Assembly (NCBI RefSeq): GCF_000015865.1
Contig: NC_009012.1
Location: 3,155,081-3,219,080 of the forward strand
Direction: 5' to 3'
From: Acetivibrio thermocellus ATCC 27405
Lineage (GTDB): Bacteria; Bacillota; Clostridia; Acetivibrionales; Acetivibrionaceae
DNA length: 64,000 nucleotides
Shown here: positions 1 to 64,000 of the stretch, in pieces
How positions within the stretch are numbered: position 1 is the stretch's first letter
How the letters are laid out: each line of letters opens with the position of its first letter
The notes under the pieces: model-generated
Database searches by the model: none
Told to the model about the DNA's origin: nothing
What the model saw: only the letters and a program-made list of their open reading frames with translations
Program-made: the position numbers and the translations under genes

Positions 1-1
1 T

Positions 2-193
2 CAAGTTCTTGCACACTCTGAAGAAGATGACATTTATGATATTGTGCATGTGACTTTACCTGATCAAAAACCAATTCCTGTTGAAGAGTTAGGGTTTACA
101 TTTAAGAAACCTGGAGTTTATATGAAAAAAGTAAAAGGAGAAGAACTTGACAGTGTATACAAGGTTAAATCACCGATACTCGGATTCAAATAA
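2..193 (+). CDS. 3' end of an unidentified protein
   Basis: An open frame enters from the left edge and ends at a TAA, giving the last 63 residues of a protein whose start lies outside the window. The fragment is hydrophilic and lysine/acid rich, ending in KSPILGFK, with no membrane segment and no motif I recognise. No terminator hairpin is obvious in the 250 bases after it. The family cannot be named from this piece. Confidence 0.6.
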   Translation, partial: QVLAHSEEDDIYDIVHVTLPDQKPIPVEELGFTFKKPGVYMKKVKGEELDSVYKVKSPILGFK

Positions 194-447
194 AAAAGAT
201 AAAAATTTATTTTTGTTACATATGGTAATAAAGCGGTAATGCCGAGAATAATGCAAATTTTTTTAAAAATCCGTATAAAATCTGGACTCTGGGTGTTTTT
301 TCTGGTATTATTATAAGCATAAAATACAAAAAATCACAGTACAAGAACTGTTTGGCACTACTATATGTTCCATTGGTCATCGAAGGCAGATTTTTTATAT
401 CATAATATGGACATATAATTTACGGAAAGGGGGTTATTAACCTATCC

Positions 448-1116
448 ATGCGATTTCGTCGTAGGCGAAAAATTTATAAGAAATTGTATGAGTCACCCAG
501 ACAGGTACTTTTCCTGTTTTTTGCTGTTGGATTTTCGATAACTGTATTGAGTTTTATGTTTTTCTCCCTATTAATTCCTAAAGATATTATGCATGACATT
601 ATGAATGATAGCATAAAAAAAATCTTTATGATTATTACGGGTATGGCAATAGGATTGTCAGTTATTGACATATTTATGGTTCTGATTAGAAAGAAAAACC
701 TGGATGCGGTGGTTTTTGAACTTGAGACAAATGACAAATACATCGGATTTTATAAAATTATTCCTTTTATACTGCTAATACTTGCCGTTTTAAGCATTGC
801 CGTAAGCAGAAATAGTTACCTTTTATGGCTTTCAATTCTTATGATTTCTTTTGCCTTGTCATTTGCAATTCGTGGGCTGTTTTTCCCTGTTGGCCTTTCT
901 GAAAAAGGATTGATGTTTTTCGGTGAAGTATATGAGATTAAAGATGTTCTCAAATGCTTCATCAATACAGAGAATAAGAAAATTATGTTTGTAGTTTGGA
1001 GTACGGTTTTTATACCAAACTCGATAAAAAGGATAATACTTAAATTTCCGGATGTTCCTGTTGATGACCTGGTAGCTTTTTTAAACAAAAAGGAGATAGA
1101 CATAGAATATATATAA
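448..1116 (+). CDS. Hypothetical four-helix membrane protein
   Basis: A 222-residue protein with a basic N-terminus (MRFRRRRK) and four hydrophobic segments at about residues 20-42, 58-80, 102-119 and 123-145, followed by a C-terminal cytosolic part of about 75 residues. The C-terminal part (pattern GLSEKGLMFFGEVYEI) resembles the small PH-like or DUF5673-type tails found on bacterial membrane proteins, but I cannot assign a family with confidence. A GGGGG ribosome binding site lies rather far (about 15 bases) from the ATG, so the start is not certain. It stands alone between the partial gene and the GumN-like gene. Function unknown. Confidence 0.7.
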   Translation: MRFRRRRKIYKKLYESPRQVLFLFFAVGFSITVLSFMFFSLLIPKDIMHDIMNDSIKKIFMIITGMAIGLSVIDIFMVLIRKKNLDAVVFELETNDKYIGFYKIIPFILLILAVLSIAVSRNSYLLWLSILMISFALSFAIRGLFFPVGLSEKGLMFFGEVYEIKDVLKCFINTENKKIMFVVWSTVFIPNSIKRIILKFPDVPVDDLVAFLNKKEIDIEYI

Positions 1117-1230
1117 ATATTGATAAAAAACTATTGACTAATATACTAACGGTGTGTTGGAAAAGTAAAGATTGCAACTAAACCGCTTTTGTGAGAAAAT
1201 GGAGATGCGGATGGGAAATTAGTTTCTAAA

Positions 1231-1263
1231 ACCATGATTGATGTACAAAAATTACATCATGGT
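1231..1263. other. Imperfect inverted repeat upstream of the GumN-like gene
   Basis: ACCATGAT and ATCATGGT arms flank a short A-rich loop about 65 bases before the start codon of the 1329 gene. It could be an operator or a leader hairpin. There is no T-run after it, so it is not a convincing terminator. Confidence 0.35.
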
Positions 1264-1328
1264 ATGTTAATAAATTAACAAACAAATATTAAACTAACAG
1301 GCAAATCAGAAAGGAGAGAAATGTTCAG

Positions 1329-2759
1329 ATGAAAAAAACAGCAATGCTGAAAACAATCGCAGCGGCACTGATTATTGTACTTTCGCTGCAAGTATTTGTG
1401 TTTGCCGAAGAGCAGCCGCAACTTCTTATATCGCCTCCTGCTGAGCAGCCGGCCGCATGGGCTGTGGAAGCCGTACAATGGTCGTCAATATATGGCCTTG
1501 CATCCGATGAGATGTTTGCAAAATATTCATCCAAAGTAACTCAGGAAGAGCTGCATAAAGTTTGCGTAAACCTTTATGAAAAATTAACAGGTAAAACTGC
1601 TACACCGGAAGAAGAAAAGATTTTTACGGATAACAGCAAACTTACAACTCAAAAAGAAGCAACAAGGCTGGAAATGGTCACAAGCGTATACAACGTGTTA
1701 AAAGCAGCACAACCCGAGTTTGATTTCAGCGCCGATGTAAACCTCACTTTCAAAGATATTGGGTCATTGTCCGAAGAAACATTGAATATTGTAAAGTATT
1801 CCGTAGCAAAAGGGATATTGCACGGAAGAAATAAAGAAATCCTTGACCTTGAAAGCCAGTGTACAAGACAGGAACTATTAGTGTTTGTAAAAAATGCTTA
1901 TGAATTTGCCATATATGAGTCGGGAAGATATTCAAAAGGCGCCTTCTGGAAAGTAAGTGACGAGAACAACACCGTTTATCTTTTAGGTTCAATACATATT
2001 GCGGACGCAACCCTGTACCCGTTGTCAAAAGAGATACTGAACGCCTATGAAAAATCCGATGTTTTAGTTGTCGAAGCGGATATTTCAAAACAGCAAGAAG
2101 CCGCGAATTATATGGCACAAAGGGCTATGTACGCAGATGAAAACACTCTTGAGAAGAATGTGCCTGAAGAGCTTTACAAAAAATTTGTGGAGTTTGTTAC
2201 TCCTTATGGTATTCAGGAGGAAGTATACAGCAAGCTCAAGCCCTGGTATGCAGCATTGCTGGTTCAAAACCTGCAGCTTATGGACAACTCATACAGCGGA
2301 AGCTTGGGAGTGGATATGTATTTCCTTTCAAAGGCAATGGGCCAAAAAGACATATTGGAAATAGAAGGAATCAAGTTTCAGGTGGATATGTTTGACTCCT
2401 TCTCAAATGAGCTTCAATGTCAATTTTTAGCTTCAGCTTTAGGCACCGGTGAAGGAAATGAAAATACGGAAGCAAGTGTAGAGTTGGTTGCCTATATGTT
2501 AAAGTGCTGGAAAGAGGGCAATACAGAAGAACTTGCAAGGATAGTGAAAGCTGACGTTGAAGCTGAAGGAGAATTTAAAGAGTTTAATGAAAAGATGTGG
2601 TCGTCAAGAGACAATAACATGGTTCAAAAGGTAAGAGAATACCTTGCCGATCCGGAAAACAAAACTTATTTTGTAGTAGTCGGAGCGGGACATATGGTGG
2701 GAAGCACCGGAATTGTCACACAATTGGAAGATGAATACAAGGTGGAACAAATCAAATGA
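1329..2759 (+). CDS. SLH-like / TraB-GumN family secreted protein
   Basis: A 476-residue protein with a Sec signal peptide (residues 1-26, cleavage after FVFA). Two S-layer-homology-like modules follow at roughly 40-90 and 135-195 (TFKDIGSL...VKYSVAKGILHG...TRQELL), then a TraB/GumN domain from about 205 to the end. That domain shows the family hallmarks LLGSIHIAD near its start and VVGAGHMVG near its end; TraB/GumN proteins are related to the Tiki/EreA-like fold and are suspected metal-dependent hydrolases. The protein is probably exported and held at the cell surface. AAGGAGAG precedes the ATG by about 8 bases. It is monocistronic, with a strong terminator at 2858. Substrate unknown. Confidence 0.8.
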   Translation: MKKTAMLKTIAAALIIVLSLQVFVFAEEQPQLLISPPAEQPAAWAVEAVQWSSIYGLASDEMFAKYSSKVTQEELHKVCVNLYEKLTGKTATPEEEKIFTDNSKLTTQKEATRLEMVTSVYNVLKAAQPEFDFSADVNLTFKDIGSLSEETLNIVKYSVAKGILHGRNKEILDLESQCTRQELLVFVKNAYEFAIYESGRYSKGAFWKVSDENNTVYLLGSIHIADATLYPLSKEILNAYEKSDVLVVEADISKQQEAANYMAQRAMYADENTLEKNVPEELYKKFVEFVTPYGIQEEVYSKLKPWYAALLVQNLQLMDNSYSGSLGVDMYFLSKAMGQKDILEIEGIKFQVDMFDSFSNELQCQFLASALGTGEGNENTEASVELVAYMLKCWKEGNTEELARIVKADVEAEGEFKEFNEKMWSSRDNNMVQKVREYLADPENKTYFVVVGAGHMVGSTGIVTQLEDEYKVEQIK

Positions 2760-2857
2760 ATCTGACATGATGTGAACTTGAAAACATAAACAAAAACATA
2801 AGCCAAAACATAAATAAACTTGAAAGAAATATAAACTTGAAAACAATATAAACTTAT

Positions 2858-2892
2858 GAGCGGCAGGTTTTAAAAAACTTGCCGCTTTTTTA
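2858..2892 (+). terminator. Rho-independent terminator of the GumN-like gene
   Basis: A 12-bp stem (GCGGCAGGTTTT pairing with AAAACTTGCCGC, one G-U pair) is followed by seven T residues. Confidence 0.85.
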
Positions 2893-2994
2893 TTTTCTTT
2901 TTGCGGGAAATAGCGGGCAAAATGATAAAATAAAGAAGGCTCATTTTGAGTGCTATAAATACAAACTACTGCTGCGCAGGATGAAAAAGAAGGG

Positions 2995-3726
2995 GTGTAT
3001 AATGAAATGCAGGCATCGGAAAATATCATAAGTTTCGAAAACACATATATTATAAAACACAATAGCGTGGGAGCATCCCCAAAAATGATTGCTGCAGAGG
3101 AACTTATGGCAGCAGCCATTCATGACCTGAAAAATCCGCTTGCAAGCATAAGAGGGCTGGGTCAGCTGGGTATGCTCACATCTTCATCCAAAAGGGAACG
3201 CAGCTATTTTGAAAGGATAATAAAACAGGTTGATTCGTTGAACACCTCCGTAATTGACTTGTTGAGTGTTTTCAAGCCCGAAAGAAGCGTCAAAGCCAAG
3301 CCTTCGTTGATTGTAAAAGAAGTTTTGGACGAGTTTCGGGCGGCCTGTGATATAAATAATATTAAACTGATTTTCAAATCGGAATATGAAGGGGAAATAA
3401 ATCTTCATATAAAAGTATTTAAGAGGGCTGTGGAAAATTTGGTCAGAAATGCTGTTCAGATATTACCTGACGGCGGCAAAATTGAAATACACACCTATGA
3501 GGATGAGAATAACTTTATTATGTCAATTAATGATAATGGCCCGGGCATACCGGATGATATGAAAGAGTCGGTGTTCCAACCGTTTTTTTACCAGCGGAAG
3601 GATGGAACCGGTTTAGGATTGTTTATGGTTCAGCATGCAATTACCGAGGTCCACGGAGGAAAGATTTGGTTTAACAGCAAGTTGGGCAAAGGTACAACAT
3701 TTTATATTTCGCTTCCAAAGAATTAA
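2995..3726 (+). CDS. Orphan cytosolic sensor histidine kinase
   Basis: About 240 residues with the complete kinase core and almost no sensor region. The H box is HDLKNPLASIRG with His43, the N box NLVRNAVQ is near 150, G1 DNGPGIP near 182, the F box FQPFF near 197 and G2 GTGLGL near 207. It should autophosphorylate on His43 and pass the phosphate to a response regulator, but no regulator gene is adjacent. No transmembrane segment is present, so the signal is probably intracellular. The start may be GTG 2995 or ATG 3007; GAAGGGG upstream fits both poorly. Orphan kinases like this often feed Spo0A in sporulating Clostridia, but the partner is not visible here. Confidence 0.85.
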   Translation: MYNEMQASENIISFENTYIIKHNSVGASPKMIAAEELMAAAIHDLKNPLASIRGLGQLGMLTSSSKRERSYFERIIKQVDSLNTSVIDLLSVFKPERSVKAKPSLIVKEVLDEFRAACDINNIKLIFKSEYEGEINLHIKVFKRAVENLVRNAVQILPDGGKIEIHTYEDENNFIMSINDNGPGIPDDMKESVFQPFFYQRKDGTGLGLFMVQHAITEVHGGKIWFNSKLGKGTTFYISLPKN

Positions 3727-3965
3727 GCAGAGCAAAAAAGGCGTAACTTCAAATTTGGGGATATCATTGGGTGTCAAACTTTTGTGATATAGCTTTTTGC
3801 GTTTTATTAAATATAAGATTTAATGCAAGATTTTTAATTTAACCCCACAATAATTTTTATTTGTACCGAAATAATATAGTAGCGGGAAAAGTAACATTTT
3901 GATTAGAAATTAAAAAGTTACTGTAGTTTGGTATGAAGGTATAAAATTTGAAAGAAGAAAAGAGA

Positions 3966-3991
3966 AAAGAGGCTCGTGATCGAGCCTCTTT
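3966..3991. terminator. Bidirectional terminator between convergent genes
   Basis: AAAGAGGCTCG and CGAGCCTCTTT form an 11-bp perfect stem with a TGAT loop. It lies between the histidine kinase (plus) and the M50-like protease (minus). T-rich DNA follows on the plus side and A/G-rich DNA lies on the other, so it can serve both genes. Nothing else is recognisable in 3727-4033. Confidence 0.75.
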
Positions 3992-4033
3992 CTATTCTAT
4001 AATGAAACAAGTTTATTTTTGAAGCATTGTTTT

Positions 4034-4567
4034 TCAGGCAATAAGCGAAACCAAAATATTTGGGATAAGCAACGCCACCGCCATACCGTATAGAAAATCC
4101 AGCCATACCACTGAGCCTATGGCACACAGGTAAATCAACCCCACCAAAGGGGTGGCAAGAATTTTTACAAGAATGGGCGTATCCGGATGCTTTACTGATT
4201 TCCATATGTTGGCGACATACCCCACGCTGGGGAAAGAATGCATTGCTATGGATATTCCCAGCCAGATTAATATTATGTCAAAAAAATCAGGACTGTTAAA
4301 TTTGAAAACAGGTATGGAAGCGGCTGAACCGATAAGGGCACCGACAACGGTGTTCAGAATAAACGGTCCTATGCCTATAAGGATGTTTTGCCAGGGCTTT
4401 TTTGGTATCTCATGTATAACATATCCGCTGGGGTTTTTAAATTGAAAATAACGCACATCAAAAACTGGAACTTTCAAAAGACGGCAGAACAACTGATGTG
4501 CCATTTCATGCATTATTACCCCCGGAAAAGTGAAAACTGATATAACAATACCTGGTATTATCAGCAT
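4034..4567 (-). CDS. Membrane zincin metalloprotease (M50/DUF3267-like)
   Basis: A 177-residue integral membrane protein. HEMAH (His20, Glu21, His24) sits at the end of the first helix, the zinc-binding HExxH arrangement of site-2-protease-like and DUF3267 peptidases. At least four further hydrophobic segments follow (IGPFILNTVVGALIGS and later). A classical NPxPxDG third-ligand motif is not obvious, so the assignment stays at superfamily level. I chose ATG 4567 because AAGGAGAAT lies just upstream and it begins 4 bases after the stop of the zinc-ribbon/TPR gene; a longer frame reading back into that gene is not credible. The pair is probably co-transcribed, suggesting a shared envelope role. 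Confidence 0.75.
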   Translation of the reverse strand: MLIIPGIVISVFTFPGVIMHEMAHQLFCRLLKVPVFDVRYFQFKNPSGYVIHEIPKKPWQNILIGIGPFILNTVVGALIGSAASIPVFKFNSPDFFDIILIWLGISIAMHSFPSVGYVANIWKSVKHPDTPILVKILATPLVGLIYLCAIGSVVWLDFLYGMAVALLIPNILVSLIA

Positions 4568-4571
4568 AAGA

Positions 4572-5657
4572 TCAATTCTCCTTTGAAACCTGTTTTCTCC
4601 ATTCCAATTCACCGTTGAATATGGAAGTGAGCAAGTTAATCGTGTAATTATCTTTATATGCACCGTTTTTTAAAGCTTCAAACATCTCATCCCTTTCTTT
4701 GGGCATGTTGTTGTAGTGGTATGCCAGAGCCATGTTGGCTATCGAAAGGGGATTCGTTTTGTCAAGATTGTATGTTTGGATTGCAAGTTCCAACCCTTTC
4801 TTGACATCTCCAAGTTTGAGTTCGGCTCTTACAAGATTTCCCAAAGCGGCAGTGTTTTGCCGGTTGTCAGCCAAAACTCTGTTGCAGTGTTCCACAGATT
4901 TGTTATAGTCTCCCTTTTCACAGTATATTTCAGCAAGAAGAAGGTGAGCGAAATAGAAATCTTCATATTTTGCAAGAATGTCATTTGCAAGCTTTTCAGC
5001 TTCATCATACTCTTTAAGTTCAACTTTTTTGTCTGCAAGGTAATAGGTTGCGCAAACATCATCGGGATAAATGCTTAAATATTCGGAAACTGCCTCTACC
5101 AGTGTTTTGGTGTCGTCGTAATATTCCAACAGCAAAGTGTAGAAACTGTTGCTTTGAGGATAGTAACAAGTCTTGATTTTAGTAAATATTTCATTTACTT
5201 TCTCTACCAGTTCTGTATCTTCTTCTTCCCTTCCCGATATAATCGTAAAGGTGTCATAGGCCTCGTCAATCTGCAAATTGTAATACTGGGCAAGAAACAG
5301 TTTTGCCAGAATCTGCGTAGAATTAGAATATTTTTCTGCCACTTTTTTATATTCATTGGCCGCAGTAATGTAATTTTTTTCTTTTGCAGCTTTTTCACCT
5401 CTGCTGAAAGCTACGGCTGTGCTTACAACAGAAGGAAGTCTTACAAGAGAGAAGACGGTTGCCGCAAGTATGATTAAAGAAAAAATTATTACCCATAAAG
5501 GAAAAGAACGTTTTGAAAGTTTTTTTCTGCAGTCTGCGCACAAATCAACGTTGTAACCTTCTTCTATATCGGGGCTCAAACAGTTTTGGCACATCCTCTT
5601 TGCCTCGTGTTCCTGTGTGCCTGGGTTGTAATCCTGGCTTTCAAAATTTTGTTCCAT
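4572..5657 (-). CDS. Zinc-ribbon, single-pass membrane TPR protein
   Basis: 361 residues. A short N-terminal zinc ribbon has paired CxxC motifs (Cys23/26 and Cys40/43), a transmembrane helix lies at about 53-71, and tetratricopeptide-like helical repeats cover about 85-350 (for example ALGNLVRAELKLGDVKKGLELA). The architecture suggests a membrane-tethered scaffold with the TPR part on the opposite face from the zinc ribbon. AGGGGG precedes the ATG by 6 bases. It lies immediately upstream of, and is probably co-transcribed with, the M50-like protease. No catalytic motif is seen; function unknown. Confidence 0.8.
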   Translation of the reverse strand: MEQNFESQDYNPGTQEHEAKRMCQNCLSPDIEEGYNVDLCADCRKKLSKRSFPLWVIIFSLIILAATVFSLVRLPSVVSTAVAFSRGEKAAKEKNYITAANEYKKVAEKYSNSTQILAKLFLAQYYNLQIDEAYDTFTIISGREEEDTELVEKVNEIFTKIKTCYYPQSNSFYTLLLEYYDDTKTLVEAVSEYLSIYPDDVCATYYLADKKVELKEYDEAEKLANDILAKYEDFYFAHLLLAEIYCEKGDYNKSVEHCNRVLADNRQNTAALGNLVRAELKLGDVKKGLELAIQTYNLDKTNPLSIANMALAYHYNNMPKERDEMFEALKNGAYKDNYTINLLTSIFNGELEWRKQVSKEN

Positions 5658-5839
5658 ATAATTCCCCCTAAAACAAATTATAATAGGTAACGGCGTGGTG
5701 GGACTTCAGGCGAAGAAATAAATACAGCGATGGTTTATACATGCAATTTTTGCAAAAGACAATACTGTGAATATGTTACTTATTACTTTCCAATATAAAT
5801 AAATATAACATAAAAAGACTGTGATTTCAATAACCAGGC

Positions 5840-8077
5840 TTACCTGGCAGCCTGGCGCTTTACTTCGTTCATGTATGCGGCGTCACTGGAACTGTTTACA
5901 TACACATCAGGCTCGATTCTTTTTCCCAATATGTTTTCTTCCATGACATTCCAATAAAAGCTTACCAGATAAATCATGTATTTTTTGGATTTGTTTTCAT
6001 AAACCAGTTGTCCGACGCCTTTACCCACGGTGGGACGGCCGATTATAACAACATTGTTTAAGTGTTTTTTAAGCCCTAAGGCAAGAATTTCCGAGCTGCT
6101 CGCAGAATATTCATTGACCAGGACGAGAATTTTCTTGAACTTTGTCTGGGCGGCATCAGAATAGTATGAATACATGTATCCGTCTCTGTAGACTATGTAG
6201 CTTGTGGTACATGCCGGCAAAAGGTAGTCCAGTATGTCGGCGGACGAAGTTGCAAGGCCTCCCAGGTTGTCTCTTAAGTCAATAACCAAAACTTTTTCCT
6301 CGGGATTTTCAATTGAGTCAATGATTTCTTTGAATTCCCAGCTGACGCTTGCAGTGAAAGATTTAATTTTTATATAGTGTATGTTTGGTTCAAGTTGCTG
6401 TGAAGTTACCTGGGAAATACTTTCCTCGTACTTTAACAAATCATAGTCGTCACCGTGAATTACGAAAGTAAACATATCATCTTTTTGCCTTATGCTTTCT
6501 ATAAAGTTGCATATGTCTTTTACACCAACTTCGCCTTTGGCTTTGAATTCATTTGCAAGGGCTTCAAAGTTTGCTATTTTGTCATAGTACAAGTAATTGT
6601 TTTTAACAAACTCAACTATTTGCTCTGCTTCGGGAAGTTTTTGATTTTCCAGTTTTTCCCTGATGTACTTTACACTTTCGTCATCGGCAGATATTTCGGC
6701 AGCCTTTTCGGCATATTCGGATGCTTTTGCGTAATCCTCAAGGCTATAGTATTCCCACGCAATGGAGGTTAAAATGCCGACATCTTTCGGGTTTAGTTCG
6801 TGGGCCTTCTTGAGGTATTCAATAGCCTTTTCCGGTTCCATCATTATGCTGTAACAATCCCCGATATACCAGGGAATGTCTGCGGAATTTGGGAAAATGG
6901 TTTGCACCTTTGTGGCAAATTCTATGCACTCTTTGTAATTTTTCTGCAGATACAGGCAATAGATTTTATTGATATAAGAGTCCTCATAGGATGGATCAAC
7001 TTCTATTGCTTTGTCAAAGAGCTTTATTGCTTCCGGGTAGTTATACTCGTGTAAATATATTTGACCTTTCATATCGTAAACAGAAGCATCCTCGGCAATA
7101 GCCAGAAATTCATCGCACGATTTTCTGGCCTCTTCAATGTCTCCCTTTTCAACAAGAATCTTGGCTTTCCATATATAGGAATCAGGAAAGGTGTACTCTA
7201 ACTTGATGGCTTTGTTGCACTCTTCGAGAGCGTTGTCATATTTTCCCAGATAATAAAGGGAAGTGGCTTTGCAAACATACGGGTATGGATCTTTGGGATA
7301 TTTTTCGATTGCAGTGTCAAAGCACTCTATTGCCTTTTCATATTTTCCAAGTTCATTTAGACAGTAACCTTTTGAAGTTATGGCATCTAAGTCGTCGGGG
7401 TCAATTTCCAGTACTTTGTCCAAAAGTTCTATGGCCTCTTCTGTTTTGCCCATTTTGAAAACTGCAATGGACTTGTTGTAGTAGGCATTGGTATAGGTTG
7501 GACTAAGTTCTATTGCTTTATCATAGCATTCGATGGCTTCATCCAATTTTCCCAGAGCGTCAAGGGCAAAACCTTTGTTTGAGTAGGCAACACCGCTGCG
7601 TGGATTAAGTTTGAGTGCCTTTTCGGCATATTGAATTGCTTCCTCAAATCTGCCGAGATTGTTTAAGCCATATGCCACATCATTTTGATAGGCACTGTTT
7701 TTTGGTTTCAATTCCGCTGCTTTTTTAAAATTTTCAAGAGATTCCTCATACCTCTCAAGACTGGCTAAAGTGGTGCCTTTGGCATTATAGGCTTTTGCCA
7801 AATCTTTGTTGATTTCAATGGCTTTGTCGAAAAACTCCAGGGCTTCTTCGTATTTTCCCAAAGCATCCAGGGCAAGACCTTTACCGAGATAAGCCATGGC
7901 ATTGCCGGAATCTGCTTCTATAACTTTGTCATAGTACTTTATTGCATCTTCGTATTTGCCTGAATCAAATGCCGATTCGGCTGCTGAAAAGTAAATATTG
8001 GTTTTTACAAAATTGCCGCATGAAGTAAAAAGACAGACACCAAGCACTAAAATAAACAGTAAAAGGCGTTTTTTCAC
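5840..8077 (-). CDS. TPR-repeat lipoprotein with C-terminal S41 peptidase domain
   Basis: 745 residues. It has a lipoprotein signal peptide (lipobox LFTSC, Cys20), then a long array of about a dozen TPR units over residues 28-490 (recurring pattern YxxALEFFDKAIEINKDLAKAYNAKG), then an S41 (C-terminal processing protease) domain at about 555-735. The dyad is visible as SASSSE (Ser660) and TVGKG (Lys686), a spacing one residue longer than in E. coli Prc as I recall it. The usual PDZ domain of CtpA/Prc is not seen; the TPRs appear to take its place. The start is GTG with GGGGG eight bases upstream. It is single-gene, with a palindrome in its upstream region. Confidence 0.85.
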   Translation of the reverse strand: MKKRLLLFILVLGVCLFTSCGNFVKTNIYFSAAESAFDSGKYEDAIKYYDKVIEADSGNAMAYLGKGLALDALGKYEEALEFFDKAIEINKDLAKAYNAKGTTLASLERYEESLENFKKAAELKPKNSAYQNDVAYGLNNLGRFEEAIQYAEKALKLNPRSGVAYSNKGFALDALGKLDEAIECYDKAIELSPTYTNAYYNKSIAVFKMGKTEEAIELLDKVLEIDPDDLDAITSKGYCLNELGKYEKAIECFDTAIEKYPKDPYPYVCKATSLYYLGKYDNALEECNKAIKLEYTFPDSYIWKAKILVEKGDIEEARKSCDEFLAIAEDASVYDMKGQIYLHEYNYPEAIKLFDKAIEVDPSYEDSYINKIYCLYLQKNYKECIEFATKVQTIFPNSADIPWYIGDCYSIMMEPEKAIEYLKKAHELNPKDVGILTSIAWEYYSLEDYAKASEYAEKAAEISADDESVKYIREKLENQKLPEAEQIVEFVKNNYLYYDKIANFEALANEFKAKGEVGVKDICNFIESIRQKDDMFTFVIHGDDYDLLKYEESISQVTSQQLEPNIHYIKIKSFTASVSWEFKEIIDSIENPEEKVLVIDLRDNLGGLATSSADILDYLLPACTTSYIVYRDGYMYSYYSDAAQTKFKKILVLVNEYSASSSEILALGLKKHLNNVVIIGRPTVGKGVGQLVYENKSKKYMIYLVSFYWNVMEENILGKRIEPDVYVNSSSDAAYMNEVKRQAAR

Positions 8078-8236
8078 TATAATCCCCCATTCTCAACAAG
8101 TCAAATAGCCGGTGTTTAAGATACAGCCCGTGCTTAAAGTGCAAACCGCTCAAGCCAAACCTTCGAAACTTTCAAATTTGATGTTCCAAAGGCAAATAAA
8201 AACATATTTTGTGGACATAACATTCCTTATTACTAC

Positions 8237-8242
8237 ATTATA
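8237..8242 (-). promoter_or_regulatory. Putative extended -10 element for the TPR-S41 gene
   Basis: On the minus strand TGGTATAAT is a perfect extended -10. No good -35 is seen. The nested palindrome 8245-8294 lies directly upstream of it, covering the spacer and -35 region. Confidence 0.45.
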
Positions 8243-8244
8243 CC

Positions 8245-8294
8245 ATAGTATACATTTAAACTCTATACTGTTTAAAGTTTATATTGTATACTAT
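8245..8294. repeat. Nested palindrome (operator or cruciform candidate)
   Basis: Outer arms ATAGTATAC (8245-8253) and GTATACTAT (8286-8294) are perfect. Inside them TTTAAAC (8255-8261) and GTTTAAA (8270-8276) are also perfect. It sits between the divergent TPR-S41 gene and the tRNA operon. The rest of 8078-8443 holds only promoter elements. Confidence 0.6.
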
Positions 8295-8356
8295 CGTAAA
8301 GTATGCCGGGCAGAATCTTTTCCACAAAAAACCATAAACTTTTATTAAAATTATAC

Positions 8357-8385
8357 TTGACATTTTATCAGTCTATTGCTACAAT
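8357..8385 (+). promoter_or_regulatory. Sigma-A promoter of the tRNA Met-Glu-Val operon
   Basis: Consensus TTGACA (8357-8362) and TACAAT (8380-8385) are separated by 17 bp, with a TG one base before the -10. Predicted transcription start is near 8392, about 50 bases before the first tRNA. Confidence 0.85.
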
Positions 8386-8443
8386 AGTAAAGCGTGCTGG
8401 ACTTGTTGCGGTTTGCGTCAGCACGCCGGTAAATGTTATATAT

Positions 8444-8520
8444 GGCGGCGTAGCTCAGTTGGCAAGAGCATACGGTTCATACCCGTAGTGTCGTTGGTTC
8501 GAATCCGACCGCCGCTACCA
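8444..8520 (+). tRNA. tRNA-Met (CAT)
   Basis: 77-nt cloverleaf. The acceptor stem GGCGGCG pairs with CGCCGCT (one G-U), the anticodon loop is TTCATAC, the T-arm is TTCGAAT, and CCA is encoded. The mismatch-free 1-72 closure suggests an elongator rather than an initiator tRNA; a tRNA-Ile that later receives lysidine cannot be excluded by eye. Confidence 0.88.
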
Positions 8521-8526
8521 TAATGT

Positions 8527-8601
8527 GGCCCATTGGTCAAGCGGTTAAGACACCGCCCTTTCACGGCGGTAACAGGGGTTCGAGTCCCCTATGGGTCACC
8601 A
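8527..8601 (+). tRNA. tRNA-Glu (TTC)
   Basis: 75-nt cloverleaf. Acceptor GGCCCAT pairs with ATGGGTC, the anticodon loop is CTTTCAC (anticodon TTC), the T-loop is GTTCGAG, and CCA is encoded. Six bases separate it from tRNA-Met. Confidence 0.92.
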
Positions 8602-8608
8602 CTTTTAC

Positions 8609-8684
8609 GGGCGCTTAGCTCAGCTGGGAGAGCATCTGCCTTACAAGCAGGGGGTCATAGGTTCGAGCCCTATAGTGCCCACCA
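8609..8684 (+). tRNA. tRNA-Val (TAC)
   Basis: 76-nt cloverleaf. Acceptor GGGCGCT pairs with AGTGCCC (one G-U), the anticodon loop is CTTACAA (anticodon TAC), and CCA is encoded. It is the last gene of the tRNA operon. Confidence 0.92.
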
Positions 8685-8685
8685 G

Positions 8686-8716
8686 AACGGTTGTACGTTA
8701 TCGTACAGCCGTTTTT
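8686..8716 (+). terminator. Terminator of the tRNA operon
   Basis: AACGGTTGTACG pairs with CGTACAGCCGTT across a TTAT loop (12-bp stem with a G-U), followed by five T residues. Confidence 0.88.
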
Positions 8717-8833
8717 GCCTTTTTATGCATCAAAACGGCGGGAATTCATTACAGAAATAAAAAATGCCGTGATAAAAGATTTCCGTTAGGAAAATTATTT
8801 TGTTAAGACAGAAAGTTTTTGATAAAAAGTTTT

Positions 8834-9007
8834 TGACGAAATCCTACATAATTATCGAGAAAATTCACTTTGATGAAAAGTTTCATTTATTTTTCTGAAA
8901 GTTCATCCAATGTAATCCCCGGTTGTGTTTTGAAAGTAACTGTCAAATTAATTTTTGAACTTCCCAACTAAAATTGACAAAGATTTTTAGCCCGCTTGTC
9001 TTATAAT
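8834..9007 (+). promoter_or_regulatory. spoIIE promoter region, Spo0A-type
   Basis: TTGACA (8974-8979) and TATAAT (9002-9007) are perfect sigma-A hexamers but 22 bp apart, far beyond the normal 17. The Spo0A-activated spoIIG and spoIIE promoters of Bacillus are known for just such over-long spacers. Candidate 0A boxes are TGACGAA at 8834-8840 (matches TGNCGAA) and TGTCAAA at 8941-8947 (one mismatch, about 27 bases before the -35). The remainder of 8717-9072 shows no gene. Confidence 0.6.
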
Positions 9008-9072
9008 CGGTTCTGCAAGTTAAAACAAAAGAACTTTTCACAAAAAATATTTTAATATGGGGGTTACAAAAG

Positions 9073-11469
9073 ATGAAGACACAAATTGTTCCGTATCAAA
9101 AAAACAGTATTTTGGAAAGAATGCATGGAAAAACGAGGGGAGGAATTTCAGCCGGACTTGCAATTTCAAAAAACAATATTATATTCTTTTTGCTAAGTTT
9201 CCTCCTTGGCAGAGTGTCTCTATTTGGAGGTCTTATGCCTTTTGGACTTGCTTTTTATGCGGCGGCAATCACATCAAATGCAAACAGATTTCTGACAGCT
9301 GCGGCAGTAGTAGCCGGAATGGCAACGGGCGGAGCCCGGACGGAGCTTTATACGGCATTGACTTTTATGGTTCTTTTCAGTTTGTTCACTAAATTATTAA
9401 AAAATTCAGCGGAAAAAGAAAATCTCAAACATGCAGCTTTAGGCTTTGTAAGTGCTGCTGTTCCCCAGATTATAATGGCGTGGCTGCAGGGATTTTTAAT
9501 GTATGATGTTTTAATGGCACTGCTTAACAGTGTGCTGGTATTTTCAATGATATACATATTCAGGCGCGGCATGCCTTTAATAGAAGGAACAAAGAAAAAA
9601 GGTGTCATTGGCAATGAAGAAATGATAAGTGTTGCAATGATGGCGGCCATTTCCCTGTCGGGATTGGGGGGAATAAATATTTTTGGCACATCTGTTCTTA
9701 ATGCATTGGGTATTCTGGCGGTAATGCTCTTAAGCTTCAAAGCCGGCCCGGGAGTGGGAGCGGCTGTCGGAGTGATTGTGGGTTTGGTAATCAATTTAAG
9801 CGGACCTGCAACACCACTGGTTATAGGTTCCTATGCTTTCTGCGGTTTGATGGCCGGTTTGTTCAGAAATATCGGCAAAATGGGAACAGCTGTGGGTTTT
9901 ATACTTGCCAATGCAGTGCTGACTTTATATATAAACGGTTCAACGGAAGTGATTATACACATCAAAGATATAATTCCCGCCGCACTTATGTTTGTGATTG
10001 TTCCGAAAAAAGTGATAGAAGACGTGTTTGGAGCATTTTCACAGGAGACGGAAGCTTCAAAAGACAAGCCCGCTTACAGCCGGCGTATAAAGGAACTTAC
10101 GGTGGAAAGGCTGAATAATTTTGCAAGGGCCTTTGAGGAACTTTCCAAAACTTTCAGCGAGATTTCCCAAACCAAAATAGTTGCCGGCAAGCAGGATATT
10201 TCTTCTTTGTTTGACAGAGTGGCGGACAAGGTGTGCAAGGATTGCAGCCTGTGTCTCCACTGCTGGGACAGGAATTTCTACAATACATATCAGGTGATGT
10301 TTAAAATAGTTGAGAATCTGGAGAAAAAGGGATGGATTGATGAGAGTGACATACCGGAGTATTTCATGGAAAGATGTGAAAGAATAGGGGAGTTTGTAAG
10401 GCAGGTAAACAATGTATATGAACTGTTTAAAGTGGACATGGTGTGGAAAAACAGAATAGGAGAGAGCAGAGGGCTTATATCGCAGCAACTGGACGGGCTG
10501 GCAAAGGTTATATTAAATCTGGCCGTTGAAATTGACGGTGAGATTAAATTTAAGAGCGATATGGAGGATGTATTGCTTTTCGAGCTTAGGAATAAAGGAA
10601 TAAAAGTAAATGATGTGGTGGTGTGTGAAAACAAATGGGGTAAATATGAAGTAAACATTTTTCATAATGGATGCGCGGGAGCAAACAAATGTCTTGATTA
10701 TATTGAAGAAGTGGCATCTTCTGTATTGGGAAGGCGAATGGTACGGGGTAAAAATGAATGTATACATAATTACAGAACGGGTATGTGCAATTTAAAACTG
10801 GTTGAGGCGGAAGTTTTCAGCATAACAACCGGTATGGCCAGAAGTTCAAAGTATGAAAACCAGGTTTCCGGAGACAGTTATTCCTTTATGAACACCGGCT
10901 CGGGAAAGTATATTCTGGCTTTGAGCGACGGTATGGGCACGGGACAGGCGGCGTCCAGCCAAAGCAAGGTTGCCATAAGTCTGCTGGAGCAGTTTATGGA
11001 AACAGGTTTTGATCAGGATACCGCAATAAAGCTCATAAATTCAATACTTGTACTAAAATCCGATGATGACTCCTTTGCCACCATTGACCTTTCGGCTATA
11101 GATTTGTATGACGGAAAAATTGAATTTGTGAAAATTGGCGCCGCTCCAACCTTTATAAAGAGACAAAACAAGGTGGAGGTCGTAAAAACAGTATCTCTTC
11201 CGGCAGGAATACTCAGTGATATAGATACGGAGCTCGTTTCCAAAAATGCGGACAACGGGGATTTTATAATCATGGTTACTGACGGAATTATTGATTCTTT
11301 CAAGCTTGAAGAAGGCGGGGAGCAGAATTTGATAAAATTTATTGAGGATATTGACAGCATAAATCCCCAGGGAATTGCGGATCTTATATTGGCCGAGGCC
11401 TGCTCAAAGTGCAAGGACAAGCCTGTCGACGATATGACGGTGCTGGTGGCAAAGGTATGGAAGCGATAA
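9073..11469 (+). CDS. spoIIE: Stage II sporulation protein E, PP2C-type serine phosphatase
   Basis: 798 residues. A polytopic membrane domain spans about 40-320 with roughly ten helices. A central regulatory region contains a cysteine cluster (CKDCSLCLHCW near 393). The C-terminal PP2C domain (about 590-798) shows GDSYSF, ALSDGMGTGQAAS, DDSFATID and DDMTVLVAK metal-binding motifs. In the forespore SpoIIE dephosphorylates SpoIIAA to release sigma-F and also interacts with FtsZ at the polar septum. It is monocistronic, with a Spo0A-type promoter. The ATG at 9073 is preceded by ATGGGGG about 10 bases away. Length and domain order match the family. Confidence 0.96.
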   Translation: MKTQIVPYQKNSILERMHGKTRGGISAGLAISKNNIIFFLLSFLLGRVSLFGGLMPFGLAFYAAAITSNANRFLTAAAVVAGMATGGARTELYTALTFMVLFSLFTKLLKNSAEKENLKHAALGFVSAAVPQIIMAWLQGFLMYDVLMALLNSVLVFSMIYIFRRGMPLIEGTKKKGVIGNEEMISVAMMAAISLSGLGGINIFGTSVLNALGILAVMLLSFKAGPGVGAAVGVIVGLVINLSGPATPLVIGSYAFCGLMAGLFRNIGKMGTAVGFILANAVLTLYINGSTEVIIHIKDIIPAALMFVIVPKKVIEDVFGAFSQETEASKDKPAYSRRIKELTVERLNNFARAFEELSKTFSEISQTKIVAGKQDISSLFDRVADKVCKDCSLCLHCWDRNFYNTYQVMFKIVENLEKKGWIDESDIPEYFMERCERIGEFVRQVNNVYELFKVDMVWKNRIGESRGLISQQLDGLAKVILNLAVEIDGEIKFKSDMEDVLLFELRNKGIKVNDVVVCENKWGKYEVNIFHNGCAGANKCLDYIEEVASSVLGRRMVRGKNECIHNYRTGMCNLKLVEAEVFSITTGMARSSKYENQVSGDSYSFMNTGSGKYILALSDGMGTGQAASSQSKVAISLLEQFMETGFDQDTAIKLINSILVLKSDDDSFATIDLSAIDLYDGKIEFVKIGAAPTFIKRQNKVEVVKTVSLPAGILSDIDTELVSKNADNGDFIIMVTDGIIDSFKLEEGGEQNLIKFIEDIDSINPQGIADLILAEACSKCKDKPVDDMTVLVAKVWKR

Positions 11470-11542
11470 ATAATAATTTTTAGTATAATTTGCACTCATT
11501 TGAGAAAGAATATCTCTGAATACATATTTTCGGAGGAGTGCT

Positions 11543-11884
11543 ATGGTGTGCGATGACACAAAAAGAGTAGTGGTGATCAGAAATATCGCTTCAAATTTTA
11601 TTGAAGAGGCCATACTGATTTTAAAAGGCAATCCTGAAGAAAACGGAAGAAAAATTAAAAAGATTTTAGCCAGGGACAGGCAAAAAATGAATGAGCATCT
11701 TTTAAAAGAAGCAGAGGAGATAATAAACAACTATATAAAAAGGTGCGGTGCGCAAGTTGACTACGGCACTGAAATAAGATTAAAGCCGTACCGTATGGGC
11801 TTTAAATTTCCGAATCTGTTGATAAACATGGCTTTGCTTGGCAGCATTGCCCTGCTGGTTTTTTTGGTCACGAGATTTTTATGA
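11543..11884 (+). CDS. Small tail-anchored protein
   Basis: 113 residues, mostly charged and helical, with a single hydrophobic helix at the extreme C-terminus (about 95-112, NMALLGSIALLVFLVTRFL), so the body should be cytosolic. The ATG has GGAGGAG seven bases upstream. It follows spoIIE by 73 bases, with no terminator between, so it may be read from the spoIIE promoter. No family recognised. Confidence 0.7.
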   Translation: MVCDDTKRVVVIRNIASNFIEEAILILKGNPEENGRKIKKILARDRQKMNEHLLKEAEEIINNYIKRCGAQVDYGTEIRLKPYRMGFKFPNLLINMALLGSIALLVFLVTRFL

Positions 11885-12046
11885 CTTGTTGTAGAAATGG
11901 CATACGTACCAAATATGCAACACAGTATAATTTACCCGGGTAGGAAATATAAACTTCCAAATTCAGGATTGCTTTTGCAGGTGCTGAGTTGTATTATTAA
12001 AATTAAAAGAATTATAAGAGAAAAAAGGTTGAGGGGAAGTTTAGTT

Positions 12047-12664
12047 GTGTTGAAGAATACGTTGCTGGATTTGCTGTTGTTGCCAAGGTCGTTTTATAAA
12101 AAGCTCTCAGATAAAGCTAATACTTTGCACCCGGGTATTATACTGGTTGGATTTATTGACATAGGTTTTGCCCTTGGTGCCGAATTGTTTGGCTATTTTT
12201 TTGGAAAGACACGGGCGGCACTGATATTTAATATTTCCCTTACCGTTTGTTTTGTTCTTTTGGTTGGCCTTATAGACGTGGTCTTTTTTGCGCTTCCGTT
12301 GTTTGATATATTTAAATTTTTCAGGGTAAAGGAAAAAATAAAGAATTTGAACGGGCAGCTTATAAAACTTATGAAAGTGTATGTGGCTTCGCATTTTCCG
12401 GTGATGCCGGTGAATGCTTTTTTCTATTGGCTTGTGCTTGGGCCTTATGGCACGGAAGCTTTAAGCCTTTTGGGGTATTTCGTTACATCCGTGATTACGC
12501 CGTTGTGGCATGCAGCCATTTTGGCAAGAGGGATAAATGCCATTTACGAGTTTGATGAAAGGCTGAAAACTTTGGTGTTCTTTATTGCGTATCTGTGGAC
12601 TACCATGCTGGGGTATGCTTTGGGATTTATGATAAACAATTGGTTTTTCGTCCTCTACAGATGA
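12047..12664 (+). CDS. Polytopic membrane protein of unknown function
   Basis: The open frame runs from 11897, but the first 50 codons lack a ribosome binding site. GAGGGGAAG at 12031-12039 is placed 7 bases before GTG 12047, so I take that as the start, giving about 205 residues. Five hydrophobic segments are visible (IILVGFIDIGFALG, ALIFNISLTVCFVLLVGL, NAFFYWLVLG, LLGYFVTSVI, FFIAYLWTTMLGYALG). The layout is reminiscent of Yip1-type membrane proteins, but that is only an impression. It lies downstream of the tail-anchored gene and may share its transcript. Confidence 0.6.
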   Translation: MLKNTLLDLLLLPRSFYKKLSDKANTLHPGIILVGFIDIGFALGAELFGYFFGKTRAALIFNISLTVCFVLLVGLIDVVFFALPLFDIFKFFRVKEKIKNLNGQLIKLMKVYVASHFPVMPVNAFFYWLVLGPYGTEALSLLGYFVTSVITPLWHAAILARGINAIYEFDERLKTLVFFIAYLWTTMLGYALGFMINNWFFVLYR

Positions 12665-12715
12665 TTTTAACTGCCGCAGAATGGATTTACCTGAATTTTT
12701 AGTTGTAAATGACAG

Positions 12716-12744
12716 TTGTAAATGATTTAAAAATATACTATAAT
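12716..12744 (+). promoter_or_regulatory. Promoter of tRNA-Arg
   Basis: TTGTAA (12716-12721), a 17-bp spacer and TATAAT (12739-12744). The 12-bp word AGTTGTAAATGA occurs twice in a row here (12701-12712 and 12714-12725), so the -35 is duplicated. Confidence 0.75.
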
Positions 12745-12779
12745 AAATGGCGGAAATTAAATGACCGAAGCCTATCAAT

Positions 12780-12854
12780 GTCCCGGTAGTCTAATGGATA
12801 AGACGGTGGATTCCGGTTCCACTGATGCGGGTTCGATTCCTGCCCGGGACACCA
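12780..12854 (+). tRNA. tRNA-Arg (CCG)
   Basis: 75-nt cloverleaf. GTCCCGG pairs with CCGGGAC in the acceptor, the anticodon loop is TTCCGGT (anticodon CCG), the T-arm is GGTTCGATTCC, and CCA is encoded. Confidence 0.93.
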
Positions 12855-12901
12855 AATTCTCTAAAGCCTTTAAACTCAAAACCTGGCAGAAAATCTTACC
12901 C

Positions 12902-12930
12902 TCGACACAATCCTAAAAATGTGGTAAAAT
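12902..12930 (+). promoter_or_regulatory. Promoter of the PilZ-like gene
   Basis: TCGACA (12902-12907) and TAAAAT (12925-12930) with a 17-bp spacer and a TGG extended -10. This implies a 5' leader of about 150 bases before the ATG at 13091; no folded motif is evident in it. Confidence 0.55.
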
Positions 12931-13090
12931 AATATTAGAAACAGGATTCGTTTAAAATACACTCTTCCATTTGTATCTTAATGTGTCTCAAATAGCCTGC
13001 GACCATGATATGATGCATTTCTGTAGATGGAAAATGTATAGTGAGTGTGTATGTAGGGGAGTCCAAACCAGAATTCAAGGGGGAGTTCTG

Positions 13091-13525
13091 ATGATTGGTA
13101 TTCAAAATTGGATGAACAACCATTACGGTAATGCCACTACATGCATGGCTTCCGTAAGTCGTGACAGAATACGATGGCATGAAGTGGAGGTAACAGATAT
13201 ATCAACCCGGGGACTCAAATTCCACTCCAAGAAAGATTTCAATGTTGGTGAGATTTTACACTATGATCTTAACGTATATAGCATGCTGACGGCTTTTCAA
13301 TTTGGCGTGGAGGGCTGCATTACGGAAAAAGAAACTTTGTCCGACGGTTTTAACTACAGCGTTGAATTTTGCAATCTGGATAAGAATACAAAAATTCAGC
13401 TGGATGAAATTTTTAATGCCAATATTGCTGTTAAAAACAAACATTTCTCTGCAAGTGACGGGATACATTCCTTTGTTTTAAATCCAAGAGGCAGTAGTGT
13501 GGGCAAGCATTATTTCCGTAAATAA
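13091..13525 (+). CDS. PilZ-like domain protein
   Basis: 144 residues from ATG 13091, which has GGGGAG eight bases upstream; an open frame extends back to 12971 but without a ribosome binding site. SRDRIRWHEVEVTDISTRGLKFHSKKDF carries the PilZ-style arrangement (an arginine-containing lead-in followed by D-x-S-x-x-G) and a following beta-barrel-like region. Classical PilZ RxxxR is not perfect, so c-di-GMP binding is not certain. It stands alone. Some PilZ domains act in motility or exopolysaccharide control; nothing nearby decides between these. Confidence 0.6.
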   Translation: MIGIQNWMNNHYGNATTCMASVSRDRIRWHEVEVTDISTRGLKFHSKKDFNVGEILHYDLNVYSMLTAFQFGVEGCITEKETLSDGFNYSVEFCNLDKNTKIQLDEIFNANIAVKNKHFSASDGIHSFVLNPRGSSVGKHYFRK

Positions 13526-13735
13526 TCTCTGGAACGAAGGTAAAATAAAAATATGACATAAAACTGCGGCAAGAATACACAATAATTCAAAACATTATAG
13601 AGATTTTAGGGAAAAAATTGATTCAAAAATTGATTTATAAGGTTTATAATAAGTTTATAATAAAAAGTGATTTTATAAAAGATTACAAAGGAAAACCAAG
13701 AAAAAATAATAGGATTAAAGTTGGATACAAAATTA

Positions 13736-13764
13736 ATTGAAGATTAAAGCTTCAGTTTTTTTTT
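13736..13764 (+). terminator. Terminator of the PilZ-like gene
   Basis: A 7-bp stem (ATTGAAG with CTTCAGT, one G-U) is followed by nine T residues. The rest of 13526-13848 is AT-rich with short near-repeats of GGTTTATAATAAG type and no gene. Confidence 0.6.
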
Positions 13765-13848
13765 GCACTTTTTACTTTTTATCAATTTATTTTTGTTATT
13801 TATTATTCACAAATTCGTGTTAGAATGGTAATATAGAGGAGGAAGGAT

Positions 13849-14817
13849 ATGAAAATAGGGAATGTCACCCTTGATAATAATATTTTTCTTGCTCCCATGG
13901 CGGGCATTACCGATATTCCCTTCAGGCTTTTATGTAAAGAACAGGGATGCGGATTGACATATACGGAAATGGTAAGCGCAAAAGGAATTTACTATAATGA
14001 CGAGAAGACCAAAAAGCTTACCGCGGTAGATGCCGCCGAGGGAAAAGTTGCGCTGCAGATTTTTGGTTCAGATCCGGTGATTATGGCAAAAGTGACGGAA
14101 CAACTTAATGATTCTGACGCATGCATTATCGACATAAACATGGGCTGCCCGACACCGAAAATAACAAAAAACGGTGACGGCTGTGCGTTAATGCGCCAGC
14201 CGGAGCTGGTAGGGAAAATAGTTCGGGAGGTTTCAAAGGCTTCAGTCAAGCCTGTCACGGTGAAAATCCGCAAGGGATGGGATGAAAACAGGATCAATGC
14301 GGTGGAAATAGCCAGGATAGCCGAGGAGAACGGCGCAGCGGCAATTACGGTTCACGGAAGGACAAGGGAACAGTTTTACAGTGGCAAGGCGGATTGGAGC
14401 ATCATAAGAGAGGTTAAGCAATCTGTCAGCATACCTGTAATAGGAAACGGGGATGTTTTTACGCCGGAAGATGCCAGGAGAATGTTTGAAGAGACAAATT
14501 GCGATGCAATAATGATTGGCAGAGGTGCTCAGGGAAATCCGTGGATTTTCCGAAAAATAATAAAGTATCTTGAAGGCTCCGAGGATTTTGACCTGGATAT
14601 ATCCCTTGAAACTAAGATAAACATAATCAAGAGACATATGCAAATGCTTGTTGAACTTAAAGGTGAGCAATGCGGAGTACGGGAAATGAGAAAACACATA
14701 GCATGGTATATAAAAGGTATGCGCAACGCTTCACGTATCAAGGAAAAAGTATTTAAAGCGACAACTCAGCAAGAAGTTTTCAGCCTGCTTGATGAGCTTT
14801 TGGAATTCAACATGTAA
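13849..14817 (+). CDS. dusB: tRNA-dihydrouridine synthase (DusB type)
   Basis: 322 residues, an FMN-dependent TIM barrel that reduces uridines in the tRNA D-arm with NADPH. Diagnostic motifs are APMAGITD near 15, DINMGCPTPK (catalytic Cys about 100), VKIRKGWD near 140, TVHGRTREQ near 168 and NGDVF / GRGAQGNPWIF near 200-225. Length is normal for DusB. A near-perfect GAGGAGGAAGG site sits before the ATG, and an extended -10 (TGTTAGAAT, 13818-13826) lies just upstream. Single gene. Confidence 0.93.
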   Translation: MKIGNVTLDNNIFLAPMAGITDIPFRLLCKEQGCGLTYTEMVSAKGIYYNDEKTKKLTAVDAAEGKVALQIFGSDPVIMAKVTEQLNDSDACIIDINMGCPTPKITKNGDGCALMRQPELVGKIVREVSKASVKPVTVKIRKGWDENRINAVEIARIAEENGAAAITVHGRTREQFYSGKADWSIIREVKQSVSIPVIGNGDVFTPEDARRMFEETNCDAIMIGRGAQGNPWIFRKIIKYLEGSEDFDLDISLETKINIIKRHMQMLVELKGEQCGVREMRKHIAWYIKGMRNASRIKEKVFKATTQQEVFSLLDELLEFNM

Positions 14818-14886
14818 TAATGTAACAAAACATGACATATAAAATATACTATATTTACAATTTTGCAACTTAATTAGTTCAAAATA

Positions 14887-14915
14887 TTGATTTTAAAATA
14901 CATGGATGATAATAT
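14887..14915 (+). promoter_or_regulatory. Promoter of pilM
   Basis: TTGATT (14887-14892), 17 bp, TAATAT (14910-14915); start codon 44 bases beyond the -10. Confidence 0.55.
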
Positions 14916-14958
14916 AATCATATAGGTCATTCTTAATAATACTTAAGGAGTAGATAAA

Positions 14959-16062
14959 ATGGTAACAATTCCTTTCTTGAAAACCAACCTTCTGAGTATT
15001 GACATCGGTTTTAGGAACATAAAAATTGTTGAAGTGGAGCTAGGCAGGAATAATGAGATTTTTATTAAAAATTTCGGTATAGCTTCTACTCCAAAAGGGT
15101 CTATCAAAAACGGGGCTATTAAAGATGTCAAGAGTGTTACCAACGAGATAAGGAAGGTAATGGAGAACATAAACACAAAGGCAAAGAATGCAAAGATTGT
15201 TATGTCAGGTACGAATATTATTTCCCGTGTTTTTGTTGTTGAAAAGATCCCCGGGGAAGATATGAATCATCTTGTCAGAACGACTATTTCCCAAAGTATG
15301 CCGATAGACCTTGATGCCCATCAGATAGATTACAAGGTGTTGCAGGAATTCAGAGAGGATGGAATTGATAAAATAAAGGTATTTGTTACCGCTGTTTTAA
15401 AAAGTATTATACAAAGTTATATTGACATTTTGATAGAATTGGGACTCAAACCCATATCAGTGGATATTCCCGCCAACAGCGCGGCAAAGTTTTTCAACAG
15501 GGAGATTATGGTTTCCGAGAGTGAAACGTGGTTTAAAAGGCAAAGATCCAGCAAGCTTAGCCAGAATACTTTTGCCGTTATTGATTTTGGTTCTGAGACT
15601 ACAATAGTAAACATATTAAGGAACAGGGTTCTGGAGTTTAACAAAGTTATTTTAAGGGGCAGCAGTAATATTGACGAGGCCATCGCGGCAAGTACAGGCA
15701 AAAAGCTCGAAGAGGCTGAAAGAATTAAAAAGATTCACGGACTTGCTCTTACTGATATCAATGCCGATGAAGAACAGGAGAAAATTTACAACAGTATCAA
15801 ATCCGTTATTGACGATATAATACGGCAGATGTTTCAATGTTTTGAGTTTTATGAAAAAAGATGTTACGGCGAGAAAATAGGAAAGATTTACATGATAGGC
15901 GGAGGATCGCAGTTAAAAGGACTTAGGGAATATTTGGAAGAGGTGTTCCAGGTTCCTGTATATCCCGTAGAGCTTCTTAGCATAGAAGGAATACAGATAA
16001 ACAAAGGACTTGACGGGGAAAGACTCAACTATCTTATCAACTCTGTGGGAATAACCTTGTAA
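14959..16062 (+). CDS. pilM: Type IV pilus assembly ATPase-fold protein PilM
   Basis: 367 residues with the actin/FtsA-like fold of PilM: SIDIGFRNIKIVEV (phosphate 1) near the N-terminus, FAVIDFGSETTIVNIL (phosphate 2) near 215, and IYMIGGGSQLKGLREYL (adenosine motif) near 313. PilM is the cytoplasmic ring component that binds the N-terminal tail of PilN in type IV pilus and type II secretion machines. Here it has its own AAGGAG site, promoter and terminator, and none of pilB, C, D, N or O is adjacent; those genes, if present, are elsewhere. FtsA and EutJ were considered, but sequence and length fit PilM best. Confidence 0.85.
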   Translation: MVTIPFLKTNLLSIDIGFRNIKIVEVELGRNNEIFIKNFGIASTPKGSIKNGAIKDVKSVTNEIRKVMENINTKAKNAKIVMSGTNIISRVFVVEKIPGEDMNHLVRTTISQSMPIDLDAHQIDYKVLQEFREDGIDKIKVFVTAVLKSIIQSYIDILIELGLKPISVDIPANSAAKFFNREIMVSESETWFKRQRSSKLSQNTFAVIDFGSETTIVNILRNRVLEFNKVILRGSSNIDEAIAASTGKKLEEAERIKKIHGLALTDINADEEQEKIYNSIKSVIDDIIRQMFQCFEFYEKRCYGEKIGKIYMIGGGSQLKGLREYLEEVFQVPVYPVELLSIEGIQINKGLDGERLNYLINSVGITL

Positions 16063-16096
16063 TAAATTAAAAAAATAAATTTAGTGATTGGCAAAG

Positions 16097-16119
16097 CGGC
16101 ATTTTAGATGCCGTTTTTT
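16097..16119 (+). terminator. Terminator of pilM
   Basis: CGGCAT pairs with ATGCCG around a TTTAG loop, followed by six T residues. Confidence 0.75.
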
Positions 16120-16172
16120 GATGTAATCAGAAAATGAAAAGGCAATTTAACTTGGAAAGGAGATAGACGCAA

Positions 16173-16676
16173 ATGCATCACACATCAGAGGAAAACAGGG
16201 AAAACTTTGTGGGTAAGCCCCCAAGACTTTCCCAGGTGGAAATGACTGAGCTTGTACTTCCCAATGACACCAACCTTTTGGGAAATCTCCTGGGAGGAAG
16301 GCTCATGCACTGGATTGACATTGCGGGAGCAATGGCTGCATCAAGGCATTCCAACAGGATTGTGGCAACAGTTGCACTGGACAGCCTGGATTTCAGACAT
16401 CCCGCACGCATGGGAGAGCTTGTAATGCTTAAAGCCAAGTTAACTTGGGTCGGAAGAACCTCCATGGAGGTAAAAGTAAGTGCGTATGCTGAAAATTTAA
16501 AAACCGGAAATGTTATTCTTACCAATCAGGCATATATTACATTTGTGGCACTGGACGACGAAGGAAAGCCGACTCCTGTTCCGCCGCTTATACCTGAAAC
16601 GGAAGAAGAGAAAAGAGAATTTGAAGAAGCCGAGATAAGAAGGGCGGAACGTCTTAAAAGAAGACAAAAGGAGTAA
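16173..16676 (+). CDS. Acyl-CoA thioesterase, hotdog fold (YciA/ACOT type)
   Basis: 167 residues. The hotdog-domain core includes VLPNDTNLLGNLLGGRLMHWID (catalytic Asn/Asp and the long hotdog helix), VATVALDSLDFRHPARMGELV and VEVKVSAYAE. The C-terminal 30 residues are a charged, helical tail (EEEKREFEEAEIRRAERLKRRQKE is typical). It should hydrolyse acyl-CoA thioesters in the cytosol; chain-length preference cannot be read from sequence. GGAAAGGAGAT precedes the ATG by 8 bases. Probably monocistronic. Confidence 0.88.
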   Translation: MHHTSEENRENFVGKPPRLSQVEMTELVLPNDTNLLGNLLGGRLMHWIDIAGAMAASRHSNRIVATVALDSLDFRHPARMGELVMLKAKLTWVGRTSMEVKVSAYAENLKTGNVILTNQAYITFVALDDEGKPTPVPPLIPETEEEKREFEEAEIRRAERLKRRQKE

Positions 16677-16812
16677 GTTTTAAATTAAGCAAGCAGTTAG
16701 AATTAACTAAGTATTCTAAAATTAGATATGATGTTTATCATAATATTGGTCATAAGTTGCTGAATTATAAAATAATAATAATCAGGACAATTTGCTATAA
16801 TTCAGGACTGAA

Positions 16813-18366
16813 ATGGCCAAAAAATCGTTTATAGGCAGTGCTGTCATTTTGATGATAGCCAGTTTCATAGTTAAAATAATTGGTTTTATTTACAGAATAT
16901 ACCTTTCAAACCTTATCGGCGCAGAAGGCATGGGGTTGTTCCAGCTTATTTCCCCTGTGTATTCCCTCATTATCCTTACTTTGACTTCGGGAGTGTCGAT
17001 AGCTGTCTCCAAGATGGTGGCGGAAGAAATGGCAAAAGGCCACCATGTCAATTTAAGGAGGATTACGGGCTGCGCCCTGGTTATTGTTTTATTGGCAGGC
17101 TTGGCGGTTTCCCTGCTGATTCTTATTTTTATAAATCCTATAGTCAATGTAATATTAAAGGATTCCAGGACCTATTATTCAATGCTTCTTTTGATACCCT
17201 GTATACCTGTGATTGCAGCTGCATCCGCCCTCAAAGGGTACTTTTATGGTATACAGGATGTGGTGCCCACCGCATGCTCTCAAGTTGTGGAACAGCTTGT
17301 GAAAACATTTTTGGTTATGGCCATGGCGGGCTACTTCGTAAATGTGGGACTGGAATATGCCTGTGCTCTTGCGACTGTCGGAATGGCACTCGGCGAGATT
17401 TCAAACCTGTTGGTTTTGGTTGTAGTGTACAAATTCAAGAAAAAGCGGGCTTGTGCGAATGCATCCAAAAAAGGCTTTATGAGAAAGCGAGTTATAGTTA
17501 AGGAGATTGTAAAAATATCAATTCCTGTGTCTTTCAACAGGTTTATCACTTCCATCATGTCCACTGTAGAGTTTATTTTAATCCCGAGAATGCTTGTTTT
17601 GGGGGGCATGACCTATCAAAACAGCATACAGGAATATGGCAAACTTACGGGAATGGCCATGCCGCTGGTTTTCTTTCCGTCCCTTGTGACATCAGCTCTG
17701 GCGACGACTCTTGTTCCGGCGATTTCGGAAGCAATGTCCGTAAAAAGATACAAAACGGTCAATTACAGAATGTCAAAATCAATACAACTTACATTTATAA
17801 TGGGTTTTATATTTTCAGCCATTTTTATGCTCTTTCCCGATACAATAGGGGATTTAATTTACAGGAAGGAAAATATCGGGCATATATTGTATCTTCTCTC
17901 CTTTACCGGAATATTCATTTATCTTCAGCAGACCCTCCTGGGCATAATGAACGGCCTTGGGAAACAGGGAATTCTTCTTAGAAACTCTATTGTGGGTTAT
18001 GTAATAAGAATACTTTTTGTGATTTACTTTGTTCCTTCATACGGAATTGCAGGATATATTGCGGGTATGGTGGTAAGTTCCATATGCGTTTGCATACTGG
18101 ATATTTCAACGGTAATCAAGACAACAGGAATGGCGCTTGATTTTAGAAATTGGATAATAAAACCCGGCCTTGCGGGGGCAATAATGCTTGTTATTGGGAA
18201 ATACGTGCAAAGCTTCTTCACCATATTTCACCTGGGACATTCATGGACGGTTGTACTCACTGTCTTTGGAAATATTGTAATCGGTTTTTTGCTGATGTTT
18301 GTGCTGGGAGTTCTGGATAAAGATGAGATGTTGGCCATGGTAGGCTTAAAAAAAGTGCAGAGGTAA
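16813..18366 (+). CDS. MOP-superfamily lipid/polysaccharide flippase (SpoVB/MurJ-like)
   Basis: 517 residues with about 14 transmembrane helices, beginning FIGSAVILMIASFIVKIIGFIYRIYLSNLIGAEGMGLFQL, typical of the SpoVB/RfbX-type branch of the MATE-like MOP exporters. Family members flip undecaprenyl-linked sugars, including lipid II, and SpoVB acts in spore cortex synthesis. Several paralogues are usual in Clostridia, so I do not assign spoVB firmly. An extended -10 (TGCTATAAT, 16793-16801) lies only 11 bases before the ATG, so the transcript may be nearly leaderless; CAGGA is the only SD-like sequence. Confidence 0.88.
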   Translation: MAKKSFIGSAVILMIASFIVKIIGFIYRIYLSNLIGAEGMGLFQLISPVYSLIILTLTSGVSIAVSKMVAEEMAKGHHVNLRRITGCALVIVLLAGLAVSLLILIFINPIVNVILKDSRTYYSMLLLIPCIPVIAAASALKGYFYGIQDVVPTACSQVVEQLVKTFLVMAMAGYFVNVGLEYACALATVGMALGEISNLLVLVVVYKFKKKRACANASKKGFMRKRVIVKEIVKISIPVSFNRFITSIMSTVEFILIPRMLVLGGMTYQNSIQEYGKLTGMAMPLVFFPSLVTSALATTLVPAISEAMSVKRYKTVNYRMSKSIQLTFIMGFIFSAIFMLFPDTIGDLIYRKENIGHILYLLSFTGIFIYLQQTLLGIMNGLGKQGILLRNSIVGYVIRILFVIYFVPSYGIAGYIAGMVVSSICVCILDISTVIKTTGMALDFRNWIIKPGLAGAIMLVIGKYVQSFFTIFHLGHSWTVVLTVFGNIVIGFLLMFVLGVLDKDEMLAMVGLKKVQR

Positions 18367-18379
18367 AAGCAGTGAAAGC

Positions 18380-18399
18380 ACGGTTCCGCAAGGGACCGT
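18380..18399 (+). terminator. Hairpin after the SpoVB-like gene
   Basis: ACGGTTCC pairs with GGGACCGT across a GCAA tetraloop, followed by only three T residues. The rest of 18367-18858 is AT-rich and holds the tandem repeat at 18741 and a promoter. Confidence 0.6.
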
Positions 18400-18740
18400 T
18401 TCATAACTTTCTTTGAACGTCAAAGGCTTTGCAAAGCGTATTTGTAATTTATACCGTAAAAAGCTTGCACACATCCAAAGAGGTTAACATATTCTATAAG
18501 TAAATGATGAAAAAATAATCGGAAAATAATTAAAATAATTAAAAAAATGAAATTTTTACTAAAGTAATATTTTTTTTTGCCGATAATATAAACGCTGCAG
18601 TTGGAATTTTGATAAAATTGGAATTATATTGGGAAATATGTTATAATCAGGGCCGATATTCAAAAGGCAATTGTATTTTTAATCTGTCATAAATGCCAAC
18701 CTGCAATGCATACAATACAAAGTATGCTTTTTAATGCCCG

Positions 18741-18784
18741 GAGGAAGGAAATATTAAATTTAGAGGAAGGAAATATTAAATTTA
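18741..18784 (+). repeat. Perfect 22-bp tandem duplication
   Basis: Two identical 22-base units, each beginning GAGGAAGGAA and ending AAATTTA. Each contains an SD-like GAGGAAGG, but no open frame follows either. Confidence 0.85.
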
Positions 18785-18817
18785 TATTAATAATACATGA
18801 AGTTTGTATTAAAAATA

Positions 18818-18847
18818 TTGATATTTATAACAATTTTATTATATAAT
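18818..18847 (+). promoter_or_regulatory. Promoter of the Spo0E-like gene
   Basis: TTGATA (18818-18823), an 18-bp spacer, and TATAAT (18842-18847), about 54 bases before the start codon. Confidence 0.65.
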
Positions 18848-18900
18848 GGAATCCAAGATTGTGGAGGATTTACTTAAAAATTTACAAGGAGGTGTATGAA

Positions 18901-19071
18901 ATGAACAATTACGCTGAACAGCTGAGAAATGAGATTTTAGAAAAGAACAAACTGATTAATTATTTTAATCAGAAACATGACGTAAACAAGTCGAAGATTA
19001 AGAGCATCGAAATTGAACTTGACAGTCTTTTGTATAAGTATTACAAAACCCTTAAGAACAGGGATTTCTAG
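18901..19071 (+). CDS. Spo0E-like aspartyl-phosphate phosphatase
   Basis: 56 residues from ATG 18901, which has a perfect AAGGAGGTG eight bases upstream. The size, two-helix predicted fold, N-terminal EQLRNEI and the core SIEIELDSLLYKYYK fit the Spo0E/Rap-like small phosphatase family, whose signature is S-x-x-L-D-x-L-I-x-x-Y. Such proteins dephosphorylate Spo0A~P and delay sporulation. The Ser of the signature is displaced here relative to Bacillus Spo0E, so the assignment is reasonable but not secure. Confidence 0.65.
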   Translation: MNNYAEQLRNEILEKNKLINYFNQKHDVNKSKIKSIEIELDSLLYKYYKTLKNRDF

Positions 19072-19087
19072 AGGCTTTTAACCAAAG

Positions 19088-19174
19088 GTAAGCATACATG
19101 AGAAACTAAAGACCGGTAAGTGGGTAGGTACAATATACCCTTGCCGGTGAATACATAGTTTTTGGTATGCTTAC
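19088..19174. terminator. Long near-palindromic hairpin between convergent genes
   Basis: Outer arms GTAAGCATAC (19088-19097) and GTATGCTTAC (19165-19174) are perfect. Inside, AAACTA pairs with TAGTTT, and ACCGGTAAG (19112-19120) pairs with CTTGCCGGT (19140-19148). The minus-strand stop codon lies in the right outer arm. It probably terminates both converging transcripts, though it lacks a strong T-run. Confidence 0.6.
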
Positions 19175-20667
19175 AGTATTGGAATATTATCTGTCAGGGA
19201 CTTGTTCCTGTCAAAGCGTAAAATCAATTCGGAAAGTTTTTCAATGCCCCTTTCAATTTCATCAGCGTCAACTGCGGCAAAGCTTAACCTTATATTGTTG
19301 AGATTGGTTGGCGTACTGCTGTAGAAGATCCTACCGGGAGCAAACACAATATTCTCGGCAGACGCAGCCTTTAACAGGCTGCCTGTAAAGCAGTTTGCTG
19401 GAAGCTCGAGCCAAATATTCAGGCCGCCTCCGGGCTTGTGGAACTGAACATTTTGGGGAAGATGCCTTTCCAAAGCTTCTATAGTTTTATAATACCTTTC
19501 TTTGTAAATATTGAACATTAGTTTAAAATGCCCGTCCCACATTCCTTTTCTTATATAAAGGTCAAAAGCCCTCTGGATAAGTCCGGAGGTGGATATGTCC
19601 GTTGCATGTTTTGCTTCTATTATATAACTTTTAAGGCTTGACGGCACAACCATAAAGCCAAGCCTGAGTCCCGGCATAAAAATCTTGGAAAAACTTTTGA
19701 GAAATATAACTCTGTCGGATTTATCCATGGATTTAACGGTGGCAAACCCCATATTTTCAAAGTCCAGTCCGCTTACATAATCATCCTCGATAATATAAGC
19801 GTCATACCTTTCCGCAAGGGCCAAAATTTCCTTCCTTTTCTCATTGGAATATGATATCCCTGTAGGATTCTGAAAAGACGGTATTGTGTAAATAAGCTTT
19901 GGTTTGTATTTTTTAAGGTTGTACTCAAGGATATTAAGATTCGGACCGTCACAAGACAAGGGAACATCGGCGATTTCCGCTCCTCTTGATTTAAATACCG
20001 CTATAGCTCCCGTATAGGTGGGACTTTCGGTAATCACATAGTCACCCTGCCTCAACAGGGCTTTGGCAATTATATCTATTCCCTGCTGCGCGCCGGAAAT
20101 GATCTGAATATTTTCCTCATGACACGCAATTTTTCTTTTTTCGAGCAGAATGCGGACTGACGAACGCAAAGGGTAATAGCCTTGACTGTCCTGATAGTCA
20201 AAAGCGTTTCCCCGGTCACGGTCAAGTACTTCATTTAAAACAAGCTTGAAGTTTTCCACCGGAAACAGACTTGACTTGGGGGTGGCGCTGGCAAAATTAA
20301 TGGTATTTTCATTGATTTTAATATGCCCGTTGTTGATTAAGTTGAGGTCGTCGCTTTGATAAAGCTCATCCAGTATAATGTTGCGGTCTGAGTAATTTTC
20401 GCTTTGCTTGGGCAGAACAACGGCAACATACGTACCGCTTCCCGGCCTGGAATATACATAGCCTTTTGTTTCCAGGTGTTTGTAACAGGACACTATTGTC
20501 ACTGAATTGACATTGAGCAAGGCCGACATTTGACGTATTGAAGGAAGTTTCAGATCAGCCGGAAGTATCCCGTTTTCAATCATTTCGGCGATTTTGTCGC
20601 TGAGTTGCATATATAAAGGAGTGCCTGAATTTTTATCAAGTTTTACAGACTTAAACAGTTCCAGCAT
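19171..20667 (-). CDS. MocR-type GntR/aminotransferase transcriptional regulator
   Basis: 498 residues. An N-terminal GntR winged helix (about 10-80: TPLYMQLSDKIAEMIENG, LPSIRQMSALLNVNSVTIVSCYKHLETKGYVYSRPGSGTYV) is fused to a fold-type I aminotransferase domain (about 115-490). The latter has SGAQQGID, ESPTYTGAI, PSFQNPTGISYS, EDDYVSGL and the PLP lysine region LKSFSKIFMPGLRLGF. MocR proteins (PdxR, GabR) sense PLP or amino-donor compounds rather than catalyse transamination. I prefer ATG 20667 (GGTGAT upstream) over the GTG codons before it. It is divergent from the UbiA-type gene. Direct repeats over its promoter suggest autoregulation. Confidence 0.88.
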   Translation of the reverse strand: MLELFKSVKLDKNSGTPLYMQLSDKIAEMIENGILPADLKLPSIRQMSALLNVNSVTIVSCYKHLETKGYVYSRPGSGTYVAVVLPKQSENYSDRNIILDELYQSDDLNLINNGHIKINENTINFASATPKSSLFPVENFKLVLNEVLDRDRGNAFDYQDSQGYYPLRSSVRILLEKRKIACHEENIQIISGAQQGIDIIAKALLRQGDYVITESPTYTGAIAVFKSRGAEIADVPLSCDGPNLNILEYNLKKYKPKLIYTIPSFQNPTGISYSNEKRKEILALAERYDAYIIEDDYVSGLDFENMGFATVKSMDKSDRVIFLKSFSKIFMPGLRLGFMVVPSSLKSYIIEAKHATDISTSGLIQRAFDLYIRKGMWDGHFKLMFNIYKERYYKTIEALERHLPQNVQFHKPGGGLNIWLELPANCFTGSLLKAASAENIVFAPGRIFYSSTPTNLNNIRLSFAAVDADEIERGIEKLSELILRFDRNKSLTDNIPIL

Positions 20668-20680
20668 TTCAATCACCACG

Positions 20681-20731
20681 CGCAGCTTTTGTACACGCAG
20701 CTATTGTAACAGAATAGAAGATGCGTGTAAA
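20681..20731 (-). promoter_or_regulatory. MocR gene promoter overlapped by direct repeats
   Basis: On the minus strand TTTACA (complement of 20726-20731), 17 bp, then TACAAT (complement of 20703-20708). Two direct repeats of CGCAGCTNTTGTA begin at 20681 and 20696, 15 bp apart, covering the -10 and start site. Paired direct repeats are the known binding architecture of GabR/PdxR-type regulators. Confidence 0.65.
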
Positions 20732-20948
20732 GAGCCGGGAATTTGCTGCCAAAAGTATAAGGTTAAAGGTTTAAGAAGAGAAAAGGCACTGGATTTACCT
20801 TTTGTCAAATGATATAATATGAGGCTGACATCCGGGGATTTAAAATGAAAATGGCAGTGAAACAAAAATGTAAAATGTTTTTTGAGTATATTATTGTACA
20901 ATAATATGTAATGGAGTGTATGAGAAAGCCTTCCGGGAGTGATAATGA

Positions 20949-21854
20949 TTGAGCAAAGTTTCGGACAAGGCCGAAAAGGCCGGCATTGTTGATAAAATCA
21001 AAGGGTATGTCAGGCTTGCAAGGCCAAAGCAGTGGATAAAGAATCTTTTTGTATTTGCGGCTTTAATATTTGCAAAACATGTTTTTGATGTTGATTATTT
21101 TACAAAAGTTCTGCTGGCCTTTTTATGCTTTTGCATGATTTCGGCTTGCGTTTATATCATAAATGATGTTGTGGATGCGGAAAAAGACAGGCTTCATCCA
21201 AAAAAGAAGTTAAGACCCATAGCGTCGGGCATGATAAGTAAAACGGAAGCATTGGTGTTTTTGGCAGTACTGTTGCCGGTTGCCGTAACTTTCGCCTTCA
21301 TGCTGGACACAAGTTTTGCATTGGTTTTGCTTTTGTATTTTGCAAACAACATACTATATTCCATAAAAGTCAAGCATATGGTTATACTTGATGTTATGTC
21401 GATAGCTTTGGGATTTCTCTTGAGAGTAATCGGTGGAGCTCTGGTCATTAAGGTGTATATTTCTCCGTGGATTTTGTTGTGTACTTTGCTTTTGTCGCTG
21501 TTTTTGGGCTTCAGCAAGAGAAGAAACGAGCTTGTGGTGCTGGAAAACGGTGCAAATTCCCACAGAAAGATACTCAAGGAGTATTCACTGGAATTTATAG
21601 ACAATATGCTTTCCATTGTCACGGCCTGTACCGTGATGGCATATTCCCTCTATACTTTTATGAGCAGCAATGAGAACTATTACATGATGTTGACGATACC
21701 ATATGTATTGTACGGTATTTTCAGGTATCAGTATATCATATACCAGAAAAAAGAGGGTGGGAGTCCTGAAGAGACTGTTCTTTCGGACTTGCCCCTTATG
21801 ATAAACATAATTCTCTGGGCACTTACAAGTATAATAATTTTATACGTTGAATAG
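20949..21854 (+). CDS. UbiA-family prenyltransferase, decaprenyl-phosphate phosphoribosyltransferase-like
   Basis: 301 residues with about eight membrane helices. [17 protein letters not shown] near 25 and [23 protein letters not shown] near 72 are the aspartate-rich motifs of UbiA enzymes. The second motif and the RPKQW start are closest to the subgroup that moves phosphoribose from PRPP onto polyprenyl phosphate (mycobacterial DPPR synthase, Rv3806c) rather than quinone-pathway enzymes. The start is TTG 20949, preceded by GGGAGTG. It opens a run of co-directional genes for envelope polysaccharide. The substrate is inferred from family resemblance. Confidence 0.8.
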
Positions 21855-21867
21855 GGGAAGGGGATAT

Positions 21868-22404
21868 ATGAAAAAGTTAAGCTATTATGTATGCATTAGC
21901 CTGTACTATTTGATAGCCAGGCATTTGCCCGGTTCGGACACTCCATACAGCCTTGGTTCAAAAAAGATAAGAGGTTTTCTTTGCAAAAGGATTTTTAAAA
22001 AGGCGGGAAAAAACATAAATATTGAACATGGTGTTTATTTTGCCTCCGGAAGAGATATAGAAATTGGGGACAACTCCGGACTGGGACTTAATTGCAGGGT
22101 GAACGGCCCGTTGAAAATAGGAAATGATGTTATGATTGGCCCCGATGTTATGATATTTACGCAAAATCACAGACATGACAGGCTGGATATTCCCATGAGG
22201 CTCCAGACGGACCCTAAGAGGCCTGTGGTTATAGAAGATGACGTTTGGATCGGCGCAAGGGTGATTATTCTTCCGGGAGTTACAATTCACAAGGGAGCCA
22301 TTGTTGGTGCGGGAGCCGTTGTCACAAAAGACGTGCCGGAATATGCCATAGTGGGAGGGAATCCTGCAAGGGTTATAAAATACAGGGACGGAAGAGAAGT
22401 TTGA
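21868..22404 (+). CDS. Hexapeptide-repeat O-acetyltransferase
   Basis: 178 residues from ATG 21868, which has AGGGGAAGGGG just upstream; an in-frame TTG at 21847 overlaps the previous gene. Left-handed beta-helix repeats are clear ([86 protein letters not shown] in part), with the catalytic His in TQNHRHDR. It belongs to the LacA/CysE/WcaF-type acetyl-CoA-dependent sugar acetyltransferases and probably modifies a surface polysaccharide sugar. It is translationally coupled to the UbiA gene. Confidence 0.87.
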
Positions 22405-22452
22405 CATGGGAAATATGATACAATATGGTAATATGGTGACGGAGATGATAAA

Positions 22453-23556
22453 ATGATAAAAGTATTATACTTGCTAAACCATGCCGGAAAGGCCGGAACG
22501 GAAAGATATGTGCAGACTTTGATTGAAAAACTTCACAATAACAAAATAAAGGCTTATTTTGCTTACAATGAGGATGGACTTTTGGTTGAAAGGCTTAAAG
22601 AGTTGGGAATTGAGACGTATAGGATTGAAATGAGAAATCCCTTTGATATAAAAGCCGTTTTCAATCTTGTAAAACTTTGTAAAAAACTTGACATTGACCT
22701 TATTCATACCCAGTTTTTAAGGGAAAATTACATAGCCATGCTGTCCCGCATCATAAATCCAAAAGTCAGGGTAATGTATACCAACCACTTTATTATGAGA
22801 AACAATCTTCCCATCAGGATTGCCAACAGAATTATCACGCCTTTGGAATCCAATATTATTGCTGTGTGCAACCGGGGACGGGACATGATGATTTCCAACG
22901 GTATAAATCCAAAGAAGATTAAAGTGATATTCAACGGAGTTGACGTAAAATACTGGAGTGAGCCGGTGGAATCAACGGTAAGAGAAGAGTTTCAGATAGA
23001 TGACGATGTGTTTGTAATGCTTTGTGCCTCAAGATTTGCCCATGACAAAGGACACAAATTTTTAATCAATGCTCTTTATGAGCTGAAAAAAATGACCAAT
23101 CGGAAGTTCAAGTGCATCCTGTCAAACGACGGGCCGCTGCTTGAAGAGTGCAAAAAACAGGTTGAGGACATGGGCCTTTCCGACGTTGTGATATTTGCGG
23201 GATTTCGGAAGGATATAAAAAATCTTATATACGGGTGCGACCTTTATATTAATTCTTCCGAGCACGAGGCTCTAAGCTTTCTTATTATAGAAGTGCTGGC
23301 CTGCGGAGTGCCGCTCATTGCCACCGATATGGGCGGGAACCGGGATATTATAAATAAAGAAACCAATTGCGGCATACTGGTACAGTACAATGACCATAAA
23401 GGTCTTGCCGAGGCCATAATCAAAGTTATGGAAGACGGCGAGCTTCGAAAGACTTTAAGTAAAAATGCCTTAAAAACTGTCAGGGAGAAATTTAATCTTG
23501 ATAAAGTGGCGGAGGAAACATATAATTTATACGAGGAAAGCTTGAACAAAAACTAA
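22453..23556 (+). CDS. GT4-family glycosyltransferase
   Basis: 367 residues with a GT-B fold. The N-terminal acceptor domain begins VLYLLNHAGKAGTERYVQTLIEKL. The C-terminal donor domain has CASRFAHDKGHKFLINAL near 195, LSNDGPLLEECKKQV near 225, and the EX7E motif in SSEHEALSFLIIEVLACGVPLIATDMGG near 275. It would transfer an NDP-sugar residue to a growing glycan on the cytoplasmic face. It lies in the same direction and close to the acetyltransferase. Donor sugar cannot be read from sequence. Confidence 0.88.
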   Translation: MIKVLYLLNHAGKAGTERYVQTLIEKLHNNKIKAYFAYNEDGLLVERLKELGIETYRIEMRNPFDIKAVFNLVKLCKKLDIDLIHTQFLRENYIAMLSRIINPKVRVMYTNHFIMRNNLPIRIANRIITPLESNIIAVCNRGRDMMISNGINPKKIKVIFNGVDVKYWSEPVESTVREEFQIDDDVFVMLCASRFAHDKGHKFLINALYELKKMTNRKFKCILSNDGPLLEECKKQVEDMGLSDVVIFAGFRKDIKNLIYGCDLYINSSEHEALSFLIIEVLACGVPLIATDMGGNRDIINKETNCGILVQYNDHKGLAEAIIKVMEDGELRKTLSKNALKTVREKFNLDKVAEETYNLYEESLNKN

Positions 23557-23603
23557 GCAAAAATAACCGGATTTTTTAAATCTTTATAAGGAGAGTTGGG
23601 AAT

Positions 23604-24101
23604 ATGATTATTGACAGTAAAGGAAAGTTGTTTGGCAAAATAAGTATAATCGATATTTTAATTTTAGTGGTATTGATTGCCGGAATTGCGGGAGTATGGG
23701 TGAAGTTTTTCAAATCAGGTTCTGTAACACCTATTGCAGTAAAAAACGAAACTTATATTGTGGGACTTTATTGGGAAGAATCCCCTGAATTTGCGGTAAG
23801 ATCCGTTAAAATTGGTGATATTGCAAGAGATTTTGACAGAGGAGCAATTTTGGGAAAAGTAACGGATATTCAAATAGACGACTCAATATCTTTTGTAAAG
23901 ACTGCCGACGGCAGAGTTGTCGCAAGTTCGACACCGGGATATGTGTCCTACCATATTACCCTTGAAGCCACAGGAGTTCCAAGTGATCTCGGAGGAGTTA
24001 TCTTTGACGGAATGGACTATCAGATAGGAAAGTCAATGACCGTGAAAGTGGGAAATGCTATTTTTATGGGCAGGATTGATAGATTGGAAAAAAAGGGGTA
24101 A
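23604..24101 (+). CDS. DUF4330-type membrane protein
   Basis: 165 residues with an N-terminal signature DSKGKLFGKISIIDILILVVLI that merges into one transmembrane helix (about 13-33), followed by an extracytoplasmic beta-rich domain. This is the DUF4330 pattern as I know it. AAGGAGAG precedes the ATG by 9 bases. It sits between a glycosyltransferase and an O-antigen-ligase-like gene and overlaps neither, suggesting a structural or accessory role in polysaccharide export or assembly. No catalytic residues are evident. Confidence 0.75.
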   Translation: MIIDSKGKLFGKISIIDILILVVLIAGIAGVWVKFFKSGSVTPIAVKNETYIVGLYWEESPEFAVRSVKIGDIARDFDRGAILGKVTDIQIDDSISFVKTADGRVVASSTPGYVSYHITLEATGVPSDLGGVIFDGMDYQIGKSMTVKVGNAIFMGRIDRLEKKG

Positions 24102-24107
24102 TGAACT

Positions 24108-25706
24108 TTGTTTCATGACAGTGTGCTTTTAAAGCCGGTTTTTCTTCTGGTTAAGCTTATAAATACTTCATATGAAAACAGTATTTTAAAAAGGGTTGTC
24201 ACTTCTGTCATCAACTTTTTTAAAACGCTTAACCGTTTTTATGAAAACAGCGTTACTGCGCGCATAGCAAAATTGATAACGGAAATGTTGTATAACAGTG
24301 CCATAATTGGCTTTTTCACAAGAAAAGGCAAAATGTCCAGGTGGTGGGAACATTCTCTGGCATACCGGATAATAAACGGTTGCTTTGAGGTTCCCTCAAA
24401 GATTTTAAAGGGTTTTTATCAGAAGCATGAAGAAATATTTTTGGAAAGTATTGCGGTAAAAGCGGCGAAGGCTTTGCTGCAAAGAATTGAATATATAGTG
24501 GGGCTGTTTTTGATAGTCATTTTGGTTGTTCCCCATGAAAGATGGAATAATGTTTACAATGTGGCAATAGCTTTGTTTCTTGTTTTTCTGATTTTTATAA
24601 ACACCATAATTCAAAGACACTGGATGTTTAATTTCAAGGCATTGGACTGTACGCTCATATTGTTTATGACGGCTGTGGTTGTTTCTTTTGCCACTTCCAT
24701 GAATATATCAAGCAGTATTAAATATATGTTGTTTTATGCAGCCTGCTTTCTGTTTGTTTTGATAATTGTCAGCACCGCAAAAAATGAAAATTCCCTTCAG
24801 ACAATTATTGAAATGATGCTTTTTGGGGTTACGGCGATAGGAATTTTCGGATTATGGCAGTCGATAAGCGGTGCCGTTGTTTTTGACCCGTCCCTTACTG
24901 ACGTTGAGATGAATCAGGGCATGCCGGGAAGGATTTATGCCACTATGAGCAACCCGAACAATTTCGGTGAGATACTGGTGATGTCGCTTCCTTTTTATGT
25001 AAGTGTGATTTTGAATTCGAAAACTTTCTTCAAAAAAATGATATATTTTATTATGGCGTTGCCGCCTCTGCTTGCCCTTTTTAATACCGGTTCGAGGTCA
25101 TCATGGATAGGTTTTGCGGTTTCGGTAATAGTGATAACGTTTTTGCTCAATAAAAGGCTTTTGCCTTTTATAATATTGGGCGGGGTAATGATGATACCTT
25201 TCCTTCCCCAGTATGTTTACAACCGGATTCTTACCATTTTCAGAGCCGCACAGGATACTTCAACCCAGACCAGGGTCAAGATTTTGCAGACTGTGGAACC
25301 AATGTTCAAACACTATATGCTGTCGGGGGTTGGCCTGGGTTCGGACATATTCAGGCAACTGATTCAGAATTACAAATTGTATACAAAAGCAGTTCCGCCT
25401 CATACCCATATTCTGTATTTGCAGATATGGATTGAAATGGGGCTTGCCGGATTTGTCACTTTCATGTGGTATATTTACAGAACAATAAAGAATTCTGTTA
25501 TTGGTATATATAATTCAAGCCTGACGCTTAAAACCATACTTGCCGCAGGGACGGCAGCTTTGTGCGGGATTTTGGTGACGTCGCTGGTGGAGTACAGCTG
25601 GTATTATCCAAGAGTGATGGTTATGTTCTGGGTGCTTTTGGGGATAATTGCCGCAGCGACATATTTGGCTGAGTTAAAGAACAGAAGGCTCTCGGAGATG
25701 GACTGA
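24108..25706 (+). CDS. O-antigen ligase / polymerase-like membrane protein
   Basis: 532 residues with about ten helices after an N-terminal soluble stretch of some 125 residues that has short imitating repeats (NTSYENSILKRVV, NRFYENSVTARIA). The Wzy_C signature region is visible as LFNTGSRSSWIGFAVS near 325 and SGVGLGSDIF...PPHTHILYLQIWIEMGLAGF near 405-450, the large periplasmic loop of WaaL/Wzy proteins. It probably polymerises or ligates a lipid-linked glycan on the outer face. The start is TTG 24108 with AAAAGGGG nine bases upstream, six bases after the DUF4330 stop. Confidence 0.87.
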   Translation: MFHDSVLLKPVFLLVKLINTSYENSILKRVVTSVINFFKTLNRFYENSVTARIAKLITEMLYNSAIIGFFTRKGKMSRWWEHSLAYRIINGCFEVPSKILKGFYQKHEEIFLESIAVKAAKALLQRIEYIVGLFLIVILVVPHERWNNVYNVAIALFLVFLIFINTIIQRHWMFNFKALDCTLILFMTAVVVSFATSMNISSSIKYMLFYAACFLFVLIIVSTAKNENSLQTIIEMMLFGVTAIGIFGLWQSISGAVVFDPSLTDVEMNQGMPGRIYATMSNPNNFGEILVMSLPFYVSVILNSKTFFKKMIYFIMALPPLLALFNTGSRSSWIGFAVSVIVITFLLNKRLLPFIILGGVMMIPFLPQYVYNRILTIFRAAQDTSTQTRVKILQTVEPMFKHYMLSGVGLGSDIFRQLIQNYKLYTKAVPPHTHILYLQIWIEMGLAGFVTFMWYIYRTIKNSVIGIYNSSLTLKTILAAGTAALCGILVTSLVEYSWYYPRVMVMFWVLLGIIAAATYLAELKNRRLSEMD

Positions 25707-25820
25707 GGAAATGGATTAATAAAAACATACAATCATGCCGATACAAAAATATGGACAATTTTTCAATAATGCAATAATGATATAAAATAAAAGACCTTAT
25801 GAGAGGTTGGTCGTGATTGT

Positions 25821-26453
25821 ATGTTTGATTTTTTTAAGCGCAGGCGAAACAAAAACAGGGAATTTGACTGGTCGGTGCTAAAAAAACGCAGCCTCCCCAT
25901 ACTTATATTGGATGAGAGATGGCACGGTATTTTCAAAAATATAGAAAAAACAAGGGAAATTATTGAAAAAGAGGAAGTACTCAAAGAACTTTTAAAGGAA
26001 GAGGCCCGGCTTGCTTTTGAGAAAAAGGAGATTCTTGCCCGTAAAAAGAGCTGTCTGGACAAAATAATAAAGCTTACGCCGGAAGTGTTTGACAACAACA
26101 ACGAGCAGTCGAAAGCGGAAATGGAAAAGTGTGAAAAGGAAATAAACCAGATAAACGAAAGAGTTAAAAGTATTGAAGAAGAAATTGAAAACATGCCCGA
26201 AAGAATCCGGGAAGCAAACCTTGAACTCTTGAAATGTACCATAAATTCGGTATATTTTAAAATGAGGGAAAATCAGCTTAGGGTAAAAGAATTGGAAGAG
26301 CTTATTGAGAAAACCAGAAAGCAGCTGGCCGGTTATATTGACGAAAAAGAAGGTCTTATGGAGTATGACAACGAAATTTACGCATATTTCCATGACCTTC
26401 TTGGCGGTGAAGAGCTTCAAAAACTGGATAACCAGTATTTTAACAAAACTTGA
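25821..26453 (+). CDS. Coiled-coil protein of unknown function
   Basis: 210 residues, highly charged, with long heptad-like helices from about 40 to 195 (IEKTREIIEKEEVLKELLKEE, KAEMEKCEKEINQINERVKSIEEEIENM). It has no membrane segment or signal peptide and a basic N-terminus (FFKRRRNKNREFDW). GAGAGG lies before the ATG. It precedes nnrE/D by 41 bases in the same direction, but no functional link is apparent. Not recognised. Confidence 0.7.
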   Translation: MFDFFKRRRNKNREFDWSVLKKRSLPILILDERWHGIFKNIEKTREIIEKEEVLKELLKEEARLAFEKKEILARKKSCLDKIIKLTPEVFDNNNEQSKAEMEKCEKEINQINERVKSIEEEIENMPERIREANLELLKCTINSVYFKMRENQLRVKELEELIEKTRKQLAGYIDEKEGLMEYDNEIYAYFHDLLGGEELQKLDNQYFNKT

Positions 26454-26494
26454 AAGATATATGACAAAAAGCCCAATACAACGGAGGTATGGAC

Positions 26495-28042
26495 ATGAAG
26501 GTTGTTACGCCTGTGCAAATGAGAGAGATTGACTCATATACTATAAACAAAGTGGGGATTCCGGGAATTGTATTAATGGAGAATGCCGCCGTCAGAGTGA
26601 CGGATGAAATCCTGAAGGATTACGGAAGCCTTGTAAATAAAAACATAGTTTTATTGGCCGGTAAAGGAAACAATGGAGGGGATGCCTTTGCAATTGCAAG
26701 GCATCTTTGTAATAAAGGGGCAAATACGGTTGTTTTTATACTGGCAGCTAAAAAAGATATTTCAGGTGACGCGCGGATAAATCTTGACATACTGGAAAAC
26801 ATGGGCGTGGAAACGGTGGAGGTTTTGGAAGGCAATGATTTGACGGATATGGAAAAAAGGCTTGAGAGGGCCGACCTTGTGGTGGACGGTATTTTCGGTA
26901 CGGGCTTAAAAGGCGGTGTAAAAGGATTTAGAGGGAATGTTATAAAGCTTGTAAATCAAAAAAACAAACCAGTTATTGCCGTTGACATACCGTCGGGAGT
27001 GGACGGAGAGACCGGGGAAATAGAAGGAGAGTGTATAAAAGCTTACAAAACAGTTACTTTTGGCTATCCCAAATTCGGCCATTTCCTGCATCCCGGATGT
27101 GAATTTGTGGGTGAATTGGTAGTGGCGGATATAAGTATTCCCGACAGTGTGGCACAAAATTTTGATATAAAGAGTTATGTTACAGACAAAGAAACGGTTT
27201 CAAGGTTAATACCCGGAAGAAAAGCAGACAGCAATAAAGGTGACTACGGGAGAGTATTAGTCATAACCGGTTCCACGGGAATGACCGGAGCCGGATGCCT
27301 TGCCGGAACTGCATCTTTGCGCTCAGGGACAGGGCTCTTGTATCTCGGTGTTCCAAAGACTCTGTCCTTTATATATGAGTGTAATCTGACGGAAGCCGTA
27401 ACCCTTCCTTTGGAGGATGAAAACAAAGGTTTTTTGACTAAAGAGTGTATTCCTATGCTTTTGGAGTATATGGAAAAAATGGATGCTGTTGCAATAGGCC
27501 CCGGCTTGTCCACCAAAGAAGACGTGGAAGATGTTGTGTTCAGTGTTGTTGAAAACTGCAAGGTGCCCATGGTGATTGATGCCGACGGGTTGAACCTGAT
27601 ATCAAGGAATTTGCCGGTGTTAAAGAAAGCCAGGGCACCGGTGGTTCTTACCCCCCATCCCGGAGAGATGGCAAGGCTTACAGGATTGAGCATTGGAGAG
27701 ATCCAGAAGAGGAGGGTTGGAACCGCCAGGGAATTTTCCGAAAAGTGGGGAGTCACAACTGTGTTGAAAGGAGCCAAAACTGTTGTGGCATCTCCTGACG
27801 GAAGGGTATTTATAAATCCCACGGGCAATTCCGGAATGTCAACCGGAGGCACGGGGGATGTCCTTACGGGGATAATAGCAAGTTTTATCGGACAGGGGTT
27901 GGATCCGGTTGATGCAGCGGTGGCCGGTGTGTATTTGCATGGACTTTGCGGTGACCGTGTTGCAAATGTAAAAGGGGAGCATGGTCTTGTTGCAGGAGAT
28001 TTGGCGGAGGAAATTCCTTATGCAATTAAGTCACTTATATAG
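26495..28042 (+). CDS. nnrE-nnrD: Bifunctional NAD(P)H-hydrate epimerase / ADP-dependent dehydratase
   Basis: 515 residues. The N-terminal YjeF_N epimerase (about 1-215) has NGGDAFAIARHL and VDGIFGTGL...VDIPSGVDGETG. The C-terminal ribokinase-like dehydratase (about 225-515) has DYGRVLVITGS, AIGPGLS, VIDADGLN, LTPHPGEM and the catalytic-site STGGTGDVLTGIIASF. Together they repair hydrated NADH/NADPH. I take ATG 26495 (GGAGG 7 bases upstream) rather than the ATG at 26489, which abuts the ribosome binding site. Gene adjacency to alr matches other Firmicutes as I recall. Confidence 0.95.
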   Translation: MKVVTPVQMREIDSYTINKVGIPGIVLMENAAVRVTDEILKDYGSLVNKNIVLLAGKGNNGGDAFAIARHLCNKGANTVVFILAAKKDISGDARINLDILENMGVETVEVLEGNDLTDMEKRLERADLVVDGIFGTGLKGGVKGFRGNVIKLVNQKNKPVIAVDIPSGVDGETGEIEGECIKAYKTVTFGYPKFGHFLHPGCEFVGELVVADISIPDSVAQNFDIKSYVTDKETVSRLIPGRKADSNKGDYGRVLVITGSTGMTGAGCLAGTASLRSGTGLLYLGVPKTLSFIYECNLTEAVTLPLEDENKGFLTKECIPMLLEYMEKMDAVAIGPGLSTKEDVEDVVFSVVENCKVPMVIDADGLNLISRNLPVLKKARAPVVLTPHPGEMARLTGLSIGEIQKRRVGTAREFSEKWGVTTVLKGAKTVVASPDGRVFINPTGNSGMSTGGTGDVLTGIIASFIGQGLDPVDAAVAGVYLHGLCGDRVANVKGEHGLVAGDLAEEIPYAIKSLI

Positions 28043-28101
28043 AAATTAAATCATATATTTATATATATAAGAACATATACAGACAACCAAAGAGGGAATG
28101 A

Positions 28102-29277
28102 ATGGGAATGGACTATAAATTTAACAGGGCATGGGCCGAGGTTAATCTGGACAACATTGCCCATAATGTAAAGGAAATCAGGCGAATTGTTGACAAGAAA
28201 GTTGAGATAATGGGAGTGGTTAAGGCTGACGCATACGGACATGGAGTAATGGAGATTGCCAGAACACTTTTGGAAAACGGTGTTACCCGTCTGGCGGTGT
28301 CCATGCTGGATGAAGCCATACAGCTTCGTCAAAACGGTATTAAGGTTCCGATATTGATATTAAGCTATACCGACCCTGTACGGGCGGAAGAGATTGTTTT
28401 AAACGACGTCACCCAGACGGTTTTCAGCCATGATTTGGCGGAAGCTCTGTCGGAGGCGGCTGTAAAACACCACAGAAATGTAAAGATTCATATCAAGATA
28501 GATACCGGTATGACAAGGGTTGGATTTATGCCCGGTTACAGTGCGGTTAAGAATGTGGTGCAGATAAGCAAGCTGCCGGGCATTATTATTGAAGGATTGT
28601 TTACCCATTTTGCATCGGCGGACGAGGCTGACAAATCCTACACCTATATGCAGTTTGAAAGGTTTATGAGCATAGTCGGCGAACTTAACAGAATAGGGGT
28701 GTATATTCCCGTAAAGCACGTATGCAACAGTGCCGCGTTGATTGAGTTTCCTGAAATGCACCTCAACATGGTAAGGCCGGGTATAGCATTGTACGGATTG
28801 TATCCTTCGGATGAGGTGGATAAAACCAAAATCGACTTAAGACCGGCCATGTCTTTAAAGGCAAATGTGATACTTGTAAAAGATGTGGAAAAGGACACCT
28901 TTATCAGCTACGGAAGAATATTTAAAACGAGCCGGAACAGCAGGATAGCAACTATACCCATAGGATATGCCGACGGATATACAAGGCTTCTTACCGGCAA
29001 AGGAAAAGTACTTCTGAACGGTCAGCTGGCTCCTATTGTGGGAAGAATTTGCATGGATCAGTGCATGGTAGACATAACGGATATTGAAGGAGACGTAAAA
29101 GTCGGAGATGAAGCCGTGCTTATCGGAAAGCAGAAAGATAACGAAATAAAAGTCGAGGACCTGGCAAAAAGTGTTGGGACAATAAATTACGAACTGGTAA
29201 GCATAATAGGAAAGAGAATTCCCAGAGTTTACCTGAAAGAAGGGAAGATATACAATGTATTAAATTATTTGATATAA
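28102..29277 (+). CDS. alr: Alanine racemase
   Basis: 391 residues. The PLP lysine is in VVKADAYGHG (Lys41), and the second catalytic residue is the Tyr of PIGYADGYTR in the C-terminal beta domain. Other conserved blocks are HIKIDTGMTRVGF, GLFTHFASADE, HVCNSAALIEFP, RPGIALYGLYPS and GRICMDQCMVDIT. It converts L-alanine to D-alanine for peptidoglycan in the cytosol. AGAGGG precedes the start. It stands between nnrE/D and mazE-mazF, the order seen in Bacillus (alr-ndoAI-ndoA). Confidence 0.96.
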   Translation: MGMDYKFNRAWAEVNLDNIAHNVKEIRRIVDKKVEIMGVVKADAYGHGVMEIARTLLENGVTRLAVSMLDEAIQLRQNGIKVPILILSYTDPVRAEEIVLNDVTQTVFSHDLAEALSEAAVKHHRNVKIHIKIDTGMTRVGFMPGYSAVKNVVQISKLPGIIIEGLFTHFASADEADKSYTYMQFERFMSIVGELNRIGVYIPVKHVCNSAALIEFPEMHLNMVRPGIALYGLYPSDEVDKTKIDLRPAMSLKANVILVKDVEKDTFISYGRIFKTSRNSRIATIPIGYADGYTRLLTGKGKVLLNGQLAPIVGRICMDQCMVDITDIEGDVKVGDEAVLIGKQKDNEIKVEDLAKSVGTINYELVSIIGKRIPRVYLKEGKIYNVLNYLI

Positions 29278-29432
29278 GGAGTTATATAATTCGAAAATAT
29301 AGAAAAAATATAAATAAAATGTATTTGAAATATTGTCATAATAATGTTATTGATAATATAATAAAATATACAGGTTCGGTTAACAAACACATGATTTGTC
29401 TGTCAATCCATAACAAATATCAAAGTTTTATG

Positions 29433-29683
29433 TATAATATGGGGTAAATGACAAAAAAATAATTTTAGAGACAGAATTACTGCAGTGCTGCAGGTAAGCT
29501 CATGGGGGTTCAACCTTTGTTAAGTCTGAAATGATTTTGCCAACAATTACATAGGCGCGCGAAGGCAAGTAATTAAATTTTAATTTGACCCGTGCATATC
29601 TTAGATATTATAATTAATATATATAGTTATAGAATTACTACCTTCGCGATTACCGCTTAACTGTAGAGTAACCTTTGACAAAG
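29433..29683 (+). ncRNA. Candidate structured RNA between alr and mazE
   Basis: The 511-base gap 29278-29788 has no gene but strong folding potential. CGCGAAGG (29548-29555) pairs perfectly with CCTTCGCG (29641-29648). Inside them GTAATT (29559-29564) pairs with AATTAC (29633-29638), and outside GTTAAG (29519-29524) pairs with CTTAAC (29656-29661). A local hairpin TTACTGCAG/CTGCAGGTAA precedes this. TATAAT lies near 29433. I cannot match it to a known RNA family; boundaries are guesses. Confidence 0.35.
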
Positions 29684-29788
29684 AAAATGTATACACTGTA
29701 TTGAAGCATTCTTTGTAAACGTCATTAGCTTGCGTCATTTGAATTTTTCTTTATGTCTTAACCCAAAAAAGAAGTGGGGGTTTTACTT

Positions 29789-29965
29789 TTGGCACAATTA
29801 AAGAAAATTTTAATCAGTCTTCCCGACAATTTACTCAAAGAGGTTGATTCCATTGTTGCAATGGAGAAAATTAACAGAAGTGAATTTGTCCGGGAGGCAA
29901 TGAAGCTTTATATACGTGAGAAAAGAAGAATTGAAATGAGGGATAAATTGAAAAAAGGCTATTAG
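29789..29965 (+). CDS. MazE/EndoAI-type antitoxin, N-terminal ribbon-helix-helix part
   Basis: 58 residues from TTG 29789 (GTGGGGG upstream); the track-like longer start at 29774 is inside the ribosome binding site. [37 protein letters not shown] is a ribbon-helix-helix DNA-binding domain. The frame ends in KGY followed by TAG. In the Bacillus homologue EndoAI, as I recall it, the same point reads RGYMEMAKINL and continues into the toxin-binding tail. Here that tail continues in the same frame after the TAG (see next entry), so this is probably a truncated or split antitoxin able to bind DNA but missing the toxin-neutralising part. Confidence 0.8.
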
Positions 29966-29968
29966 CAA

Positions 29969-30076
29969 ATGGCTGAAATTAATATTAAACTTGCAGAAAT
30001 CTGTTTTGAAGCAGATAATGATCAACAGCAAAAATATGAGGAAAGTCTCAGGGAGTTGGAAGAGAGTGGTAATTAA
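29969..30076 (+). CDS. C-terminal, toxin-binding half of the MazE antitoxin as a separate ORF
   Basis: A 35-codon frame, in phase with the upstream antitoxin and separated from it only by TAG-CAA. It begins ATG-GCT and reads [17 protein letters not shown] at its start, which aligns with MAKINLNISSEAH in Bacillus EndoAI. It ends with TAA at 30074-30076, overlapping the mazF GTG by 11 bases, as an intact antitoxin gene would. It could be translated by reinitiation three bases after the TAG, by stop-codon read-through, or not at all if the antitoxin is a pseudogene. Confidence 0.65.
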
Positions 30077-30416
30077 ACGCGGAGATATATTCTATGCTGA
30101 TTTAAGTCCTGTCATTGGGTCAGAACAGGGTGGAATCAGACCTGTGCTTATTGTTCAGAATGATATTGGCAACAAATACAGTCCTACGGTTATAGCATCG
30201 GCTATAACATCCCAGATAAACAAAGCAAAGCTGCCCACACACATCGAATTGAGCGCAAAGGAGTACGGACTTCCGAAAGATTCGGTGGTGCTGCTGGAGC
30301 AGATACGAACCATTGACAAAAAGAGACTCAGAGAGAAAATAGGGCATCTTGATGACGAACTTATGGAAAAGGTTAATGAAGCACTTTCAATAAGTTTTGG
30401 ATTAATAGATATGTAA
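30066..30416 (+). CDS. mazF: MazF/EndoA-type mRNA interferase toxin
   Basis: 116 residues starting at GTG 30066, the same length and N-terminus ([14 protein letters not shown]) as Bacillus EndoA; a longer open frame from 29991 overlaps the antitoxin tail and is rejected. Catalytic-site features are present: [19 protein letters not shown] (the conserved Arg in GGIRP) and the [16 protein letters not shown] strand with the conserved Thr/Ser, plus [11 protein letters not shown]. EndoA cleaves single-stranded RNA at U^ACAU. All residues look intact, so the toxin is probably active and must be neutralised. Confidence 0.93.
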
Positions 30417-30436
30417 AGGTTCAGGGGGTACAAAAG

Positions 30437-30934
30437 ATGAAAAATTTAAATTTTAATAAAAACTCAGGGAAAATTGTTTTGGTGGCTGTTTTATGTGCGA
30501 TAGTCATACATATTGTTCAGGTGGCCTATGGTTCGGTCACAGCTGAATCTGTTTCGGAAGACGATACTTTGGTTTCTTTAAGCTATGTGAATTCAAAGTT
30601 TCAGGAAATGGCAAAAAAGCTTGAAGAAGCCGAAAAAAGGCTTGAAGAGATTGAAAAGTACGGCAAATTCGAAGCTTTGGAATTGACAAAGGGGCAGGTA
30701 CTTATTGCCGGTGCCAGCGCCGAGTTGATATTAAGGGGCGGCAAGGCCCTGGCAATAGGGGGAGAAGGCGGAGGCCTTTCCGACATTACCTCGGGTACGG
30801 GGGCGGATGTGAACACCGATGATGAGGTGCCGTTAAACCATCTGCTTTTGGTATCGAGGGATGACGGAAGAGGTTTGAAGGTCACAAGCGAGAAGGCATG
30901 GGTTCTTGTAAAAGGTCCGTATACGATAAAATAA
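30437..30934 (+). CDS. Secreted or membrane-anchored coiled-coil protein
   Basis: 165 residues. One N-terminal hydrophobic helix (about 13-32, IVLVAVLCAIVIHIVQVAYG) is followed by a coiled coil (about 48-75, KFQEMAKKLEEAEKRLEEIEKYG) and a glycine-rich globular end (LTKGQVLIAGASAELILRGGKA, VPLNHLLLVSRDDGRGLKV). The end resembles the small beta domains found on spore or envelope proteins in Clostridia, but I cannot name the family. It starts 20 bases after mazF and is probably in the alr-mazEF transcript. A strong terminator follows. Confidence 0.7.
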   Translation: MKNLNFNKNSGKIVLVAVLCAIVIHIVQVAYGSVTAESVSEDDTLVSLSYVNSKFQEMAKKLEEAEKRLEEIEKYGKFEALELTKGQVLIAGASAELILRGGKALAIGGEGGGLSDITSGTGADVNTDDEVPLNHLLLVSRDDGRGLKVTSEKAWVLVKGPYTIK

Positions 30935-31005
30935 GATTATGGAGCTTTTTGAAGAATAAGGTATTTGTCCGGAAATAAAACACTTAACATAAGTTGAGAT
31001 AAAAT

Positions 31006-31030
31006 AAGGAGGCGTTTTACAGCCTCCTTT
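31006..31030 (+). terminator. Terminator after the alr-mazEF-secreted protein run
   Basis: AAGGAGGC pairs with GCCTCCTT around a GTTTTACA loop, with T-rich sequence after. It may also serve the convergent tagA. Confidence 0.85.
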
Positions 31031-31039
31031 TGTTTTTGT

Positions 31040-31155
31040 CATAATTTTTTTGCGTATTTTTTTTATTTTATTTTTTCATCTTTCTTTATTTTCGTTTTTT
31101 ATTTTTATGTTTTCATTTTATATTTTCATTTTTTTTATTTTATATTTTTATTGCT
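31040..31155 (+). repeat. T-rich low-complexity tract
   Basis: About 115 bases in which the plus strand is almost only T with scattered A, C and rare G. It sits between the terminator and the 3' end of tagA. No coding signal. Confidence 0.8.
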
Positions 31156-31198
31156 CTTAAAGAACCCTAAAGTTTTCGGTAGGCTTGAGGCCGTAAAA

Positions 31199-31948
31199 TC
31201 AAGCTCTTTCAGGCTTTTCAGGCCTGATTTTGTTGGCTATGACCCGAAGTATAAATCGGGGCAAATCCAGCATTCTTACAAAGCGCCAGGGCTCTTTATA
31301 AAGCCTGTACAGCCACTCAAGACCGTGCTTTTGAAAGAAAACCGGAGCACGTTTTGCACGGCCCGCAAGTACATCAAAAGTGCCGCCTACGCCTATACAT
31401 ACTTTGACTTTGAGCTTTTCTTTGTTTGCATGAATCCATTTTTCCTGTTTTGGGGCGCCGAGAGCAACCAGCAAAACATCGGTATTTGAATCGTTTATCT
31501 GGCGGATTATTTCTTCCTCTTCATCTTTTGTGAAATATCCGTTTCTTATTCCCACCACGTTAATGTTTATTTTACGGTCTAAAAGGTTTTTGTATGCTTC
31601 CTCCGCAACCCCGGGTTTGCCGCCCAGAAAAAAGAAATTGACAGCTTTTGCGGCTTCGTCCGAAAACAGCATGTTTGTAAGGTCGAAACCCGCCACTCTT
31701 TCTTTGAGAGGGCAGCCGTTGATTTTGGATGCCAGCACGACTCCCGCACCGTCCGGAACCAAAAGATCAGCTTCGCAAAGTATTTTTTTAAGCTCCGGAT
31801 CCCTTTGGGCCGCCATCATTATCTCCGAGTTCGGAGTGTAAACCGTATGAACCCGGTCTTCGCTTAGAAAACCTTTTACGACATTCAAAGCTTCATCCAT
31901 GGAAACATTGTCAATGGGTATACCCAGTATATTGACTGTGTTGCGCAT
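31199..31948 (-). CDS. tagA: WecG/TagA/CpsF-family glycosyltransferase
   Basis: 249 residues, GT26. MRNTVNILGIPIDNVSMDEAL, VYTPNSEIMMAAQRDPELKK, LLVPDGAGVVLASK (catalytic Asp region), ERVAGFDL and VALGAPKQEKWI are the family motifs, followed by IGVGGTFDVLAG and the C-terminal membrane-binding part GLEWLYRLYKEPWR. The founding enzyme transfers ManNAc to GlcNAc-PP-undecaprenol, the linkage unit of wall teichoic acid or secondary cell-wall polymers. It follows the GT4-CsaB gene by 30 bases and is probably its operon partner. Confidence 0.93.
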   Translation of the reverse strand: MRNTVNILGIPIDNVSMDEALNVVKGFLSEDRVHTVYTPNSEIMMAAQRDPELKKILCEADLLVPDGAGVVLASKINGCPLKERVAGFDLTNMLFSDEAAKAVNFFFLGGKPGVAEEAYKNLLDRKININVVGIRNGYFTKDEEEEIIRQINDSNTDVLLVALGAPKQEKWIHANKEKLKVKVCIGVGGTFDVLAGRAKRAPVFFQKHGLEWLYRLYKEPWRFVRMLDLPRFILRVIANKIRPEKPERA

Positions 31949-31978
31949 AAAAATCTCCTTCTTGCTTTAGAAATTTTT

Positions 31979-34216
31979 TTAAAGAGGTTTTTCATCAATC
32001 ATTTCAATTGCAATTTTAGCGTTCTCAAGAGCCTTGTCTTTAAGAACCGCAGTGTTTTTTTCCAGCTCTTTTTTTATGGCTTCCCTGTTTTCCCAGGTTT
32101 CATCCACTATTTTTTTCATATGTTCCAGTTCCAGGGAGTTTACATGTCCCGCCGATGCCTGGTTGATATACTGCATAAAACCTTCAACCTTGGGTTCGTA
32201 CACCATTCCCACCACGGGTATTCCGAGGCTTGCGGCAAAAATAAGAGCATGAAGGCGCATTCCGATAAGCATTTGAGTTTTGCCGATTATTCCAAGCATT
32301 TCTGAAACAGTAGGTTTATTGGTTATTACAAAGCTTTTGTTTTTCATTTTCGAAGTTATATTTTGAATTATTGCAAGGTCTTCCGGATAGTGCATTGCTA
32401 TAAAAAGGGGTTTCATACCGTATTTTTCGACTATATAATCCGCAAGTTCCGCAATTGTGGTCTCATATTTTTCATGTTCGCCCCATTTTCTCACGGATAT
32501 GCCGACAAGTTGTTCGTTCGGGTCAATTCCCTCATCTATGAGAAGCTGATTTACACGCTCGATTTTTTCGGGTATTATGGTAAAAGCCGGGTCGGCAGTT
32601 ACCTTAATCCTGGGACTTTGAATTTTAAGATTGTTTAATTCTTCATAGGACAACTTTTCTCTCAAAGTGATGACATCCACCCGGTTTACAATTTTCTTTG
32701 TAAGCTTCCGGTTTTTTTCCTTGTTCAAAGGCCCTATGCCGTTGGCGTAAATCATCACCTTCATACCCATTTTTTTTGCAAGCCAGATCATTCCGAGATA
32801 ATATATAAGGGAACGGGTACTGGTGTTGTCCTGAATCAGGCTTCCTCCTCCGTTTATAAAAAGTTTTGAATTCCTCATGATGAGAAGGATTTTAAGGAGG
32901 TTGAACCTGTTTATTGAATCAACATTATATACAAGTCCTGTTTCCAAGGGATTTCTGGACAGGACCAAAATTCTTAAATCTCTTCGATACATGCGAAGAT
33001 TGTCAATTATAGCCATAAGCATGGCGTCATCTCCGATGTTTTTAAAGCCGTAATAACCTGAGATAATTGCATCGTAGCGATATTTGGACCTGCTGTTTCT
33101 AAAACTCCGAAGAAGAATTGTTTCATATATGTCAAGCTGTGTTTTGCACATATTGTCCAAAGAAAAGTGCGAACTGGCCTTTTCATGAATTTTTTCCCCC
33201 ATTTTTTTTCTCAGTGCGGGGTCATTTATGAGGGTCAATATGTGGCCGGCCAAAGTTTCGTAATCTCCCGGCTCAAAGAGAAAACCATTTATTCCGCTTT
33301 CAATAAGGTCTGAAATGCCTCCCACATTGCTGCTTATAGTGGCTTTTTTCAGCAGAGAGCCTTCAAGGATTGCATAGGGAAAACTTTCGCTCAGCGAAGT
33401 AAGAGTGTTTATGTCTATAGAGTTTAAAAAATCGTAAGGTTTGTTTACGAAACCTAAAAAGAAAACGTTGTTCTGAAGACCGTAGGATGCGGCCTTTTTT
33501 TCGAGGGATTTTCGCTCGGGTCCGTCTCCTGCTATCAAAAACCTTGCCGTCGGATTGGTTTTAATGACGGCATTTGCAGCCTTAAGGAATGTATCCAGGC
33601 CTTTTACAGGGTCAAGACGGGCCAGTATTCCGATTATGACATCGTTTTCCCCAAATTTCAGGTTGTATTTTTTTAAAAACTCCTCTTTTGGCAAAGGATT
33701 AATTTCCTGGTTGAAATTAATGCCATTGTAAACGGTAAATATGTTTTGAGGACTGAACTTTCTTTCAATAAGCATTGTCTTGAAGTTTTTGGAAACGGCT
33801 ATATGAAAGTCAATGAATCTCAATGAAACCATGTTTATAAGGCCGAAGGAGAACATTTTAAAGATATTTTGCAAATAATCAAGCCTGTAGTCGCTGTGAA
33901 CTGTAGTAACCACGGGAAGCCCGGTAAGCCTTTTTACCAAAACGGCAATCATGTTGGCTTTTGCACCATGGGAATGAATAAGCTCGTACCCTTCCTCCCT
34001 TACAATTCTTAAAACTTTACGCACATCAGAAAAAATGGTGCCTGTATTTACAACTTCCACGTTTATACCCATTGCACGGGCGTCATCGGCAAAAGCACCT
34101 GTCCTGAAACTTATAAGTTTTACATTTATATGTTTGCCAAGTTCCCTGACCAGAGAGAGAACATGGCTTTTTGCTCCGCCAACGTCTCCTCCGCCTATTA
34201 AATGAAGAACTTTCAT
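31979..34216 (-). CDS. csaB: Fused GT4 glycosyltransferase and CsaB polysaccharide pyruvyl transferase
   Basis: 745 residues from ATG 34216 (GGAGAG upstream). Residues 1-370 are a GT4 glycosyltransferase (HLIGGGDVGGAKSHVLSL, LIHSHGAKANM, GILARLDPVKG, FLIAGDGPE, SLSESFPYAILEG). Residues 385-745 are CsaB-like (ISGYYGFKNIGDDAMLMAI, LFINGGGSLIQDNTSTRSLIYYLG, ANGIGPLNKEKNR, GMRLHALIFAASLGIPVVGMVYEPKV). CsaB adds ketal-pyruvate from PEP to the secondary wall polymer that S-layer-homology domains bind. An in-frame extension of 116 codons upstream lacks a ribosome binding site and is rejected. The fusion couples sugar transfer and pyruvylation in one chain. Confidence 0.92.
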   Translation of the reverse strand: MKVLHLIGGGDVGGAKSHVLSLVRELGKHINVKLISFRTGAFADDARAMGINVEVVNTGTIFSDVRKVLRIVREEGYELIHSHGAKANMIAVLVKRLTGLPVVTTVHSDYRLDYLQNIFKMFSFGLINMVSLRFIDFHIAVSKNFKTMLIERKFSPQNIFTVYNGINFNQEINPLPKEEFLKKYNLKFGENDVIIGILARLDPVKGLDTFLKAANAVIKTNPTARFLIAGDGPERKSLEKKAASYGLQNNVFFLGFVNKPYDFLNSIDINTLTSLSESFPYAILEGSLLKKATISSNVGGISDLIESGINGFLFEPGDYETLAGHILTLINDPALRKKMGEKIHEKASSHFSLDNMCKTQLDIYETILLRSFRNSRSKYRYDAIISGYYGFKNIGDDAMLMAIIDNLRMYRRDLRILVLSRNPLETGLVYNVDSINRFNLLKILLIMRNSKLFINGGGSLIQDNTSTRSLIYYLGMIWLAKKMGMKVMIYANGIGPLNKEKNRKLTKKIVNRVDVITLREKLSYEELNNLKIQSPRIKVTADPAFTIIPEKIERVNQLLIDEGIDPNEQLVGISVRKWGEHEKYETTIAELADYIVEKYGMKPLFIAMHYPEDLAIIQNITSKMKNKSFVITNKPTVSEMLGIIGKTQMLIGMRLHALIFAASLGIPVVGMVYEPKVEGFMQYINQASAGHVNSLELEHMKKIVDETWENREAIKKELEKNTAVLKDKALENAKIAIEMIDEKPL

Positions 34217-34541
34217 GAGTACTCTCCTTAGGAAAAAGTCTTTTTGTTTTATTATTAATTTTAATTTTAAAAGTTTTATATTAAAATGTTGGTAGAAAAC
34301 GTTAATAAACCCGGCCTCATCGGTTAAATTCAGCCAATTATATGTCCAACCCATTATAGCATATAATTCATTGAAAAAGAAAGTGTGTGTCATAATATAA
34401 TTTTGCATATTTGTCGGTACTTTTAAACGTAAGAGATAAGTAAACCTGCCGCGGGTTAAAAAATATGGGTTGAAGTTGACTTTTGTGGGTAAGATAAAAG
34501 TAGTGAACGTTTCTTTTAATATTACGGGTTGAGGTAAAAAA
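34217..34541. other. Divergent intergenic region, csaB fusion / yitT
   Basis: 325 AT-rich bases between divergent genes. I see no RNA or repeat. A possible -35 (TTGACT at 34479-34484) lacks a good -10 at normal spacing. Confidence 0.5.
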
Positions 34542-35447
34542 ATGAAGGGTGTAAAAGTGCGCATAACAGAACTGAAGGATTATTTGCTGATAACAGTAGG
34601 TTCATTCATTACGGCAATATCAATCAATGTTTTTATGGTTCCCTACAAAATTGCGCCCGGAGGTATAAGCGGAGTAGCCACCGTGATTTACTACCTTAGC
34701 GACGAAAAAGTTCCTGTGGGTACTGCAATGCTTATTTTAAACATACCTTTATTTTTGATGGGCATTAAACTCATAGGAAAGAAATTCATTATAAAGACAC
34801 TCTACGGGACCGCCCTTCTTTCTGTGTTAATAGACGCAATGCAGCCGTTTACGGATTACTTTGTGGAAAACTATCTTGCAAGCACCGAGAGTCACCGGTA
34901 TACACCGGATATTTTGCTGTATTCGATATTCGGCGGTTTGCTTATGGGAATGGGATTGGGCCTGGTGTTCAGATCCGGGGCGACAACCGGCGGAACGGAT
35001 CTTGCGGCGAGAATAGTAAATCACGTTGTACCGGCATTTACAATAGGTCAGACATTATTGTTTATAGATACCAGCATAATAGTATTTGCAGCTTTCGTAT
35101 TTAAAAGTGTTCAGCTTGCACTTTACGCCATGGTTACGTTGTACATCAGCTCAAAAGTGATTGATGCGATTTTGGAGGGAGTAAATTTTGCCAAAGCCCT
35201 TTTAATCATATCGGACTATCCGGAGGAAATAGCCTCAACCATTTTAAGAGATTTGGACAGGGGGGTGACAGCACTTAAAGGAAAGGGTATGTTTACAGGA
35301 AGCGACAAGGAAGTTCTTTTCTGTGTGGTTCAGAGAAGACAGATTCCGATGGTAAAAAAAATTGTTCGACAAATTGACAAAAAAGCTTTCATTGTACTTA
35401 CGGATATAAGGGAGGTTTTGGGAGAAGGCTTTAAAACTTATGAATAA
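34542..35447 (+). CDS. YitT/DUF161 family membrane protein with DUF2179 domain
   Basis: 301 residues. Five to six helices over about 12-205 (LLITVGSFITAISINVFMVPYKIAPGGISGVATVIYY is the characteristic start; GATTGGTDLAARIV is conserved) are followed by a cytosolic DUF2179 domain (about 220-298, ALLIISDYPEEIASTILRDLDRGVTALKGKGMFTG). These proteins are widespread and numerous in Firmicutes; function is not established. The upstream sequence has no strong SD. Monocistronic. Confidence 0.9.
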   Translation: MKGVKVRITELKDYLLITVGSFITAISINVFMVPYKIAPGGISGVATVIYYLSDEKVPVGTAMLILNIPLFLMGIKLIGKKFIIKTLYGTALLSVLIDAMQPFTDYFVENYLASTESHRYTPDILLYSIFGGLLMGMGLGLVFRSGATTGGTDLAARIVNHVVPAFTIGQTLLFIDTSIIVFAAFVFKSVQLALYAMVTLYISSKVIDAILEGVNFAKALLIISDYPEEIASTILRDLDRGVTALKGKGMFTGSDKEVLFCVVQRRQIPMVKKIVRQIDKKAFIVLTDIREVLGEGFKTYE

Positions 35448-35562
35448 GTCACTGGTAAAAAAATATACCCAATTAATGTATAAAACTATAGACTTAAACC
35501 TTTTACTGTAGTATACTAAACTATACTAATATAAAAAATTTGTATTTGTAGGAGTTGTTTTG

Positions 35563-36408
35563 ATGGACGAGAAGAGACTTAATGAGCTTAGAAAGTATTC
35601 AACCATTATCAGAAGACATATTATTGAGGCGGTTTACAATGCAAAATCTGGACATCCTGGAGGATCGCTTTCAAGTGCAGATATAATAACGGTCCTGTAT
35701 TTTAATGAAATGCGCGTTGACCCTAAAAATCCGGCATGGGAAGACAGGGACAGGTTTGTTTTGTCGAAAGGCCACTGTTCTCCGGCACTTTATGGAGCCC
35801 TTGCCGAGAGAGGCTTTTTCCCTGTGGAAGAGCTTTTGAAATTCAGACATATAGACAGTTTCCTTGAGGGGCATCCCAGTATGAGATATGTGCCGGGAGT
35901 GGACATGTCCACCGGGTCTTTGGGACAGGGAATATCAGCTGCCGTGGGCATGGCAATTGCAGGAAAACTCGACAAAAAAGATTATTATGTTTATGTGATA
36001 CTGGGAGACGGCGAAATGCAGGAAGGACAAGTCTGGGAGGCGCTTATGTCGGCTTCCCACTACAAGCTTAACAATCTTATAGCCTTTCTGGATCACAATC
36101 ATTTGCAAATAGACGGCAATATCACGGAGGTAATGTCTCCCGAGCCGATTGTGGACAAAGTTCGTGCTTTTGGATGGAATGTTATTACAATTGACGGACA
36201 TGACCACAGGCAGATATCGGAAGCCGTTCGCGAGGCTAAAAAGTCCGGGGACAAGCCGACCATGATAATTGCTGAGACCGTAAAGGGCAAGGGTGTGTCC
36301 TTTATGGAAAATGTGGCAGAATGGCACGGCTCACCTCCAAACAAGGAAGAGCGGGACAGGGCGATAGCCGAGTTGGATAAGATACTTGCCGGATTGGAGG
36401 GGAGATAA
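35563..36408 (+). CDS. Transketolase, N-terminal (TPP-binding) subunit
   Basis: 281 residues from ATG 35563 (TAGGAG nine bases upstream; TTG 35560 is less likely). GHPGGSLSSADI, SKGHCSPALYGAL, GSLGQGISAAVGMAI and the thiamine-diphosphate motif GDGEMQEGQVWEALMSASHYKLNNL...N are present. It pairs with the next gene, one base away, to form the split two-subunit transketolase common in Clostridia. It interconverts pentose, triose and erythrose phosphates in the non-oxidative pentose phosphate pathway. Confidence 0.94.
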   Translation: MDEKRLNELRKYSTIIRRHIIEAVYNAKSGHPGGSLSSADIITVLYFNEMRVDPKNPAWEDRDRFVLSKGHCSPALYGALAERGFFPVEELLKFRHIDSFLEGHPSMRYVPGVDMSTGSLGQGISAAVGMAIAGKLDKKDYYVYVILGDGEMQEGQVWEALMSASHYKLNNLIAFLDHNHLQIDGNITEVMSPEPIVDKVRAFGWNVITIDGHDHRQISEAVREAKKSGDKPTMIIAETVKGKGVSFMENVAEWHGSPPNKEERDRAIAELDKILAGLEGR

Positions 36409-36409
36409 G

Positions 36410-37345
36410 ATGCAGGAAAAGATTGCGACAAGGGAAGCTTACGGAAAAACTTTGGCGGAGATAGGATCTGATCCGAGAATAGTTGTCATGGATGCGGATT
36501 TGTCAAAGTCAACGAAAACGGAATATTTCAAAAATAAATATCCCGAAAGGTTTTTCAATATGGGTATTGCAGAGGCGAACATGATGGCAGCCGCGGCAGG
36601 AATTGCCTCCTGCGGTAAAGTAGTGTTTGCAAGCACTTTCGCGATGTTTGCTTCGGGAAGGGCTTTTGAACAAATTAGAAATTCCATATGCTATTCCAAT
36701 CTCGATGTAAAAATCGGTGCATCCCACTCCGGACTTACCGTGGGTGAAGACGGAGCTTCCCACCAGACCATTGAGGATATAGCGATTATGAGGGTTATAC
36801 CCAACATGACTGTTGTCTGTCCTGCCGATGCCGTTGAGGCAAGACATGCCACAATAGCGGCTTATAAGACGCCGGGACCGTTCTATTTAAGGCTTACAAG
36901 GCTTGCGGTACCGGTTATATTCGACGAAAATTACAAGTTTGAGCTTGGCAAGGGAGTTACGATAAGAGACGGCAACGATGTTGCAATAATTGCCACGGGC
37001 CTTATGGTGTCAAAAGCCATTGAAGCGGCGGATATTTTAAAGCGTGAGGGAATTAATGCCAGACTTATCAACATTCATACAATAAAGCCTATTGACAGGG
37101 ATATAATTATAAAGGCTGCAACTGAAACCGGTACGATTGTTACGTGTGAAGAACACAGTGTAATCGGAGGACTTGGAAGTGCCGTGGCGGAGGTGCTAGT
37201 GGAAACCTGTCCTGTTCCGATGAGAATGGTTGGAGTTATGGACAGGTTCGGAAAGTCCGGTAAACCGGATGAACTTCTCAAAATGTATGGATTGACTGCT
37301 GAAAATATAGTGGAAAAAGTAAAAGAAGTCTTGAAAAACAAATAG
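36410..37345 (+). CDS. Transketolase, C-terminal (pyrimidine-binding) subunit
   Basis: 311 residues from ATG 36410, with GGAGGGGAG upstream inside the end of the N-terminal subunit gene. The pyrimidine domain shows FNMGIAEANMMAAAAGIASCGK with the catalytic Glu, and SHSGLTVGEDGASHQTIEDIA. The C-terminal transketolase domain has ATGLMVSKAIEAADIL and EEHSVIGGLGSAVAEVL. Coupled to the preceding subunit. A strong terminator follows. Confidence 0.94.
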   Translation: MQEKIATREAYGKTLAEIGSDPRIVVMDADLSKSTKTEYFKNKYPERFFNMGIAEANMMAAAAGIASCGKVVFASTFAMFASGRAFEQIRNSICYSNLDVKIGASHSGLTVGEDGASHQTIEDIAIMRVIPNMTVVCPADAVEARHATIAAYKTPGPFYLRLTRLAVPVIFDENYKFELGKGVTIRDGNDVAIIATGLMVSKAIEAADILKREGINARLINIHTIKPIDRDIIIKAATETGTIVTCEEHSVIGGLGSAVAEVLVETCPVPMRMVGVMDRFGKSGKPDELLKMYGLTAENIVEKVKEVLKNK

Positions 37346-37375
37346 GAGAAAAGATTATCGAACAGTTGAAAATAC

Positions 37376-37410
37376 TGCCCGGGTGTGATTTATTGCACCC
37401 GGGTGTTTTT
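37376..37410 (+). terminator. Terminator of the transketolase operon
   Basis: CCCGGGTG pairs with CACCCGGG, followed by TGTTTTTG. Eight G-C-rich pairs. Confidence 0.85.
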
Positions 37411-37472
37411 GATTTTTAAGCTAAATTTCAGGTTGATTTTGCGGGTAATAATGCATAAAGCATAAATATTAC

Positions 37473-37501
37473 TTGAAAAGAAGGATAAAAAGCTATATAA
37501 T
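37473..37501 (+). promoter_or_regulatory. Promoter of the Gld-like ABC operon
   Basis: TTGAAA (37473-37478), 17 bp, TATAAT (37496-37501). It implies a leader of about 208 bases before the ATG at 37716, in which I see no clear riboswitch. Confidence 0.75.
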
Positions 37502-37715
37502 AGCCACGTCGGCGCAATTGGTTTTACATATGGCGGATTTAACCCAAGCAAAAGACGAATTGGCAGCAAATCGAAAGTTACAAGAATTTCTTTTAATTCA
37601 GCATGGCATATGACTAATAGTTACAAATTGTTCATAATTTATTAAAATTAATTTATGATAATAGAACTGTGTTGCTGTTTTTCAGGAGAAATACAAATGG
37701 GAGGGAAGAAAACAG

Positions 37716-38825
37716 ATGATTGAAATACAAAATTTGACCAAAAGATATGGTCAAATAGTAGCCGTTGACAACCTGAATTTCACGGTCGAAAAGGGAGAAA
37801 TTGTAGGCTTCCTTGGACCGAACGGAGCGGGCAAGTCAACCACCATGAACATAATAACCGGCTATCTGCCTTCGACCGAGGGGACTGTAAAAGTAGCCGG
37901 GTACGACATAGCCGAGCAGCCGAATGAAGTAAAAAGACGTATCGGTTATTTGCCGGAAAATCCGCCGCTTTATACAGATATGACCGTCGATGAGTACTTA
38001 AACTTTGTCAGTGAACTTAAAAAAGTGGAAAAAAGCAAGAGAAAGCAGCAAATATCTGACATTATGGAGATGTTGAAAATTACCGATGTCAGAAAAAGGC
38101 TTATAAGAAACCTTTCAAAGGGTTACAAGCAGAGGGTGGGATTTGCCCAGGCTTTGATAGGAAATCCCGAAGTTCTTATTTTGGACGAGCCTACGGTCGG
38201 TCTTGATCCCAACCAGATACTTGAGGTAAGGAACGTTATAAAAGAATTGAGAAAAGATCACACAATTATTTTCAGTACTCATATAATGCAGGAAGTAAGC
38301 GCAGTATGTGAACGCATTGTCATAATAAACAAGGGTAGAATTGTGGCGGTGGACACACCGGAAAATCTGGCAAGAGCTATTTCCAAGAGTTTGAGGTTAA
38401 CGTTTAAGATTGCAGGAGAAAAGTCTTCTGTCATAGCAGCCCTTCAGGCTGTTGACGGTGTCAGAAATGTTGAAGTGCAGGATAAAGTTGAAGATGATGT
38501 ATATGTATATATAGTTGATGCGGACAAGGGAGTGGATGTAAGAAAGCCTATATTCTTTGCGATGGCAGATCTGGGCTATCCGATTCTTGAGACCAAGGAA
38601 GATGAAATGGGTCTTGAGGAAATATTCCGCGAGCTTACAACAAAGGATGTTGCTGTGAACGATGAGTCTGAAGGTTCCGGGGAGGAAGTTCCCGAAAGTT
38701 CACAGGAAGGAGCCTCGGAAGAAGTATCCACAGAGAATGCTGAGGCAGAAGAGAATGAACAGGAGCAAGAAAACGGGCAGGAACAGGACAGTGCTCAGAC
38801 CGAGGAAAAGGAGGTTGAGGAATAA
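37716..38825 (+). CDS. ABC transporter ATP-binding protein (GldA-like)
   Basis: 369 residues. It has Walker A GPNGAGKST near 37, ABC signature LSKGYKQR near 133, Walker B LILDEPTVGLDPNQ near 152 and the H-loop FSTHIMQEV. A DUF4162-like region follows, then an unusual acidic tail over the last 50 residues (repeats of EEVP, ENEQEQENGQEQ). It powers the permease encoded directly downstream (stop and start share one base). The set resembles GldA-GldF-GldG of gliding Bacteroidetes and Nos/Ycf-like ABC-2 exporters; substrate unknown. Confidence 0.9.
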   Translation: MIEIQNLTKRYGQIVAVDNLNFTVEKGEIVGFLGPNGAGKSTTMNIITGYLPSTEGTVKVAGYDIAEQPNEVKRRIGYLPENPPLYTDMTVDEYLNFVSELKKVEKSKRKQQISDIMEMLKITDVRKRLIRNLSKGYKQRVGFAQALIGNPEVLILDEPTVGLDPNQILEVRNVIKELRKDHTIIFSTHIMQEVSAVCERIVIINKGRIVAVDTPENLARAISKSLRLTFKIAGEKSSVIAALQAVDGVRNVEVQDKVEDDVYVYIVDADKGVDVRKPIFFAMADLGYPILETKEDEMGLEEIFRELTTKDVAVNDESEGSGEEVPESSQEGASEEVSTENAEAEENEQEQENGQEQDSAQTEEKEVEE

Positions 38826-39547
38826 TGTGGGCTGTTTATAAAAAAGAACTTAAAACATATTTCTATTCTCCGTTGGCATATGTTTTGTCCGGAATATTTG
38901 TATTGGTTTTCGGAATATACTTTTTAACTCAGACAATGTCCAAAGTGGGACAGGGTATTGCCCAGTTTGTGTTTGGTGGACAGCTTTATTTTGCAAGTTT
39001 TTGGCTTGTCATGTTGATTCCCATATTGACAATGAGAGTGTTTGCTGAAGAGAGAAGAAACGGAACGGAAGTTTTGTTGATGACTTCACCGGTGAGTGTT
39101 CCTCAAATAGTAATAGGAAAATTTCTTGCAGCATTTACCGTATTTTTAACCATGACGGCGCTGACGGCAATTTTCCCTATTATAATATCCATAAAAGGTG
39201 AGCTGGTTCTTTCAGCCGCATTATCCAGTTATCTCGGCTTTATATTGTTGGGAGCTTCGTTTGTGGCTTTTGGACTTTTTACTTCTTCCATAACGGAGAG
39301 TCAGATAATAGCCGCAGTGCTGGGAACCGTAACGCTGTTCTTTATACTGCTTATAGACCAGTTAAAAACTTTGGTTTCCGGATTTTTACTAAAAGTAATA
39401 AATCAGTTGTCGCTGTATGAGCATTACAAGCAGTTTGTCCAGAGTGTAATCAGTTTGAACGATATAGTGTTCTTTTTAAGTATAACGGCAATGTTCCTTT
39501 TGCTTGTGATGATAGTTATAGAAAAAAGGCGCTGGAGTCAGGGGTGA
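38825..39547 (+). CDS. ABC-2 permease (GldF-like)
   Basis: 240 residues with six helices. FAEERRNGTEVLLMTSPVSVPQIVIGKFLA in the cytosolic loop after helix 2 is the GldF/ABC-2 signature contact with the ATPase. It starts on the last base of the ATPase stop codon and ends 3 bases before the next frame, so the operon is tightly coupled. Confidence 0.9.
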   Translation: MWAVYKKELKTYFYSPLAYVLSGIFVLVFGIYFLTQTMSKVGQGIAQFVFGGQLYFASFWLVMLIPILTMRVFAEERRNGTEVLLMTSPVSVPQIVIGKFLAAFTVFLTMTALTAIFPIIISIKGELVLSAALSSYLGFILLGASFVAFGLFTSSITESQIIAAVLGTVTLFFILLIDQLKTLVSGFLLKVINQLSLYEHYKQFVQSVISLNDIVFFLSITAMFLLLVMIVIEKRRWSQG

Positions 39548-39553
39548 TAAGTG

Positions 39554-40975
39554 ATGAAAAAGGGTTTTAAATATAGTAAGAATTTTAAATATGGCATGGT
39601 TTTTACTGTTATGGCGGCTCTTGTTGTCGGAATAACGATATTGGTGAATGCTTTTGTTTCAGCTCTTAATATAAGATGGGACGTGTCTCAGAACAAGATG
39701 TATTCCATTGGTGAGCAGACTAAAGTGATACTTGAGGGTTTGAAACAGGAAGTCGACGTGGTAATGCTGGCCGACAGGGATGAGATAAAAACATATGAAG
39801 CCGGTTTTATTCTTGTGGAATTTTTGGACAAGTACGACAAGTTTGACAAAGTAAACGTAAAATTTGTTGACCCGGACAAGAATCCTGATATAGTAAAAGA
39901 ACTGAACAAATCCGGTACATTAAATCCCCAGCAGAATGAGATTATTGTAAGAAGCGGAGACAAGGTAAAGAAAGTTACCATATATGATATTTTCCAGCAG
40001 GACTATTACGGACCGATGATGTTTATGGGCGAGCAGGCGATAACCGGGGCAATCAAGTATGTTACCAGCGAGACCATACCCACGGTGTATTTTATTGACG
40101 CCCACAGCAAAAGAAAGCTGGAGTCGGATTACACATATCTTCAAAAAGCTCTTGAGAACAACGGCTATGAAGTCAAGAAACTCGACCTTACAAGGCAGGA
40201 AAAAGTGCCCGAAGACACCACTGTATTGTTTTTTGCACCTCCCACCCAGGATTTGTCGGTGGCAGAAAGGGATAAAGTCCTTGATTATCTGAAAGGCGGC
40301 GGAAACGCAATATTCTTGTTTGACCCGTCGAATGATGATGAGAGGTTCGATAATTTCGACAGAGTGTTAAATGAATACAGCATGGCGTTAAATTATGACA
40401 GAGTAAAAGAAAACAACGACATGTACTATGTTGCAAACAGACCTTACCATATTATACCTCAAGTTGGGTATACCGATATTACAAGCCAGGAGGATACAAG
40501 CAAATTTACCGTTATAATGCCTGATTCCAGAAGTATTAAGAGATTGGCCAATGACAAGGAGCCTTTGACGGTTTTACCTCTTCTTACCACCAGCGAAGAG
40601 GCTGTGGGAGAACCTTTTGGCGGAGGAGAGACGGAAGAAACCCGTGGTCCGCTTGATATTGGTCTTGTCGCGCAGTATTCCAGTGCTGTAACTACCAAAA
40701 TTGTTGTTATCGGAAACGGTTATTTCCTGACGGACGAAGTGTATCAGTCATATTTCCCGTATTCGTCATACAATTTGTATCTTATAGGTCTTGCGTCGGA
40801 TTGGATGCTGGATAAGTCAAATGATGTGTTTATTGTGGCAAAAACTTCGATAACCGACACCATAAATCTCAGCGGTTTTAATGCGGCTTTGATAATAGCC
40901 ATTGCTGTTTTGGCATATCCGCTTATAATTACTTCAACAGGTATTATTATATGGCTGAGGAGGAGGCATCTATGA
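39554..40975 (+). CDS. GldG-like auxiliary ABC transport protein
   Basis: 473 residues. An N-terminal helix (about 18-40) is followed by a large extracytoplasmic domain beginning RWDVSQNKMYSIGEQTKVIL, the GldG/DUF4350-like pattern, with IDAHSKRKLESDYTYLQKAL and a GATase-like KGGGNAIFLFDPS segment, and a C-terminal helix (about 440-465) ending WLRRRHL. It is the substrate-side partner of the ABC-2 exporter. GGGGTGAT precedes ATG 39554. The next gene overlaps its stop (ATGA). Confidence 0.88.
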   Translation: MKKGFKYSKNFKYGMVFTVMAALVVGITILVNAFVSALNIRWDVSQNKMYSIGEQTKVILEGLKQEVDVVMLADRDEIKTYEAGFILVEFLDKYDKFDKVNVKFVDPDKNPDIVKELNKSGTLNPQQNEIIVRSGDKVKKVTIYDIFQQDYYGPMMFMGEQAITGAIKYVTSETIPTVYFIDAHSKRKLESDYTYLQKALENNGYEVKKLDLTRQEKVPEDTTVLFFAPPTQDLSVAERDKVLDYLKGGGNAIFLFDPSNDDERFDNFDRVLNEYSMALNYDRVKENNDMYYVANRPYHIIPQVGYTDITSQEDTSKFTVIMPDSRSIKRLANDKEPLTVLPLLTTSEEAVGEPFGGGETEETRGPLDIGLVAQYSSAVTTKIVVIGNGYFLTDEVYQSYFPYSSYNLYLIGLASDWMLDKSNDVFIVAKTSITDTINLSGFNAALIIAIAVLAYPLIITSTGIIIWLRRRHL

Positions 40976-42450
40976 GGTCTTTGAAACTATACAGGAATAT
41001 AGTTATTCTTGTGGTGCTTTTCCTGGGTCTGATAGGTGCGTACTTTGCTATTAAAAACAGGCTTCCGGCTGAAGAAGAGGATAGTTACAAACAGATTGAA
41101 GTATACAAGCTGGACAAGGAAAAGGCGGAAGAGCTTACGATAGTAAGCGGGGGAAAGACTTTTGTCCTGAAAAAGAATGATTCCGAATGGCAGTTGGTTT
41201 CCGGAGGGGACTTTGAGATAAACAAGGTCCAGGTTGAAAGTATAGTTTCCAATATCTGCGATCTTTATGCTTCCAAAGAGGTGGAAAGCGATCCGAAGAA
41301 TCTTGGACAGTATGGTCTTGACAATCCTGTAACGGTAACGCTGAAATTTTCGGACGGTACGGTTGCGGAAATAGAAGTGGGTGATCAAACACCTACAGGA
41401 AGCGGATACTATATAAGAGAAAAAGGGAAAAACAAAGTATATACAATTGCCTATTACGCAGGAAACATACTCAAGGCAAACGAAAACAGCATCCGGAACA
41501 GGTTTGTTCTTGATGTCACATCACAGGATGTAACGGAGCTGGCTGTAACAAAGAAGGGAAAACGGTCCTTTAAACTTGTAAAGTCGGATGACAAGGGATG
41601 GCATATGACAGAGCCCATAGAGGCAAGCGCCAACATGGTCAGGCTGAATACGGCCCTGGAGGCGCTTGTGAGGGCGGAAGTTATAGATTATATTGAGAAG
41701 GATGTTAAAGACCTTTCAAAATACGGGCTTGACAATCCGTCCTATGTTGTTGAAGCGGCTGCCGGAAGTAAAAGAGTGACTTTGCTTATCGGCGATGTTA
41801 AAGAAAACAATGCTGAGTCTTACGGAATGTTTGAAGGAACCAATGAAGTGTTTACAATAAATCCCGGCACTTTAGGTTTTCTTGATACTCCGGCCCTGGA
41901 AATGATGGACGGTTTCATATATGCACCATATATCTATACTGTAACGGATTTAGATTTCAACATAGACGGAAGAACGATAAAAATTAAGATTGAAGAAGTA
42001 AAAGACGAGACACAGACTCAGGAAACCGACAAATCTGATGAATCAGATACGTCCGGCGAATCCGAAGAAGGGGAAAACGAGGAGGAGAAGAAATACAAGC
42101 ATTATATTGACGGAATTGATGTGGAGGCGAAAAAGGGAGAAGAAGGCATATCAAAATTGAGGAATTTTTATTCCACAATTATAGGCATTACAGCCAGTGA
42201 AATCGAACCGGATGCGACACCTTCCGGAGAAGCCGAAATCAGTATAGTTTACCACCTCAATACCGAACCGGGCAAAGTAACGGTGGAATTCATTCCTCGG
42301 GATGAAAGAACCTATTATGCGGTGAAAAACGGCAAGTATACAGGTATTGTTGTAAGAAAGGATGCCTTTGATGCCGAGGACGGCCCGAGAAAGACTTATG
42401 AAGAGCTTATGAAGTTCCTTAACAGCGAGGATGAAGGCAAAGAAGAATAA
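40972..42450 (+). CDS. DUF4340 membrane-anchored protein
   Basis: 492 residues from ATG 40972, with GGAGGAGG just upstream inside gldG; an in-frame ATG at 40951 lacks a site. One N-terminal helix (about 8-27) is followed by repeated DUF4340 modules (YKLDKEKAEELTIVSGGKTFVLKKND, GQYGLDNPVTVTLKF, SKYGLDNPSYVVEAA). It is interrupted by an acidic, low-complexity insert near 345-380 (ETDKSDESDTSGESEEGENEE in part). DUF4340 proteins are regular companions of GldG-like genes. Last gene of the operon. Confidence 0.9.
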   Translation: MRSLKLYRNIVILVVLFLGLIGAYFAIKNRLPAEEEDSYKQIEVYKLDKEKAEELTIVSGGKTFVLKKNDSEWQLVSGGDFEINKVQVESIVSNICDLYASKEVESDPKNLGQYGLDNPVTVTLKFSDGTVAEIEVGDQTPTGSGYYIREKGKNKVYTIAYYAGNILKANENSIRNRFVLDVTSQDVTELAVTKKGKRSFKLVKSDDKGWHMTEPIEASANMVRLNTALEALVRAEVIDYIEKDVKDLSKYGLDNPSYVVEAAAGSKRVTLLIGDVKENNAESYGMFEGTNEVFTINPGTLGFLDTPALEMMDGFIYAPYIYTVTDLDFNIDGRTIKIKIEEVKDETQTQETDKSDESDTSGESEEGENEEEKKYKHYIDGIDVEAKKGEEGISKLRNFYSTIIGITASEIEPDATPSGEAEISIVYHLNTEPGKVTVEFIPRDERTYYAVKNGKYTGIVVRKDAFDAEDGPRKTYEELMKFLNSEDEGKEE

Positions 42451-42469
42451 AATTAACTGGTAATTTGAA

Positions 42470-42529
42470 AAACAACTCCTACATAGAATTATTCTAGAGA
42501 ATGATTCTATGGTAAGGAGTTGTTTTTTT
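42470..42529 (+). terminator. Terminator hairpin whose 3' arm carries the ykvI ribosome binding site
   Basis: AACAACTCCT (42470-42479) pairs with AGGAGTTGTT, with an upper ATAGAAT/ATTCTAT extension, then seven T. The AAGGAG at 42514-42519 lies in the 3' arm and the TTG start codon overlaps the end of the T-run. It can terminate the ABC operon and, if read through, hide the SD of the next gene. Confidence 0.75.
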
Positions 42530-43637
42530 GTCTCAGGATGTAAAAAATATATTGAAAGTTGCAAGCATTTATATGGCAACGGTGATTGGGGCTGGATTTG
42601 CTTCGGGACAGGAAATTATGCAGTTTTTTTCGTCGTATTACGAGGGGGGATTTTACGGCATTGTTCTGGCAGGAGTTTTGTTTGCGTTGATAGGATATAT
42701 TGTGTTAGTAAAAGTCTACAGCGAAAGAATAAGAAACTACGAGGAATTCCTTTTTCCCAGCGTCGGATGGGTAATTGGCTGGATTATGGAGATTATGGTA
42801 ACGTTGTTTATGGGTTCTGTATTGTGCATAATGGTTGCCGGAGCAGGAAGCATAATATCCGGTGCGTTAAACATACCTTATCACTATGGCACGCTGATAG
42901 CTGCAATTTTATGCATGATTGTCTTTCTTACTGACATCAAAGGGATTGTGGCATTAAGTTCTTTTGTGACTCCCATTTTGGTGCTGGGTATTCTTGGAGC
43001 AGGATTCTATGTTATAGTCAATATGGATGCATGGGTATTCAGCCCTGTACCGGGATTTGATGCGATAACCGACAACTGGCTCGTCTCTTCTCTTCTCTAT
43101 GTAAGCTACAACAGCATAAGCGGCGTTGCGGTAATGTGCAGCCTTCTGCCTTACTTAAAAAGCAGGAAAATTGCTGCTGCGGGAGGAATTATCGGCGGGC
43201 TTGCGCTAAGTTTTATAGCAATAGTTTTGAACATTATACTTTATGTATTTTATCCCGATATTGTCTCTGAAGAGATTCCGGTTTTAAGTATAATCGGCAG
43301 GCATAATTTTATTTTGGGAGAATTCTATAAAATACTGCTTCTTCTTGCAATGTTCATTTCGGCTGTAACATCGGGGTATGGTTTTATCGAGAGAATAGCA
43401 AATAAAGTGAGAATAAGCAGAAAGATACTGATCCCGGTAATATGCGGCTTTGTTGTGCCAATTTCCAATGTGGGATTTTCCGGACTTATATCATCCGTAT
43501 ATCCGGCATTTGGGTATGTAGGAATGTTTATGCTCTTTATGATACTGATCCAGGGACTAAACATGCTTGTTTCAAAGCTTGCGGCAAGTTTTGCTTTTGT
43601 TTCCAGCAAGAGGGAGTACAAAAACAGGGACCGATAG
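42528..43637 (+). CDS. YkvI-family membrane transporter
   Basis: 369 residues with about ten helices. It starts VASIYMATVIGAGFASGQEIMQFF, the family signature and an APC/LeuT-like helix 1 break (GAGFASGQE). TTG 42528 is the start, with AAGGAG nine bases upstream. B. subtilis YkvI is a putative transporter of unknown substrate. Monocistronic with the hairpin noted above in its leader. Confidence 0.85.
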   Translation: MSQDVKNILKVASIYMATVIGAGFASGQEIMQFFSSYYEGGFYGIVLAGVLFALIGYIVLVKVYSERIRNYEEFLFPSVGWVIGWIMEIMVTLFMGSVLCIMVAGAGSIISGALNIPYHYGTLIAAILCMIVFLTDIKGIVALSSFVTPILVLGILGAGFYVIVNMDAWVFSPVPGFDAITDNWLVSSLLYVSYNSISGVAVMCSLLPYLKSRKIAAAGGIIGGLALSFIAIVLNIILYVFYPDIVSEEIPVLSIIGRHNFILGEFYKILLLLAMFISAVTSGYGFIERIANKVRISRKILIPVICGFVVPISNVGFSGLISSVYPAFGYVGMFMLFMILIQGLNMLVSKLAASFAFVSSKREYKNRDR

Positions 43638-43638
43638 A

Positions 43639-43668
43639 TTGAAGTAGAAACAATATATATGATACAAT
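43639..43668 (+). promoter_or_regulatory. Promoter of the DUF5711-like gene
   Basis: TTGAAG (43639-43644), 18 bp, TACAAT (43663-43668). Predicted transcription start near 43675 supports the later start codon at 43718. Confidence 0.6.
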
Positions 43669-43717
43669 ATTTTTATACTTGTCTTATTACTTAAGAAAAA
43701 TATGGAGTGAGGCCAAG

Positions 43718-44899
43718 GTGAACAGCCCTGAAAACATACCAAAGATGCGGCAACCTTCGAGCAGAATGAGCATACTTCTATTTTTCGTACTTGTGATCAT
43801 AGTTGTGTGTACGGCTGCTGTTGCCTATCTCAACAGCAAGGGTATAGACATTAAAAGTGTAAGCATAAGGGATATAATAGCCAATGGGTTTTTCGTCGGA
43901 GATAAAGATGTGTATGAAGTAACCGGCACCTTGTTAAGATATGAGGACAGTTTGAACTCTGAGTTTGGTGCTTACAAGGGCTATATTGTAAGATGCACGA
44001 AAAATGGTTTGGAATATCTCAACAGAAATGGTGAAGAGGAGTGGATATATACTGTTTCTTTGAATTTGCCGTATTTTAAGTCCGCGGGCGAGTATCTTTT
44101 GGTTGCAGGGCTCGAATCAAAAGACATTTATGTATTTGCCGGCAAGGAGAAAAAGTGGGAAAAAAAGCTGGATTACAGTATAATAAATGCAAATATAAAC
44201 AGCGCGGGTTATGTTACCGTCCTTCACAAAGCAGAGAGGGATAAGTCTGCTGTATCAGTGTACAACAAACAGGGAGTTTTTCTTTTTACCAAAATATTGG
44301 GAGAAACTTACGCCATCTCGTCGGAGGTGTCTCCCTCCGGCAGGGAGGTTCTGATAAACTGTGTTGATATTTCGGGTGTAAGTATAAATACAGGACTTCA
44401 TTTGTATACGATTTCAGGTGGGAATGTAGCTGGCAAAACTTTCGAGAATGTTATTTTTCCTTCAATCCGCTATTTGAATGACGATACCATTGTGGCAGTG
44501 TCCGACTCAGCGATTTATCTGTTTGGACAAAATTTTGAAGAAAAGTGGAGCAGGACAATAAGCGGCAAAGTATACAGCATGGACGTTATGAAAGGCAGAT
44601 ACGCCGTGTTTGCATTCAGCGAAAAAGGAATGATGGGAGAAGCGGGACATGTTCTTATAGTTGATTCCAAAGGCAGGGAAGTCGCAGATTACAGAATTGA
44701 CCAGGATGTTGTGAACATAGCTGCAAATGATGATTTTATAGCCATAAACACATCCAAGTGTGTTTATTTTATAGATGTTGCCGGGAGACTCAGGGGAAGC
44801 TATGCTTCGGATTATTTGATAAATGAAGTGAAGTTTCTTGGCACAAATGAGGCTTTGGCAATTACAAAAGAAGGCGTTATCCTTTTAAAAATGAATTAA
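43718..44899 (+). CDS. Membrane-anchored beta-propeller-like protein (DUF5711 type)
   Basis: 393 residues from GTG 43718 (GGAGTGAGG five bases upstream). The open frame from TTG 43679 begins within a few bases of the predicted transcription start and lacks an SD. One helix (about 18-38) is followed by a long beta-rich domain with repeating YxxYFKSAGEYLLVAGLESKDIYVFAG-type blades, as in WD40/PQQ-like sensors. It would sit on the outer face of the membrane. It precedes cvpA by 17 bases; the pair is probably an operon. Function unknown. Confidence 0.75.
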   Translation: MNSPENIPKMRQPSSRMSILLFFVLVIIVVCTAAVAYLNSKGIDIKSVSIRDIIANGFFVGDKDVYEVTGTLLRYEDSLNSEFGAYKGYIVRCTKNGLEYLNRNGEEEWIYTVSLNLPYFKSAGEYLLVAGLESKDIYVFAGKEKKWEKKLDYSIINANINSAGYVTVLHKAERDKSAVSVYNKQGVFLFTKILGETYAISSEVSPSGREVLINCVDISGVSINTGLHLYTISGGNVAGKTFENVIFPSIRYLNDDTIVAVSDSAIYLFGQNFEEKWSRTISGKVYSMDVMKGRYAVFAFSEKGMMGEAGHVLIVDSKGREVADYRIDQDVVNIAANDDFIAINTSKCVYFIDVAGRLRGSYASDYLINEVKFLGTNEALAITKEGVILLKMN

Positions 44900-44916
44900 C
44901 ATGTAAGGGGGAAAAT

Positions 44917-45636
44917 ATGAACTGGATTGATTTGGTAGTCATTGCGATTATTTTGGTACTGGCATGGATTGGGCTTAAGAAAGGCATTGTTTATTCAGTG
45001 TTTAAGCTGGCTTCTTTTTTCATATCAGCAGTTTTATCGGCAAAGCTTTATCCGATAATTGCAAAGATTTTATCAAATTCTCAGGTGTTCCACAGCATAA
45101 AGAAGGGAATTTACCATAATCTCATGCTTCGGCATGAGGCTTTAAGTCTTCCGTTTGATGCAGCGGCAAAGGCTACAGCCCAATCGGTTGTTGACGGCTT
45201 GAGCCTGCCCGGATTTATGAAGGGCATGATAAAAAACAGCTTGCTCAAGAGTTTGCCCAGCCTTACGGAGCTGATTGATGTTTCAACCATTATGGATTCC
45301 TTAAGCGACGTTCTTGCCCATATGATAGTCGATATTATAAGTCTCATAGTTATGTTTGTGGCGGTAAGAGTGGGATTGTTTGTTCTTGAGCGTGTGCTGA
45401 AAGGTGTCACTTCTCTTCCGATCGTAAAACAGGCGGACAAAGCGGGAGGATTTATTTTGGGCGCACTGGAAGGACTCTTAACGGTTTATATAGTTTTTGC
45501 GATACTGATTATGTTTAGCGCGTCACCGAAATTTCAGGGAGTGTTTGAGGCAATTGAAAGTTCCACTGTCGCAAAAGTACTGTACCACAACAATTTTATA
45601 GTGGACTGGATGTTCCCGAAAGACGTCATAGTGTGA
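44917..45636 (+). CDS. CvpA family membrane protein
   Basis: 239 residues. NWIDLVVIAIILVLAWIGLKKGIVYSVFKLASFFISAVLSAKLYP is the classic CvpA start, with three further helices (IVDIISLIVMFVAVRVGLFVLERVL, GFILGALEGLLTVYIVFAILIMFS). CvpA proteins are linked to colicin V production, purF operons and envelope homeostasis. AAGGGGG precedes the ATG. Confidence 0.87.
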   Translation: MNWIDLVVIAIILVLAWIGLKKGIVYSVFKLASFFISAVLSAKLYPIIAKILSNSQVFHSIKKGIYHNLMLRHEALSLPFDAAAKATAQSVVDGLSLPGFMKGMIKNSLLKSLPSLTELIDVSTIMDSLSDVLAHMIVDIISLIVMFVAVRVGLFVLERVLKGVTSLPIVKQADKAGGFILGALEGLLTVYIVFAILIMFSASPKFQGVFEAIESSTVAKVLYHNNFIVDWMFPKDVIV

Positions 45637-45789
45637 ACATGGATGGCGTGAATATGATTTGGCTCAATTTCTGGGCACAATTAATGAATGTTATTTTAAG
45701 TCCATAGAAATATTTAACGAAAAATGCTTTTTTTCTAAAACACTGGACAATCAAAGCTTTGTAGTAGTAAAATAAATAATAAACAAGAC

Positions 45790-45813
45790 AATAGCCGGGC
45801 AAACCCGGCTATT
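45790..45813 (+). terminator. Terminator after cvpA
   Basis: AATAGCCGGG pairs with CCCGGCTATT around a CAAA loop, followed by ATTATAATAA. Ten perfect pairs. Confidence 0.75.
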
Positions 45814-45857
45814 ATTATAATAAATTGGAAATCATAGTAAATGTCTGAATTTTGTTT

Positions 45858-45886
45858 TTGAGTTTAATATTGAGTTAATATATATT
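45858..45886 (+). promoter_or_regulatory. Promoter of ilvD
   Basis: TTGAGT (45858-45863), 17 bp, TATATT (45881-45886). The start site would be near 45893, only about 15 bases before the ATG, so there is no room for a T-box or other long attenuator. Confidence 0.6.
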
Positions 45887-45907
45887 TTGGAAAGAGAGGA
45901 ATGCATT

Positions 45908-47572
45908 ATGAGAAGCGATGCGGTAAAAAAAGGCATAGAAAGAGCCCCTCACAGGGCTTTGTTTAAAGCAATGGGCTATACAGATGAAGAATTGGAAAGA
46001 CCGCTTATAGGAGTTGTTAATTCCAGAAACGAAATTGTTCCGGGACATATACATCTGGACAAGATTGCCGAAGCTGTAAAGGCAGGTATCAGAATGGCAG
46101 GAGGTACTCCTGTTGAGTTCGGTGCAATCGGTGTGTGTGACGGGATAGCGATGGGTCATACGGGAATGAAATATTCCCTGGCCACAAGGGAGCTTATAGC
46201 CGACTCCTGCGAGGCAATGGCGTTGGCCCACAGCTTTGACGGAATGGTTTTCATACCCAATTGTGACAAGATAGTGCCGGGAATGCTGATGGCAGCTGCA
46301 AGAATAAATGTTCCCGCCATTGTGGTAAGCGGAGGTCCCATGCTGTCTTTAAGGCATAATGACAAAAACCTGGATTTAAACAGCGTGTTTGAAGCTGTAG
46401 GGGCATACAAGGCGGGAAAGATGACGGAGAAAGAAGTTTGGGAGTATGAGGAAAAAGCTTGTCCCGGCTGCGGTTCCTGTTCCGGTATGTTTACCGCCAA
46501 CTCCATGAACTGCCTCACTGAGGTTTTGGGAATGGGTCTTCCGGGCAACGGAACGGTCCCTGCGGTTTATGCGGAAAGAATACGCCTTGCAAAGAAAGCC
46601 GGAATGAAGATAGTGGAATTGGTTGAAAAAGATATAAAACCTTCGGATATTCTCACTCCAAAGGCTTTCGAGAATGCTCTGGCCGTGGACATGGCTTTGG
46701 GCTGCTCGACAAACTCTGTGCTTCATCTTCCTGCTATTGCCAATGAAGTGGGAATGGAGATAAACCTTGACATAATAAACGAAATAAGCAGCAAGGTACC
46801 GAACCTTTGCAAGCTGGCTCCGGCGGGCCACCATCATGTTCAGGACCTCTATGCGGCGGGAGGAATACCTGCTGTGATGAAGGAACTTTCAAAGAAGAAT
46901 TTGCTGCATCTGGATTTGATAACCGTTACCGGCAAAACTGTAAGGGAAAACATTGAAAACGCAAAAGTCAGGGACTATGAGGTTATAAGAAGCATTGACA
47001 ATCCTTACAGTCCGACGGGCGGTATAGCGGTGCTGAGGGGTAATCTTGCTCCGGACGGTGCGGTTGTAAAGCGCTCGGCTGTTGCCCCTGAAATGTTGGT
47101 TCACAAGGGACCGGCAAGGGTGTTTGACTCGGAGGATGCTGCCATAGAAGCAATTTACAACGGTAAAATAAACAAAGGTGACGTGGTCATAATACGCTAT
47201 GAAGGTCCCAAAGGAGGTCCCGGCATGAGGGAAATGCTGTCCCCGACTTCCGCAATTGCAGGTATGGGACTTGACAAGGACGTTGCCTTGATTACTGACG
47301 GACGTTTTTCCGGTGCTACGAGAGGAGCTTCAATAGGTCATGTGTCTCCGGAGGCTATGGCGGGCGGACCTATAGCAATTGTCAGAGACGGGGATATTAT
47401 CAGCATAGACATACCTAACGGAAAGCTTGATGTAGAAATCCCCGACAGCGAAATTCAGAAGAGACTTAAAGAGTGGAAGGCACCGGCGCCGAAAATAACA
47501 AAGGGTTACCTTGGAAGATATGCAAAACTTGTTTCTTCTGCAAACAAAGGCGCCATCCTGGAAAACAAATAA
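45908..47572 (+). CDS. ilvD: Dihydroxy-acid dehydratase
   Basis: 554 residues from ATG 45908 (AGAGAGGA upstream). It has Fe-S ligands [10 protein letters not shown] and [19 protein letters not shown], the Mg-binding [10 protein letters not shown], and C-terminal [39 protein letters not shown] in part. It dehydrates dihydroxyisovalerate and dihydroxymethylvalerate in valine, isoleucine and leucine synthesis. It is followed 68 bases later by ilvB. Confidence 0.96.
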
Positions 47573-47640
47573 TGTAATAAAACTGTGGATTAAGATTTTC
47601 GATTAACAGACATTTGTGTAAAATTATGGGGGTAATAAAA

Positions 47641-49308
47641 ATGAAACTTACCGGTTCGAAAATATTAATTGAGTGCCTTAAGGAACAAGGTGTGGATACA
47701 ATATTTGGATTTCCGGGCGGAGCGGTATTGAATATATATGATGAACTGTACAGGTCGCAGAATGAAATCCGGCATATACTGACTTCCCACGAACAGGGAG
47801 CTGCTCATGCCGCAGACGGCTATGCAAGGGCAACGGGAAAGGTTGGGGTGTGTCTTGCCACATCCGGCCCCGGGGCCACAAATCTGGTTACAGGAATAGC
47901 AACCGCTTACATGGATTCGGTTCCGATGGTTGCAATTACAGGACAGGTGGCGACGCCGCTCTTGGGCAAGGATTCCTTCCAGGAAGTTGACATAACCGGA
48001 ATAACAATGCCCATAACAAAACACAATTTTATAGTAAAGGATGTTAACAAGCTGGCTGACATAGTGCGAAGAGCCTTTTACATAGCAAAAGAAGGAAGAC
48101 CAGGCCCGGTTCTGATTGATATATGCAAAGATGTAACGGCGGCATATGCTGAATATGAACCAAAGTCCCCTCAGGAATTGCCCGAGGTACCTGTAAGAGT
48201 GGATGAAAAGTGTATTGATGAAGCGGCGGAGGCAATTAACAAAGCGGAAAGACCGGTTATTCTCGCCGGAGGAGGCGTATCAATCGCGGGAGCAAATAAA
48301 GAACTTTTTGAGTTTGCAACAAATGCCCAGATACCAGTTACCACAACTTTAATGGGCATGGGTGCTTTCCCGGGAACCCATGAGCTGTTCATGGGAATGA
48401 TTGGAATGCACGGCACAAAGACGACAAACATGGCGGTTTCGGAATCGGATCTTTTTATTGCGATTGGTGCAAGATTTAGTGACAGAGTGATAAGCAATGT
48501 TCAGAGATTTGCACCTAAAGCAAGCATAATGCATATAGACATTGACCCTGCCGAAATCGGAAAAAATATTAATGTTCAATATGCTCTTGAGGGAAACATC
48601 AAGAAAATATTGCAGCTTCTGAACGAGAGAGTAAAGAAGAAAGAATGCACTGACTGGGTTAGAAAAATCAATGAGTGGAAGGAACTGTATCCTCTTAAGT
48701 ATCCTCAGGATGACAAGCTTCATCCGCAATATATTATTGAGAGAATGTATGAACTTACCAAAGGAGAGGCAATAATAACTACCGAGGTGGGTCAGCACCA
48801 GATGTGGGCCGCCCAGTTTTACAAATACACTTCTCCAAGACAGTTCCTGTCCTCAGGTGGTCTGGGTACCATGGGATATGGTCTTGGAGCATGCATTGGC
48901 GCCCGGATTGGAAGACCCGACAAAAAGGTAATTAATGTTGCCGGTGACGGCAGCTTCAGAATGAACTGCAATGAGCTGGCCACAGCTGTTGAGTACAAGC
49001 TTCCGATAATAGTTGCGATATTCAACAATCATGCTCTGGGAATGGTAAGACAGTGGCAGCAGTTGTTCTACGGCGGAAGGTATTCCTCAACCTCGCTGGA
49101 CAGATGTACAGACTTTAAAGCTTTGGCGGAAGCTTACGGTGCAATCGGTATAAATGTCACAGCCAAAGAAGAAGTCGATGAAGCTTTAAACAGAGCACTG
49201 GCGTCTGAGGATACCCCTGTGGTAATCAATTTTGAAATTGACAAGGATGAAATGGTATTTCCTATTGTTCCGCCGGGAGCTCCTTTAAGCGAGCTTATTG
49301 AGGAGTAA
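47641..49308 (+). CDS. ilvB: Acetolactate synthase large (catalytic) subunit
   Basis: 555 residues from ATG 47641 (GGGGGT upstream). FGFPGGAVLNIYDEL with the catalytic Glu in THEQGA, ATSGPGATNLVTGIATAYMDS, and the TPP site GDGSFRMNCNELATAVEYKLPI...NNHALGMVRQWQ are all present. It condenses two pyruvates to acetolactate (or pyruvate with ketobutyrate). The regulatory subunit ilvN and reductoisomerase ilvC, which usually follow ilvB, are absent; an IS30-type element begins about 140 bases after the stop. Confidence 0.96.
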   Translation: MKLTGSKILIECLKEQGVDTIFGFPGGAVLNIYDELYRSQNEIRHILTSHEQGAAHAADGYARATGKVGVCLATSGPGATNLVTGIATAYMDSVPMVAITGQVATPLLGKDSFQEVDITGITMPITKHNFIVKDVNKLADIVRRAFYIAKEGRPGPVLIDICKDVTAAYAEYEPKSPQELPEVPVRVDEKCIDEAAEAINKAERPVILAGGGVSIAGANKELFEFATNAQIPVTTTLMGMGAFPGTHELFMGMIGMHGTKTTNMAVSESDLFIAIGARFSDRVISNVQRFAPKASIMHIDIDPAEIGKNINVQYALEGNIKKILQLLNERVKKKECTDWVRKINEWKELYPLKYPQDDKLHPQYIIERMYELTKGEAIITTEVGQHQMWAAQFYKYTSPRQFLSSGGLGTMGYGLGACIGARIGRPDKKVINVAGDGSFRMNCNELATAVEYKLPIIVAIFNNHALGMVRQWQQLFYGGRYSSTSLDRCTDFKALAEAYGAIGINVTAKEEVDEALNRALASEDTPVVINFEIDKDEMVFPIVPPGAPLSELIEE

Positions 49309-49415
49309 TGATCACATAAAAAAGACGTGCGGTGTAAAAAGATATTTTTAGACGAAAAGGGATTTGTAGAAAATGGCTTGTTTAAGATACAAATAGATTT
49401 GGACAAAAAATTTTG

Positions 49416-49435
49416 TAAATTGCAATATTAAATGC
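49416..49435 (+). repeat. Left copy of a perfect 20-bp inverted repeat bounding the IS30 pair
   Basis: TAAATTGCAATATTAAATGC, exactly the reverse complement of 51944-51963. It closely matches the terminal repeat of the second IS30 element, suggesting a remnant end or a composite boundary. Confidence 0.75.
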
Positions 49436-49448
49436 AACACCTATAGTG

Positions 49449-50739
<1,291 letters not shown>

Positions 50740-50747
50740 TCGGGAAG

Positions 50748-51959
50748 TTGTAAAATAAAATGCCGTAATATATAGAAAACTCATGGTAATCCATTGTAAA
50801 ATGTTTAATAACCAAAGAAAAACATTAGCAAAGGAGTACCATGAGTTATATATGAATAATAACACAGAAACAAGAAAAAACAAACACCTAAATGAAAGAG
50901 AAAGATACGCCATAGAGTTGTACCTAAAAGAAAAGTATACAGTAACGGAAATAGCAAAGAGGTTGGGCAGGCACAGAAGGACAATAGAAAGAGAAATAAC
51001 CCGTGGGACAATATATTTACAAAATAGTGATTTAACATACAGAAAAGAGTATTGTGCAGATGTAGCCCAAAGGAGATATGTAGAGAACGGGAAGAATAAA
51101 GGTCCACGGTTAAAGATAGGAAATGACCATGAATTAGTGAGGTATATAGAATCAAAGATAATAAATGAAAAATATTCTCCTGATGCTGTTATTGGACAAA
51201 TAAAAGCAAAGGGACTGAAGTTTAAAACGAGTATCTGCACGAAAACACTATATAACTACATTGATAGAGGGGATGTATTTTTAAGACTAACGAATAAATA
51301 TTTGCCAGTGAAAAAGGATGGTAAAAAACGCATATATCAAAGGGTAAAGAAGATAGCACTGAAAAATCTTAAGGGAAGCAGCATAGAGGAAAGGCCGAAA
51401 GAAGTTAACGATAGGAAGGAATATGGACACTGGGAGATGGACTGTGTAGTAGGCAGAAAAAATAGCGCAGCAGTATTACTGGTATTAAGTGAACGAAAGA
51501 CAAGAGAAGAAATAATTCTTAAACTACCAGACAAAACGCAGGAATCAGTAATCAAAGCAATAGATGAATTAGAAAGGAAGTATAGAAGGAAATTTAGGGA
51601 GAAGTTTAAAACGATAACAGTAGATAACGGGACAGAGTTTTTGGACTATAGAGGGATAGAGAAATCAAAAACAGAGCCAGGCAAGGACAGGACGAAAGTG
51701 TATTATGCTCATCCTTATAGTTCTTGGGAAAGAGGAACGAACGAAAATATTAATAAACTGATAAGAAGATTTATACCAAAAGGAACAGATATATCAAAAG
51801 TAAGTAAAGCAAAAATAAAAAGTATAGAGAGATGGATTAATGAATATCCAAGAAGAATGTTTGGTTATAGGTCAGCCATAGAAATGGCGGTATGATGTAT
51901 AGAATTTATTCCAGTAAGCAATGGATTTACCAAATTTTGCACGGCATTTAATATTGCAA
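50748..51959 (+). mobile_element. IS30-family insertion sequence 2
   Basis: About 1.21 kb. Left end TTGTAAAATAAAATGCCGT at 50748 and the inverted right end ACGGCATTTAATATTGCAA at 51941-51959 match at 16 of 19 positions, and the GGTAATCCATTG stretch just inside is shared too. It carries one transposase on the plus strand, divergent from element 1, with 8 bases between the elements. Confidence 0.65.
50852..51895 (+). CDS. IS30-family transposase (element 2)
   Basis: About 347 residues from ATG 50852; in-frame starts at 50801 and 50783 are also possible (AAGGAG lies at 50831). It has the HTH (LNERERYAIELYLKEKYTVTEIAKRLGRHRRTIEREITRG in part) and DDE motifs HWEMDCV, ITVDNGTEF and [20 protein letters not shown]. 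The lysine- and AT-rich codon use differs from the surrounding genes, as expected for a mobile element. Intact. Confidence 0.93.
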   Translation: MNNNTETRKNKHLNERERYAIELYLKEKYTVTEIAKRLGRHRRTIEREITRGTIYLQNSDLTYRKEYCADVAQRRYVENGKNKGPRLKIGNDHELVRYIESKIINEKYSPDAVIGQIKAKGLKFKTSICTKTLYNYIDRGDVFLRLTNKYLPVKKDGKKRIYQRVKKIALKNLKGSSIEERPKEVNDRKEYGHWEMDCVVGRKNSAAVLLVLSERKTREEIILKLPDKTQESVIKAIDELERKYRRKFREKFKTITVDNGTEFLDYRGIEKSKTEPGKDRTKVYYAHPYSSWERGTNENINKLIRRFIPKGTDISKVSKAKIKSIERWINEYPRRMFGYRSAIEMAV

Positions 51960-51963
51960 TTTA
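51944..51963 (-). repeat. Right copy of the perfect 20-bp inverted repeat
   Basis: GCATTTAATATTGCAATTTA, the exact reverse complement of 49416-49435. Most of it is the right terminal repeat of IS element 2. Confidence 0.75.
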
Positions 51964-51991
51964 TATTTATGGACAGACATATAAAAAAATC

Positions 51992-52020
51992 TTGACTTAA
52001 GCTAAAAAATATGTTAAATT
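51992..52020 (+). promoter_or_regulatory. Promoter of rpmG-secE-nusG
   Basis: TTGACT (51992-51997), 17 bp, TAAATT (52015-52020) with a TGT extended -10. It lies just outside the right IS boundary, so the operon has its own promoter downstream of the insertions. Confidence 0.6.
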
Positions 52021-52137
52021 ATTGATTGCTTCGCTGTACGTCTTTTTTTTTATGGCAAAATGAGATGTTAGTTAAAATGAGATATTAAATAATTTAAATA
52101 TATTTGATTTTTAGGACAAACCTTGGAGGTGTGAAAG

Positions 52138-52287
52138 GTGAGAGTAAAAATTACATTGGCTTGTGGAGAGTGCAAACAGAGAAACTATAATACAATGAAA
52201 AACAAGAAAAACGACCCGGACAGACTCGAAATGAGAAAATATTGCAGGTTCTGCCAGAAGCATACTATGCATAAAGAAACAAAATAA
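52138..52287 (+). CDS. rpmG: 50S ribosomal protein L33
   Basis: 49 residues starting at GTG 52138 (GGAGGT at 52125-52130). [36 protein letters not shown] and HTMHKE match the zinc-binding L33 with its two CxxC motifs intact. It precedes secE and nusG as in other Firmicutes. Missed by length-based gene finding. Confidence 0.95.
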
Positions 52288-52375
52288 TAAAAAAGAGGGA
52301 ATAATATCGGCAGCTGGGGGAAGACTTCTGATGTGCTGACAGAACAAAAAATTTTAAAAATGGAGATGTGTTCGT

Positions 52376-52618
52376 ATGGCTGAGGAAGTGAAAGTCTCTA
52401 AGGTTGAAAAAAAGAAAGAAGGTTTTTTAAAGAGAGCCGCGGGGAAATTTTCAAAATACTTTAAGGACGTTAAAAACGAGCTTAAAAGGGTTATTTGGCC
52501 TACAAGGTCACAGCTTATAAACAATACCATCACGGTTTTGATTTTGTGCTTTATTGTCGGAGTGTTGATATGGCTGTTTGACCTGGGATTTGGCGCATTG
52601 TCCAGCCTTATTTACTAA
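52376..52618 (+). CDS. secE: Preprotein translocase subunit SecE
   Basis: 80 residues. An N-terminal charged amphipathic part (FSKYFKDVKNELKRVIWPTRSQL is the SecE signature) leads into a single C-terminal membrane helix (about 52-75). It clamps SecY in the SecYEG channel. Length is normal for the short Gram-positive SecE. Confidence 0.95.
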   Translation: MAEEVKVSKVEKKKEGFLKRAAGKFSKYFKDVKNELKRVIWPTRSQLINNTITVLILCFIVGVLIWLFDLGFGALSSLIY

Positions 52619-52673
52619 GCTTATGCATAAAGCAGCGCGGGTTATTAAGTTATAAAGGAGGACTTGGAGCTTT

Positions 52674-53207
52674 ATGCCGAATAATGAGGCATCCGAGGAA
52701 GCAAAATGGTATGTGGTTCATACCTATTCCGGATATGAAAACAAAGTGAAGGCAAACCTTGAGAAAATTGTTGAAAACAGGAACTTGCAGGATTATATAC
52801 TTGACATAGTTGTGCCTATGGAGGAGCAGATTGAAATAAAAGACGGCAAGAAAAAAGCCTCCCTCAAGAAAGTATTCCCCGGATACGTTCTTGTTAAGAT
52901 GATTATGAATGATGAATCCTGGTATGTGGTCAGAAATACCAGGGGGGTTACAGGGTTTGTCGGACCGGGCTCAAAAGCCGTGCCTTTAACCGATGAAGAG
53001 ATAAGGGCTATGGGAGTTGAAGAATTTGCTCCTGTGCTGGACTATGAGGTCGGAGACAATGTAAGGGTGGTTTCCGGGCCTTTGGAAAACTTTATCGGAA
53101 TAGTTGAAGAAATAAATCTGGAAAAGAAAAAGGTGCGTGTTTCCGTTTCGATGTTCGGAAGAGAGACACCTGTGGAACTTGAACTTCACCAGATTCAGAA
53201 AATATAG
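52674..53207 (+). CDS. nusG: Transcription termination/antitermination factor NusG
   Basis: 177 residues with the NGN domain (WYVVHTYSGYENKVKANLE, IVVPMEEQIE, VFPGYVLVKM, VRNTRGVTGFVGPG) and a C-terminal KOW domain (GDNVRVVSGPLENFIGIVEEIN). It couples RNA polymerase to ribosomes and to pausing/termination. AAGGAGG precedes the ATG, though unusually far away. Confidence 0.96.
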   Translation: MPNNEASEEAKWYVVHTYSGYENKVKANLEKIVENRNLQDYILDIVVPMEEQIEIKDGKKKASLKKVFPGYVLVKMIMNDESWYVVRNTRGVTGFVGPGSKAVPLTDEEIRAMGVEEFAPVLDYEVGDNVRVVSGPLENFIGIVEEINLEKKKVRVSVSMFGRETPVELELHQIQKI

Positions 53208-53286
53208 TGAAGATGTATTTTTTAAGATGCCTAATATGATTTTTAACTATAAATAAAATCTTTACTACAGATTAGCAAAAGCAAAT

Positions 53287-53322
53287 AATAAATCTCTTTT
53301 TGTCAAGGCAGAGAGATTTATT
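53287..53322 (+). terminator. Hairpin between nusG and rplK
   Basis: AATAAATCTCT pairs with AGAGATTTATT (11 bp). The T-run lies in the loop and the stem, and no T-run follows, so it may be an attenuator or leader element rather than a true terminator. Confidence 0.4.
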
Positions 53323-53348
53323 ATCATTAGAATTGGGAGGTGGAAAAT

Positions 53349-53774
53349 ATGGCAAAGAAAGTAGTCGGCTATATAAAACTTCAAATTCCTGCGGGGAAAG
53401 CAACTCCGGCTCCACCGGTTGGACCAGCTTTAGGACAACATGGCGTAAACATAATGGCGTTTTGTAAGGAATTCAATGAGAGGACGGCAAAGGACGCAGG
53501 TCTTGTAATACCTGTGGTTATTACCGTATATGCTGACAGATCCTTCTCATTCGTTACGAAAACTCCGCCGGCGTCAGTGCTTATTAAAAGAGCATGCAAG
53601 ATAGAAAAAGGATCCGGTAGACCGAACAGGGAAAAAGTTGCCAAGATTTCGAAAGAGGAAGTAAGAAAAATAGCTGAAATGAAAATGCCCGACCTTAATG
53701 CAGCAAGCCTTGAGGCTGCCATGAGCATGATTGCAGGTACTGCAAGAAGCATGGGCGTTGTTGTTGAGGACTAA
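53349..53774 (+). CDS. rplK: 50S ribosomal protein L11
   Basis: 141 residues from ATG 53349 (GGGAGGTGG upstream; an in-frame GTG at 53340 is too close to it). [38 protein letters not shown] and the C-terminal 23S rRNA-binding region [25 protein letters not shown] in part are diagnostic. It sits at the GTPase-associated centre. Confidence 0.97.
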
Positions 53775-53818
53775 GTTGAAGGTTTAAAGCAAAGTTTTCA
53801 TGTTGTTCTAAAGTAGAA

Positions 53819-53856
53819 GGTGGGAGGAAACGTAAGTTTCCGAGAAAAATTACCAC
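53819..53856 (+). promoter_or_regulatory. Candidate L1-binding leader before rplA
   Basis: GGAAAC-GTAA-GTTTCC hairpin (53826-53841) enclosed by GTGG/CCAC (53820-53823 with 53853-53856) with asymmetric internal loops, next to the rplA ribosome binding site. The layout recalls mRNA mimics of the 23S L1 site used for L1 autoregulation. Not verified. Confidence 0.4.
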
Positions 53857-53874
53857 GTAAGGAGAGTGAATTGG

Positions 53875-54570
53875 ATGAAAAGAGGCAAGAAATATCAGGA
53901 AAGTGTAAAATTGGTTGATAAAACAAAGCTGTATGATCCTGTAGAGGCAATGGAACTTGTGCAAAAGACAGCCAAGGCAAAGTTTGATGAAACTGTGGAG
54001 GCACATATCAGACTCGGTGTTGACTCAAGACATGCCGATCAGCAGGTAAGAGGCGCCGTTGTTTTGCCGCACGGTACAGGTAAGAAAGTAAGAGTTCTTG
54101 TTTTTGCGAAAGGTGAAAAAGCCACAGAAGCAGAAAAAGCCGGTGCGGATTATGTTGGTGCAGAGGAATTGGTTTCAAAGATTCAGAATGAAAACTGGTT
54201 TGAGTTTGACGTTGTAGTTGCAACACCGGATATGATGGGTGTTGTAGGTAGACTCGGTAAAGTGCTTGGTCCGAAAGGATTAATGCCAAACCCAAAAGCC
54301 GGTACCGTAACAATGGATGTGGCCAAGGCAATTGCCGACATCAAAGCCGGTAAAATTGAGTACAGGCTGGATAAGACCAACATTATACACTGCCCTATAG
54401 GAAAAGTGTCCTTTGGTACCGAAAAGCTTGTTGACAATTTCCGCACATTGATGTCAGCAATAATCAAGGCTAAACCTGCAGCAGCAAAAGGCCAGTATCT
54501 TAAGAGTGTGGTTGTTACTTCCACAATGGGACCTGGCATAAAAGTAAATCCTTTAAGAGTAAGTGAATAA
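53875..54570 (+). CDS. rplA: 50S ribosomal protein L1
   Basis: 231 residues from ATG 53875 (GGAGAGTG upstream; GTG 53866 is within that site). [60 protein letters not shown] in part, and [22 protein letters not shown] are the L1 signature. It forms the L1 stalk and can repress its own mRNA. Length normal. Confidence 0.97.
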
Positions 54571-54611
54571 AAAATGTCTTTACAAATTTAGAATAATGTT
54601 ATAATATATCC

Positions 54612-54775
54612 ATTGACAAATGTTAATAGAGGAAATGCCATAGACAGCAGGTTGCTTTCCCACAAAAGCGGAAAGTGTAAAAGTGTTTGCAAACTTCCCT
54701 GCCGAGGTAATGTGATTTAGCAGTCGGATAATGACAATTACCCCTTTATGTCTATGTGCATTGAGGGGTTTTATT
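54612..54775 (+). ncRNA. Ribosomal protein L10 leader (rplJ-rplL attenuator)
   Basis: The region has ACAGCAGG pairing with CCTGCCGAGG, a characteristic L10(L12)4-binding pattern, and ends in an intrinsic terminator (CCCCTTTATG...CATTGAGGGG with TTTTATTATTT). L10 binding is expected to favour termination. A TATAAT at 54600-54605 (TTTACA at 54579-54584, short 15-bp spacer) is a likely start. Covers the 270-base gap between rplA and rplJ. Confidence 0.8.
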
Positions 54776-54842
54776 ATTTCAGTTCGCTAGTAAGAGAAAG
54801 ACATAAGATAGACACTCGGTTTTTAAAAGGAGGTGGATAACA

Positions 54843-55379
54843 GTGCCAAGTGAGAAAGTCCTTCAGCAGAAAAAAGAAATAGTCAGGCAGCTGTCTGAGA
54901 ATATGAAATCGGCTAAAACCATAGTATTTGCCGATTACAGAGGTCTTACCGTTGAGCAGGACACAGAACTTAGAAACAAACTTAGAAAAGCCGGAGTGGA
55001 GTACAAAGTAGTTAAAAATACTTTGACAAAACTTGCAGCAAAAGAAAATGGCTTGGAAGAGTTGGAACCTTACTTTAACGGTCCGACTTCAATGGCATTC
55101 AGCGATAAAGATGTTGTAGCCCCTGCAAAAATCATGGTTGAGTATGCTGAAAAGTATGAAAATCTTGAACTTAAAGTAGGGGTGGTTGAGGGCAAAGTCT
55201 GTGACCTGAAAACTCTCAAGGCCATTGCAGCGCTTCCGCCAAAGGAAGAGCTTGTTGCGAAGGCTCTCGGAAGCTTGAAGTCTCCGATAGCGGGTCTTGT
55301 AAATGTATTAAACGGCAACATCAGAGGATTGGTCATTGCTCTCAACGCAATTGCGGAGAAGAAGAAGGAAAGTGCTTAA
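54843..55379 (+). CDS. rplJ: 50S ribosomal protein L10
   Basis: 178 residues starting at GTG 54843 (AAGGAGGTG upstream). KKEIVRQLSENMKSAKTIVFADYRGLTVEQDTELR and NGPTSMAFSDKDVVAPAKIM are conserved L10 blocks. The C-terminal helix for L7/L12 binding is present. It is the base of the L12 stalk and is controlled by the leader above. Confidence 0.97.
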   Translation: MPSEKVLQQKKEIVRQLSENMKSAKTIVFADYRGLTVEQDTELRNKLRKAGVEYKVVKNTLTKLAAKENGLEELEPYFNGPTSMAFSDKDVVAPAKIMVEYAEKYENLELKVGVVEGKVCDLKTLKAIAALPPKEELVAKALGSLKSPIAGLVNVLNGNIRGLVIALNAIAEKKKESA

Positions 55380-55466
55380 TTGTTGCATAAATTTCAAATT
55401 CTTAAATCAAATATTTCTAAATTAAATTAATTAAAAAAATAATAATTTTGATGGAGGTATATAAAA

Positions 55467-55856
55467 ATGGCTAGTGAAAAAGTTACAAAATTAATTGAGG
55501 ATGTTAAGGCATTATCAGTATTGGAATTATCAGAATTGGTAAAAGCTCTTGAAGAAGAATTCGGTGTATCGGCAGCAGCTCCTGTGGCAGTTGCGGCAGT
55601 AGGAGCAGCAGCTCCGGGTGCGGCAGCTCCGGCGGCTGAAGAAAAGACAGAGTTTGAAGTAATCCTGAAGTCTCCGGGAGCTGACAAAATCAAAGTTATA
55701 AAGGTTGTCAGAGAAGTAACCGGTCTTGGTTTGAAAGAAGCAAAAGACTTGGTTGACGGAGCTCCGAAGACATTGAAGGAAGGCGTATCCAAAGACGAAG
55801 CAGCTCAAATTGAAGCTAAGTTCAAAGAAGTTGGAGCAACTGTAGAAATAAAATAA
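55467..55856 (+). CDS. rplL: 50S ribosomal protein L7/L12
   Basis: 129 residues. The N-terminal dimerisation helices lead through the Ala/Pro/Gly hinge ([22 protein letters not shown]) into the C-terminal factor-binding domain ([40 protein letters not shown] in part). It recruits elongation factors. GGAGG precedes the ATG. Confidence 0.97.
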
Positions 55857-55879
55857 TGTATTATAGGTGACGTTGATTG

Positions 55880-55928
55880 ACAGATAGCAAAAAGGTTCCT
55901 TGAGGGAAGGAGCCTTTTTGCTATCTGT
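55880..55928 (+). terminator. 22-bp hairpin after rplL
   Basis: Perfect 22-bp stem (one G-U) with a 5-base loop. The inner part is a classical terminator with TTTTT in the right arm, the outer part extends it. It likely ends or attenuates rplJL before the rpoB promoter. Confidence 0.8.
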
Positions 55929-56012
55929 TATATTAAGATATAAACTGTTTTTTCAAAAAAAGTATAAAATAAGAGGTGGCAATATTATTGAAAATAAAAT
56001 TCCATGAAATAG

Positions 56013-56041
56013 TTGACAAGTTGAACCATCTATGTTAGAAT
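56013..56041 (+). promoter_or_regulatory. Promoter of rpoBC
   Basis: TTGACA (56013-56018), 17 bp, TAGAAT (56036-56041), with TGT just before the -10. It leaves an AT-rich leader of about 305 bases, in which a further TATAAT (near 56056) occurs but no clear RNA fold. No gene is present in 55857-56354. Confidence 0.75.
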
Positions 56042-56354
56042 TATAAACTGCGTTATAATTTCATTGCACTATTCCAATATTTTCTGATTAAACATAAACT
56101 TTTTTACTTTTTTATTATAGCATATTGGAATAAGTTAGACAATATTTGTTAATAATATTTTAATGTCTGTGAGTTGAAGTATTTTTAGTATATGTATATA
56201 GCTGAAAAATATACTGGTGTTTGTTATAGATAATTGCAAAAGCTTTAAAATATTGTGTTGATTGGTCGGCAACAAAATTTTATACATAAAAAATCGGATT
56301 TTTTTATTTGGTTTGAGCACTAAGACAAAAGTCTGAAATATGAGGTGATATTTA

Positions 56355-59300
56355 ATGGTACATCCCGTGAAATTGGGAAGAAACGTTAGAATGAGTTATT
56401 CAAAAATTGATGAAGTTATCGACATGCCAAACCTTATCGAAATTCAGAAGAATTCGTACGAGCAATTCCTCAAAGAGGGTTTTAAGGAGGTTTTCAAAGA
56501 CGTCAATCCCATAACTGATTACACCGGAAATCTGATTCTGGAATTTGTAGACTATTCATTGGATGAACCCCCCAAATACAGTGTGGATGAATGTAAAGAA
56601 AGAGACGCGACTTATGCTGCACCCTTAAAAGTAAAGGTGCGTCTTATCAACAAGGAAACGGGCGAAGTTAAAGAACAGGAAATTTTTATGGGTGATTTCC
56701 CACTGATGACTGAAACGGGAACTTTTATTATTAATGGAGCTGAGAGGGTTATAGTCAGTCAGCTTGTAAGATCACCCGGAATTTACTATGCAATGAAGAT
56801 TGATAAAGCAGGAAAACAGTTGTTTTCAAATACAGTTATTCCAAACAGAGGAGCATGGCTTGAATATGAAACCGATTCAAACGACGTTTTGTCGGTGCGT
56901 ATAGACAGAACCAGGAAGCTGCCTCTGACGGTATTGGTAAGAGCACTGGGATATGGAACGGATCTTGAGATTACCGAGCTTTTTGGCGAGGATGAAAGAA
57001 TACTTGCGACAATACAGAAAGACAGTACCAAGACAGAAGAGGAAGGACTTCTTGAGATATACAAAAGGCTCAGACCGGGAGAGCCGCCGACGGTTGAAAG
57101 TGCAAAAGCACTTCTCCACGGACTGTTTTTCGACCCTAAAAGGTATGATTTGGCAAAGCCGGGAAGATTTAAATTTAACAAAAAGCTTTCCATTGCAGCA
57201 AGAATACACGGCTTTATAGCAGGTGAAAATATTAAAGACCCTGATACCGGTGAAATAATTGTTGCTGAAGGAGAAACCATTTCAAGGGAAAAGGCCGAAA
57301 CGATACAAAATGCCGGTGTCAATACGGTAATTCTCAGAGTTGACGGCAAAAATGTCAAAGTCATCGGCAATGACATGGTGGATATCAAAAGATATGTGGA
57401 TTTTGACCCGAAGGAAATCGGCATCAATGAAAAAGTCAAAAGAGATGTTTTAATGGAGATTCTTGAAGAGTACAAGGGAAAGGGCGACGATGCGATCAAA
57501 AAGGCTTTACAGGAAAGAATTGACGATCTGATTCCAAAGCATATCACGAAAGAAGATATAATATCGTCCATCAGCTATATAATAGGATTGAGCTACGGAA
57601 TCGGAAGCACGGATGACATTGACCATTTGGGTAACAGAAGACTCCGTTCTGTAGGAGAGCTTCTGCAAAATCAGTTCAGGATTGGTCTTTCCAGAATGGA
57701 AAGAGTGGTAAGGGAAAGAATGACAATCCAGGACCTGGATGTTGTCACTCCACAGGCGCTTATTAATATAAGGCCGGTGGCGGCGGCAATAAAAGAGTTC
57801 TTTGGAAGCAGCCAGCTGTCCCAGTTCATGGACCAGACCAATCCTTTGGCGGAGCTTACGCATAAAAGAAGGCTCAGTGCGCTGGGCCCCGGAGGTTTGA
57901 GCAGGGAAAGAGCGGGATTTGAAGTTCGTGACGTTCACCATTCCCACTATGGGCGTATGTGCCCTATAGAGACACCGGAAGGACCGAACATTGGTCTTAT
58001 CGGTTCGCTCAGTACCTATGCAAGAGTAAATGAATACGGTTTTATTGAAACGCCGTACAGAAAAGTAAGCAAGGAAGAACCGGGTAAAGTTACCAACGAG
58101 ATAGTTTACCTGACTGCGGATGAGGAAGACGAATATATTATTGCGCAGGCAAATGAGCCGCTGGATGAAGAAGGAAGGTTTATTTCCAATAAAGTTGTAT
58201 GTAGATACAAGGAAGAGTTTATTGAGGTTGATCCGTCCAAAATTGACTTTATGGATGTATCACCAAAGCAGATAGTTTCTGTTGCGACATCAATGATACC
58301 GTTCCTTGAAAATGATGACGCGAACCGTGCACTGATGGGAGCAAACATGCAACGTCAGGCGGTTCCGCTTATAAAAACTGAGTCGCCGATTGTCGGAACG
58401 GGAATTGAGTACAGGGCTGCAAGGGATTCAGGAGTTGTTATACTGGCGAAAAATCCGGGAGTTGTTGAAAAGGTAACCGCCAATGAGATTATTATTCGTA
58501 CAAAAGACGGTAAAAGAGATACTTACAAGCTCCTCAAATACATGCGCTCCAACCAGGGAACATGTATCAACCAAAGACCGATAGTGAAAAAAGGTGAAGA
58601 GGTTGAAGCGGGAGATGTAATAGCGGACGGTCCTTCCACAGATAACGGTGAAATTGCATTAGGAAAGAATGTTCTGGTAGGATTTATGACCTGGGAAGGA
58701 TACAACTACGAGGACGCCATCCTGATAAGTGAAAGACTGGTTAAAGATGATGTGTTTACATCCATCCATATAGAAGAGTATGAGGCTGAGGCAAGGGACA
58801 CGAAGCTCGGTCCCGAAGATATAACCAGAGAAATACCCAATGTCAGCGAAGATGCATTGAAAGACCTGAACAGCGAAGGTATTATCAGAATAGGAGCCGA
58901 AGTCAGAGCCGGTGATATCCTCGTAGGAAAGGTTACGCCAAAAGGAGAGACGGAGCTTACCGCTGAAGAAAGACTTCTTCGTGCAATTTTCGGAGAAAAA
59001 GCAAGGGAAGTCAGGGACACCTCTTTGCGTGTGCCTCACGGGGAATCGGGTATTGTTGTTGACGTAAAAATATTTACAAGAGAAAACGGTGATGAACTGG
59101 CACCTGGAGTAAACAAGCTGGTAAGGGTTTATGTTGCACAGAAGAGAAAAATATCTGTTGGAGACAAAATGGCAGGAAGACACGGAAACAAGGGTGTTAT
59201 ATCGAGGATTCTGCCGGTGGAAGATATGCCTTTCCTTCCTGACGGTACTCCATTGGATATAGTTTTAAATCCGCTGGGCGTTCCGTCCCGTATGAATATC

Positions 59301-60107
59301 GGACAGGTACTTGAGGTACATCTTGGTTATGCGGCTAAAGCCCTTGGCTGGAAAGTTGCAACTCCGGTTTTTGACGGTGCTACCGAGGAAGATATAGTTC
59401 AGACGCTGAGAAAAGCAGGTCTTGCTGAAGACGGCAAGTCAATATTGTATGACGGAAGAACGGGAGAACCGTTTGAAAACAGGGTGACTGTAGGTTATAT
59501 GTATATGCTCAAGCTTGCCCACCTTGTAGATGACAAGATACATGCCCGTTCAACCGGTCCATATTCTCTGGTAACGCAGCAGCCTTTGGGAGGTAAGGCA
59601 CAATTCGGCGGACAGAGATTCGGAGAGATGGAAGTTTGGGCTTTGGAAGCTTACGGTGCTGCCTATACACTGCAGGAGATACTGACGGTCAAGTCGGACG
59701 ATGTAGTGGGCAGGGTTAAGACTTACGAGGCAATAGTAAAGGGCGAAAACGTTCCGGAGCCGGGTATCCCCGAATGCTTCAAGGTTCTTATCAAGGAACT
59801 TCAAAGTTTGTGCCTTGATGTGAAAGTATACTCGGAGGAACAGGAAGAAATAGCTATTAAAGAATCGGTTGAAGATGATCTTGAAGAACTTAACGTCAAC
59901 ATTGAGGGCAGGGAAGATGAAGTTAACTTCAATGAGTTTAACGACATCGGAGAGGAAATAACGGATGAAGACCTTGAAGTGGAAGACTTCGACCTGCAGG
60001 ATTTAAACGACGATGATATCAATCCTGATGACACTATTGATGCCGAACTGGATGACAATCTTTTTGACGATGATTTTGATGATACTTTTGATGACGATGA
60101 TTTATAA
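56355..60107 (+). CDS. rpoB: RNA polymerase beta subunit
   Basis: 1250 residues with all beta-subunit regions, including the rifampicin cluster ([30 protein letters not shown], wild-type at Asp, His and Ser positions) and [15 protein letters not shown] with the catalytic-region lysines. The last 85 residues are a very acidic, disordered-looking tail ([18 protein letters not shown]). Such tails occur in some Clostridia and recall the acidic domain of the delta subunit, which is not encoded nearby. Starts at ATG 56355, GAGGTG upstream. Confidence 0.98.
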
Positions 60108-60124
60108 GGGAAGGTGAAAAGGCC

Positions 60125-63100
60125 GTGTTTGAACTTAATAACTTCGATTCAATAAGAATAGGTTTAGCTTCTCCGGAAAAGATCAGAGAATGGTCCAGGG
60201 GTGAAGTAAAAAAACCCGAGACCATAAACTACAGAACGTTAAAGCCTGAAAGAGACGGACTTTTCTGTGAAAGAATATTCGGACCCCAAAAGGACTGGGA
60301 GTGCCATTGCGGAAAGTATAAGAGAATCAGATATAAAGGCATAGTGTGTGACCGTTGTGGAGTTGAAGTTACAAGGTCAAAAGTAAGAAGGGAAAGAATG
60401 GGGCATATTGAGCTGGCAGCCCCTGTGTCCCACATATGGTACTTTAAAGGAATACCCAGCAGAATGGGACTGCTTTTGGACATGTCTCCAAGAGCTCTGG
60501 AAAAAATATTGTATTTTGCGGCCTATGTCGTTATCGACCCGGGACAGACCCCTCTTTCCAAAAAACAAATATTGTCGGAAAAAGAATACAGGGACAGTCT
60601 GGAAAAGTTTGGGCCGAAGTTCCGTGCCGGAATGGGTGCGGAAGCGGTAAGGGAGCTTCTTCAGGAAATCAATCTTGACGAGCTTTCCGCTGAGCTTAGG
60701 GAAGAAATCAAACAGTCCACGGGACAAAAGAGAGTAAGGGCAATTAAAAGGCTTGAAGTGGTTGAGGCTTTCAGACAGTCACAAAACAAGCCTGAATGGA
60801 TGATATTGGATGTAATTCCGGTTATTCCGCCGGAACTCAGACCGATGGTTCAGCTTGACGGTGGAAGGTTTGCGACTTCAGACTTAAACGACTTGTACAG
60901 AAGAGTTATAAACAGAAACAACAGATTAAAAAGACTTTTGGACCTTGGAGCACCGGACATAATCGTACGTAATGAAAAGAGAATGCTCCAGGAGGCAGTT
61001 GATGCATTAATAGACAACGGAAGAAGAGGAAGACCGGTAACCGGTCCCGGAAACAGACCGTTAAAATCCCTTTCCGACATGTTGAAAGGTAAACAGGGTA
61101 GATTCCGTCAGAACCTTTTGGGAAAACGTGTTGACTATTCCGGTCGTTCGGTTATAGTTGTGGGGCCGGAACTTAAGATATACCAGTGCGGACTTCCGAA
61201 AGAAATGGCTTTGGAGCTTTTCAAACCCTTTGTAATGAAAAAGCTTGTTAACGACGGCCTTGCTCATAATATAAAGAGTGCAAAAAGAATGGTTGAAAGA
61301 GTAAGAAATGAGGTATGGGATGTACTTGAGGAAGTTATCAAGGAGCATCCGGTACTATTGAACCGTGCACCGACCTTGCACAGATTGGGAATTCAGGCGT
61401 TTGAACCCGTGCTTGTGGAAGGTAGGGCGTTAAAGCTTCATCCGTTGGTATGTACGGCATACAATGCCGACTTTGACGGAGACCAGATGGCCGTTCACGT
61501 TCCCCTTTCCGCTGAAGCACAGGCGGAAGCAAGATTTTTAATGCTTTCAGCCAACAACCTGCTGAAACCACAGGATGGAAAACCGGTTGCGGTTCCCACC
61601 CAGGATATGGTTTTGGGTAGTTACTATCTTACGATTTTAAAAGAAGGTGCAAAGGGTGAAGGAAGAGTATTCACCTCAATGGACGAAGCCGTAATGGCCT
61701 ATGACAATGGAGAAATAGAGCTTCATTCAAAGATAAAAGTAAGAATGAAGAGGGTTGTAGATGGTGTTGAAAAGTCAAAAATAATAGAAACCACTTTGGG
61801 AAGGCTTATATTCAATGAAGCCATTCCTCAGGATTTGGGCTTTGTGGACAGAAGTGATCCTGACAAAATCTTTGACCTTGAAGTCGATTTCCTTGTCGGA
61901 AAAAATGAGCTTAAGAAAATAATTGACAAAAGCATAAAGGTGCATGGAACCACTAAGACAGCAATATTGCTCGACAAAATAAAGGAATTGGGCTTTAAGT
62001 ATTCCACAAAGGGAGCTATAACCATAAGTATATCAGATATGGTTATACCGGAAGTAAAAGCCAAGTATATAAAAGAAACTGAGGAAAAGATTGAGAAAAT
62101 TACAAAACAGTACAAGAGAGGACTTATATCCGACGAAGAAAGATATAATTCAGTTATAGCTGCATGGACGGAAGCTTCGGAAAATATCACCCGTGCGCTT
62201 ATAAACAATCTCGACAGGTTCAATCCGGTGTATATGATGTCCCAGTCCGGAGCGAGAGGTAACATCAATCAGATAAAACAGCTGGCCGGTATGAGGGGTC
62301 TTATGGCTGACACATCCGGTAAGACCATAGAGTTCCCGATTAAGGCTAATTTCCGTGAAGGCCTTACCGTTATGGAGTTCTTTATATCCACTCACGGTGC
62401 AAGAAAGGGTCTTGCAGACACGGCACTAAGAACTGCCGACTCGGGTTATTTGACAAGACGTCTTGTTGACGTAAGTCAGGATGTTATTGTAAGAGAAACT
62501 GACTGCGGAACAAGAAAAGGAATAGAAGTAACGGATATAAAAGACGGAAATGAAGTAATTGAAGAACTGTCAGAAAGAATTATCGGAAGATATCCTGTCG
62601 GAAACATAGTGCATCCTGAAACAGGAGAAATAATTGTTGAAGCAGGAAGAATGATAACTGACCAGGATGCGGAAAAAATTGTGAAGGCCGGAATTAAAAA
62701 AGTAAGAATAAGATCCGTATTAACCTGCCATTCTGAATATGGAGTTTGTGCAAAGTGTTATGGAGCCAACCTTGCAACCGGAGAAGAATGCAATGTCGGT
62801 GAGGCTGTAGGTATAATAGCGGCTCAGTCCATAGGTGAACCGGGAACACAGCTTACCATGAGAACATTCCATACTGGTGGAGTTGCCGGCGAGGACATAA
62901 CCCAGGGTCTTCCCCGTGTGGAAGAATTGTTTGAGGCGAGAAAACCAAAGGGACTGGCAATAATTTCAGAAATAAAGGGTACTGTCAAGATATCTGAAAC
63001 CAAGAAAAAGAGAGAAATAGTTGTAACCTCGGAAGACGGTGAGACCAGAAGCTACCTGATTCCGTACGGTTCCAGAATAAAAGTTTCCGACGGAGACCAG

Positions 63101-63622
63101 GTTGAAGCCGGTGACGAACTTACAGAAGGTTCGGTAAATCCACATGACATATTGAAGATAAAAGGTGTGGAAGCCGTACAGACATATTTGGTTCATGAAG
63201 TTCAAAAAGTTTACCGGATGCAGGGTGTTGATATCAACGACAAGCATATTGAAGTTATTGTAAGACAGATGCTCAGAAAAGTAAAAGTCGAAGACCCGGG
63301 AGATACGTCGCTTTTGCCGGGAGGGCTTGTGGATGTGTTTGACTTTGAAGAGGAGAATGCCAAGGCTATAGCCGAAGGAAAGAAACCTGCAGTAGCAAAA
63401 AGAGCTCTTCTTGGTATCACAAAGGCGGCATTGGCTACCGACTCATTCCTGTCGGCTGCATCCTTCCAGGAAACTACAAGAGTGCTTACTGAAGCGGCAA
63501 TAAAAGGAAAAGTCGACCCGTTGGTAGGACTTAAAGAAAATGTAATTATCGGAAAATTGATACCTGCGGGAACAGGAATGAGCAGATACAAGGATATTAC
63601 CATAAGTACGGTAACAGAATAG
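60125..63622 (+). CDS. rpoC: RNA polymerase beta' subunit
   Basis: 1165 residues. The zinc-binding N-terminus ([39 protein letters not shown] in part), the catalytic Mg site [12 protein letters not shown] and the bridge-helix/trigger-loop region ([41 protein letters not shown] in part) are present. Start is GTG 60125, with AAGGTG upstream, 17 bases after rpoB. Length is normal for Clostridia, without the large proteobacterial insertions. Confidence 0.98.
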
Positions 63623-63638
63623 GAAAATTGGCATAAAA

Positions 63639-63699
63639 ACACACTGAATCAAAAAACTTGACAAATGCATTTTGTTAGTGTTAAAATGATTCAGTGTGT
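63639..63699 (+). promoter_or_regulatory. Promoter bracketed by a 13-bp inverted repeat
   Basis: TTGACA (63658-63663), 18 bp, TAAAAT (63682-63687) with a TGT before the -10. Arms ACACACTGAATCA (63639-63651) and TGATTCAGTGTGT (63687-63699) are perfect, the right arm covering the predicted start site. It looks like an operator or a looping site; a role as rpoC terminator is less likely without a T-run. Confidence 0.65.
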
Positions 63700-63763
63700 A
63701 AATTTGTGCTATCTGTTGGTATTGGAACCTAAGGAGAGCCTGTACTGACAGGGAGGGAAAATA

Positions 63764-64000
63764 ATGCTTGAAGCTTTGAAAACCGCCAATAAAACCGTGG
63801 GAATGAAACAATCCCTGAAAGCTGTCGAATCATTGAAGGCAAAACAGGTATTTATCGCAAAAGATGCGGATGAACATGTTGTAGCCAGAATTAAAGAACT
63901 GTGTATCAAGAATAACATACCGATAGTTTATGTTGATACGATGAAGCAGCTTGGAAAGGCTTGTAATATAGATGTTGGTGCATCTGTTGCTTGTTTGCTC
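63764..64000 (+). CDS. L7Ae-like ribosomal protein, 5' part
   Basis: 79 codons to the window edge. VGMKQSLKAVESLKAKQVFIAKDADEHVVARIKELCIKNNIPIVYVDTMKQLGKACNIDVGASVA in part is the L7Ae/YbxF family, a kink-turn RNA-binding protein that follows rpoC in Bacillus and precedes rpsL. GGGAGGG lies just before the ATG at 63764. Truncated by the window. Confidence 0.93.
   Translation, partial: MLEALKTANKTVGMKQSLKAVESLKAKQVFIAKDADEHVVARIKELCIKNNIPIVYVDTMKQLGKACNIDVGASVACLL

What the first reader, a model, noticed from the sequence alone, without database searches (positions are those of the whole stretch)
29789..30416. MazE antitoxin split by an in-frame TAG while MazF is intact
The antitoxin frame ends at a TAG (29963-29965) at exactly the point where Bacillus EndoAI, as I recall it, continues into its toxin-binding tail. 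That tail is present here in the same frame after the stop, beginning at an ATG three bases on and ending in the usual overlap with mazF. An active toxin with a DNA-binding half and a toxin-binding half on separate peptides would be a new arrangement: reinitiation, TAG read-through, or a decaying antitoxin tolerated by other means.
Basis: partly seen in the sequence, partly recalled or inferred. Interest (0 to 1): 0.7.

Follow-up and report, generated by a model that had tools for sequence, protein, structure and literature searches.

The report
Antitoxin split by one stop codon
In a heat-loving, cellulose-degrading bacterium the antitoxin of a common toxin-antitoxin pair is cut by a stop codon exactly between its DNA-binding half and its toxin-binding half while the toxin gene is intact, and in some relatives the toxin-binding half is all of the antitoxin that can be recognised.

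Summary
In what appears to be Acetivibrio thermocellus, mazE is split by TAG 29963-29965 into a 58-residue ribbon-helix-helix (RHH) piece and a 35-residue tail ORF starting at ATG 29969; mazF (30066-30416) is intact. Of 56 MazE-bearing genomes of the order, 55 have a sense codon at the site, so the stop is private to this genome in the sample; other strains could not be read. The tail begins at the equivalent of EndoAI Met64, where the toxin-contacting segment starts; the corresponding S. aureus MazE peptide binds MazF (PMC4041440). Of 110 loci, 18 have a recognisable tail without a recognisable RHH, five of them in frames too short to hold one. Most likely: a recent nonsense mutation, tolerated because the tail is made by reinitiation 3 nt downstream and still restrains MazF. 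Read-through is unlikely: none of the 56 tRNA genes found reads UAG. Short MazE and tripartite systems are known; an RHH half and a toxin-binding half as separate adjacent ORFs was seen in no other locus surveyed. Translation of the tail is inferred, not shown.

The parts
28102..29277 (+). alr homologue (alanine racemase; name recalled, no family search run), the usual upstream neighbour of this mazEF locus
   Evidence: ORF; a homologue found upstream of mazF on the same strand in 83 of 110 loci, the window included
29585..29614 (+). sigma-70-like promoter candidate (TTGACC-18-TATAAT, 11 of 12) for mazE-mazF
   Evidence: 9 such sites in the region against 6.4 expected in shuffles, so weak alone; overlaps a block 95% identical to L032 and L008 between less conserved stretches
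29789..29965 (+). mazE N-piece, TTG start, 58 residues, ribbon-helix-helix domain, ends at TAG
29963..29965 (+). in-frame TAG; sampled relatives have a sense codon here
29969..30076 (+). tail ORF, ATG start 3 nt after the TAG, 35 residues, toxin-binding segment of MazE
   Evidence: equivalence to EndoAI Met64-Glu83 rests on passages of PMC4041440
30066..30416 (+). mazF (EndoA/PemK family), GTG start, 116 residues, intact; overlaps the tail ORF by 11 nt

Best explanation
A recent nonsense mutation has divided the EndoAI-type MazE of this lineage at the junction of its two domains. Ribosomes make the RHH piece, stop at the TAG, and a share of them restart at the ATG 3 nt downstream to make the 35-residue tail, which is the segment that binds MazF. 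The tail ORF overlaps mazF, so toxin made by coupled translation comes with antitoxin peptide. The RHH piece can no longer be tied to toxin level and at most acts as a plain repressor. Shown: the sequence, the place of the stop, intact mazF, privacy of the stop among sampled species, no UAG-reading tRNA among 56 found, and other lineages whose MazE has no recognisable RHH. Inferred: that the tail is translated, that it is enough to restrain MazF, and that the RHH piece folds and binds DNA.
For: Place of the stop: the tail starts at the residue equivalent to EndoAI Met64 (profile matches 4me7_E from chain residue 65), the first residue of the toxin-contacting segment; the S. aureus MazE 23-56 peptide binds its MazF in NMR titration (PMC4041440 passages). 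Gap: 3 nt; in E. coli a 2-nt gap lowered reinitiation by 5, 20 and 70% for three gene pairs relative to the native overlap (PMC10666635 section 6). Relatives: 18 of 110 loci have a recognisable tail but no recognisable RHH, next to a MazF of 113-117 residues, five of them in stop-to-stop frames of 57-64 codons, too short for both; 10 of the 18 were put to Pfam and gave no RHH family; alr was found upstream in 15 of the 18. mazF: 41 synonymous against 2 nonsynonymous base differences from A. straminisolvens over 110 codons; N-piece 4 against 0 over 58. Of the 43 codons of the mazE frame that are a stop or one step from one, 3 lie directly before this Met. Kis-Kid translation is coupled (PMC3920265 passage).
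Against: The tail ATG has only a weak Shine-Dalgarno match (-3.4 kcal/mol; 114 of 394 internal in-frame ATGs in the window are as strong), and mazF has a good one of its own (-7.5), so toxin could be made without the tail. The authors of PMC10666635 conclude that coupling needs overlaps or very short gaps (abstract); there is no overlap here. In the tail, window and A. straminisolvens differ at 3 synonymous and 4 nonsynonymous bases over 28 codons, which leans to relaxed constraint, though the counts are tiny. For the S. aureus peptide the passages show binding with, in the authors' words, limited statistical reliability; inhibition was shown for SaMazE, not for the peptide. The 3-in-43 argument is weak (7%), and weaker still (7 in 43) if stops just before an earlier in-frame ATG also spare a tail. 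No expression or proteomic data for this locus were seen.
Confidence: 0.55

Rival explanations
1. Plain decay: the tail is not made in useful amounts, MazE is a pseudogene, and MazF is tolerated because it is poorly expressed (fewer ribosomes reach it after the TAG) or not very toxic in this host.
For: 17 of 110 loci gave no recognisable MazE beside a full-length MazF, 8 of them with alr upstream, although L046 is masked there and L066 and L068 probably hold diverged tails; a review passage discusses, as disputed, a MazF (MazF-mx; Myxococcus is recalled) said to function without an antitoxin partner (PMC4803016). Weak Shine-Dalgarno at the tail ATG; 4 nonsynonymous against 3 synonymous differences in the tail.
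Against: mazF shows 2 nonsynonymous against 41 synonymous differences and no lesion, and keeps its own good Shine-Dalgarno match; the stop sits at a place that spares the tail. The event may be too young for decay to show.
Confidence: 0.22
2. Sequencing error in the reference, or a variant private to one laboratory stock.
For: Private to this genome among 56 order genomes and among the listed rows of a class-wide search (list cut off). No second strain of the species could be read here.
Against: Single-contig genome, 100% complete. A paper that resequenced wild-type ATCC 27405 reports 20 putative differences from the reference common to all its samples (PMC3804516 passage); whether this base is among them could not be looked up. 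That this genome is ATCC 27405 is recalled from its size.
Confidence: 0.15
3. Programmed or leaky UAG read-through gives enough full-length MazE.
For: The frame is open on both sides and the halves are well conserved.
Against: No tRNA with a CUA anticodon among the 56 tRNA genes found (the search scored 150 of 236 candidates); TAG ends 5 of 37 long ORFs in the window, so it appears to be a working stop; none of the other 55 order genomes has the TAG.
Confidence: 0.06

Closest known systems
Bacillus subtilis EndoAI-EndoA (YdcD-YdcE, MazEF; PDB 4ME7)
   Same: RHH piece, tail (as a profile) and toxin match its chains; antitoxin gene just upstream of the toxin gene (order in B. subtilis recalled)
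   Different: EndoAI is one chain (94 residues in 4me7_E); here the chain is cut between the RHH domain and the toxin-binding segment
Staphylococcus aureus SaMazE-SaMazF
   Same: An unusually short MazE; its residues 23-56 correspond to EndoAI Met64-Glu83 and bind MazF (PMC4041440, introduction read in full and 12 of 18 passages)
   Different: SaMazE is a stand-alone short antitoxin, said not to be autoregulated; here an RHH ORF still precedes the tail in the same frame. SaMazE itself was not aligned here
Tripartite TA systems (omega-epsilon-zeta, PaaR-PaaA-ParE)
   Same: Regulator, antitoxin and toxin on three polypeptides (PMC4803016 passages)
   Different: Other protein families; here the three-part layout comes from one stop codon and was seen in one genome only

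Membership tests
MazF/EndoA (PemK) toxin | PemK_toxin domain over the curated cut-off, full length | tested here: met
   134.9 bits against 23.1, profile 1-109 of 109
MazF/EndoA (PemK) toxin | conserved catalytic Arg and Thr (roles and numbers R25, T48 recalled) | tested here: met
   both simple motifs present in the window protein
MazF/EndoA (PemK) toxin | RNase activity and toxicity | not testable with these tools
   needs an assay
EndoAI-type MazE antitoxin | RHH DNA-binding domain | tested here: met
   PF01402 33.6 bits against 20.5
EndoAI-type MazE antitoxin | RHH and toxin-binding tail in one open frame | tested here: not met
   TAG at 29963-29965
EndoAI-type MazE antitoxin | directly upstream of mazF | tested here: met
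   tail ORF overlaps mazF by 11 nt
Short (SaMazE-like) MazE antitoxin | ORF with the toxin-binding segment but no RHH | tested here: met
   tail ORF 29969-30076, no Pfam family; tail profile matches 4me7_E 65-94
Short (SaMazE-like) MazE antitoxin | the short ORF is translated and neutralises MazF | not testable with these tools
   no expression data seen
Tripartite TA system | separate regulator, antitoxin and toxin ORFs | tested here: met
   three ORFs 29789-29965, 29969-30076, 30066-30416
Tripartite TA system | layout shared by relatives | tested here: not met
   1 of 56 order genomes
Tripartite TA system | the separate regulator binds the operon's promoter | not testable with these tools
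   needs an assay

The most novel reading that the evidence does not exclude
A one-base change has turned a classical RHH-MazE/MazF module into a working three-part system (free RHH repressor, 35-residue antitoxin peptide, MazF) held together by termination-reinitiation: a snapshot of the first step by which Clostridia repeatedly shed the DNA-binding domain of MazE at the alr-mazF locus.
Probability: 0.25. Interest if true: 0.65.

Novelty: new variant of a known kind. Interest (0 to 1): 0.42.

Why it matters
It offers a natural test of whether the short toxin-binding peptide alone can hold an intact MazF in check, and of what the DNA-binding half of a type II antitoxin is for. With the RHH-less MazE loci found here, it suggests that autoregulation through MazE is dispensable at this locus and has been lost more than once, while MazF itself is kept.

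Tried and rejected
Second MazE elsewhere in the genome: none found. A second PemK-family ORF at G000:C1:2967819 (35.8 bits) lies beside a 211-residue ORF that looks unlike MazE by eye (no family search run), so it is no obvious source of antitoxin.

Suppressor tRNA: none of the 56 tRNA genes found reads UAG. Of the 52 tRNA loci held (L159-L210), 43 were given to ARAGORN; the tRNAs of the 9 left out lie inside loci that were given, and each of the 56 places has an anticodon.

Stops in other MazE genes: one search reports one stop inside the match for 16 order genomes besides the window; none of them is at or before the site, and each has 32 codons from the site to the next stop, so they are the ends of MazE. 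In one search the regular expression missed 2 of 56 rows (L148, L151), whose printed sequence shows an open GYEEM.

Structured RNA at the junction: two chance-level matches. Own promoter for the tail: no promoter-like site between 29615 and 30312 on the + strand in the scan.

Papers. This locus in A. thermocellus: nothing recognised in the listings (15 rows; 5 rows; 0 rows; 3 rows); passages of PMC8457756 (12 of 14 places, another TA pair, strain DSM 1313), PMC8303734 (12 of 31 places) and PMC3804516 (6 of 6 places) do not mention it. A split MazE in print: not recognised in the rows listed (20 of 190, 20 of 89, 12 of 40, 12 of 26, 8 of 10); this is no proof of absence. Supplements could not be read.

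Script faults: the first MazE motif missed 62 of 111 loci and was replaced by a profile search; one search read L004 on the wrong strand and was redone; the motif check was too narrow and was redone.

Full report
What is there. The window lies in a single-contig genome of 3,843,301 bases; from this size, recalled, and from the nearest named relative (A. straminisolvens, L032) I take it as Acetivibrio thermocellus ATCC 27405. The locus reads alr (name recalled), then mazE in two pieces, then mazF. The N-piece runs from TTG 29789 to TAG 29963-29965 and encodes 58 residues with an RHH domain. After one codon (CAA) an ATG at 29969 opens a 35-residue ORF whose stop ends at 30076, 11 nt inside mazF (GTG 30066 to 30416). 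MazF is full length and closest to EndoA among solved structures.

Is the stop shared? A relative's intact MazE was searched in 58 genomes of the order, the window's included: 56 match. Reading the site in those 56 gave a sense codon in 55 and TAG only in the window (two of the 55 read by eye from the printed row). A search with the 46 residues around the site in 391 genomes of the class matched 154; in the listed rows (the list is cut off) only the window reports a stop. Each species is represented by one genome, so other strains of this species remain unread.

How old is it? Against A. straminisolvens (L032) the N-piece differs by 4 synonymous and 0 nonsynonymous bases over 58 codons, the tail by 3 and 4 over 28, mazF by 41 and 2 over 110. 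So the toxin has kept its protein sequence, the N-piece is unchanged as a protein, and no other lesion was seen. The tail counts lean to relaxed constraint but are too small to weigh.

Why the place matters. A profile of 18 tails, the window's among them, matches EndoAI chain 4me7_E at residues 65-94, E 2.9e-7, from the first residue. The S. aureus MazF paper places the toxin contact of EndoAI at Met64-Glu83, says that this corresponds to the S. aureus MazE 23-56 peptide, and reports NMR titration of MazF with this peptide, with limited statistical reliability in the authors' words (PMC4041440, passages and introduction). The offset of one between Met64 and chain residue 65 I read as an extra residue at the start of the chain; this is inference. 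So the tail ORF begins where the toxin-binding segment begins. Of the 43 codons of the mazE frame that are a stop or one step from one, 3 lie directly before that Met; 4 more lie just before an earlier in-frame ATG.

Can the tail be made? The gap is 3 nt. In E. coli, widening three overlapping gene pairs to a 2-nt gap lowered reinitiation by 5, 20 and 70%; the authors conclude that coupling needs overlaps or very short gaps (PMC10666635, abstract and section 6). The ATG's own Shine-Dalgarno match is weak (-3.4 kcal/mol, reached by 114 of 394 internal ATGs), while the N-piece (-9.1) and mazF (-7.5) have good ones (the gene-start background there takes the best of the first 25 codons and so flatters gene starts). 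Kis-Kid translation is coupled (PMC3920265 passage). Read-through has no support: none of the 56 tRNA genes found has a CUA anticodon, and TAG ends 5 of 37 long ORFs in the window.

What relatives show. In 110 loci around MazF homologues (L002-L111; L001 repeats L002) I scored the RHH part and the tail part apart, up to 1.5 kb upstream, in six frames. Result: 74 with both, 18 with a tail and no recognisable RHH, 17 with neither, and the window. Five of the 18 (L037, L048, L049, L052, L064) have stop-to-stop frames of 57-64 codons, with no room for an RHH. Ten of the 18 were put to Pfam and gave no RHH family. alr was found upstream in 15 of the 18. The MazF motif EQGGxRP is kept in 110 of 110, the Thr motif in 103 of 110. 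On a MazF tree (109 rows, L046 left out; few columns, 6 of 102 inner branches well supported and 55 forks open) the tail-only label needs 9 changes, of which well-supported branches force at least 2. Caveats: L046 counts as 'neither' only because its upstream is masked; L066 and L068 hold probable but sub-threshold tails; some species occur twice from two collections (L003 and L032, L023 and L033 have identical MazF); many of the 18 are metagenome-assembled; some have longer N-parts that may be diverged RHH (L059 at E 0.06).

Reading. The toxin-binding tail is the part of MazE that is kept in these lineages, and the RHH domain appears dispensable at this locus. The window looks like a very young case: one stop codon at the domain junction, an ATG just behind it, toxin intact. 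I put 0.55 on a working tail made by reinitiation, 0.22 on decay with tolerated MazF, 0.15 on error or a private stock variant, 0.06 on read-through.

Known or new. Short MazE antitoxins are known in Staphylococcus and tripartite TA systems are known (PMC4041440, PMC4803016). RHH half and tail as two adjacent ORFs before mazF were seen in no other locus surveyed here. Hence a new variant of a known kind, seen in one genome.

Noticed in passing
L037:3837-3995, L048:3050-3202, L049:3839-3994, L052:3839-3994, L064:3840-4001: MazE ORFs of 51-54 residues with the tail only, directly upstream of an intact MazF near alr in Clostridia; no recognisable RHH in the ORF or 1.5 kb upstream.
   Followed up: yes
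L084, L086, L087, L089, L095, L097, L106, L108: MazF full length with alr 141-204 nt upstream and no recognisable MazE between them: apparent solitary MazF.
   Followed up: partly
window 29789-29962 against 30066-30416: The N-half of mazE is almost identical in DNA between the window and two same-genus relatives (L032, L008: 4 and 7 synonymous differences over 58 codons) while mazF has 41 and 45 over 110: nucleotide-level constraint or recombination, unexplained.
   Followed up: partly
window 29589-29648: Block 95% identical in L032 and L008 (75-78% in three others) in an otherwise less conserved upstream region; overlaps a promoter-like site 29585-29614.
   Followed up: partly
G000:C1:2967819-2968085 (L123:1372-1803): Second PemK-family ORF in the genome (35.8 bits, over the cut-off), overlapping the end of a 211-residue ORF with no evident likeness to MazE.
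   Followed up: partly
window 31979-34564, minus strand: One 861-residue ORF that reads by eye like a glycosyltransferase followed by a polysaccharide pyruvyl transferase; possible fusion, not tested.
   Followed up: no
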